Below are positions 1 through 64,000 of a DNA stretch of 64,000 bases, piece by piece. Source of the DNA: Kappaphycus alvarezii (Eukaryota; Rhodophyta; Florideophyceae; Gigartinales; Solieriaceae). Location of the stretch: contig NADL03000464.1 of assembly GCA_002205965.3 (NCBI GenBank), forward strand, positions 868,001-932,000, read 5' to 3'. Positions within the stretch are counted from its first letter, which is position 1. Each line of letters opens with the position of its first letter. The position numbers were made by a program, and so were the translations under genes. Under the pieces are notes generated by a model. The model did no database searches. It was not told where the DNA came from and saw only the letters and a list, made by a program, of their open reading frames with translations.

Positions 1-930
1 CTGTGCCTCCTCATACTTGACTTGAAACTTTGTGATTCGGTCCTGCCCCTTCCTTGACGCCTTGGCCATAAGGGCCTCCACGGATTCTCCGCCACCGGCA
101 CCTTGGGCGCGATTCGCCCGAAAGGAGAACCAGGAGTAGTCATCAATTGGCATTACATCAACGGTTTTGCTGCCCTCAGAAAGCACCATGATGGCATAAC
201 TCGACGTTGCCTTGCCATCAAAAGTCCCTGCAAATACATCAACGTCTTGGTCTTGTTCTTGATTACCGTTGTCGCCATCGGCTTTATCGCTAGGATGCGC
301 GCTTGTATTCGCATTAGCGCCGCCCATGCCAGCCGCAGATGCTTGTCTCGCGGCTTCCTCCTTACGCAATTTTTCCTCATGGATATGTTTTGGGGTGACT
401 TCCATGGTCCACCCGTTACGGTAACGGTCCGGAATACTAACAATACCCTGCTTGTCATAACGCTCCAACCTGCGCCTTCCGGAGAAACTCTTGTAGTATA
501 TCCTTTGCTTGCGATCCGCCTCAATTCCCTCTTTCCTCGTCTGCAAAGTAGGCTCTGAATTACGATACATCCTGACATGCGGGTCGTCCTCAAGATCTGG
601 CGCACGGGTCACAAACTTGGCAACGATGTAATCCCTCAAAGCTCCGGTCCCAGATGCACGCAGGAGAAAGTCATCGGGATGGGGGGCTTCCTTCTTTCGC
701 CGTTTCGAGTCTGGTAGGGATGAGGAGGAATCAGCTCGGTCACGACGCTTATTCGGCCTGATGGAGGGAGAGGCAGCCAGGTCGGGACGAGTTGCCGCGG
801 AGACGAGGGGTTCGTCGTCGTCATCGTCATCGACGTCGATGTCGTCATCAACGTAGCCGCCTCCTCCTTGGACAATGTCGGTGTCCAGGCCATCGGCATC
901 CATGCTGTCGTCAGCCATGTGATTGTCCAT
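1..930 (-). CDS. GTF2F1: TFIIF alpha subunit (RAP74-like), N-terminal part, C-terminus beyond window
   Basis: An open frame of 310 codons runs from the ATG at 930 to the left edge without a stop, so the C-terminal part is missing. TFIIF alpha joins RNA polymerase II at promoters and supports initiation and early elongation in the nucleus. Visible in order: an acidic Asp-rich leader (residues 28-40), basic patches (60-64, 76-81), then the dimerisation-barrel region: YIVAKFVTRAPD (101-112), a YRNGWTME block (170-177), FAGTFDGKATSSY (233-245) and VMPIDDYSWFSF (259-270). These match in order and spacing the conserved blocks of plant and animal RAP74, where a GKFVT-type strand, a W-containing strand and a P-x-x-WY-F strand occur. 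A 20-residue Asn/Gln/Asp-rich insert (211-230) is unusual. The frame stays open upstream to an ATG at 1161, but that 77-residue extension has no family likeness, so 930 is preferred. Confidence 0.82.
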   Translation of the reverse strand, partial: MDNHMADDSMDADGLDTDIVQGGGGYVDDDIDVDDDDDDEPLVSAATRPDLAASPSIRPNKRRDRADSSSSLPDSKRRKKEAPHPDDFLLRASGTGALRDYIVAKFVTRAPDLEDDPHVRMYRNSEPTLQTRKEGIEADRKQRIYYKSFSGRRRLERYDKQGIVSIPDRYRNGWTMEVTPKHIHEEKLRKEEAARQASAAGMGGANANTSAHPSDKADGDNGNQEQDQDVDVFAGTFDGKATSSYAIMVLSEGSKTVDVMPIDDYSWFSFRANRAQGAGGGESVEALMAKASRKGQDRITKFQVKYEEAQ

Positions 931-2802
931 CAAGGGGTTGGGAAAGTTGTTGGCTTCGCGAAAATTAAGTAGCGAATGTGTGGACGGGTTGAGGAGTTGA
1001 ACGGCAGGGGAAGCGGTGGGGACTATGTAATGTCTCGGAGACCGGGTGTTGACTTTGCGGTAAGCGGCCGCGTGGACTGGAGAAGACGGCAATAAATGGC
1101 GTCTCGCGGATGGAGTTGAGAGGATAAAAAATGATAATTTTTTGGAGTACATTTGCCACATTACTAGTGGCTAGTTTTAATCAAAATCAATGAAATACGT
1201 ATGTACAGTACGCTGGACTAGAAATGACAATGCCGAGATGCTAAATGCGCCGGGACAAGTTTCAGAGTTTCCTAATGCCTCCATCCCCTCAAGCTTTCAA
1301 ACAACGGGCCACATTTGACAAACCTTTGGAATTCGAACAGCATCGAGAACAAGCATATGCACTGGCCACAAGCTCTTGTAGAAAGTGGTCGTCAAAGATT
1401 TTATTACGGCTGTATTCTGCTCTGGCTCTGGATGTTCATTTACCAAGTGCATTGACATCGTCGCTTTGCAGGTTTACTTGCAAATATTTATTTTTAACTA
1501 GCTCTAGGTACCTTTGCAACTTTATGCTATTGCCTGCATTGCCCTTTCGCACATATCCGTTCAAGTGGTCACAACTGGTTATATTGTTTGAGTTGTCTTT
1601 GAAACCCTTTCTGTGCTGCAATTGCAATGACTAAATCTCTACGAGGCTATTTTCTGACTCCGATTCTGCACTGAAATTCAGGCGACGGACGCGTCCAATT
1701 GGAAAATACATCTGCTCGAATTGCCCACGTCTAAATTTTAATCATAAGCCCAGCAGCATTTTTTGTCGACAAGAATTCATTTGCATCCTGATCTTGTGCG
1801 ATTTCAGAGTGTGATGTTGAAATCGCAGTAATACGGGTTGCCAAGCCGTGACCGAGGAAAATCGTTCGGAGCAAGTGAGAAATCAGGAAATTCAGGTATG
1901 AGGAGCGCACAATTGTGCTGTGTCTGCCCGTTCCGCGTGATCCAGTGCACTTTGAGGTCAAGGATGAAACACATGGTCACTGACTACTCTCACTTAGCGA
2001 GCATACCTCAATCCATCCTCAGCACCTTGCACTACTGCAGATCAAAACTTTCTAGTAGAGACCCTTCATACTTTGACGTGGAATCTCTTTGTCAGCGAGC
2101 CGTGGTGACATTGTGCAGAATATTTGCTCAATGCGCTTCCATGTCGTTGTAGACCGGCGGTCCGAGGCCACTGTCGCATGCAGCACCGACGGAGGACATA
2201 GAGAATAGTGACAAATATTTTTCAGTTGCTTTCTATAATCAGTCCTAGAATCAAGTTACAAACAAACTAAAAAACTACAGGTATCTAACAGCCAACTCGA
2301 CATGGCAAGAATGAACGGTAAGAGAGGGGCCTCTGGCTCGCTGGATAGTGAGATTCAAGTGCGGAGTTTCTAGGCAATGCACATTGTTATTCATCTATAC
2401 CAGTTGCACACAAAACCGGCCTTGGTTTCGTCATTTGCCAGAACCCAACGATTTTTTGGATTTGTCCCGTCACACGCTGTTCAAATTAGACCACATGAGT
2501 GTAACCCCAGAACAATGTTATTCGTGTATTTTTTCGCGTAGAATTTCAGGTCCTGATCATGTGGGCTGTAAAAGTTGATTCAACATTACACACTTCAAAA
2601 CTAAATAATTACAGCAACCATTGCCCCAACCACAGCCCAGAACACTCCATTCCACAAGCCTCCAATCTGCCTCCACCGCAGCCAACACACCCACTGCATC
2701 ATCAATCATTCCATTGCCACCCCCACCGCTGCCCCCCTCAACCGCATGCTCCTCCCATCCCCACTCCACCTCACACGCTTCACCGCCTTAAAACCCCCGA
2801 CC
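931..2802. other. Intergenic, no supported gene
   Basis: This holds the divergent promoter space between the TFIIF alpha gene (minus) and the SNARE gene (plus). Short open frames here (for example 1245-1634) have no recognisable motif and overlap frames on the other strand. The segment just before 2803 is strongly C-rich on the plus strand, as is the start of the following gene. Confidence 0.6.
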
Positions 2803-3507
2803 ATGGATCAACTACACCGCGACACAAGGCGCATAATTCTCGAAGCGCGAAACCAACTCGAATCCCTCGAAGCCGCCTCCACCAACACGCACCTAGACCC
2901 CGCCGCCTCTTCCTCCGTCGCCTCTTCATTCCGCCACAATGTCGTCCTTCTCGGTTCCAACGCCTCCTCCCTACGAAGTCTACTAACCTCCGAACCACCA
3001 TCACGTCGCGAAATATGGCGTGCCCGTCTTCGTGATCTCGATGACCAAATCGCAGAGTTACGCGCCGGCGATGCACGATGCACAGCCCGCTTTCGCAAGA
3101 TTCAGTCGGACCGCATGATGCGCGAGGAATTGTTTCAGCGTTCCGTAGGGGGGGGTGCCGTCGGGAAAGGCCATGGTCCTGGTGCAGGCGATGCTGTTTT
3201 GAGGATGAGTTTGGCAGATGAGCATCGCAGCTTGGAGAATTCCAAGGGTATGGTGTCGAATATTCTGGGCACGGGGCGCGGGGCGTTGCAGTCGCTTGTG
3301 GGACAACGGGAGCGCTTGAGGAACGTAAAGACGAAAATGATCGACGTTATGAATCAGATGGGCGTCGATCGCAAGATTATTGCTAGTATTGAACGCAGAG
3401 AAATGTCGGATACCGTGCTGGTGTATGCGTTGATGGTAGGGATGCTGGTGTTGCTTGCGCTTGCTGTTGTGTGGAAGAATCACAGGAAAGGGCAAGCTGG
3501 AGGGTAG
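2803..3507 (+). CDS. GOSR1: Golgi Qb-SNARE, GOS1/GS28 family
   Basis: A 234-residue tail-anchored SNARE. Family members act in ER-Golgi and intra-Golgi vesicle fusion as the Qb helix of a four-helix bundle. The start is the ATG at 2803 in a GACCATGG context; an in-frame ATG at 2746 would add 19 Pro-rich residues and lose the usual short N-terminus. Visible: a helical N-terminal region (1-110), a Gly-rich break (115-130), a SNARE motif from about 138 to 200 with the zero-layer glutamine in SLVGQRERL (Q168), and one C-terminal membrane segment (204-224) followed by a short basic tail. Length fits yeast Gos1 and animal GS28 (220-250). It is convergent with the DeSI gene, 411 bases away. The coding strand changes from C-rich to G-rich near 3130. 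Codon use gives no sign of transfer. Confidence 0.88.
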   Translation: MDQLHRDTRRIILEARNQLESLEAASTNTHLDPAASSSVASSFRHNVVLLGSNASSLRSLLTSEPPSRREIWRARLRDLDDQIAELRAGDARCTARFRKIQSDRMMREELFQRSVGGGAVGKGHGPGAGDAVLRMSLADEHRSLENSKGMVSNILGTGRGALQSLVGQRERLRNVKTKMIDVMNQMGVDRKIIASIERREMSDTVLVYALMVGMLVLLALAVVWKNHRKGQAGG

Positions 3508-3918
3508 GGGTTGTGTGGGGGAAAGCGCTGATTGTGGCAGTGTAAGAGGACATGAGACTAACGTTGTAGGGGCGGATGATTCGAGGCGATGTGTGTAGCT
3601 TGTGTTTGTGTATAGGTTTAATAATTGGTCTATCAAAAGTCGCACGTGGCCTTGCGGCCATTGATTGCCGCTCAAAACAGTGCCGACAGCGGCACGGATC
3701 ACGTCAAAGTGGTGCAGCAGACCCTAGAGGTGACCGATAGCGTAAAACATCGGTTTCACCCGATAGCGGCGCGGAAAATAAGACGTGAAGAGTAATGTGC
3801 AATGGCACGGTTGACATTGGCCGATTGGAGGGCATTGGCAACGTGAGCCGGGATATAAAATGAAGAAGGAAGTATGGAGGTTGATATTTACACAGTGGAG
3901 GTGGTTAGTTGCATGGAA
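3508..3918. other. Spacer between convergent genes
   Basis: The 411 bases between two gene 3' ends hold no open frame that I can support; presumably the 3' untranslated regions and polyadenylation signals of both genes. Confidence 0.5.
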
Positions 3919-4614
3919 CTAGCGGAAAAGGGCGATGGGCGGTGGTTTTCGCGGCTCAGTAATCAAAGGCGGTGGCGACGAGCCTGCAATGGGTTGGTCT
4001 ACACCCTCTGGCAAAAGGCATTTCATATTGACGGCAATGCCAGCGAGTCGATTGACCCAATCCGGAAAATTGTGCTGAACACCTAGAAGGGAGGCAAAGT
4101 GGCGAGAAAAGGTATTGCAATTGCGAGCAATCAAGGAATAGCGATTGCCAGCATACTCTGTGGTACCTAGAAAGTGAAGAATTTCCTCGACATGCCTCTC
4201 AGCAACCCTTGTAAAGCCCAAAAACATGGTGGTGCGATACTTGACAGCCGGACATTGACGCGGGGGTGCCTCAAAGATACCGGATTCATCGTCGGGATGT
4301 CCGCCAAATGCAAACTCGCGACCCCAGACTTGAACGCCCGTGTGAAAAATACCGACGCCGCAGTGGACGAGAAAGTTGTTGAGTCGGGGGATTGTTTTGG
4401 GATCATCGGGAGTTAGAACGTCGTATATGTTGAGATGTACGGCATTGGGCAGATGTTCCGAGCTTTGAGAAATGGAGGACCCGTACGAATGGAGAGAATC
4501 GGAACGCAGAGATGCGGAAGGGGTTGGGTGATTGTGGCAAGATGGGCGACCGACGTTTGTCGGGGTGGGAGGAGCGAGAGCAAAGGGGAATGGGTTTTGG
4601 GCGCCCTTGCCCAT
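3919..4614 (-). CDS. DESI2: DeSI-2 type PPPDE (desumoylating/deubiquitinating) isopeptidase
   Basis: A 231-residue papain-fold-like cysteine peptidase of the PPPDE family, whose members remove SUMO or ubiquitin from proteins. The start ATG is at 4614. A Pro/Ser-rich N-terminal 55 residues precede the domain, which begins at VHLNIYDV (59-66). The catalytic histidine is His91 in GIFHTGVQVWGREFAFGGH, the second family block is SGIFEAPP (111-118), and the catalytic cysteine is Cys166 in ARNCNTFS. DWVNRLAG (185-192) is the typical block that follows. The REFAFGGH and SGIFE signatures point to the DeSI-2 rather than DeSI-1 branch. Both catalytic residues are present, so it should be active. It is convergent with the SNARE gene. 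The C-terminal 30 residues are Pro-rich and probably unstructured. Confidence 0.88.
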   Translation of the reverse strand: MGKGAQNPFPFALAPPTPTNVGRPSCHNHPTPSASLRSDSLHSYGSSISQSSEHLPNAVHLNIYDVLTPDDPKTIPRLNNFLVHCGVGIFHTGVQVWGREFAFGGHPDDESGIFEAPPRQCPAVKYRTTMFLGFTRVAERHVEEILHFLGTTEYAGNRYSLIARNCNTFSRHFASLLGVQHNFPDWVNRLAGIAVNMKCLLPEGVDQPIAGSSPPPLITEPRKPPPIALFR

Positions 4615-4690
4615 GTTTGAGTGATGAATAGTTTTGGCAGCAGTGAGTGAGGTGGGATGATAGAGATGCGGGAAGTGGTGGATTTAAAGA

Positions 4691-4736
4691 TGGGAGGAGG
4701 AGGAGGAGGAAGTGGGGTGGGGCGTGGGGCGTGGGG
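4691..4736. repeat. GGA/G-rich simple repeat upstream of DeSI gene
   Basis: A run of GGA triplets followed by GGGGTGGGGCGTGGGGCG-type sequence, about 75 bases 5' of the DeSI start (which is on the opposite strand, so C-rich in the gene's sense). It could be a promoter element or a G-quadruplex-prone tract; the sequence shows only the composition. Confidence 0.6.
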
Positions 4737-5865
4737 AATTTGAGCAAGTGATATGGCGGTTGGGATTGAAGAGATGTTGTGGAGTATTGACGAGTGCGGA
4801 AGAGGCGAATGGCAGGTTTGTGGATGGTTGCCGGTCGGGTTGGATTGGAATTGCGGCTTGTACAGTAGACGAAAAAAATAGCAAAAGGGCTTGGCATTGC
4901 GTCAGCTTGATTGGGCCAAGAGAGGATTGGGGCTGGTGCAAGGCGGGGGGTTTCCTAAAAGGGCAGGCATGCCACGTTGTGCAGTCAGTTGCTCTCGTGT
5001 CTTTCATCCTATCCCTCTTTATAAACACTCATACTGTAATGTTTTTGCATTACACTTGATTGCATCCATCCTTTTGATCACAAGTGTCTTCGTTTGCTTG
5101 GCTTGTATATTTACCTCTCTCGAGTCACTTCTTTCGCGTCTGTACTGTATCATACGGAACAATCATCTTGATGTTGACATCAAAAAAAGCAGACGACCGG
5201 TCCTGTACTTTGACTCGCACTGAATAAAGGAGTACTGTACACTGTCATTTTTTTCATTATTTTCCCTACAAAAATTCAAGTCAAGTGCAACTCTGCAACT
5301 CTGGCCGACATGAAGCCAGCAAGTCTGCATGTACAATTGTATCTACAAAAGCTGCGCAAATAGAATAAACAGCCGACACCTCGGATGTCAAAAAGCTGCA
5401 CAACGTCACTTGGCGCCCGCAAAATTATGCAATATCTGATTTCATCCATTCACCATATACTGTAACATGCCGTACACCATTCCATCCATCCCTCAACACC
5501 CAACACTCCCACGTCCGATTGCCGCAAATGACATCATCAACAAAACAAAAACCTCCCTCCTACACCCACATTACACTCCCGGCCACTCCTGCCGCGAAAC
5601 TCCCCGTCCTACCGTAGATACAGATACCGTACACCGCACGCAACGGGTAACGCTTCCAGGCTTGTGTTCCAAGCTTGAACAAAACCTGTAAGCTACCGGT
5701 GTTGTCGACATCAACCGGGACAGAGATGGCATGTGTCCAAGTTGTCTGTTGCAGCTGAGACTAGCATCCGTTGCTCAACATGGGCAACCAGCGCAACGTG
5801 TGCTCCGTTGCTCTGTATCGTCGCGTCGTTCCATGTGCTCCTCCTCACTCACCAAAATCGTGCTC

Positions 5866-5930
5866 TACGTACTGTACAGTACAGTACATACTCGACTCTA
5901 CCTCTACTGTACAGTACAGTGGTACAGTAC
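5866..5930. repeat. Cluster of TACTGTAC/TACAGTAC palindromic repeats
   Basis: Two blocks (5866-5887 and 5905-5930) consist almost wholly of overlapping TACTGTAC and CAGTAC units; TACTGTACAGTA is a perfect palindrome. The same units recur at 18,577, 22,209, 32,787 and 47,529 and inside an LTR family at 33,439 and 49,369. Confidence 0.7.
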
Positions 5931-6400
5931 AATCTAGAATCGAGCACTCATCTCGTACAAAACGTTTGCCCGTTGGCACGTCGTTTTTATAATCATCAAG
6001 ACGGGTCCACACGACCCCTAGCATGGACACACGTATTCCCCTCCAGAGGCCCCTTATTGGCATTGATGACATTTGTGTAACTATTCCGGGAAGCAACTTG
6101 CTCCGGTTGTCGCCTCCCGCCTGACACGTTTTGCAAACATTCCCTAGTTGACCTACGCCGCCACTGCTTTTCCGCTCGTTGCAACACCACGCACCAAATC
6201 AAGCGTCGTTCAACCCCTCATACAAATTCCAGCCCTGTAAACGATCCGTGCGTTTCGCATTGCAAAACAAACCAAAACCTCGACCGACTCTCCCACCAAC
6301 CCGCCCACAACCCACCGTCTACCGACACCACCACCATTCACACGTCACACCAAAACCACATACCCCCGTCTTCTACCACCCTCCGAAACAAAAAAGAACA

Positions 6401-6709
6401 TTAAAGCTGTTCGCGACTCACAGCGCACTCATCCTTACACTCTACTCTGCATTCGGAACGTTCTTTCGCAGGGCCTGCTTTCGGTGTCGTGCAATCATAC
6501 AAACATTGGGACATGCATAACTGATACCCCTTTGCTTCTTTCGAACCGCGTTGACCCTTTTTGGGCGTACCGCTTTCGGCTGGTGATGCTCTTGTTGGCG
6601 ATATGGCTGCCCCGCCTAGCACCCCGGCGAACAGTGTGAGTAGATCGCGGCGGCCGAGGCTTGGAGGTGGGGGAGTGAATGTTGCGTTGCAGTGTCGGGG
6701 AGCGTTCAT
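6401..6709 (-). CDS. Small twin-arginine, Cys-rich protein, probably thylakoid lumenal
   Basis: The open frame encodes 102 residues. Residues 19-40 read as a twin-arginine signal: Arg20-Arg21 followed by a hydrophobic stretch (LLTLFAGVLGGAAIS) and a small-residue cleavage region. The mature part is basic and then Cys-rich, with two equal blocks: Cys65-x3-Cys69-x3-Cys73 and Cys87-x3-Cys91-x3-Cys95. Tat-type signals on nuclear genes of algae usually mean delivery to the thylakoid lumen, and lumenal proteins are often small and disulfide-bonded; that location is inference. Only 19 residues precede the Arg pair, short for a bipartite transit peptide, so an upstream exon or a mis-sized run of 11 G at 6715-6725 may hide the real start. 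The frame has a stop at about 6810 with no other ATG between. I do not recognise the family with certainty; a similar Cys-spaced C-terminus occurs in plant plastid proteins. Confidence 0.55.
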   Translation of the reverse strand: MNAPRHCNATFTPPPPSLGRRDLLTLFAGVLGGAAISPTRASPAESGTPKKGQRGSKEAKGYQLCMSQCLYDCTTPKAGPAKERSECRVECKDECAVSREQL

Positions 6710-7491
6710 TTTTTGGGGGGGGGGGAATGGGTTGTTGGGTTTGGCGGATTTGGGGGGAGTGAGTAAGGGGTGTGGGAATGGTCCGCGTGCGGTTTCTGGA
6801 ATGGATCGTCGGAGATTTTATGCGGCGCTTGAGGTGATCTCTGCAACAACAGGAATTCGGCTTTGCCACATGTAACATGTATTTCGTTTAGGTCATATTG
6901 AGCAGAATGTCCTTTTTTGAGGGGCGCTGTGTCGCACGGTTGCTGAATGCACTAGTGCACTAAACCCACTTGGCACTATTTTCCTCCAGGGGCCTGTTGA
7001 AACACCGCGAGCATTGCTGGACACGATGGAACGACAAGTAGTGCTTGTTCACATTTTCATCTCGAAACAATAATCACCCATTTTGAAATTCCCGCACTGC
7101 AGAATCATGGGTGCACCAATGAAGGCTGGACAAGTACACCCATGGGTTCAAAAACGATGGAAACGCAACTCAAAAGCACTGTGGACCTTACCGTTACAAA
7201 GTTTCGTTCAGGATGTCTCTCTCGCTGAAACGCAACCAGCCATACGCCCCGTTTAACCAACCACTCCTCTCCAGCTCGCAAACCCCAACATTTATTGTCC
7301 ATGACCATGATCGAAATGGCAGACCAACCCGGCTTCACCCCTCCGCCGCCTGCCATCCCCCCACCTCGCACGCTCAGCATGTCCTGCTGCACCTCGCCAT
7401 CCCCATCATCCCCTATAATTCCAACTCGGTCCTCCTTCCCATCCCACCCACCCATACACTCCACCCCGCTCCCACCCCCCCACTCCCCACC
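6710..7491. other. Intergenic between lumenal-type gene and Hint gene
   Basis: Contains an 11-base G run (6715-6725) and a very C-rich stretch just before 7492. The Hint frame is open back to an ATG at 7213, but the added 93 residues are Pro/His/Ser-rich and would bury the signal peptide, so I treat this as leader. Confidence 0.5.
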
Positions 7492-8814
7492 ATGCCCCCA
7501 CCACACACACCTCCTCTCTGCCTCCACATCCCCCTCTTCCTACTCCTTCTACTCCTCCCAACAACCCTCTCCGACATGAACCCCCGTCAAATACCAGGCA
7601 CCTACACAAACATCCAACTCATCCCCTCCACAGGTTTCTGCCCCGATCAAATCCGCATTTCCCAAGTCGAGCCCTTACAAACCGCAGACGCCACCCTCTT
7701 CATCATCCCCCATCAATTCATCACCCTCCCCATCCTCCCCGCAGGCCTCACCCCATGCACCGCCACCCCCATCACCCCCGACCAATCCACCCTCTTCAAC
7801 ACCTCCGCCACAGTCCTCTACCGCTCCTCCCAGATCCCCCTCCCCGAAAACTTTGACATCATCGCCCAATTCCGTCTCGCCTCGGAACAATTCTTTCTCG
7901 CCCAGGAAGTCGGCCCCCGTATCTGCGGCCTCAACATCCTCCCTTCCCGCACCGTCTCCATGTGGATGGCCCCGGATCAGCAAATCACAGCCAATATAGG
8001 CAATCAGTCGCTCACCTTTGTCCCCGCCTTCAAGTATATCTTTTACTTTCCGGAATCGCGCCCTTGTTTATACCGTGGCAATGCCGCTCAAGTTGGCACC
8101 GTCGTCGCCATCCCGTCCCGAACCCCGACTCCGTCGCCCTCATTCGTCCCGTCCCCGTCCTCGGTTCCAACGCCTTCTACTTCACAGTTGCCGTCCCAAT
8201 CTCCGGTGCCTAGTGTCCCGTTGCCGCCTTCGTTTTCCTCAATTCCTGTCGTGGCGATTGCGAGCCCGTTGCCGACGGAGGCGCCCGTGTGTTTTGCGGG
8301 AGGCCAGCGGGTGAGGAAAGAGGGCGGGGAGTTGGTTCGCATGGAGCATGTTGAGGTTGGGGACCGTGTTTTGGTTGATGTCGAGGACGGGTGGGAGTAT
8401 TCGCAGGTTTTCGCATGGACGCATAAGGAGGAGGTGGGGGCTGTGTTTGTGAGAATTGAAACAGATAGTGGTAGGGCTGTTGAGGTCACCGTGGGGCATT
8501 ATGTGTGGGTGAATGGCCTGCCGAAACGGGCGGGGCAAGTGCGAGTGGGCGATTGGATGGTCGATGAGATTTGGGGGAGAGTCAATGTGACGTGGGTAGG
8601 GTGCGTTTTTGGCTGGGGGTTGTATAATCCGCAGACTGTCCATGGCAATCTGGTTGTCGAGGGCCTGGTCGTTACGACCTATTCTTCGGTGGTCAAGGAA
8701 ATGGGCGCGGCACATGCCTTGTTGGCTCCCCTGCGATTTTTCGAGCGAGGGTTGGGCGGAATGGTGGCACGCGTGATTGAATGGCTTGGCGTGGAACGGG
8801 GATCAGTCGGGTAA
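7492..8814 (+). CDS. Secreted protein with C-terminal Hedgehog/intein (Hint) domain
   Basis: 440 residues from the ATG at 7492. The start is chosen because it places a signal peptide at the N-terminus: a run of Leu and Ile (residues 9-22) before TTLSD. Residues 29-205 form an unrecognised extracellular domain with four cysteines (50, 89, 145, 192). A Pro/Ser/Thr-rich linker (209-265) leads to the Hint domain, which begins at Cys267 in APVCFAGGQ, continues with VEVGDRVLV (287-295), has a T-x-x-H pair (Thr333, His336 in VTVGHYVWV), RVGDWM (351-356) and ends near GLYNPQTVHGNLVVEGL (376-392). This follows Hog/Hint autoprocessing domains, in which the first Cys makes a thioester and cleaves the chain. 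The Cys of animal Hedgehog used for sterol transfer appears as Thr (VTTYSS), so cleavage may be by hydrolysis or another nucleophile. Such proteins are known outside animals, including algae. The coding strand flips from C-rich to G-rich near 8250. Confidence 0.8.
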   Translation: MPPPHTPPLCLHIPLFLLLLLLPTTLSDMNPRQIPGTYTNIQLIPSTGFCPDQIRISQVEPLQTADATLFIIPHQFITLPILPAGLTPCTATPITPDQSTLFNTSATVLYRSSQIPLPENFDIIAQFRLASEQFFLAQEVGPRICGLNILPSRTVSMWMAPDQQITANIGNQSLTFVPAFKYIFYFPESRPCLYRGNAAQVGTVVAIPSRTPTPSPSFVPSPSSVPTPSTSQLPSQSPVPSVPLPPSFSSIPVVAIASPLPTEAPVCFAGGQRVRKEGGELVRMEHVEVGDRVLVDVEDGWEYSQVFAWTHKEEVGAVFVRIETDSGRAVEVTVGHYVWVNGLPKRAGQVRVGDWMVDEIWGRVNVTWVGCVFGWGLYNPQTVHGNLVVEGLVVTTYSSVVKEMGAAHALLAPLRFFERGLGGMVARVIEWLGVERGSVG

Positions 8815-11800
8815 CACGGTTTTGGCAGGGATGACTGTTATGCCGTCATTGTCTCAGTCTCATTTTCGGCAGGCGCGGGAGTAGGGCTTGGGTAGCAGGC
8901 AACTATTTACATTTGACTAGACTAAACGCTGACCGCAGTGTAACGGAAATCTCGATACATGCAGCACTGGTAGAGTGTACAGTAATTTCTCTTCTACTGT
9001 GTACGAGCTGCAAATGCTTGTGCAACATGCGCTACCGCCATAGAACGGTGAACCGGAGCGCACCATGACTGTTTGCGTGACACAAGGCGGGCCATTAAAC
9101 TCTTTGCAGTGTCATGTTTCGTGCACACGAGACCGGAGTGAAGCTTGGTGACAGTGAATATCAAATCAACCCGCAACTTATCCAAGTTGTATTCGCTTTT
9201 TTGCGTTTGCCAATGTGACAGATGTGGGGCGCGGATAGGCGGGTTTTCACTTGAATGACGCCGCCGACTGGCCTGATGGGCCTCCAGATATTTCATGGCT
9301 GAAAGGATAAAAGGATAAGATTGCAATCCTAGTTACGGTAAGGACGGGGAGTGGTGACTGAAGCTGCAATGTGGTGGAGAACGGGTATTGTGAGTGGAAG
9401 TTTTGTCTCTTGGATCAGGTTTTGCGAAACAGGCTTTTCGTGGAAGCCGTCTGGTAGATTTAGGTCGACTTCTTCATCGCACAAACTGCTATATCGTTTT
9501 CGATGGTTCTCGCCGGTGCAGTGCGAGGGGCTAGGGGCGATGGGAGGATGAAACAATCTGCATGGCGACAATGCGTGTATTGGGCGAGCAGGGGGGGATT
9601 TGGCTGCGAATCCTAGTCCAGGTGTTTTGATGACTATGTTACTACATTGGTGTAAATATAGTAAACAAACTACACTACGACTGCAACGACGTGAGAGGGA
9701 ATGATCCCTGTCAGCATCTACTCATTTTCTTTCCCTCATGGAGAGTTGGAGGGTAGCGCTGGAATCTTTGTCGATGAAAGGGATCATACAACACCCAAAC
9801 ATCATACTGTAACGCAAGAGTTTTGCAGAGGGCGCTCGCAGACAAAGGCAGCAGCGGGTGAACTTTCATAGAGATTCTCTCGAGCGTGTCGGCGAAGCTA
9901 AGCGCTGCTTCGAGCTTTGGGATCGGGCTGCTATTTCTAGTATTTCGAGTTTCCAAAGGCCCCGGGCGCAATTAGCTGCATGACTTATCCAAACGATTTT
10001 TGAGTTGAGTGGGGGTTTTGGGTGAATACAGAGGACTCCAACTAGTGAAGTGAAAAAGTGGAGCCGCTTGAAGTGTCGAAGCCTGCCTAATGTTGGAGCT
10101 CAGGGCGGTAAGTTTCGCACGAATGTGACGAGCCAACATCTGGTGCAACGAGGATGAGAGCGGTTGGATATGGGCGCCGAAAGTCGATGATACTTCCGGC
10201 GTGTGTGGCATGGACACGGCGACCAATGAGTTCCAAGCCGTAGCATTCCAAATGCTAGGTTAGAGACGTATTCGGCAATTGCGGGTGCGGTAAAGGAGAC
10301 GTGATTAATGCTTGCTGACATCGTCACCGAGGGAGTGTGATGCACCTAGGATAACAAGATTGATTTTGCGTGGCAGGCCGAGGCGGATATGGTTGGGAGG
10401 CAAAAACAGCTTAGAGTGTTCGAATTGTGGCCGAGTTTTCGCAGGTGGGGCTGAAGAGCTAACAACTTAAACAAGAATATCTCGTTAGCCGCTCCTATAG
10501 GCCGAAAGGTGAAAATCCGAGTCACCCTTAGGGACTAGGAAAGTGTTAGTGAGGCATATCATTCTTGCGGAGCGGTTTGATGACCAAGCCTTCTATTTGC
10601 TTCGTGCTGAATTGAAATTGGACTGTTGACCCCATCTTTGAAGTATTGTAGTGTTGTACCGTAAGCTTATTGTATAGGATACCCATGATATCGTTTGAGA
10701 CCATTATATGGGTACTAGCAGCGATTCTCGTGTTAAGGAGGTAGATGAACGCCAAAAGGGCGGTTTACAAGAAAATTATGCAGGTTTGTTTATCTTTTCA
10801 AATTGAGAGGGCTGCCACAAGTCACGGGTAAACATCTAACTTGAGTTGGCAAGGATCAATCTGTAACAAGCGACGAGGGAGAGAAGATTACCTTCGCCCA
10901 GAGAATTATATCAGGTGACTGAGCTACTCTATGCAGAGTTTTGCGATCGCGAAGAGCAATCAATTTCCACACAATATGTGATGATGCCCCAACCGTCTCG
11001 AAAGATATCGGGGAGAAGGTCTACTCGACTCGTGATCCGAACGGTATTATCTTTCTTGGGCTGCATGCGCAACGTGAGCAGTTCCAATAATCTTTTTTGT
11101 TTCGAAGTTTGAACCAAGATATGAGGGACACTGAACTTTGGCGCGGCGTCTGGTTATGACGAATTTATCCATGCCTCTTGGCATTGCATTGACATTTGAA
11201 TCGCTGAGCTGCAGGGGCGGAAAAGGTTTACCTTGCAAGTTTGTATCTATATCACTGTTGACAAAGTCGCTCTGATAAAGTTGTGATTGGATATATCAGA
11301 TTCAGATAGAGTAGCATGTTTCTCTATTCTTGGAAGTTGTTCGGATGTCTCTTTTACGGATTGCTAGAATCATATACAGCCACAAGCAAGGTTTGTTCTG
11401 GACGTTGTAGAGAAACGGTGGTTTGGCGGTTCTGGACCAAAAAGAGTAGCAAAGCTGCTCCTCAAACCCTTCTCTTTTATAAATTGGTATTCGTCGAATA
11501 GGGGTGGTGGAGAAGGGGAAACCCCTTTATTGGTCTTGAGAGTTTGGACTACGAATTACTTGACAGAATCATGGCCGTGCGTGCGAGAAGAATTGTGGTC
11601 GGATGAATGCAAGCCAAGACGCTGGCTACAATGAACTTCATGGGGCAGCTGATTTTTTGGCAAATTAGGGGGTCGATGGCATCGGGGGTGAGCGCGGCGC
11701 TGTACGGGACGGGCTTGGCATGTTCAGTCAATGCAATGGTGCAACATCAGGAAAGTGCGTCCAGACTGTCCAGCAGGGCAGTATGCAGGGAATAGCAGGC

Positions 11801-13056
11801 TTGAAGAGATGTCTGGCGAGCGCGTTGCATTAATTGTATTGGTGCGTCATGGCTCGCCAGGGCTACATGTGATCAAGTTGCGGTGATTTGTGAGGAGGAG
11901 GGAGTGAGGTTGGGGGCGAAGATGAGATGTTTGAGGTGGGGAGGTTTGCGTAGGTGAAGGGGAGGGAATCGGAAAGAACATCGTCCATTATGGTGAAGTT
12001 CTGCCGCCTAATAATATATAGGAATGCCTCTGCCTAAGCCCGGAGGTCAAATCAGTTTTCAAAGGTTATCTTTATGAGTACTACAGTCTACTTTAACAGA
12101 CGAGTGTCGGTCCCTGCTCTCAGATGAGTTGAGGCCATGTTCCTCTGTTGTTTGACCAATCGTGAGCAAACCATTTGCTAAGCAATAGTCACGGACGGAG
12201 AGCTTGTGGAGAAAAGGGCTTATAGCCAAGGAAAATAATAGCCTGCGTGGGAGACCAGCTCTTTGACTTCATTGCAGCTCTCCATGGTGGTTCAAGCTGG
12301 AAAATGGATGATCGGGCGAAAATGCGGTTATGGATCAGATCAATGAAACGCGACCGCGAAAGCCCGTGTGCAGTTGGTTGAGTTGCCCTTGATAGGGCGG
12401 AAAATTGTTCAAGCTACTGCTGCAGTCGAAAGATCATCATGTATGCTGTCATTACACGAGGGTCAGTGTTATAACCAATTATGCCGACTGAAACGCCGTT
12501 TGCTGTTTTCTCTGAGAATAAGCACTCTTTGTGTTACATAATTTTACTTCGGCTATGGTTATGTACGAGCAAAGTGCAGGGTCATGAGGACACCACTCGA
12601 TGGGTATTGGGTGGGAAAACCCTGCGTGTTGGTTCGCGGCAAATTATCGCAGCGGCACATGTGGACTAGATTGCGCGGCTTAATTTCTGGTATAGGGAAC
12701 ATTTCACCTCGCAAGGATCGGGAAGGAAGCTTTGAGCTCTGTAGAGACATTTTCGGGACGGGGAATGCTGGAGGAGATTGCCATTGCCGAAGAAGGTTCG
12801 GACTGGCTGGTATTGAGTCAGAAAGAAGTTTAATGCATTCAGTTTCTACTGATGTTGGTGTTACTCGTTTTTACTAATCCAGTATCTGAATTGGAGGCAT
12901 GACCCGTACTGATTACGAGTTGTGGAATTTCTCATTTTGATCCAAGGACTACTCGACACATGGTCCACATGTTACACGTGTAACAAATACTATGAGATCA
13001 TATAAAAACTTGTTTGCGATCCAACTCGGCGACAGAAGCGAGTCTCCGCGTAACGA
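8815..13056. other. 4.2-kb stretch with no supported gene
   Basis: Both strands carry only short overlapping open frames (the longest about 110 codons at 8994-9326) without family motifs or transposon likeness. No tRNA- or rRNA-like structure was seen before 13,057. It could hold regulatory DNA, a non-coding RNA or a decayed gene; nothing visible decides. Confidence 0.5.
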
Positions 13057-13064
13057 GCCGTATT

Positions 13065-13075
13065 TCCGAAACGTC
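13065..13075 (+). other. Putative ectopic tRNA intron between positions 8 and 9
   Basis: Eleven extra bases (TCCGAAACGTC) separate the seven-base acceptor strand from the D stem. The boundaries are set by keeping T at position 8 and A at position 9; shifting left by one is also possible and would give C at position 8. Inference from the fold only. Confidence 0.5.
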
Positions 13076-13104
13076 AGCTCAGTGGTTAGAGCAATGGTCT
13101 TACA

Positions 13105-13123
13105 TGCTACAGCCCTCTGAGCA
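13105..13123 (+). other. Canonical-position tRNA intron (37/38)
   Basis: The 19-base insert folds on itself: TGCT pairs with AGCA and CAG with CTG around a CCCT loop, with one bulged A. Position fits the eukaryotic tRNA splicing endonuclease. Confidence 0.65.
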
Positions 13124-13159
13124 CGCCATGGGTCCCAAGTTCGAACCTTGGATGCGGTA

Positions 13160-13919
13160 TGCGCAGTGTGGAAACTAGTCACTTGAGATCGGTTGCTTGC
13201 TTCACTGTACTGTTACAGTTTTGGGTACGCAATAAGTGTTTTGATAACGACACGGGCCCTCAGTCCTTTTCCCGACTGGATGTGTAGAATTTCTGTGATA
13301 ACGTCACATTGGAAGTGCCTTGCCATTTTGTCCGACTTGTCATAAAAGTTTGCGCGCTTTCTCCAACCTTCCGTGTACTCTACCAAAAGACCGTATTTGT
13401 AAAGAGGCGTTTGGTGCAAATCAAACGCATTTGCAGTTGCACTACGTTTATGGGATTTCATGGAACGGGCAGCTAGTCTTTGTGATTGGTCCCCTACGGA
13501 TCCACATATATTTGTATTCTGGCCACAAACCAACACCTGCCCAAATTTCATCGCTAACTGGTGAGCCCGATGATATCAGCGATTTTGGCTCTGACGGGAA
13601 CATTACCGTAGCTTCCGTGAGCCAGTCGACCACTGCGGATACCTTTTTCTTGCTCAACCTGGAAAGGCAAGTGTGAGGAATCTGTAGGATATCGGCATCA
13701 TGTCCTGCTCTGCACGCTTCGCAGGCGACAATAATCGTTGTTTTTCTTTGCGTTGCCCCGAATTCCAGTAGTGTTACATGAACATCCGAAATACAAGAAC
13801 ATTTTTTAAATGCTACCGACATGCAAAGCATCGCACGAGTCAGGAGTACTTAAAATCTCACCTGCTCTCCGTTCCTTCTCTACCAGCACTTTGCATTTTC
13901 AGCACCTATCCAACCGCCC
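13160..13919. other. Intergenic, conflicting short open frames
   Basis: Three overlapping frames of 112-127 codons (13213-13551 minus, 13320-13676 plus, 13448-13831 minus) contradict each other and none has a recognisable domain. The 5' leader and promoter of kynureninase must lie at the right end. Confidence 0.45.
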
Positions 13920-15278
13920 ATGCCGCTCACTATATCTGCAGCTACCGTTCCCATCCCAGTCTCTGCAGACGCCGACGTCCAGGCCAAATGCGCAACAATT
14001 TCTGATTTCTACGCAGAGGCCGCTGCACAGGATGCTGCAGACCCCTTACGACACTTCCGACGCCGTTTTGCCTACCCAAACAATACGCTCTATTTCTGTG
14101 GCAATTCGCTTGGTCTACAGCCACATGTCGCGCGTCAAGCCATTGAGGCAGAATTGAATCGCTGGGCTACGCTGGCTGTGCATGCCCATTTTTTGGAGCC
14201 GACGCCTTGGGCAGATGCGGAACGAACTGCCGCAGAGGCAGTTGCACCAGTAGTAGGAGCAAAGGGGGATGAGGTGGCACTGATGAATGGATTGACCGTC
14301 AATCTGCATTTGATGATGACGGCTTTTTATAGGCCAAAGGGGAAAAGGGTGAGGATTCTAGTGGAAGATGGGGCGTTTTCGTCGGATGAGTATGCTATTC
14401 AAACCCATGTTGAGGCTCGAGGGATGAAAAAGGAGGAGGTTATTGAGAGAATTGGGTGCCGGCGTGGGGAAGCGTGGGTCAGAGAGGAGGATTTGTTAGA
14501 GAGGATTCGGGAGGGCGGGAGGGAAGGGACATTGGCGATGGTTGTCTTGCCTGGGGTGCAGTATTATACGGGACAGTGTTTTCCTATGCGAGAGATATGC
14601 CGTGTCGGCAAAGAGGTGGGAGTGATTGTTGGATTTGATTTAGCGCATGCAGTGGGGAATGTGGAATTGGAGTTGCATAAATGGGGGTGCGACTGGGCGG
14701 TTTGGTGTAGTTACAAGTATTTGAATGGGGGACCAGGAGCAGTGGCAGGATGTTTTGTGCATGAGAGGTGGGGTCGGGAGGGATTGATGAGGTTGGGGGG
14801 GTGGTGGGGACATGAGAGGGCGAGTCGGTTTCAAATGGGGCGGGAGTTTGTGGCGGAGAAGGGAGCAAGAGGGTTTCAGTTGAGCAACCCACCAATCATG
14901 GGGTTGGTAGGTGTGACGGCGTCGGTAGGGTTGATACGAGAGGCGGGCGGAATGAGAGAGGTACGGAGGAAGAGTGAAAAGCTGACAGGGTTGCTGGAAC
15001 GACTTTTGAGGAAAAGATTGGAAGGGAAGGTGGAGGTGGTGACACCAGCGGAACGGTGGAGACGAGGTGCACAGTTGAGTTTAAGGGTTAAGGGACTAGG
15101 AGGAATAGGGGGGATCGGCAAGTTTAACGAGATATTGGAGGACAGGGGAGTGGTGTGTGACGTTAGAGAGCCGGATGTGTTGAGGGTTGCTCCTGCGCCT
15201 TTGTATAATTCTTTTGAGGAGGTAGTGAAGTTTGTCGAGGTAGTTGAAAACGAGCTCAGGCTGGTTGGCGGGGATTAG
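13920..15278 (+). CDS. KYNU: Kynureninase
   Basis: 452 residues, normal length for the family (EC 3.7.1.3). This PLP enzyme cleaves kynurenine or 3-hydroxykynurenine to (3-hydroxy)anthranilate plus alanine in tryptophan breakdown and de novo NAD synthesis, in the cytosol. Visible: the substrate-site block LYFCGNSLGLQP (57-68), VALMNGLTVNLH (119-130), EDGAFSSDEYAI (149-160), the PLP-pocket Asp240 and His243 in GFDLAHAVGN, and the Schiff-base lysine Lys266 in CSYKYLNGGPGAVAG. GGWWGHERASRFQM and FQLSNPPI, typical of kynureninase rather than other fold-type I enzymes, follow. C-terminal VCDVREPDVLRVAPAPLYN (414-432) is the usual family ending. All key residues are present. The first 300 bases of coding strand are C-rich, the rest strongly G-rich. 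Confidence 0.95.
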   Translation: MPLTISAATVPIPVSADADVQAKCATISDFYAEAAAQDAADPLRHFRRRFAYPNNTLYFCGNSLGLQPHVARQAIEAELNRWATLAVHAHFLEPTPWADAERTAAEAVAPVVGAKGDEVALMNGLTVNLHLMMTAFYRPKGKRVRILVEDGAFSSDEYAIQTHVEARGMKKEEVIERIGCRRGEAWVREEDLLERIREGGREGTLAMVVLPGVQYYTGQCFPMREICRVGKEVGVIVGFDLAHAVGNVELELHKWGCDWAVWCSYKYLNGGPGAVAGCFVHERWGREGLMRLGGWWGHERASRFQMGREFVAEKGARGFQLSNPPIMGLVGVTASVGLIREAGGMREVRRKSEKLTGLLERLLRKRLEGKVEVVTPAERWRRGAQLSLRVKGLGGIGGIGKFNEILEDRGVVCDVREPDVLRVAPAPLYNSFEEVVKFVEVVENELRLVGGD

Positions 15279-15977
15279 AAAACGTTGCAGTTATGGGAAC
15301 GTTTGCCGGGAATATGTTGCATATTGTGAACTACCTCGTTATAAGGACTGTGCCTTTTGACCAGCTTCGAGCTGGTTTTGAAAGGAATGAAATTGAAATT
15401 AAAAAAAAAAATTTTGAGTCTGGTTCAGGTCAGGCCTCGATAATTTTTTTTTTGATTCAAATGTACAAAGTTTCCACGGAAAGGGGCATCTGCGCTTCTC
15501 CCGTCAACGCTCAAAGCACCAGGTAGAGGACCGCCTCGTACCGCACTCTTTGCAGCGCCTCTCCTCATCCGACGCAACCACAGTCGTGTGTCCCCATCCA
15601 CACTGTCCCGGCAGTGAACCTTCCGTCTAACACCCCTTTCGTCCTCTACCCCCTTTCTCATCCCCATTCCTCCACTGCTTCATCTCTCGTCCCTTCTCAC
15701 TGCCCACAAGCCGCACAAGCCGCCCGTCTTTTAACCAAAGTCCAGCCCACCCATTCTTCCCCCCACATCACGGTAACTGTCTCCGAAAAACTATATTGCG
15801 ACCATTCGCCTCTAACCATCCTCTACCCTTCAGTCGTGCTGCTACTTTCCTTCCCCCTTTCCCCGCCGCAACCAAACTGACTTGCCAATCCCACTCAAAC
15901 GCATGGCCGTATAAGCACGCGCATGACACTCACCCGCACTCTTCTTCACCTCGCTCCTATCTCCACGACTCCATTCC
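15279..15977. other. Intergenic, pyrimidine-rich leader of taxilin
   Basis: The plus strand from about 15,540 to 15,977 is rich in C and T, as before several genes here. A short A run (15,400-15,410) and a T run (15,440-15,452) are present. The 15614-15880 and 15796-16305 frames have no motif and are taken as leader or out-of-frame. Confidence 0.45.
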
Positions 15978-17231
15978 ATGCCGCGGAGAAGCCGCCGCGG
16001 CAACGGAGCCGACGCTCAATCCGCCCGCCCCCCTCCCAACGATACCGCCATCTCCACCCGTATTCAAACCCTTTTCAAGAAAATCATGGTCGCCTTGCAA
16101 GACCAACGCGACCTTCGTTGCGACCTCTCCAGTACCAGAACTCGTGCCTTTTTACTCGATTCGGAGTATGTCGTTCTTCATGGGGAATATGAACGATCCC
16201 TGGCCGCTCGAGACAAGTTGGAGGCTCTTAGCAGGGAACTCGCACGTCAGAATAAGATTATTGATGAGGAATCGGAAGCTAGGATTCTTGAAGAGAAGAG
16301 AATGAGGGAGGAAATTGGCCAGCGGTTTAATGTTGCTATGATGGATACTAATAAGAAGTTGGCGCGACAGAGTAGTTCACGGGAGCAGCGCGAGGCCTAC
16401 TTGAATAATTTGCAGAACAAGCTCGCGGATTTGAGGGAGAGTTACGATATGAGGGAACAGCATTTTCGTCAACAGATGCATCGCAAGAAGTTGGAGAAAC
16501 GTCTCGCGGAAGCAAAGAAGCGTGAAGTAGAGGTAAAGCATGCCAAAATCGCCTTGGAACTTACCTCGATCCGCGAAAATCTTGCCAAGGCTCAGGCTGA
16601 ACACGACGATCTCTCTAACAAGCTTCAGACATATCACCAGATCATTAAGGACGGAGAACAAGTCCTGGAAAACAGCCAACAATTGTTTGACCGTCAAAAG
16701 GCACAAATCGAGGATTCCCAAGCGGAGGTAAAGCGATTGCAGGCGAAGAATGCGGCCGTCCGAAAGCAAAACAGTTTAACTGTGATTCAGTTAAAGGGAA
16801 TGGATATCGAGTGTCGCCGACTGGAAAAGGTTATCGCAGAGCACCAAGAGTTGGAACGCAAGGAACGAAATACTGCGGAGGCGCTCGATAAGCTTTGTAA
16901 GCAGGTTACTAACGAAAGAACCGAACTCCACAATGAGATCAAGGTAATGCAAGACGCGTGGACCAATCTAAAGCAGGAAATAGAGGCCCTAAAGGATCAA
17001 GACGGGGATGGGAATCGCGTTTTGGAGGTACTGCAAAACATTATGACGAGAGAATCAGTCGATGTTGTGGTCGATAATTATCTCAAGGACAGGAAGTCTC
17101 TGGAAGAAGTTGTTACCAACGAACTAGCGCACCTTCGGCTTGCGGCAGGCCGTCTGCAAGAGCAAGCCGCCGCCATAGGATCTGCTGGAGGTAGGGCGGC
17201 GGCGTCTCAGGATGTTGACCCACCTGGGTAA
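15978..17231 (+). CDS. TXLN: Taxilin family coiled-coil protein
   Basis: 417 residues, nearly all predicted coiled coil by heptad-like Leu, Lys, Glu and Gln pattern from about residue 60 to 400. Taxilins bind free syntaxins and take part in membrane traffic in animals. The signature is in order: KLEALSRELARQNK (81-94), an EE-R-MREEIGQRF block (about 104-117), and the YDMREQHF-LEKRLAEAKKREVE region (about 155-185), which match the conserved taxilin core. The start ATG at 15978 follows a C-rich leader; the first 30 residues are Arg/Pro-rich and probably disordered. It is convergent with NOSIP, 234 bases apart. It could be confused with other coiled-coil proteins, but the ordered blocks make taxilin the best call. 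Confidence 0.8.
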   Translation: MPRRSRRGNGADAQSARPPPNDTAISTRIQTLFKKIMVALQDQRDLRCDLSSTRTRAFLLDSEYVVLHGEYERSLAARDKLEALSRELARQNKIIDEESEARILEEKRMREEIGQRFNVAMMDTNKKLARQSSSREQREAYLNNLQNKLADLRESYDMREQHFRQQMHRKKLEKRLAEAKKREVEVKHAKIALELTSIRENLAKAQAEHDDLSNKLQTYHQIIKDGEQVLENSQQLFDRQKAQIEDSQAEVKRLQAKNAAVRKQNSLTVIQLKGMDIECRRLEKVIAEHQELERKERNTAEALDKLCKQVTNERTELHNEIKVMQDAWTNLKQEIEALKDQDGDGNRVLEVLQNIMTRESVDVVVDNYLKDRKSLEEVVTNELAHLRLAAGRLQEQAAAIGSAGGRAAASQDVDPPG

Positions 17232-17465
17232 GGATCAATGACGCAAATACTTGCCCAGCGCCGCTGAGGCGAAATTTGGGACATGGGAAAGGGAGCAGTT
17301 GTTAAACTGCTTTTGTACTTAGCTGCTACAAACATAAACTTACTGTGTTGGAAGTGACGCTGCCCAATTGACGTCACAAGTTGTACAGGGCATTCTTTTC
17401 CAGCGACGAGACGTCAAAGTTATGCAAAGCTAGCGTTAGGATGATAGAATGCGCCGAATGCAGGC

Positions 17466-18359
17466 CTATCGTGCCGACGGTCTGTACAAAGAGGCTTCCC
17501 TGGAGGACGGGTCATCCTCAGCACTTGCAGCGAATGCTGTCCCAACGTTGAAAATCGGAATTACATCTTTGTCTATGTCAAGGTCCCTGGAGGTGTGCGG
17601 ATCCACCTTCTCTTTCATGACAAACTTTGCTACGCATTGGGAACAAAGAACAGTTCCAGTTCGCAAGGCGATGGGTTTGACAGCGTTGACGAGTGAAGTT
17701 TGGCACACTGGGCATATGAATTTCGCAGAGGTAAAGGCCGGCGTTTCACCGCTATTCCCTTTACCACTTTGCTTGTTAGTGACAAGTTTGAGGGAGATCA
17801 AATCGCGGGCACGCAGGGGCTTCTTCGAGATTGGGCATCGCGCGCGAAACGAACGTTTGCGCTTTTTGCTGTCCTGATTCGCCTTGGGAGCCTTTTGCAC
17901 CTTGTTCTGCACGCTTGGTAACCAAAAGTTGGACTGCGTACTGTTTTCATCCTGGCGTGATACGTCCTGACTTGCCGGCGGATTTCGATGGTCAGAACGT
18001 GGCGCGGGGGTAGACTCTTGAAACTTTTCAAATTGTTCAATAGCTGCGCGTCTAGATGCCGAACGTTGCGCCTCCTTCCTTACTTCTGCGTCAATGAGTT
18101 TTGCAGCGAGATGCTCCTCCTCTTTGCGGTTCTCTTCTTTTTGACGCAACAAATCTCTCAGAATTGCCTCTCTCTCGTACATTACCCCCTCTGGAGTGAT
18201 GACAGGATCTGTTGGAGGAGTTAAGCCAAGGGCACAGCAGTCCCATGATTTGAGAGCAACGCCAGGTAGGCGTATGTGTGTTGAGCCGTGATCCATGTTG
18301 CGACGTTCATGATATGTGAACACGGCACCATCTGTGCTGTTTTTGGATCTCTTTGGCAT
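17466..18359 (-). CDS. NOSIP: NOSIP homologue, U-box-like E3 ubiquitin ligase
   Basis: 297 residues from the ATG at 18359, close to human NOSIP (301). The frame is open upstream to a GTG at 18482 but the family begins at this methionine: MPKRSKNSTDGAVFTYHERR aligns with the conserved N-terminus of NOSIP, followed by IRLPG and SWDCCALGL (38-46) and TDPVITPEGVMYEREAIL (50-67), the split N-terminal U-box half. A basic, coiled middle (70-170) leads to CPISKKPL (175-182) and a C-terminal half with CPVC (216-219), LRTGTVLCSQCV (232-243) and VDPHTSRDL. NOSIP proteins are nuclear E3 ligases. The gene's job in algae is not known from sequence. All conserved blocks are intact. Confidence 0.92.
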   Translation of the reverse strand: MPKRSKNSTDGAVFTYHERRNMDHGSTHIRLPGVALKSWDCCALGLTPPTDPVITPEGVMYEREAILRDLLRQKEENRKEEEHLAAKLIDAEVRKEAQRSASRRAAIEQFEKFQESTPAPRSDHRNPPASQDVSRQDENSTQSNFWLPSVQNKVQKAPKANQDSKKRKRSFRARCPISKKPLRARDLISLKLVTNKQSGKGNSGETPAFTSAKFICPVCQTSLVNAVKPIALRTGTVLCSQCVAKFVMKEKVDPHTSRDLDIDKDVIPIFNVGTAFAASAEDDPSSREASLYRPSAR

Positions 18360-18991
18360 GGTTGCTGTTGTGAGGGAAGGTCGCTTTGGAGTGATGTCGG
18401 GAAAATGGATGTGCACTGGAGCGGCGGGGCATGAGACCGGTAGAATCCGGAAGTAGAAATCCTTCAGGTTGCGGTGCTGCACGTGCGATGATCATTGCCG
18501 AAAGCAAATTGTGCTGGTACAATACCGTACCGTAGTGCGACGCGATGAAATCAAAAGCGGAACGCATTTTCCTCTAGTACCGTACAGTACAGTACTGTAC
18601 GGGAGTAACTTTATGGCATCAATAAAACGGGTACAGTACAGTAGATTTCACAATGTCATCATTAGGTCTCTCCACCAAAGAGTACGTAAATACCCAATGA
18701 CCAAATAAGTGCAAAACTATACTGTAAGGCTTGAACTGTACTCCCCATATGTCTCTTACGAACACCAAAATTTACTGCTTTTAGTGCTTCATATTTTAGA
18801 AATAAAACTTATCCTTGAATTGACACAGGCAAATATTAATACCGAAATAATTAAAATTTATTTGAATAACTGCTCAAATTCAATCTCGCGGTCACTGATT
18901 TCGACAGCACGGAACTGTAAATCAATACGGCGACGGCGATTCGTGCGGTACCGCTCCTGTATGCGCTGTCTTTTCTTACAAACCTCATCAC
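18360..18991. other. Gene/transposon boundary, palindromic repeats and a short remnant frame
   Basis: The last supported host gene ends here and transposon-derived DNA begins. A TACAGTAC cluster is listed separately. On the minus strand from about 19,004 to 18,868 a 45-codon basic frame ending EFEQLFK is open directly beyond the Harbinger fragment but in another frame; it may be the C-terminal remnant of that transposon. Confidence 0.4.
18577..18643. repeat. TACAGTAC palindromic cluster
   Basis: CGTACAGTACAGTACTGTAC (18581-18600), a near-perfect palindrome, plus GTACAGTACAGTA at 18631-18643. Same unit as at 5866. Confidence 0.65.
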
Positions 18992-19654
18992 CTATCGAAT
19001 AAAGCCGTTTTTTGAAACGTCTATGTTCCCGCTCGGCCTATTCGCTTGCTGGAAAGTAACATCTGTGACATATCTTGCGACCGGAAAATCGACCGGAAAA
19101 TGACGGAACCGTGTACCACCTTTTATGAGCGTGTTGTACGAAAAAATTGTGGCGTTTCGTACAACCAGCGGTTCATGCAGCGGCTTGCTTAACATGTCCA
19201 TAAACTTCGTCATCATCCTTTCAAAGGAAGGGACTTTTAAATTGAACACCTTTGACAGCATGTCCCAGCTCCCTTCATGTTTCAGTACGATTAACATCAT
19301 GAGCAACATGTCCTTGCCAGTGTGCTGATACTTACGACCTGGACCTACATTGTACACCTCATTAATAACATCGGACAGGCTGTTCCAAACGGTCTGAAAC
19401 TGAGTGGCATCGAAATTCGTTAAGTCATGGATCGCTTTGGACCTCCCAGATTCGTAAAACACATCAAAGATAGGGCAGGGAGAGCCTGATTCGTTGTCAG
19501 TACTGTCTTCGTCGTCGTCGTCGAACTCGTTTAGTTCGTAGTTGTGCTCATAGGCCACATCAGCGAGGATCTGAAGGGCATTTGTGGCTTGGGTTGGCGA
19601 AGGAAGGGGGCTCTGGTGGGTGGAGGTGTGATGCTGGGATGGGGTAGGGGCCAT
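18992..19654 (-). pseudogene. PIF/Harbinger transposase (DDE_Tnp_4), truncated
   Basis: 220 residues from an ATG in a good context at 19654. The N-terminal region is Ser/Asp/Glu-rich, then FDVFYESGRSKAIHDLTNF, VWNSLSDVINEVYN-GPGRK, a helical DMLLMMLIVLKH stretch and SFERMMTKFMDML, the N-terminal helix-turn-helix-like part of Harbinger transposases. It reaches YVTDVTFQQANRPSGN, the block around the first catalytic Asp, then stops at SKNGFIR, where full copies continue to the second Asp and the Glu. So the catalytic core is mostly missing. No terminal repeats found. A second, decayed relative lies at 63,396 on the other strand. Confidence 0.75.
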
Positions 19655-20019
19655 GGTACTCTGTGGGTTGGGTGTTGGGGGAAGGGACTTGATGCAGGCC
19701 CCTCAAATCTGCATCAAGTCCCGAAGATTGTGTTTTTATGTAATGACTTGGTCACTACCAATGCAAGCGGCTTTTTGATTTTACAGTTTAATCACTGACC
19801 TTTTTGCAGTTTTAAATCTGGCGCCCAAAATTACTGTACAGGTATTGTTGTCGTCATACAGACTTGTGGCTGTCTTTCGCATTATTATAAGTCATTACTT
19901 AAATATTTCTTTATTTCATGAAACTGGCCTTGTTTCTACAATAGTATTGGCTCTTTCGAATGTCCCCCCCTCTTTGATAGAGTGGTCTATTAGTAAAGCA
20001 TCTACTGTATAATTCAATA
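19655..20019. other. Short spacer, no gene
   Basis: No open frame is supported between the Harbinger fragment and the pogo element. A+T-rich, with a repeated TTGATGCAGG/CATCAAGTCCC pair near 19,690-19,720. Confidence 0.4.
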
Positions 20020-20034
20020 CAGTGGTCCCTCGGT
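20020..20034 (+). repeat. Left terminal inverted repeat of pogo-like element
   Basis: CAGTGGTCCCTCGGT, directly after a TA dinucleotide. CAGT(G/A)-TCCCTCG is typical of Tigger/pogo ends. Confidence 0.75.
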
Positions 20035-20394
20035 TTTAGAACACTCGCAATAAGAAATACCTTGCATTTTAGAAACATCGAGTTGTCCACCAAAGCCGTT
20101 CCTTCATTTTTCTTCTAATTTCAATGATTTCTTCTACCTCATTTGTAGAACATCATTTATTCCACCTAAATTTCAAAATCTTTAATTTTAATTAAACTAT
20201 GAACCACTTTTAAATTCTTGAAGGAACGGCTGGATACTGTACACCAACTGTACAGTAACAACCAAAAAGTTAAAACTAGAGTCAACAAGCTACAGAACTA
20301 ATAAAACAGCATAGCGAGGACGAGAGTCCGTTTCTCATCTCATCACCTTTTTCGTGCAGTCCTAAAAATTGCAACTTCTTCGAACAGAAAAGCC

Positions 20395-21997
20395 ATGCCC
20401 CGAAATCATCTCACTAACCGGCAGAAGCTAGCCATCAAAAAAGAAGTCCATCGCCGCCGTTCGTCAGGAGATTCCACTGAACTGCGCAAAATCGCTGAAT
20501 GGTCAAAGCTGGCTCTCAAAATTTCCTTCACTCCGTCGCATCCTGTACTCTCTAGAATATCTAGAGCGAAAGACCTTTTCGTGCCAAATAATGATTCGAA
20601 GCGATGTCAGCTTGGAGCCCAACCCGCATTCGAAGAAAAACTCGTCACTTGGATAATTAATCAAAACACAGCAGGTCCCTACATCACTGGGGATATCATT
20701 TGTGAGAAAGCACGCCGAAATCTCGCAAATATTAACTCATTGCTCCCGGGAACAGAGCAGGTTAAAATTAAACTTCTCTAATGGATGGCCCTGTAATTTC
20801 CAAAAACGATGGCATCTCAAGTCGATGCGATTGCACGGTGAGGCGTCAGTTGCGGACGATGAGGCTATCGAGCGTGAGTTATCTCGACTTGAAGTCATCT
20901 GTGAACTTTATTCATTAAACGGCATCTTCAATGCCGATGAAAATGGCGTTAACTACTGCATGCCTCCTGATCGCTATACATCTTCTTCAGTAATGAAAGG
21001 TGTGCAGAAATGCAAAAAAAGATTAACTCTCTTGGTATGCTCCAACGCGTCAGGAACGGAGCAGATGCACCTTCTTTTCATGGCCAGTGCCTTAAAGCCC
21101 AGGTGCTTTCAAAAAAGTAGTGTCAAAGATATGGGTTTTGACTATTGGGCAAACAAAAAGGCATGGATGACAATGTCTATTTCCTTCGATTGGTTATTGC
21201 GATTTGATTCTAAGATGAGACGTGAAAATCGAAATGTGCTCTTGTTGCTTGACAAATTTGCTGGTCACGGTCGCCCTCATTGTCTCCCTAACCTTACCTC
21301 TACACGAGTTGAATGCCTTCCTCCGAACACTACATCCGAACTTCAACCAATGGATGCTGGCACAATTGCATCCCTTAATCGACGTTATCGAACTTTACAG
21401 TATCAACGTGTTTCGGATGAAGAGGGAACAGCTGATTCTTATTTCTATTCTGTTGATCAGCTGACCGCGATGAGGTGATTGGTCGCAGTGTGGAAAGATG
21501 TGCCTACATCTGTGATCAAAAATTGTTGGAACTCATGCGGTGTACTCAAGGATGAGAGTGGTGAGGAACTGAGAGATGAAGCAGCTGTTGATAAGAAAAA
21601 AGAAGAAAATTCTCTTACGGAGGTCGTAAACCAGCTATCATGTACACATGGACGGATTACAATTGCGGAACTTTTAAATGCAGATGACACTGATGTGTCG
21701 GAGGGTATTTTGGGTGACAAAATAGCATATTCGATTGTTTCGGAGCTTAATCAAACCTCAGAACAATTAAATGCGCCAGAAGACGACATTTTTTGTAGTC
21801 AAGTGGTTCCAGTGTATAAGCAGATTGAGACGATTCGAAATGCTATGCGAGTAATTGAGATGCAACCAGAGTCTAACATTAATCTATATGCATGTATGTG
21901 GTCTTTATTGCGTGACCTCCGCCGTCAAGAGCAGAACGGGATTCGACAGGCAACCATTGGAGAGTTTTTCTCCTTGCAGCACAGTACAAGTTCGTAA
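20395..21997 (+). pseudogene. Pogo/Tigger transposase, one frameshift and one in-frame TGA
   Basis: It starts at ATG 20395 with a psq-type helix-turn-helix (LTNRQKLAIKKEVHRRR) and a CENP-B-like second domain (FEEKLVTWIINQN-AGPYITGDII). The frame breaks near 20,770 and resumes from 20,702 in another frame with FNADENGVNYCMPPDR (first catalytic Asp, about 20,936), LLLLDKFAGHG (second Asp, 21,251) and CLPPNTTSELQPMDAGTIASL, the block before the third acidic residue. A TGA at 21476-21478 interrupts the same frame, which then continues as VWKDVPTSVIKNCWNSCG, a normal family block, to 21997. The two lesions separate three otherwise well-kept parts, so inactivation looks fairly recent. Confidence 0.82.
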
Positions 21998-22068
21998 AAT
22001 TTGGTTACCACACCTTAGAAATAACTTGTTTGTCGAAATTGTACTGGTTCAACCATGATATTCATTTA

Positions 22069-22083
22069 CTCAAGGGATCACTG
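22069..22083 (-). repeat. Right terminal inverted repeat of pogo-like element
   Basis: Reverse complement CAGTGATCCCTTGAG, matching the left end with two mismatches in the first 14 bases; followed by TA. Confidence 0.72.
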
Positions 22084-22208
22084 TACAATATAGTAAACAC
22101 AGTACGTTCAGGACAGTACTTTCGTACACTATTCCGGGCCACAACCGACCATATCTTTCAAATATTAAATCACCCCACATTTTCCCCCCTTTCGTACTGT
22201 GTCTGCTG

Positions 22209-22225
22209 GTACAGTACAGTACTGT
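22209..22225. repeat. TACAGTACAGTACTGT palindromic unit
   Basis: GTACAGTACAGTACTGT lies between the pogo element and the LTR at 22,238. Related CAGTACG and CAGTAC units lie at 22,098-22,126. Confidence 0.55.
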
Positions 22226-22237
22226 TGCGGATTTCAG

Positions 22238-22631
22238 CGGGTCCCGAAAGGACATTCAAGTGCTAAGATATAGCGAGAGGATCAGATCGCAGTCAGTCAA
22301 CTGAGCAAAAGGATAGTCAGGGGATGATAGTATACACAATCGATCGGAACCAGACCCCGGCTCCCTCCTCATCCTCCAGAGGAGGTCCACATTCCTTTCA
22401 TTTATAGACACACTAACTGCTCAGACATTAATCTGATGGCGTCACCGAATGTAATATGGCATTCAAAGTCAACGTCTACATTTAAGAATGCAAAGACGAG
22501 CACTACGTCTTGCATTCATTCTATCGAGTATGCGTCCTACCGACCATACTCAGATTTTCTCTTTGCATGACGATCACATCAGACTCGCATGCCATGTGTA
22601 CACATTGCACAGGTTTCGAGCGTGTCCAACA
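22238..22631 (-). repeat. 3' LTR of element 2
   Basis: In the minus sense it begins TGTTGGACACGCTCG and ends with GGGACCC followed by G, where the other copy has A. A polypurine tract precedes it. It is the same length as the other copy and differs at only a small number of positions by eye. Confidence 0.85.
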
Positions 22632-22641
22632 CTCCCCCCAG
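22632..22641 (-). other. Polypurine tract of element 2
   Basis: Minus-strand CTGGGGGGAG directly abuts the LTR start, as expected for plus-strand DNA priming. Confidence 0.7.
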
Positions 22642-22697
22642 TCGCAGCGAAGCTTGTCGTAGCGCACGACTCAATTAAGCTTATATTTTTACTCGAT

Positions 22698-22934
22698 TTA
22701 CCAGCGATTCCTATTAACAGCCTTCTCATTCGACAGTGGGAAGTCTAGATATGCAGTGATGCATGCTGTATTCAACCTGTTCCACATTGTGTAATTCCGC
22801 TTAGTCAGAGCATCCGAGATATTTTCTGAGCCAGGGATCCAATGGATGACATTAGTTTCTTTGCTCTCGAAGCTATTCCGAATTCGTTGCACAGTCTGCC
22901 GTAGCCGATTTTTTTTCCTTCGTGAATTGTAGTG
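22698..22934 (-). pseudogene. Element 2 RNase H C-terminal remnant
   Basis: The frame reads RLRQTVQRIRNSF, then NVIHWIPGSENISDALTK, which is the end of the copia RNase H domain (W-x-P-x-x-x-N-x-x-D-x-LTK). It continues to the polypurine tract. The front of the RNase H domain is not present on the other side of the nested element, so part was deleted. Confidence 0.72.
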
Positions 22935-22939
22935 ATAGT
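22935..22939. repeat. Left copy of target-site duplication ATAGT
   Basis: ATAGT directly precedes the TG of the LTR at 22940; the same five bases occur at 28533-28537, exactly where element 2's RT resumes. Confidence 0.55.
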
Positions 22940-23660
22940 TGTAGAAAAGCACGCGGGTTAGGTAAAGGGAGAAGAAAAGCAAAGGAAGAAGAAGAAAAAA
23001 GTAAGAAACCAAGTGAAGGTTGTCGACCTTGGGCGGTCGACCAGTTTACTTGAAGGTCGACAATCACAACCTATATATACTCTAATTCGTGCGCTCCACC
23101 GCCGTCGCAGCGTGTGATAGCGGCGGTCATGCCTTAACAAGCCACGTTGCTCGTGTGTGGCGCTGTACAAGAAAAGCGCCTGCAAAGTAGAACTACAACA
23201 ATTTAAGACAAGTAGAACCAAATAAATCAATTTCTATTCCAAAGTTTCATATCGAGCTCTAAAAAATCACCAATTTCAATGCCGACACTCCAAACCCCTT
23301 CGCGCAGCCCAGAATCGCACATTGGATGCAAATAGGCCATTTCAGCCCACATGCGCAGATCCCTCTCCATCTGCATAGCCAGTCAACTACTCCAGACTTC
23401 GTCCAATCACAGCGCGCCAATTGGGCAGATCCCCGCTAGCGCCCCATACAATCCACAACACTTGTAGACACCACGTTGCACAGAACTATTTTCAGTAGCC
23501 AATCACATTCGCGTTTCAAGCTGGGTTCGAGGAGAGGCGCATATGCGCATTCCGAAGGGATTACCCAAAAATGCCCATCGTCCCTTGCAACTTTGGTTCC
23601 AAGGGGTCTGAGACCAACTTGACCAACTGACAAGTACTAGACCCTATCCTAACATCAACA
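22940..23660 (-). repeat. 3' LTR of element 1
   Basis: Starts TGTTGATGTTAGG in the minus sense and ends GCTTTTCTACA (TG...CA). A TATA-type stretch (23072-23079) is followed downstream, in the transcript direction, by three GTCGAC sites (23056, 23036, 23022) before a pyrimidine-rich end. Confidence 0.75.
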
Positions 23661-23672
23661 CTCCTCCTCGGG
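23661..23672 (-). other. Polypurine tract of element 1
   Basis: Minus-strand CCCGAGGAGGAG sits immediately before the LTR TG. Confidence 0.7.
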
Positions 23673-24323
23673 TCCCTGTCCAAGTCCTGTACGTTCCATT
23701 ACTGCAATTTTACGTGCAGGACTAAGTGTATTCGTCAGAATATCCGCATCGTTCAACTCACAAGGGACATACTCCACGGTGATTTAATCTAGCTTTACCA
23801 AGTTCCTGACGAGATTGACTTTAATGTCAATGTGCTTGGCACGTCCTGACGGGCGCCGCTCACCAGCAGCCCACTCGATCGCACATTGATTGTCTGGGCG
23901 AATAGGACCGGGCACATCCACTTCGAGACCACACTCGCGAAGTACACGCACTGTCCAAGTAATCTCCTGCCCTGCAAACGTTAACGCATAATACTCGGCT
24001 TCCGCAGTGGACAGCACTACCGATTCTTGCTTCCTTGCACCAAACAAGCATGTCGCCGATCCAAGCTTCAGCAAGTATCCCGACATGGACTTACGATCGC
24101 TAGTGTCACCGGCAAAGTCTGAGTCCACATACCCACGTAAGTCCAGAGACCCGGGGTAGTAGAGTATCCCATGATCGCAAGTCCCACGCAGGTAACGTAG
24201 CACTCGTTTCACAGCTCTGTGATAGTACGCGGTCGGAGCCTTCTGGAAAAGAGCCAGTATTAGCACCGGAGCAAGGATTTCCAGACGAGTACGTAGTGCC
24301 AAGTACAACAGAGATCCGATCAT
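23673..24323 (-). pseudogene. Element 1 RNase H
   Basis: An intact frame from 24323 reads MIGSLLYLALRTR, then VKRVLRYLRGTCDHGILYY, GYVDSDFAGDTSDRKSMSGY (first catalytic Asp), KQESVVLSTAEAEYYAL (Glu) and RPDNQCAIEWA (Asp), then HIDIKVNLVRN. It stops at 23784; the expected continuation VEYVPCELNDADILT is present beyond that stop. Confidence 0.88.
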
Positions 24324-24626
24324 CTGTTGATACAGTTGCAGTCATATGGAAAGTTCTGCGCTTCCGAAGAGAGCGTTGAGAAGAAGAATGACTCAACCAC
24401 AGGACTGCGAGCAGGCTTGCACTTGTTCAATCCGAAGCGGCGTAATATTCCTTCGACATACAAACGCTGGACAAGCTTCAGGCGGAAAAGTCGACCATCT
24501 TAGTTTGTGGTCCAAATCAAAGCTAATCCAAGATAGAAGCTCACGCGATCCTCAACGCGCAACAAGTACAAACCATTAAGCTCCTCCAAGATTGAGGAAC
24601 GTTGCGCGGCAGTTGGCGTGAACACT

Positions 24627-25156
24627 AAGAGATCGTCAACGTATACCAAAATTTATGCGTACTAGTTGCAAGCTACGCTGTGCCGAAACACACAAGGAGC
24701 GCTTGGGAGTTCCTCGAACCCCAAGTTGGGAAGGTCTTTACTGAACTTCGGGTGCCAAGCAAGGTGAGCCTCTTTCAGTCTATACATGGCTTTGACAAAC
24801 TTGCAACAATAAGACTTCAGCCCAGGTACACCACGCGGAGAGGTAATCCACACATCTTTCTTGAGCTCGCCATTCAAAAAGGCCGTCTTGACGTCCAATT
24901 GTGCAACATACATCTGGATGCACAAGGTGAGGTGCAGGAACAGGGGCACCAGAGTGAATGATACGACCGGTGCAAAAGTCTCCAAGTAGTCCTGACCAAA
25001 CGTTTGGTGGTTCCCACCCGCGACAACACGAGCTTTGAAAAGTTCAACTGAACCATCTGCCTTACGCTTCACCTTCAAAATGATATGCGTAGGCAGGGGC
25101 TGTGATGCAAGAGAGTAATCGAGAACCAAAGTGCCTTTGGCGTCAAGTGATTGCAA
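24627..25156 (-). pseudogene. Element 1 reverse transcriptase
   Basis: The frame has FKARVVAGGNHQTFGQDYLE and QLDVKTAFLNGELKKDVWI (first catalytic Asp) as in copia RT (RVT_2). After a stop at 24662 the YVDD box is still readable at 24632-24646 in another frame (VYVDDLLVF). Frameshifts separate it from RNase H. Confidence 0.88.
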
Positions 25157-26191
25157 TTAATCCTGGATGACCGCCTCCCATAAGCTGTACTCAGCAGAAG
25201 TAGCAGAAAATGCTTCCCCCAGAGTCGGCTCATCACTGGTCGTGACTTCGACTGCTTGCAAGGTTGCGGCACCAACCATGTACCTCCACTTCTTCGGTGC
25301 ACGACGTGTGCGTCGCTGATAACGTGACTCATTTTCACAGGTAGTTTGCACATTATGCTCCTCCAGGTGATTGACTTCGTTATCGCCCGCATAATATTCT
25401 TGAACGTCAAGTTCATCGGACAAATTGTTGCTTTCACTTGCAGATTCAACCTGGACTTCTGGCGAATGGCTTGACTGCGGTTCCGTTGCCACATGGTCTT
25501 CATCGACTTCATCTATCGCGAAATCAGAGTACTCGTTCTCGATCTCCGAATCAGTGTTGCAACTGAAATCGCTCTCACTGGCACTCTCATCATCCATGTA
25601 GTTGTCCAGATAGGGTGCACCAGGAGACGAAGATTCGTCGAAGGTCACATGACGTGACTTTAAAATGCGGGGTACGCCGTTATCATCTGTGAACAGAACC
25701 TCGTACACACTATGCCCAAGATTCTGCAAATTCACCCCCTCAAGTGCACGAGACTCGAACCTGGTGTCCGGGTTCATCTTAAATACGTACGCAGCGCAAC
25801 CAAATACTCTCAAGATCCTCAGCGAAGGTGTAGAATCCGTGACTCAGAAGAATGGAGTGAGTGCCGTAGCGGAATGCGGAACCTTGTTACGCACATGTAT
25901 AACGTGCTTTAATGCATACGGCCATATCCATTCTGGCAAGTTGGCCTGTGGCAGCAAAGATAGAGCAGCTTCCTCCATTGTACGGTTAATTCGCTTGGTT
26001 GTGGCATTGTGCTCCGGAGTATACGGAGGTGAGAACGAAGTTACTTGTAGATCATTGGCAGGGTTCTCCTGCAAAGCAATATAGTCTTCCGCATTATCCG
26101 AGTGGACGTTCGCAATCGGTGCTCCTTCAAGCTGCTGGAGCTTCTTTGCCATTGCTTTGAACACATCCGTGAGTTCACTTTGGTGTACCAT
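25157..26191 (-). pseudogene. Element 1 integrase core and integrase-RT linker
   Basis: 25844-26191 holds VHSDNAEDYIALQ (second Asp) and FSPPYTPEHNATTKRINRTM (catalytic Glu) of the DDE core. After a frame break, 25157-25813 begins MRVFGCAAYVF, the usual C-terminal integrase block, then a long Glu/Ser/Asp-rich linker and SLWEAVIQD, the typical lead-in to copia RT. The start of the core, with the first Asp, is near 26,276. Confidence 0.85.
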
Positions 26192-26275
26192 GAACCCAAC
26201 TAATGCATACCTGGAGTGCTCGTCGATGAATGCCGAAGCTTATCGAAAGCGATCGGGAAAGGACGTGAGCAATGG

Positions 26276-26839
26276 CTAAAGAATATCAGAGTGCGCAACG
26301 TCGCCAACATCGGTTTCACGTTTGAACCTGCCTAAGTACAGTAGTTTGTGTGCTTTTCCAAGTCGGTATGGGCGACACACCTTCTCCATTCGAACCAACT
26401 TGGGAACCCCTTCAGCATGCTTGTGCACATCCTGCAAGTCGCGTGCGTTGATATGCGCAAGTCGACGGTGCCAAAGTTGAGCCAATTCATCTTCGCGTGC
26501 AGACATAGCATGCCAATTGCTGCCGTGCATCAACGGATCAGGGAGTGTGTACAAACCTGATCTCCTGTTTCGTTCGCCGCATCCAATAAGGAACCCATCT
26601 TCATGTGTGAGACGGATATCACATGCGCTGAAGAATGAACCAATGCCCTTGTCGGCGGGACGGCCCACAGAAACCAAATTGTACTCAAGATCTGGAACCA
26701 ACAGTGCATCCGCAAGACGCAAGTTGGCAGTCGCAAGCGGAAGTATTATATTACCCTGTTGCGTGGCTGTCACTGTAGTACTGTCTGCCAGTAGTATGGT
26801 TCGGCTAGTCACATCATGCAATGAACTCGGGACAAACAC
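26276..26839 (-). pseudogene. Element 1 protease tail and GAG-pre-integrase domain
   Basis: LLVPDLEYNLVSVGRPADKG is the conserved block after the copia protease; LWHRRLAHINARDLQDVH with a following VCRPYRLGK is the H-x-H-C2 zinc domain before integrase, with the first Cys of the final pair changed. The frame ends at GDVAHSDIL, the region of the first integrase Asp. Confidence 0.82.
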
Positions 26840-27923
26840 AGACTCGGAGCAGAAGAAGTAGATGTTTCCCCGCCGTCAGCATAGGTTTTCATAGCGCCTT
26901 CTGCAGATGGTAGAATGGTGGACTTTTCGATGGAAATTCCAGCGATTTCAATCTTGGATGACTTTTCAGATGACTTTCCGCCAGACCTAGCACTTCCTGC
27001 CTTGTCTTTAGACTTCAAGCTTAGTTTTTCCAGTAGATTTTTCGGCAAGTGGTTGTCCGGGTTGTCTGGATTCACATGAAATCGATCGGAAGTGTGTCCA
27101 TCACGGTCACAGAAGGTACAGTAATACCCGTTGCTATTCACTGCGTATGCACGTCCTGTAAACTCACTGCGGGTGCGATCATCCGATGTATTGCCATCCT
27201 TCTGGTTCAAACTAAAAGCATTGTTCGGCGATTTGGAACTACGAGAGCGATTTGGAATTACCAGAGCCTTTTTGTCTGCCTTTTTACGACTGCGAGTACG
27301 CCCAGAACCACCGGAAGTCATATATATGGCGTTGTACTCATCAATAAGAGTAGTCGCTACGTAATCCGAGGTCAGTTCTGATATCACTTTGGTCCGAAGA
27401 GCGGCTGCAGTGGATTTAAAAGAGCAGTTGGGATCTATACATGCCAGAAGCATAGGTGCCTTATAGGACTCAGGAATGGCAGCGTCCTTGCCCATGCGAT
27501 CCAATTGTGAAAATAAGGCAGCAAACTGATCCACGTAGTCCGACATATTCTGCCCATTGTTGGTCATGCGAAACAGTTGAGCTGAACCGCAATGCGAGAA
27601 ATAGTCCGATTGGAAGCATAAAACGCATCCAAAAGTGTCAACATACGAGCTGGATCATCATCCACATCCATGACCACACTCAACGGAGCATCCTCAAGAG
27701 CACAGATAATGATTGCACATGCCTTTTCACGTTTAGCCAGAAGGCGCGCAACACACTGAGAGCTACTTGGGGAAGCATCTTTAGAGGTTTTAGCCGTAGA
27801 GGAGTGTTCCGTAGTAGATGCTACGACGTTCCAAACACCTTTTATGCGGCACGCAGCTCGAAGGCGGTGACGCCAAAGTGTATAGTCTTCTCCCTGCTTA
27901 CCGTGAAATCGGGGGACCTTCAC
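26809..27923 (-). pseudogene. Element 1 gag
   Basis: Two overlapping frames. The upstream part (27564-27923, from a GTG) has PRFHGKQGEDYTLWRHRLRA, the copia gag opening. The second (26809-27567) has a capsid-like helical stretch and a zinc knuckle YCTFCDRDGHTSDRF, in which the last Cys is replaced by Phe. The frame break at 27,564 inactivates it. Confidence 0.82.
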
Positions 27924-28532
27924 ACCAGAACTGGTATCAGACTCAACTTACGAGTAAGGCATTTTTCAAAACACGAAAAACAGTGACCAGTTACAGTAAT
28001 TTCGCACGTAGAAGAAGAATAAGGTAGACGAAGGAAGCCGGATGACCAAGCCAGTGCTTCTGTGACAAAAGAGAGTAGGGCTGGAGTGGATATGCGAATC
28101 AGCACTCAATAGCGAGGGCGCCAGCCGAGACTCTGTAACAAAGTCTGCAAAGATCGTCTGGAAGCTTCCAGTACGTGATCACAAGGGGGAGTGCAACTCG
28201 ACGCTCGGAGTGTACTCACGGGTGAAGATCGATTCTACCCGGAACCAAAATGGCAAAGTGAGGAACACAATGCCAATTCCAAACAACACAAACAAGAGGG
28301 GTACTGCAAGCGGAGTGTCCACTCACCACTTAGCAGCACGGGGACGCCAGCGGAGACCGGGAGATGGTCTTCAACATTCGTCTGGATGCGTCCCGTACGC
28401 GGTCACTGGGAGAGTCCGGTCTCGTGCTGGGTGGTTACTAACAGACGCGACGCGTTCACCACAGCCGGAGAGAGAAGAACACGGTACTCAATCGCCGCAC
28501 AAAAACAAAACAACTTCGTAGAATCCAAAAGA
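27924..28532 (-). other. Leader of element 1 with internal duplication; expected LTR not recognised
   Basis: Should contain primer site and 5' LTR but shows no likeness to 22940-23660. It carries a diverged direct duplication: 28114-28182 and 28340-28406 share CGCCAGC-GAGAC, CGTCTGGA-GC-TCC and GTACG-G-TCAC in order. The plus strand at 27932-27943 reads TGGTATCAGACT, like a tRNA-iMet primer site but in the wrong orientation. Confidence 0.5.
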
Positions 28533-28537
28533 ATAGT
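28533..28537. repeat. Right copy of target-site duplication ATAGT
   Basis: Lies exactly where the element 2 RT reading (FGGCTI) loses homology. Confidence 0.55.
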
Positions 28538-29584
28538 GCAACCACCGAAACTATAGACCGGGCCGCTCACGATTTTTCCTACGACAAACCTCTTCTGAAG
28601 CTCAGTCAGAAACCGATCTATGTCACCTGGCCTCCCGGCAACTAAGAAGTCGTGTCTTAGTATTGCAAGTAGTGAAATATACCCCTTATCGTCGCGCTTG
28701 ACGAATAGCTGACTTACTCCGAATAATCACACCATCCCGGTTGTGTTGAGAATCCAGTCTTCCACGGCTAACATACATTTCCTACCGGCCTCAACTAAGC
28801 CATATAGCAGATTTGTTAACTTACAGTGTACACCCTTACAATATTTCCGTGACCTCACCAACTCTCTTGGAGGTCTCACGTATACGACCATTTTTATGGG
28901 TCCAATTTGTAGATATGCCTCTTTTATGTCAGCCGTCCTGATTGAAAAGCCAAGGAAAGTTACAATCGAGAGGAGCAGTCGAATAACAAATACCTGAGCG
29001 TTTGACGAATCCTTTCGGATACCATCTTTGTCATCGTCCTCGCTACCGTGTGGTACGATTCGTGCTTTAAGCGTTTGTGTCCATTCTTCATCAGTGTTCA
29101 CGTTGTAGACGACATGTGATGTCATGACGTTTGCATTCCCTGATACCTCCTTTTCGTCCACCTCAACATATGCATATTCCCAATTTGATTTGTGTTCTGA
29201 ATCAAATGCTTCGTAAAATATCCAGGACGGCGCGAATTCAAATTTAGTTCTAGATAACTGCTGTGATCTCAGTTGTTCGAACATTTCGTTTAGACTTTTT
29301 GGTTTTTCTGAGTCAAGAGGCACATAGTTCTGTTTATGACCTTCGACCTCGTCTGCGGACCTATCAATGTCCATGCGTACTTCGTCGCTAATTATGGCAG
29401 CCCCCTCATGCGCCTTATGGTTCTTGTGCATGTCTTCACAAGTCGCCTGACTAACGGTGTCTGGATTAAGGCAACCGTACGGGTCTCCTGGTCCGATTAA
29501 TTCCCCAATGCCTGTGTTGTATTCATGTGGAGCTATCCTGGCCCGGATTTTGAAGTAGGTTGGCGAGTTGATCGGCGGATTCAT
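28538..29584 (-). pseudogene. Element 2 reverse transcriptase
   Basis: The frame 28727-29584 shows NEMFEQLRSQQLSRTKFE, LKARIVPHGSEDDDKDGI and FSIRTADIKEAYLQIGP (first catalytic Asp) and VVYVRPPRELV, a derived copia-like RT. A stop near 28,727 is followed by LFGVSQLFVKRDDKGYI and, in place of the YVDD box, AILRHDFLVAG, so the active site is lost. Reading continues to FGGCTI at the insertion point. Confidence 0.78.
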
Positions 29585-29596
29585 CGTTCTTTGATT

Positions 29597-29908
29597 TTAT
29601 GTAACCATCTCCCCCCCATCCGCCGAGTCAACGAGTTCGTCTTCAAGGGAGCAACTTATTAACTCCCGAGAGAGAGCAGACTTTGGTGCCAACCTACAGT
29701 CTTCGTAGGCAAGACGCATCGGAAGTCCTCCGACTGGTTGACTGCCTCGGAGTTTTCTGGTTTCGAGGTAGTGTGGGAAGGTCTCATCTACTATGCCGTG
29801 TATCCATTCATTTTTCTCACTGCCTTTTGATGAAGCGTACCAGAGCCAAATCTCATCTCCTGGGTTGTAAGCTTCAGATGCCGCGACGTTAGACGATGTA
29901 GAGCTCAT
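29597..29908 (-). pseudogene. Element 2 integrase C-terminal domain
   Basis: From ATG 29908: AYNPGDEIWLWYASSKGSEK, then NEWIHGIVDETFPHYLE and ALYED-like RLAYEDCRLAP; this has the SH3-like character of the C-terminal DNA-binding part of integrases. It sits between the integrase core and the RT. Confidence 0.6.
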
Positions 29909-30043
29909 AGCCCGTTGTAAGGGTCGAGTTGAAGTCTTTTCTATCTGCGAGTTGAGTAGCTCTTGGGGGACAATGGTCGCGGGTATGCTAAGGATAAAGG
30001 GTTCATATCTCCGTGCGAGTCGGAATAAGGTAAGGAGTTTTGA

Positions 30044-30845
30044 TCAGGAGAAGATGTTCGACATGAATATGGCTCTCGCAGCAATCCAGTGGGGATCGCA
30101 CGACGATATCTCCAAGTCCATATTACGGATAATAGCTTTCACAGTCTGTATTTTGGGCTCGACTATTCCCGTCTTATTATGACGGCGCGCAGGTCTAGCT
30201 TTAAACAAAATGTGATGGATCAAAAGCAACCTCTTAAATTTTTCTTTGTTGTATTCATTGTCTGCAGACAGGGATACAGGGGCTCCGTGTCGCATTAACC
30301 AATGTGACTCAACGGCAGTGTATATTTTATCTGAATTTCTGTAGGCTGTAATGAGCCCTTCTGCAAATGAAGTCCCAGTGTCTGTGATGATCAGTAACGT
30401 TTGCTTTTGACCCCTGATGATTTCGAATGCGAAGTCGATCTGTACTTCCATGTTGAAGCCTTCGTTGACATGTGTCAAAGAGATCTTCTTACTTGGTATG
30501 GGTCTACCGCTTCTCGCGCAAGTGGTGCATGCACCACTGACGGCATCAATGGCCTTCGATATACCTTCATTCAGGATGCCAGCTTGCGCTCATACGGACT
30601 TGACCTGCTCGGGAGGCGCACATGTGAGCCTTACTTACATATCGCAAAGACTTTAGGTTTCGTTTGGGGGTGGTGTTCAAATCAGTTAACACCAGGGCCG
30701 GTATGCAACTCTCAACGGTTAACAAAAAATGCAAATGGAGTCTTTGATTCTGTTCGTTGCTATGATAGGACGCAATATGGACATTGCGCGTACGAGAAGA
30801 AAAATCGACGGGTCTTTTCAACATGAGGAACGGTTTATCTACCAA
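30044..30845 (-). pseudogene. Element 2 integrase zinc domain and core
   Basis: 30044-30478 reads VQIDFAFEII-GQKQTLLIITDTGTSFAEG (first Asp in a copia-like core), VSLSADNEYNKEKFK (second Asp) and GIVEPKIQTVKAIIRNMD (Glu). 30567-30845 holds the upstream zinc-domain region with frameshifts. Confidence 0.72.
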
Positions 30846-31299
30846 ACAACTCTGTATTGCATATTTACCGACATCTTTAGCAATAATGATCGAAGAATAA
30901 TCTGGAATTAATTAAAACAAGAATGTACAAGGATTTTGTAAATTTCAAGGATTGTTAGTTCCCAAGATCCAATAAATGGTTTATTGTCTAAACCATTATC
31001 TCCTCATCCGTGGAAAACATTACCCGGCGGAGGCATCACATCAAGATCAATCTCCAGCAAGTCGCACAACTTAGCTGCAATCTAGATCCCTGCCGCAGAT
31101 ATCGGGTACCCGGGATCGTAGATCGGGTTTGGCTCCCTCATGACTCAGGCGAGGTTAGTTGGGCGTTAGTTGCGTATGAAGCGACGATTTTCTGGTTCTT
31201 CCTTTGGGTCATCCGATACCGTTTTTTTCCATTTATTAGGAGACGAGGGTGACTTTTTAGAGGGTTTAGCGCCCTTTATCCCGACTTTCCGTTTGAGTC

Positions 31300-32280
31300 C
31301 ATTACGCCCTTTCTTGTTTTCATCGTATTTCGGACATATATTATCACAAGCCCAATTCCCCTTATTGTCCTAAGCGTAGCATCTAGAATTCAGCTTGAAT
31401 TGCGGGACACGATCCTTTCCATTCGTGCCCATGTTCATCCTACTGCTCATTAGGCTATTGATTGATTTTGGAGAGTCTTCATCTGGAGCCAATACCGCAG
31501 TGTCATTTCCGGTCCTAATATCCATCAGTGCTCCATAGGTATCCTCAACTGTGCATTTTAAGCTCTGCTCTTTGAAGCTTCAGTTATCATTCTGTTTCTA
31601 AAACCAGTTCTCTCGCTCTTGACTTTTTCGAGTTCTTCGTGAAATTTACTTGAAACTGCGATATTTCCTTTGGTATCCGCGCATACAACTACCTCATGAA
31701 TGAGTTAAGAGCTATTTCCAGGTACGAGTATATCTGCGTCAGTTCGGACTCTTGAACTATACCGCTTTGTAAAGTCACCTTCTCCAGGTTATTAACGTTG
31801 TTCATTAAAATCGAAAGAATGTTGTTATAGTTCGGGTCTGGCAAGGAAGAGTTGTCAAGGAGGATAAAATAAATGTGCTGCTTCTTCTGCTCTTTTTGGG
31901 CACGACAGAAGCAATTAATATGTTCCTGGGCCACTCCCATGAAACGATCCACCAATTCCTTGTAATTTTCTTTCTTTCCTCTTTTACTTTTGAAGACGGC
32001 TCTACTTGTACTTATGAATATTATCGCGACATATGCTGAAGACTATCGAGCAACAAGTTCCAAAAGATTATTGACTATTTCCTTGTGAGCCTTATATGGC
32101 AGGACTTCATCCTCATCAGGTCCGAGGGTCAGATTTCCGAGATTTAGTTCTGCTTTTACGATCTTCTGATAGTTCAAGTACATTGCCGCGTATAACGCGT
32201 GACCATATCCGTTAGATGTTCCTTTTGCTTTGTCGTCACCTCCGACAGCAAAAACTCTCACTCTTTACATCCACATCTTA
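31300..32280 (-). pseudogene. Element 2 gag and protease remnants
   Basis: Several short frames: 32043-32261, 31689-31955 (helical, capsid-like) and a basic stretch near 31,300-31,360 containing CDNICPKYDENKKGRN. Order and strand support gag, but no frame is intact and the family is recognised mainly by position. Confidence 0.5.
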
Positions 32281-32390
32281 ATATTTGGGCGGTACTTTTG
32301 TTAGTCACTATGGGCAGTGAGTCGAGGTGGATCAACTAGATTGTTCGCTGAGAGATCTGAAACCTCCGGGCCCACAACTTTGGATATCAT

Positions 32391-32784
32391 TGGGTCCCGA
32401 AAGGACATTCAAGTGCTAAGATATAGCGAGAGGATCAGATCACAGTCAGTCAACTGAGCAAAAGGATAGTCACGGGATGATAGTAGGCACAATCGATCGG
32501 CACCAGACCCCGGCTCCCTCCTCATCCTCCAGAGGAGGTCCGCATTCCTTTCATTTATAGACACACTAACTGCTCAGCCATGAATCTGATGGCGTCACAG
32601 AATGTAATATGGCATTCAAAGTCAACTTCGACATGTAAGAATGCAAAGACGAGCACTACGTCTTGCATTCATTCTATCGAGTATGCGTCCTACCGACCAT
32701 ACTCAGATTTTCTCTTTGCATGACGATCACATCAGACTCGCATGCCATGTGTACACATTTTACACGTTTCGAGCATATCCAACA
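32391..32784 (-). repeat. 5' LTR of element 2
   Basis: Plus-strand TGGGTCCCGAAAGG at the left end and TATCCAACA at the right. In the element sense it is followed by ATGATATCCAAAG, which resembles the initiator-Met primer site TGGTATCAGAGC only in part. Confidence 0.82.
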
Positions 32785-33029
32785 ATTGTACAGTACTGTA
32801 CTGTACCTGTAGACATTGTACAATACTGTTTCACAACGTCATCAAATTTTAAATACTTGAGTGGACACTGTACGACAGTAGTGTACTGAACGTGCTGTTT
32901 TCACTGTAAGGGAACCCGCACGTACTACAGATGTACTATAAAACTGCACTATGGCCATTACAGTATAACAGAGAGAGTTTTAGGCAGATTCTGTCGACTG
33001 CACACGCAATATACGTATGGGGCGCCAAT
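32785..33029. other. Spacer with TACTGTAC cluster
   Basis: TGTACAGTACTGTACTGTAC (32787-32806) and looser TACAGTA/GTACAAT units to about 32,960. No gene. TTGGCGCC (minus strand, 33,022-33,029) next to the following LTR could be a primer binding site. Confidence 0.5.
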
Positions 33030-33495
33030 TGTGAGTTTGGTCGGGATAGAAGAGCCCTTTTTCTTTGAGTTGACTAGTTGGATAAAATTTCGTGAAACCG
33101 ATGGCTGGTTCAAGCCGCTACCCGGCCGAGTTCCAGTATTTTTTTACTTTAGGTACACTAGCAAAGATAAAAATAAATTGACTAAAGGTCATAGGGGGAG
33201 GACAGTAGGAGAACAAGGGTCCGTGAAACAGTGCAGATTCACAAGTTTTGCTACCTAGACGATTATAGCAACAAGGGATATTACGATAAGATGTAGACTT
33301 TGTCCCAACAGGATGAAACTAACAAAGGAAGACTTACCTATAAGGGGAGCCTAGAAGGGAAATTGAATCATAGAACTATTTGACTGTGTATAGTATGGGT
33401 GGCGATGTCACCCACACACAATATTTGATAACTAACTTACTGTACTGTACCTCAGTTGAACTGAATCGACTAAGTCACCTGGGGTATGACTAACA
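33030..33495 (-). repeat. LTR-A, copy 1
   Basis: 466 bp, plus-strand TGTGAGTTTGG to GACTAACA, so TG...CA in either sense. On the right it is preceded in the minus sense by ACCGGGGAA (polypurine-like); on the left it is followed by A then TTGGCGCC (primer-site-like). Diverged copies at 48,961 (same strand) and 52,800 (opposite strand). Confidence 0.72.
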
Positions 33496-33579
33496 TTCCC
33501 CGGTATTCTGGTTTTGAGACCCATGAGGCACAGAGGCTTGATTTTCATGTATAAACAATGAATCAATAGGAAGCTAGCA

Positions 33580-34007
33580 AGTTTGGTTCTCGAGAATGGT
33601 AGTCAAGACGGAGCAGCAGTTACCTTGGTTAAGAAATAGGCTGGGTTCGCGGATGTGCAAACAAACCCAGAATTTGAAATTTCCTTGCGATCATAGGTAT
33701 GTTTTACTGCCGTGATATATATCATAATCATTTTTTTGCGGCCATTGAAGAGCATTTAATTATACCGTCATAGAGACTTCGGGTCTGTAAGCACATTCAA
33801 AGCAATGTCTCGGCGAAGGAAGTCTTGGAGATTCATTTGAAGGGTGTATGCGAAACCAAATGAATCTGCAAAGGCGATTACTTCAGCTGATAGATCAGAG
33901 CGAACGACGGGATGGCTTTTTATTGCTGGAGCAGTGGAGTATGTGGCACTTGTCCAAAGCGTCCGGCAGGAGGATAATAAAACATAGCTGAGAGGTATTA
34001 TCTGCAT
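33580..34007 (-). pseudogene. Element A RNase H
   Basis: RSDLSAEVIAFADSFGFAYTL (catalytic Glu region) and IALNVLTDPKSL (Asp) in 33768-34007; in a shifted frame to the left, TSANPAYFLTK corresponds to the N-P-A-D-x-LTK ending, with Asp replaced by Tyr. Confidence 0.7.
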
Positions 34008-34430
34008 TATTGGAGAAAGCGGAGTCAGGGTACACGGCGATGTGAAGAGAGTTTATATCCAGGAGAGAGTACGAGAGAGATGTGTTTGGTATTTTTTTTT
34101 GAGGTGCGTGACTATTTTGTTCAGATTTGTGATTTTGTCTGAATTAAATTGACTTTCGGTGACCTGGGCAGCTAAGGCGACGGCACAAGAAATATCCTGG
34201 CGAGTTTGAGTGACTCAAGCAAACTTTGCAAGGAGGGGGCGGTAGTCCTCAGACGATGAGTACTCATCAAGAGTGGAACACTTAGAGATGTATGGGCATT
34301 TTGAAAGAACGAAAACATTTTGCGTGGTAGAGATATGAGCACTAGCTAACGTAATATTGTCGAACTTAGATTCCCTAGAATCGAATTTCTCAAGAATTTG
34401 TCCTGAAACACAAAGAAATGCGTTGTTGAC

Positions 34431-35102
34431 TCAAAAGATCGTGTAATAAACATATACAACTATCAGTCCTTGTAATCCATCAGAATTACTTGAGGAAATC
34501 AGAGCTGCGTCACCTAAGGACGGTAAAAGTGCGAGTTTTTCTTCAAGGTGTGCAGCCATTGTGAGATTCAAGAAATCTTCAGCATCCGGTAGATCGTAGA
34601 GGGGCTTGAGAAATTTGAGGATCTTATCATCTGGGAGTCGCAGCTGAGGAGGGGGTCTTAAGTAGACATTTCGGCACAGAGCCTCTGAAGACTGCAGGTG
34701 AGCCTGGCTGACATCGTTGCTCCAAATGCGGAATTTGTGAATCACCGCGAGTGAAGAGATAACTCGGGTCCAACATTGTAGCAAATTCGTGTAGTTATGA
34801 ACCAATAAGTTTTTATCCTTGTCTCGATGCCCTTGTGCGAAGAATCGAGCTTTATGGTCGGGTGCATTTGTTTCGATATGTTTGATGGTAAGGAAGAATC
34901 TACCATTCAAAATGGTAGCGTACTTTTGAATATACGTTTTTGATACAGTTGTCGAGATCTTACAGCCCAGGAGGCCTTGTATTTCTGTACGTATAGGGTA
35001 AAGAAATTGCGGGATATATCTCAGAGGATCTTTAGGATGGAGCGTCTCTGAGAGGTCGGCGGAAAATTGCCTGCGTGATTTATTATTGAAGGGTGTTAAC
35101 AT
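34431..35102 (-). pseudogene. Element A reverse transcriptase, active site lost
   Basis: LNGRFFLTIKHIETN, HKARFFAQGHRDKDKNLLVH, WSNDVSQAHLQSS (first Asp) and NVYLRPPPQL, KFLKPLYDLPDAEDF mark a derived copia RT. The YVDD box at the end reads YVYY (34445-34456), i.e. both aspartates changed to Tyr, followed by a stop. Confidence 0.82.
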
Positions 35103-36174
35103 GGATTATAGCGACTTTGTTACCCGCGGAAAAAAAGTGGTGCAAATTTCTTGAATACGTACGAAGATTAGTCACTGAAAGCTGAGTCTCAATTCCATCC
35201 TTATCGATAAAGGCTTGTATTACTTCAATACGTAGGATTTTGTGAGGTCCAGGCCATTTGACATATTCCTTCTCACAATTCACTAATACTTCTTGACCCG
35301 GTTCGAAGTTCACAGTAGAGCATAAAGGAAGGTTGCCCAGTAGTACCTTTTGAATACGCAGGCGGGAAGCGACAGTTTCTATTTCTACCCTAGCGCAGTA
35401 TAAAGCGCGTATTTGTTCTGTCTGATTGGGGAGGGAGGTGTTGACATAAGGGAAGCGAGTGAGGGTGCCGAAAACAAGCAGGGAGGGGAAAAGACCATCT
35501 GCATTCATGGTATCGTTCATGGATTTGACTGAAAGGGAAACAACGATATGAAGGTCTAGTTGGAATGTTCCAGGGAGACGTTTGAGGTAGATTCTGCGCA
35601 ACGGGTCGTGTTGTTTTTCGCCAGCTCTAAGACAGTCATAGCTTTCAACACCTGAGAGATCAATTTGTATACCTGCCATTGAAGCAATATCTTGGAAGCG
35701 ATTCGAAGTGAAGACAGAGCCTTGATCGGTGCGAATGGTGTCCGGGTAACCGGTATAAATTGTGGCCCAAAATTGAAGAAAGGTGTACCAAATTTCTTCA
35801 ATCGATTCGCCTCGTAGGAAGCGGGCTGCCGAAAAATTTGTACCGAGGTCTACGACGTGGAGGACCGGCTTGGGAGTGTTTTTGGTATGGAGAAACATGC
35901 AGCCCAGAGATATCTTTGAATTAAAGACTTTTTTGTCTGGAGACGAAACTTTGAATGATTGGGGTCGAGGTGAAAAATGTTGACAAGTTCGATGTGAATC
36001 CGTGATTTGTTGTAGGAGTTGTTTTTTCAGGGATTCCCTTGTTGGGGTGTGCTCTAGCGATGAAGTTATAAACTTTTTGGGTGGAGTGGTGAAAGAAGTG
36101 GTAATAGAGACTACGCAACTAACGATGGCAGAAAACGTCGGAGGCGTAACACAAATCCAGGTACAAATGTCCAT
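35083..36174 (-). pseudogene. Element A integrase, long intact frame
   Basis: 363 codons. CQHFSPRPQSFKVSSPDKKV is the region after the zinc domain; HVVDLGTNFSAARFL has the first core Asp, IRTDQGSVFTSNRFQ the second, and GVESYDCLRAGEKQHDPLRR the Glu. A C-terminal PGQEVLVNCEKEYVKWPGPH is the SH3-like part. It overlaps the RT frame by 20 bases in another frame. It is the best-kept open frame among these elements. The N-terminal first 50 residues seem out of family frame. Confidence 0.82.
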
Positions 36175-36201
36175 GCTTTCGAGTAAGGGACAGTGACCAA
36201 T

Positions 36202-36990
36202 TTAATTCTTTCTTAAGAGGAGATTTTCGAAGTTATCGGCGACAAGTTTTTCCCTTTCCAGGACGCCGACACCTGGTAACATAGGTACACCAAGAGTGAC
36301 GACATCTGTACTGATTTCTATGAAGGAACAATCAGGGCAGGGTATGCGAACTGGAAGAGTACCCATAGCAACAAAGTTTGCATCAACGAAGCTAAAGGCG
36401 GTATTTGACTGGTTCGGAGTCATCTTGCGTCCAGTCATTTTGCTGTATGCAGCTGCTTATTTTTGTCCCATAACTGACTTTTGGGCACCAAGACCAATAC
36501 AGGCACCATTAAAGCGAGAAAGGGACGAGGGTGTGAAATCTAAAATTTTGGTATGGAGGACATTGGCAACACTACAGGGGGTATCTGTGTAAATACGGCG
36601 TAGGTAGGGGGAAGAAGGGATATGTCTGCAGCCTTTTTGTAGATCCCAGATAAACAATCCGTGGAATTTTCTTTAGTGTCATCAAAGGGCATAGAAATGG
36701 GAGACTAGTCATGAATGATTTGGTCTGAGGAGAGGGGGTCCAATGAATGTCCAGCGTTGGAATCCTCGAAAAGGTTTTTCCCTGGGATTTCAAATAGGCG
36801 GGTGTCATAAGCGCTATATGGATGGGAACTATCGTCAAGTTCTGAAAAATTGTCGGTAGTTTCAAAAAGCACTCCTTTCAAGACTTGAGTTTCTTGCCTC
36901 GGGTATTTCTTGAAATTAAAACGAAAATGAATTTCTGTATTTTTTTTGATATTCTTGGGATGGGGGCATTTGTTAAGAAAATGATTTTCC
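36202..36990 (-). pseudogene. Element A protease region
   Basis: 36202-36438 reads VDANFVAMGTLPVRIPCPD, then FIEISTDVVTLGVPMLPGV, resembling the flap-to-end part of red-algal copia proteases before integrase. The rest to 36,990 is broken into short frames. Confidence 0.5.
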
Positions 36991-38626
36991 TCAGTTCAAG
37001 AAATGCAGAGGGGTGAGAGTGAGGGGTTCAATTCGGGGTGACACGGATGCCGTCGGGATGGATTTTTTGGGAATAGGGCTGTTGAAGATGGGAACGAGAG
37101 TACATGGGCTGCCCAGAAGCAAAGTACGTGCATGCTGATGCAATAGGTCTAGAACTTCAATTTCATGTAATTGAAGATTCTTCCTCTGTTTGGATTGCAC
37201 TGTGCAGTTTCGAGAGTAGGTCTTGGTACGGTATCTCATAGTTTGTTGACTGCGTGAGGACATGATTTGATCAAGAGAATCCTGTGACTGCGTTGCAGAG
37301 AAATTCATTTTTGTTTCTACACCTTCCTTATGAAGGGGGATACGCGGTTCGCACTTGATAATAATTGAATTAATTTTGTCTAGAGCTGCCAAAAACAAAG
37401 ACGAGGAAGTGGGATGCTCTTCATTGTGCAAGTTACGAAGGTATCGGTAGAACTGATTTTGACATGAGATCGGATTAAAGTGCTTGTCGATCATGGCAAT
37501 GGCTGTGCCGAAATCAGTGAAACGGCTCTCAATATATTTTTTGATAATAACGTGGAATAATAAATGGAGAAATTGCATTCTTTGTTCTTGCGACAAAAGG
37601 AAATCTCGAGCGGCGTATTGGTACTCAGTGACGAAGGAATATAGGTTTTCCGTGCCGGAGTATTTACTATCGGCCCATTTGAAACGCTGTGACATATTTC
37701 TGGCCAAGTTTTGAATATCATGGTTGTTTCCATGGGACGGGGAGGGAGATGGAGAAAGAGGGGTTAATGGAACCGATTCAGTTGACAATATCACCTTGAT
37801 ATGTTTGATACATGCATCAAGTTCTGGGCCATGGAAAAGAGCAGAAGCTGTATTCTCAAAAAATGTTATGTAAGGTTCTAGAAATTTTAACATTATGAGT
37901 TTGAAGAAATGATTTAAATTTTCTGTAAACAAGGGGATTTGAGATTATTTTTCGTTCGATGAGGGATTCAGGTTTCAAATCCTCGCGGAAGACGTCACAC
38001 AGATCGTTTCCCACGAGAGTTTCGTCAGACGCGTAGCCACGGATTGTGTTGAGGAAATCGCGCTGGTTATCGTTTGCGAGGGTCACTTCTGAGCAAAAGA
38101 AATTTTGTTGACTGTTTGCTTGATTGGGTACAGGAAGGTGGAGGGGTGGCGGCGGAATGACATGAGGAACAAAGAAAACAGGATGAATAGGTAAAGGAAA
38201 AGGGGGTGCAGAAAAGAAATTAATTTGTTGCACAGGGGCATTTTGTCCGTAAGGAGGGGTTTGTAAGGGAACATTTTGAGGGAAAGCAGAGTGTGGGGAT
38301 GAGTGAATTTGTCGATTTCCCTGGGGTAAACCTTGAATTTGCGGTATATTATTGGGTCTCGTACCCTTTGAAGTGTCTTCACCAGATGAGGGGTCATTCA
38401 GGTCGCCGGTTGCAGAAAGTGGAAGGTTCTCCGATGAGACCATGTTCGACGGCCCAGCGAAAGGTGAATGTATAGCAGGGTTACTTCCCTGAGGTGGCTG
38501 CAAATTATCCACCCTTCCGTCGGTCGAAGATGAGGGCATGTGACGCTGCGACGGATTAGATATGCGAAAAGCCGTGCGTCTAGTGATTGTCCTTGCGATG
38601 CCCTCTTTCGTCATACAGCTGGGCAT
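36991..38626 (-). pseudogene. Element A gag
   Basis: Two overlapping frames. 37856-38626 starts at ATG and is Pro/Ser/Asn-rich, ending with IRGYASDETLVGNDLCDVFR. 36991-37932 continues with ALFHGPELDACIKHIKVILS, KYSGTENLYSFVTEYQYAAR and QNQFYRYLRNLHNEEHPT. The frameshift is at about 37,890. The same blocks recur, decayed, at 53,040-54,990 on the plus strand, which supports a gag family rather than a host gene. Confidence 0.75.
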
Positions 38627-38760
38627 TCGACCGACACAGTTCCTTCGCTAGGCGACCTACAAATCCGTCGGCGGAGGGGATCGCGCTAAAAAAGATGAGA
38701 AGAAAACGAGAACACTGCTTTTTATGGTGGGGTCGCGAACGAGTCCCCACCGGAACCGGG

Positions 38761-38887
38761 TACACTTTAATGATGAAATCAACTGAAAAAATGACCAACG
38801 CTAACACGAAGGAAAATAACTGCAAAGATAATTTGTCAAATCACCCTACCAAACGAGGCAGCCGGAAATTTCCCGCGGATTTCCACA
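38761..38887 (-). repeat. LTR-B, copy 1, between elements A and B
   Basis: Minus sense TGTGGAAATC... to AAAGTGTA, about 127 bp, matching 47245-47374. It is preceded on the right by GATGCGGGAG (polypurine-like, directly after the RNase H end of B) and followed on the left by a degenerate copy of the primer site and leader that in B reads TTTGGCGCCGGTGAGG. Similarity to the B leader continues to about 38,594. Confidence 0.6.
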
Positions 38888-38939
38888 CTCCCGCATCTTC
38901 CATTTGGGAGCTTGGTAAGGCCTTAGGATCCACTGCTAA

Positions 38940-39450
38940 ACAGGGCATCCATCCACCCAAGATTTGAATAAAGCCAGCAGTACTCCATTGTACTTAACTT
39001 GGACATCCCATCAGCGGGGTTATATTCAGAGCTGACAAGTCCGATTTGCGTCATTTCATAGCATTCGTAAGACTTCCGGGCCGCTAAACTGTACATCATT
39101 ATACGCTTTCCAGTTGTTTTTTGTCCTTTGTGACTGAATCAGAGAACCGATTCGAGTCGGTGAAACAGTTGAGCGGCATCTGTTTCCCGGGCATGATCTA
39201 AAGGTCCTTCCGAAGGACGAATGACCTATCAAATCCAACTGCAAATTCGTATACTTCGCCTTCCATGAAAGATCGAACAATCCTTTTGGATTTAGTGCTG
39301 GAATAATCAAGCACATGTGCCTTACCGGAATCGTCGGTTTGCAGGATGATAGATCCCAGTTGAGAAGATAAATCATCGTTCGTTGCAAATTAAGCATCAG
39401 CGTACATCTTCAGGTACAATGAATTTGTGTAAAGATACGCGTACTTGAGT
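38940..39450 (-). pseudogene. Element B RNase H
   Basis: Frames broken by frameshifts: LICNERMIYLLNWDLSS-type opening, GFDRSFVLRKDL, MPLNCFTDSNRFSDSVTKDK (Asp) and, up to the LTR, IGLVSSEYNPADGMSK, the intact N-P-A-D-G-M-S-K ending. Confidence 0.78.
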
Positions 39451-39577
39451 CCGGACACATTTCCGCTTTGTGCTATCTTTACAGCGCCCTTGAACTCAGC
39501 AATCTTTTTCTTTCAAAATGTTTCCTTTGTTACTTGTGCCGCTCGGTTAATCAGGCATCAAAGCTCGAGATAGGTAT

Positions 39578-40331
39578 TCAAGAGCTAAGATAGCGTTGCG
39601 TGGTACTTCCGAAACTCTGCGAATGTGCAATCCTTTGGAATGTTCGGGAGCTCTTTAAATGGCACTCTTGTGTCACTTCAAACTCTCTAGGAGTGGTAGT
39701 CCTGACAACTGTACGGAAAAAGTCAAAGTTACCGTGGACTCTCGGCTTTGAATCGAATCGCTCGAGAGATTTCAAAGTTCGTTTCTCAAATTCTTTTGTT
39801 CCGGCATGTAAGTTGTCGTCCACATACATCCTTATCATACATTCCAGCTCTCCATCCGAGACCTCGACATAAATGTCTGGGTCCGCAGTAGTAGGGGATA
39901 TGTAGAGTTCGTTTCCGAAATGAAAATGGATAGTGACACCTCAATAGTTGTCCGTATCGCAGATACCATAAAATGGCCGCAGTAACTCGAGCAGCCCACC
40001 ATTTGCGATACCAATTGCCCTGAGATCTTTTCTCTTGGGAAGAATGAATATTCTTCTACTAATCTTGTCCTTGCTCTCTATATATGCTTGATTCACGTCG
40101 TGAGAGAATATCCTAAATCACCCGATAGGCAACTGAAAGTGTCAGGCGGGTGGAAGAGGACCTAGGGGTTGCAATTTCATGTAAATTGCACTGCTTCTCA
40201 TTATCTCTGTGACCCTGGGCGATATAAAGGGCCTTTTCGAACTCATCCTTCGCTCCCATGTTCTTGACGGAAAAGATAAAGCGTCCTCCTAGGATATTAG
40301 TGTTACTAAGTTCGTATTTCTTCGATACCAC
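39578..40331 (-). pseudogene. Element B reverse transcriptase
   Basis: 40113-40331 holds NILGGRFIFSVKN and ALYIAQGHRDNEKQ; 39578-39838 holds the catalytic MYVDDNLHAG and the following GNFDFFRTVVRT. The piece with the first Asp between them is broken. Confidence 0.8.
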
Positions 40332-40340
40332 TTTCTAAAC

Positions 40341-41690
40341 TTATTTTTCCTTCAGGCTAATGATCTTTTTCAGCTTAGCCGCCTTGAACTTTTCGTTGGT
40401 CCTACGCGGATCATCATGCTTTAAGACCTCTGTGATGTGCACGCCAATACATGCAATGTAGAACGGCGCGACATCTAAGGCGTCTATAAAGCCCTGCCGA
40501 TCACACCACGCCAGCTGTATATTAGCAAGAAAGTCCATGAACTCGTCTGTAAATTCATTGTTCTGCTCATCGATCGGTGCATAAGTCCCGTCTGTAGCCG
40601 TGTCATTGCATGCACCCATGCATGGATCGTTTGCAGGAGCGAGAGTCAGCGCGAAGTCACGGATAGTAGGATCATCACCCTTCTATCTGAGATGTTTCAC
40701 CCTGTCGACGGAAGCACGGATCTGACGGTCACCGGTGTCTAAAGTCGACAAATTTCCGTGCACATCGCTCTCGATGTAAGGTTCAACCCACTTTCCAGTA
40801 AGCTTCTGCATATACATAAGAAATTCACCGAGAGAGAGTACGGTGCCGGCTGCAGCAGGAACATTCATGCGCAAGGCCGAGTTTAACCTCGCATTGTAGA
40901 AAAAACTTGTCATCTCCTTGCATGCCTCCGCCAACGACCTTATTCGAGTATTGTGGTCTGGAAGTTCCTTCGGCATGATATGTATGCGTGGGAAGACTAA
41001 ACAAAAGGAGAGTGGGGAAAAGAACTGACGGGCCGGCGGTGTCGTTAGTCGCCTTCACGGCCAACTGGAGTGCTAGTGCACGATCTACCTGTTAGTTATG
41101 TGCAATTACTTTGTTGTAAACCCTGCGAAGAAACAAGTGGTACCGTTTGCAGACACCGAGCGCATTGTGATCCTCAAATACAGAAGGTTATTCATATATT
41201 CCAGTATCCTGTGAAAGGCTCTTCCATTCGAGAGAATCGAACTGGGCCTCTAATCTATGGCAACGTTGACAGGAAAATCGAGGTATTTTCAAACACATAT
41301 GAGCATGAAAGCAGCCCATTTTTCAGTTGTTTATTCTCTGTCTAGGAAACACGCCGCGTTTAACTTCGTATCCTTGTCAACCACATGTATAACCGTACTT
41401 CTCTCCAGTTACATAAGGTCTATACATACTCTGCGGTTAAACACACAGTCACTGTGGGGCAAAAATACCTTGAACCGGTGAGGTCCGTCTGCTTGGCGTT
41501 GACAGACTTCACAGGTCCTAGATATGATTTCAAGATAAGGCAACAACCCTAAGGAGGTTGAGTCGGGATCGCTTCTCCGCATGATGGCGTACAAATTACC
41601 GGAATGCGGATGTTAGAAGTAGCAATGTGCCTTCCATAAACGGGAAATTTTAGACATGGGTAAATTATGGACAGTTCGCGCCAAAAATTA
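40341..41690 (-). pseudogene. Element B integrase (zinc domain, core, C-terminal part)
   Basis: Reading leftwards: ISRTCEVCQRQADGPHRF (zinc CxxC), HVVDKDTKLNAACFL (first Asp), FEDHNALGVCKRYHLFLRRV (catalytic Glu region), ALALQLAVKATNDTAGPS (about 41,030-41,085), ARLNSALRMNVPAAAG and GKWVEPYIES (C-terminal). 40341-40619 is the linker to RT. Several stops and frameshifts. Confidence 0.78.
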
Positions 41691-41799
41691 CCAGTGGGAA
41701 ACAGTACCCAAATGACTTCTATACTGGCCACTTTCTTCGTACTTGCCGTAGTCTAACCACAGCCCTGTCGCTATGTCCAGACTGAAATGCGGCCTACTA

Positions 41800-43650
41800 T
41801 GCAAAAAAATACATGCAGAGTCGAGAACGACTGGAAAAGGCACAAGAACAGTCCGCTAGACGCCATAAAGCTGTTGCTTTGACCCGAAAGAAAGGTAGTT
41901 ACTAAGTAAGGCAGATTACACACATAACCGAACTGAAGAAGAGCACGGTACAGAATCTCAAGAAACATGTAGAGAAGAATTCATTGGAAGAACTACGCAA
42001 AATGCTGTCTGAAAAGCTGCAGGTTGGACGCTGACCAGCACTTTCAAGGCTGGAAAAAAGATAGTGAAGGAGTCTATGTTGAGGCTGTATCTCAAGATTT
42101 TGCAGCAGATATTAAAAGTTTTAGGCACGTGTTAACTCGAATTGCAACGGATGGCCGAAAAGGTTGGAAGAATAGAATGCCTTGTGGTGATAAGGTAGGT
42201 AAATTTCGGGCCCAAAATCGCGATATTAGCTATCAACGGCACCGAAACAAGGAAAAGGCAAAGCTTGCGGCAGAAAAAGAAGCGCATGTTCAGCCATTTT
42301 ATTCTCAGATGGAGAAGCTCGAATTAGATAATATGGTCTCCTCCCGAATCCATTACGACTTCAGAACATAGATGAGACAACTATGGATACCTGCCATGGA
42401 AAGGACGAGAAGGTTCTAATTGCGTCAAGTGCAAAAGCGGGGGTTTAGAACGGTGAGGAATACGCATAGCCCGAGCAAATATATCAAAGCGGTCATAGCA
42501 ATATCCGCATCCGGACTGGTTGCCCCTTTCTTCTTCATTTTTCCGGTAAAAAGGATCTTAAGTAGTCGATGGGACCCAGTGAGTGCTAGATTTAATACGA
42601 AGCCAACGGGGATCATTACCAGATTTACCGAGCAAGGTTGGTTCCCGGATATACAGCAGTGATCAAATTGAGCGAGAATGGGTCGATGGAGGGCCCCATC
42701 CTAGCCGCACGCGTCAAACATATTGACGATTTTGCTCGTAAATTCATCCGAAGAGAGGTATCTTACGCACTTGCATTGGACAGTCATGCGTCGAGGAATG
42801 ATATCACTTGGAAGTTTGAATGCCAGAGTCGGGCTTTTCATGCCATCATCAATGCAGTGAACACATATCACTTCATCCAGCCTTGCGACCAAAATGTGAA
42901 CAAGCAGTTTAAAATCCCATGAGAGATCTTCGAGATGAGTTCCTCAGACAAGGGAGTGTGGACTTGAAAAAGGTAAACATGAACCTGGCTTTCGCCAGTT
43001 ATGTTTATGAGAATATTACCCCCGCCCATGTGAAAGACTCATTTGGAGTCGCTGGAATCTTCCCTTTCGACAAAGACTTCGCAAAGCAGTTTAGCAACCG
43101 CTCTGATATCACTGGCGCAAAAGAAATTGAGGATTGAAAATGGTTAGAGAATGATGGAGTTGATTCAAGGGTGAGGGCAGTTCGAGATAGTCAATCTGAC
43201 CATGAAACATACTGCCATGTTACCAACATTATCCAGACCTCCGCTCCAGCGTTCACTAAGCTTCAATGGGTATTCCGCGTGCTGAAAGAGCAAGAGACAG
43301 TAGAAAGTATCTTAAATAAATGATTCAACAAAAGGGCAATCTCTATGGCAGGCACTGCTGCCAGCAGTGTCATCAGGACTAGACAGAATCCCATCCTGCA
43401 AGGAAATTCTCTCTATGCCGCAGGTGGTCCGGCGGAGAACGTATTACAAGCGGAGATAGAGCGTCTCGCCTCCGAAAAACGGAATAATGCCCAGAAACAG
43501 AAGGAAGAGCAGAAGCTCCGGAATGAAAGAAATATGCAGCACAAGAAAATAGAAACATTGAGTAGAAGAATTAAGCTTCAAGAGCAAAAGGACCGTCGAG
43601 CTGCCGCCGCAAGGGCAGGGAAAAAATGGTAAAGCAAAATGAATTTGCTT
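41800..43650 (+). mobile_element. Second pogo/Tigger-like element inserted in element B, decayed
   Basis: A plus-strand transposase in pieces: ALTRKKGS and VRQITHITELKKSTVQ (helix-turn-helix, about 41,877-41,950), QHFQGWKKDSEG (42,035), NIDETTMD (first Asp, 42371), AVIAISASGLVAPFFFIFP (42,490), ALALDSHASRNDITW (second Asp, 42779), HFIQPCDQNVNKQFK (42,870) and AGIFPFDKDF (43,045). 43345-43632 is a Lys/Glu/Gln-rich tail. Terminal repeats could not be fixed, so the limits are approximate. It is a different lineage from the element at 20,020. Confidence 0.75.
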
Positions 43651-44229
43651 TTGAAAACTCAGTGAAAATGCAGTAAAGGGAGCTGGACCAAAATTCGAGG
43701 CTTAGCCGCATCCGAGAACTTAGGGATTGTCGCGAGCATGGCATTAAGATCCAGGTTGTGCCGATCCGTTCTTTTCAATTTGCGACTTGGTTTTGTCAAC
43801 GCTTGATACTGCCATGGGTACTGCGCTGAAAGGAGACGTAGAGGGCTTTGAAGAGGCGACGGATGTTTTAGAGTTTGTTCAAGTCGTTCGTAGCGACGTG
43901 ATGGATCTCGACGGTGATTAGTGCAACGCTGTCCAGAATTAACCCAATTTTCTATTGTGGACCTTTTCTTGCCGACCATGCGGTAAAATGATGTACCTTG
44001 AGTTATCTTTGAGCTATTCGCGTTAACAAAGTTTCAATCTAGATTGCCACATCACTAGAAATCGAACTATGGCGGAAGGAAGTAGGAGGAGATGGCAGAA
44101 CGTTATCTTTTTTTACTTTTCTGCTAGGTGTTTAAGATTTCTACTTTATGGAAGGTTACCCTCTAACTTTTACAGAGGTGAAGAACTAGTTAGCGGCCCA
44201 TTCGATGTAAACATGTCCGCGCTTACGTA

Positions 44230-44753
44230 CTAATGGAAGAGTCCAACCATCTGTGTTAGAGAGTACTTATCATTTGCGAAGTCCATGATTAAGCGCGCCT
44301 GCGTCAACGAGTACAGCCTTAAAAGTAAGGGTGCGTCTATGTCGACAAAAATAGATGCAAATGAAAGGAAGAACTTGTTGGAGACTGGTATCCTTACTTC
44401 TATGTGTCCCAATCCCTTGTGCCCAGATTATACAAATGTAAACGTCAACTTTCTTCCTTGGATGACATCCTGGAGATCCATGTCGAGCAGAGCATAGTAT
44501 GCTTCGGCCTGCCGCTTTCCGAAAACAGTCTTCTGTGCCCTAGATCCACGCAAGCGACTTTAAAATCCTCTGAGATTGAATCGTCCCATGAGTAATTCAT
44601 CACGTAGATCTCACTAGTTTCCGTGTGTATCGCTTGATCAATCTCGGGAAGAAACATTGCTGCAGTGGGATCATCTGGCTCGCTGGAGTCCAATACACTT
44701 TGTAGCGCTGCCTGGAAATATCGCAAGATCGCCCTGATCGGACTGATTACCAA
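44230..44753 (-). pseudogene. Element B protease
   Basis: ACVDLGHRRLFSESGRPKHT corresponds to the retropepsin D-T/S-G site with Thr/Ser replaced by Leu; HIEVRIPVSNKF and FVDIDAPLLLRLYSL are later blocks (A-P-L-L-x-L). A frameshift separates the two. Confidence 0.62.
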
Positions 44754-44756
44754 AAC

Positions 44757-45164
44757 TCATTTGATCGCCCTATTGTAAATCATCAAGCTGCTTACAAAGA
44801 TGAGCAAGTACCAAGTGCACGCCATTTTGGTGGATTTTCTGATCTTTAGGTATTCAAGTTTCCTTGTAGCAGCTGTAGACGTGTTGAGTGGTCTCTTGCA
44901 GTTCTTTAGCATGTGGCTTGGATCTCCACAGCTGAAACTACCGCTGATGTCCAGGGGGTGTGACTTCTTGCAGGGCTTGCTCCTCCTATCGTGATGCGGC
45001 CGAACTTCTTTGGGATCGTACCTGTAGCGACCCTGTCGAGCATAGTGAATGCCAAGACTGTCATCAACACGTGATGTCTTCTTGCGAAGGATGTTCTCGC
45101 GAGTTAGCGCGATCTCCGATTCCTTTTCTAATTGCAGTGATGGCTCAAGTTCTCCATGCAGCAT
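44757..45164 (-). pseudogene. Element B gag C-terminus with zinc knuckle
   Basis: SFSCGDPSHMLKNCKRP is a CCHC knuckle with the first Cys changed to Ser (x-x-C-x4-H-x4-C). A basic region surrounds it. Confidence 0.68.
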
Positions 45165-45401
45165 TTGGAACGAGAGGTTATGCGTCGAGATACTGCTTAG
45201 CGGTTACCGTGACCATCCGTATCCAAACGTTGCTTTTCTCAAAAACTCGTCCTTATGCGCATCTTCGCGATGAGGGGCTGCGACCTGACACGGAAGCTTG
45301 GTAAATAGCTTGTGCACTTTTGCAGGAGCAGTTAACGCCTCCAGAACGTCGCTAATGAAGTCAATCACGCGAAGATTGCTGAGGTATTTCTTGACCTTGG
45401 T

Positions 45402-46152
45402 TTAGCGCAGAGGAGAATTGTATTCCCGATTGATCATGTAGAAAGCTTGCTGGAATGATTGCGCATATGTGTTGACCTCGGCCATGTAGAAGTGCTTCTC
45501 ATCCTTAGAAAGCATATTGTGGACGGATGGAAGCTTCTGGGCTGAACTCAAGCCATAATCCTTAGCGACTTGTGAATACTCATCGACGAAGTCCATGTAG
45601 CACTCGCCAAGATCCCCAGAGAACTTCTTGTACGAATTTTTGAGGCGCATAGCGACGTTTTGAGCCAATTTGACACCACTGTTATTTACGTCTCCACTGA
45701 AGCTTGTAGACTCAGGAGTGGGGAGCGTCACGTTCTGCACGGCTTCGCGCACTTTTTGAGCAATAGAAATGATGAGTCGTGCAATCTGCGCGGCTACATA
45801 CCTGTCTTCAGCGTCATGATATATTCTATTAGCAAGTTTCATGGTGATGCAGCATGAAGAGTGCGGAGGAATTCCAGCTCCTCTGGCGTTGAGGAAGTTC
45901 CGGAGTCAACCTAGACGGAAGGGAGATCGCCGATTTACTTTGCAAAAATCGAGCCGGGAGGAACAACTCTGCCACAATCTCTTCCAGTTGGTTTCCTTTG
46001 AGGCCGGGATCCAGTGATTGTATGCACACCACAAAACAATTCTGCGAACTTTTCAACGATACAAGTTCCTGATAGGAAATTTGACGCATGAAATTAGGCG
46101 CCTCATCGCCTCCGGAATTTTTTTCTCTGGATATGATTTGTGCACGGAGCAC
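45402..46152 (-). pseudogene. Element B gag
   Basis: 45402-45842 reads NSYKKFSGDLGECYMDFVDE, YSQVAKDYGLSSAQKLPSVH and AFYMINREYNSPLR, a capsid-like block seen in red-algal copia gag. The frame to its right (45829-46152) is the N-terminal part after a frameshift. Confidence 0.65.
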
Positions 46153-47244
46153 GGACCCAGGAAGCCGATAGAGGTGATGGCTTGGCGCGAGTGAGGCGGT
46201 ATGAGATTAATAGAACAGATTTATATGCGACCAAAAGTATCCAAACCAACAACGAACTCTTGATCTGGTATTTCTGTACTTAGTGAAAAATGGCACTCTG
46301 ACCCTTGGCGACCATCCCCCTACTGGTGGAGGTTTCATGGTAAACCGAATACTTTCGACCAGTCCCTACTGGCGTAGGGAGTCGGCATTGACGCTAGGCA
46401 CGTGGAAGCCCTCACACAGGAGAGGGAACCTTTTCTGCAGTCAAACCCCGCGCAGGCCCAGTTCGAGATGGCTATGAATCTGTTCGGGATATCCCTAAAG
46501 TTATCAAAGATAACCGTAACTGAGTCCTTACCCTGTAGAAGCGTTCAATGGGACGTTCCCCAACAAACCGCTACAGCCAGGCCAACAATAATCACGACGG
46601 ATTAATACCAAATAAGTTCATACCTGTAAACCGAAGAGCTTCAGTTACTTCCGCGGCTTCCAAAGAACAACTAGACACCCACACCCACACAAAAGCAGGA
46701 TGCAGTGTGGGTAGACACACAACGACAACCACAAGCACGCACACGCAACCACAACAACAGGACTTGGGGGAGGGGGTTGTGAGGCGTCACACGGGCACAC
46801 GCACAAACAAACGCGACAGCACGACAGCCAGGTAACACCGCAACGAGGTAATGAAGAACAATATACACGAACCATACAGTGGCGGGGAAAGACTTGGGCT
46901 GAGGTGGGAGAGGAGGAACAGGGTGGGAGGGGGGCAGGTATGGAGGGGTACGTATTGATGGAGAAGGGCGAGAGGTGAAGCTGGGCGAGAGGGGAGAGGG
47001 AGGACGACGACAAAGGCGATTCTGAGGGGGGAGACTGGTAGATAAAGCTTACAACTTGACTTATTAGTGTGGTTGCGATGACCTCTTTTGTCTTAGAGCT
47101 GGGCCTTTGACCGACCCAGTTTCTTCGCTAGACGATCTACAAGTCCTTCTGCGGAGGAGATCGGGCGAAAGAAGACGAAGAAAAAATGAGAACGTTGCTT
47201 TTCCGAGGTTGGGGGGTCGTGGAGGAGTCCTCACCGGCGCCAAA
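46153..47244 (-). other. Element B leader with simple-repeat expansion
   Basis: Between gag and the 5' LTR. 46,668-46,832 is rich in CACA/ACACAC units, 46,890-47,030 in GGGAGGAG units. 47,078-47,244 matches the leader at 38,594-38,760. Confidence 0.5.
46668..46832. repeat. CA-rich imperfect microsatellite
   Basis: Imperfect ACACCCACACCCACAC, ACACACAACG and similar units. Confidence 0.65.
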
Positions 47245-47374
47245 TACACTTTGATGATGATGAAATCAACTGAAAAAATGACCAACGCTAACACGTAGAA
47301 AAAAATCTGTAAAAGTTAGTTGTCAATTCAAGCTTTCAAACGAGGCAGCCCGGAATTGCCGGCTGATTTCCACA
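47245..47374 (-). repeat. LTR-B, copy 2 (5' LTR of element B)
   Basis: Minus sense TGTGGAAATCAGCC to CAAAGTGTA, followed by TTTGGCGCCGGTGAGG, whose TGGCGCC is the usual start of a primer binding site. Unusually short for an LTR. Confidence 0.62.
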
Positions 47375-47833
47375 GTATTGACCATGTAGCTACCTCTAAA
47401 TTTGTCTCTATGTTTTTTTCGCGGCTTACCAGAGAAATGATAGTTCCGCTTTGCGAAGTGCAGTACGTAAAGAGGGCTTTACAGTAATTTCGTACCGTTT
47501 ATTCTGACTCGTCCACAAATTAAGAATTGTACTGTACAGTACTGTAGTCTCGAAGCACTGTAGTAAGTACAGTGATAACGGTGACTTCAGGTGTGCAGTG
47601 CGAGATGCAAGCCGTGCAAAGCTCTGTAAGTCGTACAGCGGAAAAAACTTATTACAGAGAAAACCCTGATGTTTTGAATCTCTTGGTTTTTTAATTGAGT
47701 TTGACTTTTTTGACTTTTTTCTAGTTTTAGTTTTTTTTGGTTTTTTACTGTAAAATAATAGAAAAAAATAACTAACAACGGCCTTGCAAGTATCGACGTC
47801 GGCTGCAATGAGGTGTACTACTTTCGTGGGGTT
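47375..47833. other. Spacer, no gene
   Basis: Contains TGTACTGTACAGTACTGTAG (47528-47547, listed separately) and a T-rich tract at 47,690-47,770. Nothing coding is supported. Confidence 0.45.
47528..47547. repeat. TACTGTACAGTA perfect palindrome
   Basis: Same repeat unit as at 5866, 18,577, 22,209 and 32,787. Confidence 0.6.
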
Positions 47834-48459
47834 TCATGTCGTGTTGGCTTTGAAACCAGCGATCACACTGTGTATAGTGTACAGTAGGCCTCGTCTTTCA
47901 GAAAGTCTCTGCAATGTGCGCTTGTAGGCGCCAGAGTCTTTGTGGAACTGTATTTGGCTGTAATTACGACACGAAATATTGCAGACTGTACACTCGACCG
48001 TCTTGCGGTTCTTTTTGAGCACGCGCGAGTTTGCGACGGGGTAGAGAGTAGCGCTTAACGTCTCGGGAAGGGTCTGAAGGGGTTTGGTGCGGTGATGAGC
48101 GTTGTTGGTGTGGGTCACACTGGGGCGGACGCGGGTAACTGATCTTTGAGGGGCGGCGTTGGTGTTGGTGTCAGTAGATGGAGTTGGGTGAGTGGGTTGG
48201 GGAGCAGAGTGGGAGCGGAGGGGAGATACACGAGGAGGGCGAGGGTGCGGGGGCAGGAAGAGGACGGTTGGGGACGGCAAAGGGGCCGGATGGTGGGGAA
48301 GGGAGCTGGCCGGGAGCGGAGAGAGGGAACACGGGGATGCGTGGGGCAGGACGAGAATGGTTGGGGACGAGGAAGAGTTCGAGGGATGAAGACCGGACCA
48401 GGCCGGGATGGGTTTGCAGGAGGAGAAGACGGGGGGGAATTGGTCAAGTCGGTCACTTC
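47834..48459 (-). pseudogene. Pro-rich protein remnant with a C2H2 (JAZ/zf-met-like) zinc finger
   Basis: No ATG starts either frame. 48115-48459 (minus) is a Pro/Ser/Arg-rich stretch; after a frame change, 47834-48280 continues Pro/Thr-rich and ends with VECTVCNISCRNYSQIQFHK followed by DSGAYKR. C-x2-C-x12-H is typical of dsRNA/RNA-binding JAZ-type fingers, but the second His is Tyr here. It may be a gene piece carried by a transposon, or the last exon of a spliced gene. Function cannot be inferred. Confidence 0.4.
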
Positions 48460-48960
48460 TTAGTAGTTTGGAGGGCTTGGCGAGGGAGTGGGATCGGGGA
48501 CTTCCGCCTCGGTTTTGACTAGCGGGGAACCCTGAAGTGAGTCCTGAGAAGTGTCCAAGTATTCCGATTAGGATGACTCGGACGACGAAGGGGCGCGGTA
48601 GCCTGTGGTTCCTTCTGCGATAAGCTGGGGCCTTTTGAAGCCCTTTTTCGTACTGCCATACACGGCTAGTTTGCTTTAAGTAGCTTTAAAGTCAACTGTA
48701 GGCCGGATTTTATCACCGTTGGACACTGAACTACTAGTCGTCTGTCTAACTGCGATAGGGACACCAAAGTATTTCTAGTAAAGTCTTTTGTATCTTGAGT
48801 CTGGCGGCGAAAACGGCAGCTGCGGCGAACGATGCGACGGCGGCGAAAGCGACGGACTCGGGTAGAAGTATTGTGATGGAGAGGGAGCAGTAGGGATAGA
48901 AGAAAGGGGGGGTTGATGGGGACTTTGGATAAAGGGGAAGGGCCTTTTGACATTGAATTC
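48460..48960. other. Spacer, no supported gene
   Basis: Short overlapping frames only. Immediately left of the LTR-A copy there is no primer-site-like sequence. Confidence 0.45.
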
Positions 48961-49428
48961 GCGAGTGTCGGGATAAAAGGGCCCGTTTCCTTTTATTCAA
49001 CCGGTTGGATAGAATTTTGTGAAACCGATGGCTGTTTGAGGCTGCTACTCGGCCGAATCGCGGTATTTTTTTTTGCTCTAGGTAGATTAGCAAAGGCAAA
49101 ACTACATTGACTAAAGGTAGAAGGGCAAGGTCTGTAGGAGGTCGAAGGCCCGTGAAACAGTTTAGATTCTAACTTTTTGCTATCCAGCCAAGTACGGCAT
49201 CAAGGGTCACTAAGATAAGAAGTAGACTTCGCCCCAACAGGATGAACGTAATAGAGGAAGGGCTACTGTATAAGGGGAGCCTGAAAGGGAAAATGTATCA
49301 TTACAATATTTGACTGTGTACATTATTTTGTTGGTGGCTATGTCACCCACACAGTATTTGACAATTAACTTACTGTACTGTACCTGAGTTTAGTCGAGCC
49401 GACTAGGTCACCTGAGATATGACTAACA
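48961..49428 (-). repeat. LTR-A, copy 2 (solo)
   Basis: Matches 33030-33495 end to end with scattered differences and small gaps, ending GACTAACA. No retrotransposon body adjoins it on either side, so it looks like a solo LTR. It contains TACTGTACTGTACC (49369-49382), as does copy 1. Confidence 0.72.
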
Positions 49429-52400
49429 AGCATGGTTGAAACTTTTAATCATATCACTAACACGCGCATCGTTCGAATAATCGAACACAGGTGTTTTTTG
49501 GCAATGCAACACTTTACGGAGATGCCCTTATTTTCGAATAATCGATTGCATGGGTCGTTTTTGGTCTGTACAAACGGGTCAATCCCAACGGCGTTTTAAT
49601 TCAATAGACCCGTCATTAGATAAGCAACAATCTGCTCTACCCCTCACCACTTCTATACAGTCACAGGACAAAAGCCTCTTGCGCAACGTAGTCTCAAAGT
49701 TGTCACTCCTTCACTATCCTCCAGCAACGCTTCTACTTTTCTAATCAATCCCCTCAATCTTGCCTTCATCCATCATACTGTGCCGCGTGTCAACACCAGC
49801 CGACTTCCTCCTACTCTCGGCCCCACAGCTTGAGCTATGGCTCGAAAGGACCCAAAAAGATACATTTGGGTAGAAGACTGGGCCGTATTGTGTTACCTCC
49901 TGCACCCACCTTCTTAACCAGACCTCATAATTAACTACTGGCACTCTGAAAAGACATTTACAAGCAGTTCGCGTCAATTCTGAATGAATTCGAACCCCAT
50001 TCCAAGCATGGTCGTCCACTACCTCCTTTGTCTCAAAATTTTTCGCATACTCAAGCACCCGGCGCTCCTTGGTCCCCTCGGGTACAATCGATTTCATTAA
50101 ATCCGGCGCAATCATATTTTGAGAATGCTCCCAATCACCGCTATCAGCTATCGGCTACCCTCTCATTCTGGACTCTTATTTGCAAAGCTTCATCTGCTCC
50201 CCCTGACGTTCGCATTGGAGGAAATCGCGGAACGTGCAGACTTGGGCGTGTTCGAAGGGGAAGAGGTGGTCGATGGGGGCGTGGATGTGATGAATAGATT
50301 AAGAATAACACGGAACACCAGAGAAACCCTACAGCAGAATGAAAAATGCAGAATAAACCTCCCATTGCAATTACCAATGAAGTGTCGTTCAAGCAATCTT
50401 ATTTTACTAATCGGGCACTTGCATTTCCCTCATATTTCTACAAGAGCATCAATGTTGAGTTGCGTGCTCGTAATTATGATATCTTGCGTTACACATTGAC
50501 ATTAAAGATTTTACAGAACACTTTATCCACCTGTGCGGAATGGCTAAATGCGTCTGAAGCTCGATGAAGACCCACCGTAGTGATCTATAGCGAAGGCACT
50601 GCGCCTGAAAGTCAGGTGGACGGGGATGACATATTGAGGGACTGCAGCTGGATACACCGCGTGAGTTCGTCATTTACACACACCCAGAAATGGGATTAAG
50701 AGTGTTCTACGCGAAGAGAAAGGAGCACGGCAGAGACGGCAAAAGGACCCAAATACATGCCTTTTTCATGAGGTTTGCGGCTCAAAAAAAGTATGCCAAG
50801 TTATTCAACTTTTACATTCGGTCCTCCCGCCGTACGGAGAAAGATTTCCTGATTGGCTTTCTGTCAAATCTAGCAGGAAACTGTTACTGCATGCTTTTGG
50901 GGCTGGTTACAGGGACGGCATGTTATGAGACTCTTCGGAGGAAGCTGAGATGCGTTCATCTTTAAGGAGTCCCAACGCTATCTTAAAATAGGGACGGAAA
51001 GTGGTGTCAGATATTCTCTAAAAACCTGATGTAGAATGCCTTTAAGGCTTGAAGAATCGCATTACGTCAAGGTCGCCTCTACTCTGTTGAAACATTCAAA
51101 TATATCGACAGTTTCAGTAATTCTTTCTGCAGAACTCACTGCTCTTCTGACTTTGTCCTTGATACTTGCGTAAATATTTTGGAAAGGATGGACCTATTAT
51201 AAGAAGTGGATGTGGAGGGGAATATACTGGTGAAGACCGAGTGTGCGGTCCTCTTGCCGGGATTGGCCTTGACTAGGAAGTAAATCCGATTGCCCTGCTT
51301 TAGTAATGAGGTTGGATCAACTCTTCGTCTGAAAGTAGAGAAGCATCAGTACGTGCACATGAAAGTACAGCATTACTGCGGGTCGTGTGGGATCAAACAA
51401 AAAATAGCAAGGTACGAGCTCACCGCTTGAACATTAAATGTGACACTTTCCGTGTCCACTCGTGTCTAAAAGTGTGAGGAAATTTCCGACGCTTGTGTTG
51501 AGATGCATGGTATAGCATCAGAACCTTAGGTTGCGCGAGATTGATTCTGTTAAGAATAAAAAAGCCATTTTATCTTGTGAAGAGGAGGGGGAGTGCGATG
51601 ATGTGGCTGAACATTTGAAATCTAGATCTGCGAGCGTCAGTGATGAAATTAGCAGTATTTATTCTGATTCAGAGGAGATGAGATTTACTCGGCAGTTGAG
51701 AAATTCAAAAAAATTGGTTGGTTTTCTTTGGCGAGGAAACTGAATTATCAGAGGATATCCTTGGTGCTGAAGTTCAACGCGAGACGGGGGTACTGCAAGA
51801 ACGGGGATAAAAGGGGAGAGATCTACGCGGAGAGAGAAAGAGAGGGGTACGCAGTTCAGTAGGGGTGAGGGAGACAAGTGTTGGGTAAATTGATGGACTT
51901 GACTGATGAAAATGTTAAAATAGGAGAGGGAGGGAACCTGAGGCCACTTACAAGGGCGGGTGAAATTTTCTGGGGTGTTAAAAGCAGGTGCAAGTAATGG
52001 AATCTTAGAAGGACGCGAAAATGAGAGCATGTAGTAGAGAGTGGTAGACGAAGGAGGAGGGGAGGCAAATGGCGAGAGTGTAGTGGAGGATGCAAATTTT
52101 GGAAATGGTGCAGGTGAGGGTGGGAGGCCATTCGCAGCAGGAGCTCACAGATTTAGTGGAGAAAGTGCAGCAGAAAGATTTGAAAACGAAGGGCACGCGA
52201 ATAAAAGAGCCTCGGCGGAAGTGTTGGAAGCAATGGGAAGTGATGTTGTGGCGGACGATAGTGTACGGTAAGCTAGTTATCAAAATACCATGGTGGATAA
52301 CATAGCCATCCATACCACACTGTATAATTTATAGTTCATAATGTAATTCCCTTTAAGGCCCTGTTCTTAATGAGCAAGGTTGGAAGAAAAGAAATAGAGA

Positions 52401-52799
52401 AGTTGAGATCATAGGAGAAACGTTGAAAGGAAGTTGTCGCTTGGTTTTCTTCTGGGCACGAACTCAGGTACTTAGTCAAGTACACTCCAGAACCATGGAT
52501 TAGGTCGGAGATAGGTGCACCAACCACCCGAGCGGCGTCGGCGACCGTGTAAATCTGATCTGATCTGATCTAATCTAAATGAAAAATATTCCAGATTTGT
52601 AATTTTCTAATTTCCAAATTACGCAATTACAATTACCTTACAATTACCATCTGTCAACATTTTTGACATGGACAAACTTGTTCCATTACATGGTTGCCAC
52701 TTAGTCTCATAACTATCCATTTGCAGACCACGTAGTTAGTTAAAATAAATCAACTTTGTTCCAAATGACTTGGGGAGAGAACGACTACTACAGTAACAT
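49429..52799. other. 3.4-kb stretch without recognised genes
   Basis: Frames up to 126 codons exist (49741-50115 minus, 50119-50499 plus, 50690-50965 plus) but overlap or lack motifs. It is probably old transposon-derived DNA. A five-base tandem ATCTG/ATCTA array lies at 52553-52577. Confidence 0.45.
52553..52577. repeat. Five-base tandem repeat (ATCTG)n
   Basis: Three ATCTG units then two ATCTA units. Confidence 0.6.
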
Positions 52800-52990
52800 G
52801 CTCCTACCGTAGGTAACACTTCATCAATTAAGCTCATCTTATCGGGCGAAAGTCTACTTCCTATTGTAGAGTCTCTTATTTACATACTTGTTAAAGTAGC
52901 AAAACACTAGAATGGGGTCCGTTTCAAGGGACTTCGGTTTCTTACAGACCTCGCCCCGCTACTGTAGTCAATGTAGTTTTATCCCTACTG
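52800..52990 (+). repeat. LTR-A, copy 3, partial and inverted
   Basis: On the plus strand GGGCGAAAGTCTACTTCC, AGTAGCAAAACACTAGAAT, TTACAGACCTCGCCC and AGTCAATGTAGTTTTATCC align in order with the reverse complement of copy 2. The gag remnant follows on the same strand, as a 5' LTR would predict. Confidence 0.62.
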
Positions 52991-53039
52991 TTTCAATTAA
53001 ACTATTGATGAAATAAATACCTGGGTTCGACCTGTTAAC

Positions 53040-54990
53040 TGCGTAAACATGCCATCTTATTTCACTAAACTCTATTCAAACGACCAACTCAAAGCAAATA
53101 GGCTCTATTATCCAATATTTGCGAATTTACTGTCAAGAGGCCCATTTTTTACCAAACTCAACGCAGGACCCCCCAAAACCCTCCAAAATCCCTTTTTTAG
53201 TGTTCATACCTTTTCTTGTTGCTTTTATACTTCTCCAGTGGCTATCCGCAGCATTGTTTTACCATGCACGTTTTGCAGCCACAATTAATCCCAATGAATT
53301 GTTGGTTACTGAATTTTTCGGCGTCTCAACATCTCCAATCGCGCTTGGAACTTAAAAAACAATAAAAACGTTATTGTCTGAATCCCCTTCGTTGGAATTC
53401 TCGAATGATTCGGAGGATTCATTGGAGAAGTTCCTGTTTGTCCAATATCAGGTAGAAATTGCCGGCCATACTCCCTTCAAAAGCCGCATAATCTCTAAAT
53501 AAGTTATCGAATTGATCCAATTCCCCCACACCTCTGCTTTTCAACCTCATCCCAGCCTGCTTCCGCCCGCATCCTTTGAACCTGTTATGGCCTTTATCCA
53601 ATATATAACTACGTAATCAATAGATTACTCCCTCGCGTACTCCACCTTCCCTCCAACCCCCCCGAGCACAATCTTGCATGAGACAACGAATATTTGAAAA
53701 AACCGCGCGAAAAGGCCAGAAACGGCAATAAGCACATATTCAACATTCGATATAAGGGTTCTCGTTTCTTAAAGACGTCCTTTCGACACTTTAAATCATT
53801 TTTTATCGGTGCAAACATAGATGTTTTGAGCAACCTCAGGGAAGCAACCCGGCCATATATTCTTCCGCCGCTGGGCTGTCCAACATGATCTCATCGCAGA
53901 ACCCTCCCCCACCCCATACTGTCGCTGTTAATGGTTCCACATCCGGTGATAACACTTCGTAGGTTCAAAAAATATAAGATCCTAAAAATACAAGTTTCGG
54001 TCCAGGTTAATCGTCCTCTTTACTCTCTTCCACACTCAGCCATTTCTCGCCCACAAAAAATTCCATCACACCCTCTTACTTAAGGACTGCATGGCCCCTT
54101 CCACCAAGTCAATGTTTCTTCTGCTCCCCATTTTACTTTGCTCATATATCCTATTGTCCTAATTCCTCATTTCTTCTCACCCTCATCCCTTCATCTTCCC
54201 TTACTAAATCAAGCAGAAAATCACCAAAATTCTTTTTTTGGAATCTGCCTTCGCAAATGAAGGATAGAAAAACTTATTCAACAAAATTTATGGCTACGCA
54301 TCCGGCAAAGTCCTCATGGGAGACTACTTTTGTGACGTTTTCCGCGATCTTTCGAAAACCACAGTCCTATTCGGACAAAAAATGTGTCAAATATCTTCAT
54401 TCACATAAAATTCAAACCATTATTTCAACGACGTAATGTCACCATTGGTAGAAAATTTGACGACATTTCTGCGAATGTCGACTCCATTATTTTCCATGAC
54501 CCAGAATTAGATGCCGATAACAAACAACTCAACGCATTATTGTCGACCGAATCTGTACTGCCAGCCGCGCTCACATTTTCTACCCCTCCTTCTACTTTAA
54601 GAGAAGTATATTAAAAAATGACCAGCAATATATCACAAAGTTTCATTGGGGCCGCTAGGAAATAATACGGAAAGGAAAACATATATTACTTCGTCACCGA
54701 GTACCAGTATATCGCTAGAGACTCCCTTTTATAATGAGAACAGGAATGAAATTCCCTCGTCTTTTATTTCAAAATGGTGTTATCTTCTATATTGAAAACG
54801 AAATAGATTATCGTTTCGCTGATTTTGTAGCAGCCATTGCTATAATAGGCAAGAACTTAAATTTGATCTCGTGTCAAAATCAGTTCTGCCGATAACTTCG
54901 AAACTTGCACATTGAATACCAGCTCGCGTCTCTCTCTTCGCGTTCTGTGGCTCTGGAAATATAGTTCATAAGAATTTGGGCGACTGCGCC
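53040..54990 (+). pseudogene. Decayed gag of an A-type element, plus strand
   Basis: Shifted frames match element A gag in order: KIYGYASGKVLMGDYFCDVF (54,286-54,345), IIFHDPELDADNKQLNALLS (54,487-54,546), NIYYFVTEYQYIARDSLL (54,682-54,735) and QNQFCR-LRNLHIE (54,876 on). Many stops and frameshifts. Integrase and RT were not found downstream. Confidence 0.7.
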
Positions 54991-56400
54991 AGAGTTAGTA
55001 AACGGAAGACCCTCTCAAAAATTTTATTAGCACCCACCCTAACCTACCAAAGGAAAAACCTTTGTGTTTTTTCAGAGTCGCTAACAACCACCACTGTCCT
55101 TTTTTTAATCTGAAATTCACAAACTGGGTCCCATGCGCTGTTTCGTAACGTAAGACGCGAGCTGCTGCTTGAGCTAGACAGAAATGATATTCATGACTTA
55201 TGGAATGCCGCAATCTTATTGAATCCGCGCACGCAAAAGCTTTCATGCATTAGAATTAATCGAAGAGGCAGCCGTTGAAGAACAGAGGTTGGGACCTTCT
55301 CAAGCGCATTGCTCAAAAGTAACAATCGACTAGACAGGCTGGACCACTTACTGCAGGTGCTGCCACATTGTTTGATTTCAATGCGTCTGTTGTCCCTACT
55401 TTCCTAGAAGAGGATACGTATAAAGGAAGATTTTGAGGCTGTTGAGGAGATATATCCAACAGAAGATGAATATTTGAAGGGGTATTTGATCAGGCCTTTC
55501 CCCGGTAGCTCTCCTCCGCCGGTCAAGAGTTGTGTGAACGACTCTTTCTTGGGCCTCAATTTCTGCTTCGATCTAGGACTTTTATTTGTGAACACTCCGG
55601 GTGTTCGTCAGAACTTCTTCCTCCTGTGTTAGTGAGAGGATTTTTCAGGCGATTTCTGCGGTTTTGCGATTCTGAATATGCCAGAATTTCGCCCCTTAAA
55701 TTGCAGCTGGAGAAATACATTCATGATCTCCCAATTTGAAAAGGAAGAAAGTATCAGATAATGAGAGTGCACCTAAGGGGCGGGATCGGGTCCATACAGT
55801 AGTCCGTCAAGGTGTTGTTACTGCAACACGTACGTTCGCTGGCATACATCTTGGATACAAACTCAGACCCCTTGGGGTTACCAGAGGAATCTTAAGAAGA
55901 GGAACTGGGACATTTGACTAAAAGCTACTTCACAACTAAGTAAATTGTCGCTCGGTAGCGGTGTCCTATTGTAGAGCAAATGATGAGCTCTTTCAAGAAA
56001 GAGTTTCGCATATCTATTACTTTAGACCAGTACTGTAGATGTCTAACAGGAATTACGCAAGAATTTTCAGAGAGATAGATTGGACGGCATACTTTCGCTG
56101 TAGTAAGTAATGAGCCAGCAATGGGGAGGGAGTAAAAAAAGGCGATTGTTGAGCAAGGCAAGCCAATATCAGAAAAAAGTCGAAAGGGGAAAGGGGCTGC
56201 GAGTGAGAGTGAGGAAGCGAATGTGACAAATGCAATTGGAAAGGGGGCGTAAATTGTAATAGGTGGGTGGAGATCATGTGTTTCTGGATGATGGTATGGG
56301 TTAGGCGGGAAATCGAGCCTTTCGACGGTCAAAATGTACGATTGGCGTGGGCATCTAAAAATTTGGTACAACGGCTAAAGAAGTACTGTTTTTGAAATTC
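54991..56400. other. Unassigned, possible transposon debris
   Basis: A plus-strand stretch around 55,180-55,740 has DRNDIHDLWNAAILLNPRTQ and ARISPLKLQLEKYIHDLPI, faintly like the C-terminal dimerisation region of hAT transposases, but frames are broken and no diagnostic W-W or core motif was seen. Confidence 0.35.
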
Positions 56401-59400
56401 CAAGTTCAAGACATGAATAAAGTTTCAGAACTGGAGAATGTTTTTCGCAATCGGTTGAACGCAGCTTAAAACTAACGTCATGAATGAGAAATAAAGAAAG
56501 TAACTTGAGAAGCTGAAAATTTCACGAAGTAATTGTTAATTGTTTTGAATTACTATCCCATTCATGAGTTAAGTGTAAGAAGTGTGGGATTAATGTACCA
56601 AATTTTTCAGCACTCCAACTTTCGCTGGAAGCTGACTCAGCTCCCATATGCAATATTGGTTCCGTCATTACGTCCACTTATACCCTACGAATAAAAAAGA
56701 ATTAACATTTCATTTGTATAAGGGACTGTAGGAGGAGCCGTAAATAGTAAATGTAATATATAACCTTCAACTTCTTAATCTGGTTCGTGTTCATTTGAAA
56801 TAAAGAAATAATAGACTGTAGATGAATAACCAAATCCTTGACCTTCAATTCAGTTCAATTATTCAAGTAGCCACAAAATGGTAAACGTTTGTTTGAGCAC
56901 CACAATTGAAAAAGCACGGGGTAGTACAATTTGATTTCCAATCCTTACCAGGATCTTATTTCTAGGCCCATGACTCTTTGATAATCTTATTCTAAATTTA
57001 GAACAAGTGCTGTGGTTAGCACCAATACAGTTAGGTTTTTTACAGCTGTTCCAAAATAGCGAAAGAACATACTATACCAGCTTAGACCTCCCCATTTCCT
57101 CTACACTCGTGAAATAATCTCCGCAACTCTGGTAAATCATTTTTGCTGTACTGCCTTACATTATTACAACCATATTTTGAGTAAAAGATTCATTTGTGTG
57201 AGTAAAAAAATTATGATATTTGTTCTCCGCAATAAATAAAATATTAATCCTGTAGAATAGATACAACATGCAGAAACAGAATAGTAATTATTGCAATGAA
57301 AGGGACAAGCTTTACCTGGAGGTGCACGATATTGTAAACCGGAAACATATCGTTATCATCTTTACATTTTTCAAGAAATGAAAATTTATTTCGTCTCTAG
57401 AAAATTACATAATGGTTATATTCTCTAGAAGCATAAAAACCTGAAAGCCCTCAATTTTTACTGTATTTCGCTATTGGTTCATAGCAATATTTAACTTTGA
57501 TAACTTTTTACATCATACTGTCATAAATACTAATGGAAGATTCAGAGATGAATGTACAGACTTAATCACAAGGCAATACTTGACTCCTTTCTAAATCTTA
57601 CAAATCGGATTTTCGGTGAAACTATGTTGAAATTGCAGATCATCGGAGTTCATGCATACTGAGGAGTATAATTTGTCACGAGAAGTATTTCTTTCGCAAG
57701 ATCAGACTTTAACTGGAGCAAAGTCGTCATAAATAAAACGAAAAAATTAAGACAAGATTATTAAATCAACGAGAGAAGAGACTTCCGAAATATGCATATG
57801 TCAATTCTAAATGCTCTTCCCGAAACGAAAATCATTCGACTGATATATGTTATGATAAGTTACCTAGATGAAGCATGCTTCTTATTTGAAAGAAGATAAA
57901 TAGATCAATCTGTTGTCGGCGTTTTCAAATATTTAACTTTCCTAACTGAAGGTAAAGGAATTGAGTTTATTAAATTGTTATCAATACGAAAAACAATAAA
58001 TAGAAAGAATTTTTCCTTTCGTGAATAAATTTTAACTGTCAATATACCGTGTAAACTAACTCTAATTTTTGAAAGAATTAACTCTCTAAGTATACACTAA
58101 TACAAATGAAATGGGTACACAGAGAAAATTTCCAAAATGATTTTAAACAGAGTTTTAAATGTTTCCCTCACAAGTTTTACGTACGCCTCATATATTCAAG
58201 TTAGTAAAATCATCTATGCAGTAATAACTTACTTTATTTCTCCGTTTGCATATTTAGAGTTCAAATTCATGCATTTTTCAGTAGGGTAGCTTTTTACTTC
58301 GCTTCAATATTTAAATTGGACATGTAAATCCTCTAAATTTCCATTTTATTTTTAAGTGAGCGAAAAACTGATACGTATTCCTCTAAGAAAATAAAAAGTG
58401 CTTAAATTAAAAAGAAAGATTCGCGGAGAAGTGCATGCCATTCACCTATCATTTATTTGTATCTGCAGCTCTGCTATCTGCTTTCATAGAAACTTTTCAG
58501 ATTAAATTATTAGCAGATAATGGGAGTTTCGAAGTCAGATTTGAAATTAGAATCGACTATCACTCCTACTGTTATCTTCTATTATGTACGTATGCGGATA
58601 TTATCTCCACCGAGAATTATTTCGATGAACCAGTTCAAGTACTTAATAATATGATTTATAGTTTGAAGGAAATTTCATATGCAGAGACTAAAATGACCAA
58701 GGATCTGTTTCACACATAACAAGCGAATATCTAAAAATAGCTGCGCAGATGTATGTGCAATGAAAATTTTGACTTTTAAACGGGTGGGATTATTTGGGAT
58801 ATCTTATCTATCCTTTTTCTCCTTCTCTATTCTCCTTTAATGCTACTTAATTTAAAATATTTTTAGAAGTTAAATGAAATTAATTCTATCAATAAATATC
58901 CTTTTAAAAAACTGAAACCCTTCACTGCAATGATTTTAAATATTCGAAAGTCAATGATTTTGAAATAATTACATTTCACCTAGGAATTTTAGGCGTGAAT
59001 GTTATATCTTCTCAAACAATGGCATTTTTTAAATTTATCTATATATATTTTTCATAAAGATGAGCACAAGATTTTCGCAAACAGTACTATCATGACCAAT
59101 TTAAATTTATTTTAGTCCCAGAGATAAAAATTTAAAATCTACAAATAAATTTTTTTCCACACTACCAATAAGCCTCTCAATATTTTTTAACATATTACAG
59201 GCTCAAGTATGGGAATATTACGGAAGTTTGAAAAAAACTTATTCTGACAATACGCGAAGTGTTGCACTTTATGACGGTAAGTACATACATTTCCAGTCTT
59301 TTATTATCCTTGAACCAATGAACTCACTTAAATGCATATAATATATGCATATACATTCTTGCATTTTTATTTCAGGCTACAATAATATTTCATGCCCCTG

Positions 59401-62400
59401 ATACGCACGGTAAACTCGAGTTAAATAAAATTTGTTCCCACAACCACTATTTGGATGAACGAAACATAAGCATGAAAAGTTCTATGTTATGTTTAATATC
59501 AGGCAATTAGTTTTCTTTATTCCTTAATCATATTTGAAAAATTGTTTATAGCCCAAAGTACAGGGTACTTCTTAAACTGATAATTTATAACCATGAACAG
59601 TTTTAATTTTTTGATCAAAGGCTCATATAGCAACCTTATGCGTCATTGGGCATACATCGGAAATGTTTTTATGTGTCAAGGGCAATATTCAGAACACAAT
59701 GTTCATTAAATTCTTTTATTTCTTCATTTTGTCCGATAGACGGACAGAACTGAATCAATATACAAATAAATGATTAGTAAAGGAATTTTACGGCATGTAA
59801 ATTATACATTTTATATTATAATATATCTGTAGCTAGATTTTGCTACATGAAGACCAGCACAGGACTAATTCTCAAAAATCTTCCTAATAAATATCAAACG
59901 AAAATAACTTAAATAATTATCGAGACATAGATTAGAAAATACCGAAATCAAAAAAATTGTATGTGGAATCTCAAGTTCCATAACCGCGTTTTCACAATGT
60001 ACTTTCCTTAATTCCGAAACTAATAAGAATAAATACGTGATAACAGTCTGAAGATTTTTTTGTTTTCCAAAAGATTATTAAAAGTAGCCTTAATTTTATT
60101 CACCGCTTCCCTCAAATCAGACTATCAAAAAATTCAATCTTAAATATATCGAAATTAACGTAAATGCCACGTACTCTCTTTTCGGAGTTGGTACCTGCGC
60201 AAGTCTGATTTATATGACAAAATATTTACATTTAGGGTATTTGATTTAAAGTTGATTTTTTCCTCTGCATGGGGTAAATTCAAATCATTTTAGATACCTC
60301 TTAATGGTTGATGGCTTCTTTAGAACAAATAATGACATTTTAATTTTGAAATACGGTATGTCTGCCTTTTTGAAAGGATAGTGTGACAACGTATTAGTAG
60401 GGAACAAGTTCAGTTCAAGCACCAAAATACCCTCAATAATTATGGTCTGAATTTGAAAAAGTTCTCCTTCTAAGTGTTCAGTTTACATTGGGGACATTGA
60501 AGGGATTCTATAGTATATTTGATGAATGGGTTTGCAAATTTGAATTATTACTATGCTTGTCTTGATCCAGTAAATCAGCCAAGATTCTTTTTGTTTTTTC
60601 TACAGCGATGAAAGGAACGGAATCTATTAGGCAGTTTCTCAGCAATGATAGGGAAAGTAAAAACAAAAGAATAAATCGAGGAAAAGTAGAAATCTGTAAT
60701 TTTTCGATCATGTTGTCACTTCTCTGTTCCAGGGTAGCGCCACCAAGAATCTGTCTTATATGATATACTAACATGAATTTTCGCGATATTTTAACGTCTA
60801 CAGAAGGGCAGCAGGACCTTTTGGGGATTAAAAGATTACGAGCGTAAAATTTTTGTCGCGAAGAAAAATAATTCACGCCTCGTTAGCTCAAAAGTCAAAC
60901 ACAATGCTTCCTACTCGCTCCGGACTTCAAATTTATTGTCAACCTCAATATTTTTCTTAGAAAAAAATTTGTAAAGAGTGCCGGCGGATTGGGCGAGACG
61001 CTTTTTGCTTCTGTTAGACCGAGATCAAGCCATAATTTCAATTATTTCGTCCGCAGGATCTGTAAGTACTCTCTACGTCATTTCGGCGGCTTACCTGGTT
61101 CCCCTCCATCTATATTTATTACCTTTTGGCCGTATGGTGTACTCGCTGTGAAAAGAGGATCTTTGTGGGTAGTCAGAGTCCGCGTGGAATTTTTCAATTA
61201 TCGCATTAAATGCCGCTGAACACATACTATATTGACGGAGGGTATCCAACTGATGTAATTTTGTTCAAAAATGTATCAGAACAACAATTCTGTCGTTTTA
61301 CGACACTGGAATTCCAAAATGTCATGCTAGATCTATTTTATTGGAATAAATTACGCTATTGAGTCACTGCAGCGTCTATCTACTTCCCCTGATATTGGCC
61401 GTAGCATATAGTAAGAAAGTTTATACGGGGCTATTTACAGTTGAAAGATAAGCCCGACTCACATTTGAAGGATTCATTGAAGGTCAATGCTTGTGCGGGA
61501 CCAGAGACAGTTCTGAACGAGGCACTAATGAAAATCCTCAATGGAATTACTGAAACATTGAAAAGGAATAGACTCAGAGATATCAATGTTCTGGTGTATG
61601 GCACCCAAAAATACATCATACGTTGGTAACGAAAGACCGCAAACGTTTTCTGCAAGATATCAAAAGCTATTTCGTTAATAGCATGTATGTAGTGCAATAA
61701 GCTCTGGTAATTTATTGTCACCGGCAGAAAAGGTTTTAGTCATTTTTACTGATATATTTTTGGAAAGATCAGCCGTCTGATAACATTAGTTACTGCAGGG
61801 CATTCTTGAGTAATGTAAATTACTCTCAATCTTGGCGTTTTGTCCCAACAGTAAAGGGCCCACTTTCTCCCCAATTTTTACCTGATGTTTCTGAATTTAA
61901 AGGCCACTAAAGGATTCAAGGGTAGACCCAACTCGTCTTCAATTTAGATGTTAATTATGTCCCTAGCAATGGCTTTACTTACCAAATCCCCATAGATATT
62001 ATTATCTAGGCTGACTACTATATAAATATCCGACATTTGAGGTACTAAAATGAATAGATATCCCTGTGTCAGCTCATAGCATGACTCTAGAGCTCGGCCT
62101 CCGCAACTTTCTACCAACAGCAACTTTGCGTATAGCCGCCTTCACCTACCGAAGTTAAAATCCATTCCACTCTACCTATACCGTATTTTAATACCTATAA
62201 TATTTTTTTGTAGTAAAAATTATTTATTCTTGGCGCTCTATACTCCTATTTCTAAACATAAATTGGAATAGTGAGGTTATCGTCAGTGAAAACAAAATTA
62301 TAGTTCAGACCAATACTCTGCACTTTTGGCCCATTTCTCTCAATTATCATCTCTGTCTGTATCACTGCTTTCAGTCGTTCTGTTGGTCCGATTATTTTTA

Positions 62401-63395
62401 AAGTTTTAGAATTCTGTGTATCACAGTCAGTTGTTAAAACCCAGAGGACAAGTATACCGTCCGGCAGCCCAAGGAAGCAATCTCGCCCTACTCTCCAAAA
62501 TTAACCCTGCCACAAAAAAGTTGTGCTAATGCATCACAGGGCACTTGGGTAGAAAGAAAGAAAGCGTGCCCCCTGTCAATCTTAAAGTTTTTTTTATTTT
62601 CTCATTTTCTGGCTGGTTTACGTAGCTCGAAATTAATTTCTGCCCAAATCTCATGGATCTATGTTTGAACATATAAACTAATATACCATGAGATGGAAAA
62701 TTTCTTTAATTAATTGGATTAGATTTTTGGAAACAAAAAATCAACTCGACCTCATTGCCTAGCCGTACAAGGGATTAGAGGCAAAGTATTGATGAAGGTG
62801 TCGGTTGTAGTGCTCTTCTTTGTTTCCGTCAGATTTTTTCCCATTTCTGTAGCAGAGCAGCCGCGAAGTTTTTCATCAGCTTCCTCACACTGCTATGAAG
62901 TAGCACTTGAACAATTGAGACCAGGAGCATATGGTTATACTGTTCGAGCTAAAATCGGTTGTACATAATAGCGAAGTAATACAGAGGAGTAAAATTTTCA
63001 CCCTCTCTGCTACTATATTACAGTATTATAGAGATTAAAATACTTATATTTTCAAATGTATTGCAAAAAAACCGTAAATGATTTACAATAAGAAATAAGC
63101 ATTCTATGATTCTAAAATTTCGGGTTATTCAATTTGCATTATTGTGAGCCATGGTGAATTCCTAGCCTTAAAAGTACGGTTTAACCTGTATAGTGTGCGT
63201 AATTTAAGCGTTTTTACATACATTTTTTGTCACCTGCAAACTATAACCCTCTATAGGCCTATTATTACACCGCACAGACGCTGTTAGAAATGAAATAATT
63301 TACACACGTAACCTAAAAATAGGCAAATCGCACGTATTTAAGCTAGTTATATCTTCTGCTCTAACGTGTTTACTTCCTGATCTTTTCCTAACCGA
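56401..63395. other. A+T-rich gene desert
   Basis: About 7 kb of visibly A+T-rich DNA with no open frame above 122 codons and no recognised domain. Only small islands of more balanced composition occur (for example about 60,960-61,230). Frames at 58435-58719, 60508-60876 and 61441-61629 have no motif. It may be old, mutated repeats. Confidence 0.5.
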
Positions 63396-63903
63396 ATGAA
63401 CCAGTCATGTTTTTGGATAGGCGCAAAACGCTCTCAACATAGTGACAGATGCAGCTTCCTCAAGATAAGAAGGTCTGACACATTTAAATACCGCTCTCCA
63501 GCTGTCAACAATGATGATGAACCTGATTTAAAGCTCACTGTTTTCGATGCCTTCTACAACTACAGGGCTGCTACCGGCATCACCAGTATTTGCAAGATCA
63601 ATTCTAATGAACTCAACATGAAATGGAATGCATTTAGTGACGACATTCGCAGCTTTTACAACGACGGGAATAGTAAAATGTGTAAATACAAATAGTAATA
63701 TTTGCTATTCATGACATCAGTGATTATAAAGTAAGTATATGACGGGAAAATCGGCAAATCTTTTCAGTTTGAGAGCTTCCTCATTTGAAAGGCAGGTAAA
63801 ATATTTTTTCGATCGAATTTATAGTTACTTGTGCTATTCTCTTGTCAAAAATCAGGTATCCAGTACAGATGTTAAGCTAGAATGTAGGAAAATAGAAAAT
63901 TGA
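63396..63903 (+). pseudogene. Second PIF/Harbinger transposase remnant
   Basis: FDAFYNYRAATGITSICKIN, MKWNAFSDDIRSFYNDGNSK match the order of the copy at 18,992 (FDVFY, VWNSLSDVINEVYN-GPGRK). After the stop at 63,695, LFMTSVIIK and SANLFSLRASSFERQVKYFF correspond to its MLLMMLIVLK and SKVFNLKVPSFERMMTKFM. Stops and frameshifts throughout; it probably continues beyond the right edge. Confidence 0.68.
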
Positions 63904-64000
63904 GACACTACACTTGCGCCCGATACGCAAAAGCGTATCTTATCGGCAGTGTAGTCGACCTATCATATATGAGCAGGAATTAAAATTTAATTTTCCTGTA

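Follow-up and report, generated by a model that had tools for sequence, protein, structure and literature searches.

A red algal tRNA-Val(UAC) gene interrupted between positions 8 and 9 and at 37/38: probable splicing of an ectopic intron beside a canonical one

The window, the whole 64,000-nucleotide stretch of DNA analysed here, belongs to a genome of 336,021,096 bases in 884 contigs (G000). It contains at positions 13057-13159 of the forward strand, to which all coordinates of this gene refer, a tRNA-Val(UAC) gene with two inserts of 11 and 19 nt. Insert 1 (13065-13075; TCCGAAACGTC) lies exactly between tRNA positions 8 and 9, and insert 2 (13105-13123) occupies the canonical intron position 37/38. 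Exon 1 (13057-13064) comprises the 5' strand of the acceptor stem (positions 1-7) and U8, exon 2 (13076-13104) contains A9, the D arm, the 5' strand of the anticodon stem, the anticodon TAC (13101-13103), and A37, and exon 3 (13124-13159) is built of C38, the 3' strand of the anticodon stem, the variable loop, the T arm, the 3' strand of the acceptor stem, and the discriminator A. The joined exons form a 73-nt cloverleaf with the anticodon TAC and all four stems, comprising an acceptor stem with 7/7 pairs (2 of them G-T), a D stem GCTC/GAGC, an anticodon stem ATGGT/GCCAT, and a T stem CCAAG/CTTGG. Removal of an insert outside 37/38 restores a standard tRNA here, which is one mark of an ectopic intron. 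With insert 1 retained, the bases then adjoining the D arm (13067-13073) form 0/7 pairs. The first-pass annotation had placed the inserts at about 13065-13075 and at 13105-13123, which is correct to the base, and its claim that the acceptor stem forms only without insert 1 agrees with these pair counts; its "7-9 site" stands as an ectopic insert, with the location narrowed precisely to 8/9.

A TATA-like box (TATAAAAA; 13001-13008) begins 56 nt 5' of the gene, and the first downstream run of four T residues, a possible Pol III terminator, is located at 13219-13222, 59 nt past the gene. The exons stand in the normal order, which rules out a permuted tRNA gene at this locus. ARAGORN reports zero tRNA genes in the window, and the Rfam tRNA model matches 13076-13151 only, with 33.2 bits against a gathering score of 29; both the partial match and the empty ARAGORN result are expected if an insert sets the acceptor apart from the D arm. 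The tRNA gene is adjoined by a kynureninase open reading frame (13920-15278, forward strand), the start of which also aligns in the further copy of this locus that contig C619 carries (see below). Elsewhere in the window, a predicted protein with a Hint (hedgehog/intein) module is encoded at 7213-8814 on the forward strand (PF01079, 65.4 bits), and the open reading frames at 25157-29584 and 34431-38626 on the reverse strand resemble retrotransposon proteins by eye. A phycobilisome-family (allophycocyanin-like) protein is found on large, apparently nuclear contigs of the genome (C74:183737-184090, L174; C669), which fits a red alga; the size of the genome in turn suggests a multicellular one.

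The same genome contains two intact, intronless tRNA-Val(UAC) genes on contig C739. The joined exons of the window gene are identical to these genes at 72/73 positions, with only position 44 differing (G in the window and A on C739), and the 11-nt insert is missing from both. Comparison with these near-identical intact genes assigns insert 1 to site 8/9 and insert 2 to site 37/38; for insert 1 of the window copy, any other placement would change the product. A one-base shift of insert 1 leaves the product of the C619 copy unchanged, and both placements were tested there for a bulge-helix-bulge (BHB) motif. A DNA search of the genome with the gene gives four matches, namely the gene itself, the C619 copy, and the two C739 genes; this search is not exhaustive, as a degenerate pair of relatives (L093/L101) surfaced only through a pattern. 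An origin from a SINE or another tRNA-derived repeat is dismissed on these four matches, from the same nonexhaustive search, instead of many dispersed copies, and a chance cloverleaf is dismissed on the presence of the intact twin gene. With two intact Val(UAC) genes on C739 as possible sources of this tRNA, the window gene may be dispensable. The first-pass annotation had held that an intact gene elsewhere, together with only unspliced or no transcript, would mark a pseudogene; the intact genes are indeed present on C739, and the window gene is still judged functional.

The copy of the locus on C619 retains both inserts and is identical at 1,666/1,797 aligned bases around the gene (93%). When the window is compared with 60 kb of C619, collinear blocks of 88-96% identity add up to ~32 of its 64 kb and are interrupted at ~18.5-32.4 kb. 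The C619 copy probably represents a homoeologue or the second haplotype. It also has TATAAA at -53 (pairwise alignment) and a T-run 50 nt past the gene. Its 8/9 intron has the sequence ACTGAAACGAC, and the length of insert 1 is 11 bases in both copies. Between the two copies the exons show 0/73 substitutions (0/8, 0/29, and 0/36 in exons 1, 2, and 3), compared to 3/11 in insert 1 and 1/19 in insert 2. The nearest flanks diverge by 21-38%, with 9/43 substitutions in the leader (13011-13056) and 23/61 in the trailer (13160-13220). Further segments show 11/50 (12961-13010), 8/60 (13221-13280), and 2/58 (12901-12960), and the wider background reaches about 5-7% (37/500, 17/299, 8/119, 13/199, and 16/315), with 15/981 in the first 981 bases of the kynureninase open reading frame. 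A spike of divergence at 12801-12900 (34/99) stems from misalignment across a large indel. Fisher tests separate the exons from insert 1 (p=0.0017), from both inserts (p=0.006), and from leader plus trailer (p=7.5e-9), and the probability of unchanged exons at the leader-plus-trailer rate is ~2e-12. The exons of a pseudogene would diverge like its flanks, which those of the window gene do not. A peak of divergence around a constant tRNA is a known outcome of strong transcription combined with selection (transcription-associated mutagenesis at tRNA genes).

A genome-wide search with a D-arm pattern gives 69 matches, compared to 14 in the reversed control, and 63 distinct contexts were read. All 8 matches with AGCTCAGTCGGCAGAGC are elongator tRNA-Met(CAT) genes (L089, L092, L095, L100, L104, L108, L109, and L114) that carry, besides a 37/38 intron, another insert in the T loop, of 14 nt in 6 genes and 10 nt in 2. 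These inserts are read as 59/60 introns (T loop TTCAAGC). The H helix of the BHB motif, formed with TTCA, shows 4/4 pairs in 6/8 genes with varying pairing partners (TGGG, TGAG, and TGGA), and the remaining helices show 3/4 (L092) and 2/4 (L089) pairs. The chance of a full 4-bp H helix is 0.016 per insert. The 37/38 introns of these genes fit the motif less well, with 2 or 3 of 4 H pairs and the first h pair open. Since the eight genes probably stem from four loci, each present twice, they are not independent, and a Met gene with a different D arm would escape the pattern. All 8 elongator-Met genes found carry the 59/60 intron, which indicates that the genome handles ectopic tRNA introns.

Gene pairs within this genome allow a comparison with the window and C619 copies. 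The intact Val(UAC) pair on C739 shows 0/73 substitutions in the gene and 18/60 and 15/58 in the 60 bases on either side. The four elongator-Met pairs, paired by likeness and contig, show 1/288 substitutions in exons and 26/109 in introns (p=5e-15). A degenerate tRNA-Val relative with a broken T stem is present as L093 (C460:1212610-1212920; C460:1212808) and L101 (C619:816560-816870; C619:816756). It carries an 11-base insert, TTCGAAACTTC, which is the only other 8/9 insert seen in a tRNA. L093 and L101 differ at 4/77 positions upstream, 3/103 within, and 4/129 downstream, that is, with no contrast between gene and flanks. From the comparison of these pairs, the window gene behaves as intact genes do and not as this pseudogene pair.

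Among the tRNAs seen, which exclude, among others, nuclear initiator Met as well as Tyr, Ser, and Leu, ectopic introns are restricted to few isotypes. The Ile(AAU), Thr(CGU), Val(AAC), Val(CAC), Asn, Phe, Lys, and most Thr(AGU) genes are ordinary, and no 8/9 insert is present among the fetched genes of these isotypes or of Arg, Trp, Cys, and Pro. One tRNA-Thr(AGU) gene (L086; C813:743650-743950) has a ~12-base intron at 37/38 and the other full-length copies read have none, showing that the presence of an intron varies within this gene family. Tandem tRNA-Thr(AGU) genes with a period of ~5.7 kb are found on C388 and C802 (L040, L041, and L061-L064). ARAGORN identifies 74 gene contexts without an encoded CCA on the fetched loci (<9 kb), a count that gives no frequency estimate, as disrupted genes are unfoldable by this program. 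tRNA genes with an encoded CCA lie on C556, C562, C581, and other contigs, which are probably bacterial contigs in the assembly.

Further patterns yielded candidates of varying quality. For initiator Met, of which no gene was recognised, GGCGCAGTGGAAGCG gives 776 matches, compared to 584 in the reversed control, which are mostly chance, and the four fetched among the matches listed are not tRNA-like by eye. GGGCYCATAACCC gives 91 matches compared to 3 in the control; two were fetched, one of which is called tRNA-Met by ARAGORN. From the 318 matches of AGGTCNNNNGTTCRANYC, 20 were fetched among the matches listed, and the 44 of AGCTCAGTNGGTTAGAGC added 18 fetched loci to others already covered. 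A B-box/A-box pattern gives 261 matches, with tRNA-like repeats dominating among the matches listed. The tRNA-like repeats with A and B boxes comprise a dispersed SINE-like family (L128, L129, L140, and L141), preceded by an A+T-rich, TATA-like stretch, and an array of tandem units with a period of ~236 bases at C23:713076-719042. Exact tRNA stretches have 0 matches in the collections genome_contigs and viral_contigs, which include no other red algal genome.

The two introns of the window gene differ in their fit to splice-site motifs. In an ordinary 37/38 intron, position 32 pairs with the third-last base of the intron, leaving a 3-nt 3' bulge. Intron 2 agrees with this rule, as C13099-G13121 closes the H helix CTTA/TGAG (4/4 pairs). 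Its motif consists of the anticodon stem (h, 5/5 pairs), the bulge CA-C, this helix, and the bulge CA-T (hyphens mark the cuts), with a weak inner helix. Around intron 1, a possible relaxed BHB spans 13055-13080. Its h helix GAGC (13055-13058)/GCTC (13077-13080) forms 4/4 pairs with two bases from the 5' leader, its H helix CGTA (13059-13062)/AACG (13070-13073) forms 3/4 pairs, and no inner helix h' is present. The bulges TT-T and TC-A place the cuts at the exact borders 13064/13065 and 13075/13076, and the same pairs are formed in the C619 copy. A random insert reaches 3/4 H pairs with a probability of 0.14, which leaves the fit weak when taken by itself. In its minimum-energy fold, the precursor adopts a structure other than the cloverleaf or the 8/9 BHB; there, GCTCAG of the D stem pairs with CTGAGC of intron 2. 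Pair probabilities of the 8/9 BHB are ≤0.08 in the full precursor, and with the 5' part folded alone they are ≤0.10 for the window copy and ≤0.37 for the C619 copy. Because of the partial fit and a folding that disfavours the 8/9 pairs, the mode of 8/9 cleavage is the least certain step of the proposed splicing.

The predicted proteins of this genome include the cognate splicing endonuclease, with homologues of Sen2 and Sen34 and a candidate for Sen15. The Pfam family PF01974 has six listed matches, five above the cut-off and one below. The PF01974 proteins from C697 and C33 have Sen34 and Sen2 as their best PDB matches, and the letters around Tyr, His, and Lys, read by eye, presumably represent the catalytic motif. 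The Sen15-like candidate (C530:874026-874334; L148) scores 35.4 bits in Pfam against a cut-off of 22, and its weak PDB matches include no Sen15. The text covered of PMC3978253 describes no apparent Sen15 homologue for Cyanidioschyzon merolae.

Taken together, the window gene is probably functional, as a nuclear tRNA-Val(UAC) gene that carries two introns and still yields a working tRNA, a reading drawn from sequence comparison. The proposed pathway starts with transcription by Pol III, probably aided by the upstream TATA box. A tRNA-splicing endonuclease of the Sen2/Sen34 type would excise the 19-nt intron at 37/38, and the same enzyme would cut out the 11-nt intron at the possible relaxed BHB formed by acceptor and leader bases with a strand of the D stem. 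The exons would then be ligated to the 73-nt tRNA, possibly in this order of steps. Established parts of this proposal are the two-insert anatomy, the intact counterpart, the constant exons beside a changing intron 1, the other ectopic introns, and the genes for the catalytic subunits. Points against the functional reading are the intact Val(UAC) genes, the partial 8/9 motif with its low pair probabilities, the lack of 8/9 inserts in the other tRNAs seen apart from the degenerate relative, and the 59-nt distance to the possible terminator. The view of the first-pass annotation that the 8/9 insert is an ectopic intron gains support from the constancy of the exons between copies while insert 1 changes, from the different behaviour of the pseudogene pair, and from the 59/60 introns of elongator Met, 6/8 with a full BHB.

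The gene could instead be a redundant tRNA-Val(UAC) copy disrupted by a chance insertion of 11 bases, with the tRNA supplied by the intact, intronless genes on C739. In a set of many synonymous eukaryotic tRNA genes, a copy with a short insertion is usually taken in this way (PMC4090602, text covered), the relative that shares a similar 8/9 insert has clearly decayed, and the BHB at 8/9 is weak. Such a pseudogene is nevertheless unlikely given unchanged exons between strongly diverged flanks, a contrast which the degenerate pair lacks, the constant length of insert 1, and the tolerance of ectopic introns in elongator Met. The conserved exons and the weak 8/9 motif would also suit an expressed and selected RNA that keeps the insert, either as a tRNA whose acceptor/D junction is enlarged or as a tRNA-derived noncoding RNA. 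This is very improbable, as the rate of change in insert 1 is close to that of the flanks (3/11, a small number), which indicates that its sequence is not what is kept, and an intact counterpart without the insert exists. In the tRNA core, U8 pairs with A14, and an 11-nt insertion would disturb this pair.

A further alternative accepts the 8/9 intron and concerns its recognition: the endonuclease or another nuclease could read the folded cloverleaf or a longer leader structure, without a BHB. The 3/4 fit and the missing inner helix speak for such a route, which has a low but appreciable probability. It is opposed by bulges that set the cuts exactly at the exon borders, by the same pairs in the C619 copy, and by the fit of most elongator-Met T-loop introns to the BHB. 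For the window gene, splicing of both introns by the Sen2/Sen34-type enzyme is the preferred reading.

The limit of one intron next to the anticodon that is commonly assumed for eukaryotic tRNA genes is ascribed to an endonuclease that measures from the tRNA body. Such a limit to one intron is stated in PMC8450103, where the search for noncanonical introns is described, in the text covered, solely for the archaeal model, from which we infer that eukaryotic genes of the present kind would be missed. Ectopic and multiple tRNA introns are known from C. merolae (PMC3978253, PMC4090602, PMC4033280, PMC9602550), which a table in PMC4033280 gives as the eukaryotic case of multiple tRNA introns. Ectopic introns also occur in the Guillardia theta nucleomorph, where the elongator tRNA-Met gene is one of those holding three (PMC4090602, PMC3978253), and a permuted gene of a green alga shows an odd intron at 27/28 (table in PMC3978253). 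In the sources covered, the main prior exceptions to the one-intron rule are thus a hot-spring unicell, relict algal nuclei, and a permuted green algal gene. An 8/9 intron is not mentioned in the text covered of PMC3978253, PMC4090602, PMC4033280, and PMC9602550, the figures of which may depict one, and in the portions of the literature searched, no multicellular red alga is reported to have ectopic tRNA introns. New here are the 8/9 site and the large, probably macroalgal genome; ectopic tRNA introns as such are already known.

One genome shows two unrelated cases, the 8/9 intron of Val(UAC) and the 59/60 introns of eight elongator-Met genes, the latter encoding a presumably indispensable tRNA. 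This points to ectopic tRNA introns as an old feature of red algae that is under-annotated. The chances are about even that multi-intron tRNA genes with ectopic BHB introns are general to red algae, including seaweeds with large genomes, and that an endonuclease with all of Sen2, Sen34, and a Sen15 can excise even 8/9 introns. If this is true, a tiny genome, an extreme habitat, and the loss of Sen15 all fail to explain ectopic introns, and eukaryotic tRNA genes of this kind systematically escape annotation that permits one intron, at 37/38. Through the two cases found, the recognition of ectopic sites becomes testable outside the special genomes named above.

C. merolae, one of the closest known systems, shares with the present genome, as far as its description is covered, red algal nuclear genes with more than one intron per tRNA gene, sites outside 37/38 including the T arm, BHB or relaxed BHB motifs (a partial candidate at 8/9 here), an upstream TATA box, and homologues of Sen2 and Sen34. 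The present genome differs in the 8/9 site, unnamed in the C. merolae text covered, in its size of 336 Mb with many ordinary tRNA genes compared to 16.5 Mb, in the Sen15 candidate compared to no apparent homologue, and in that no permuted gene is seen, in a search that was not systematic. The Guillardia theta nucleomorph is of red algal ancestry. It resembles the present case in short introns (3-24 nt there) at noncanonical positions and in an affected elongator tRNA-Met, and their excision was confirmed there by RT-PCR (PMC4090602, PMC3978253). In contrast, the nucleomorph is a reduced endosymbiont genome in which many introns lack a defined BHB, compared to a fit in 6/8 elongator-Met genes here. 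Crenarchaeota such as the Thermoproteales likewise have tRNA genes with more than one BHB intron, in many different positions; they possess archaeal-type endonucleases, and the positions listed for them in the text covered (3/4, 20/21, 22/23, 25/26, "etc.") are given without 8/9 (PMC4090602). Compared with the ordinary eukaryotic 37/38 intron, intron 2 is alike in position, anticodon-intron helix, and 3-nt bulges, whereas intron 1 sits elsewhere in the tRNA.
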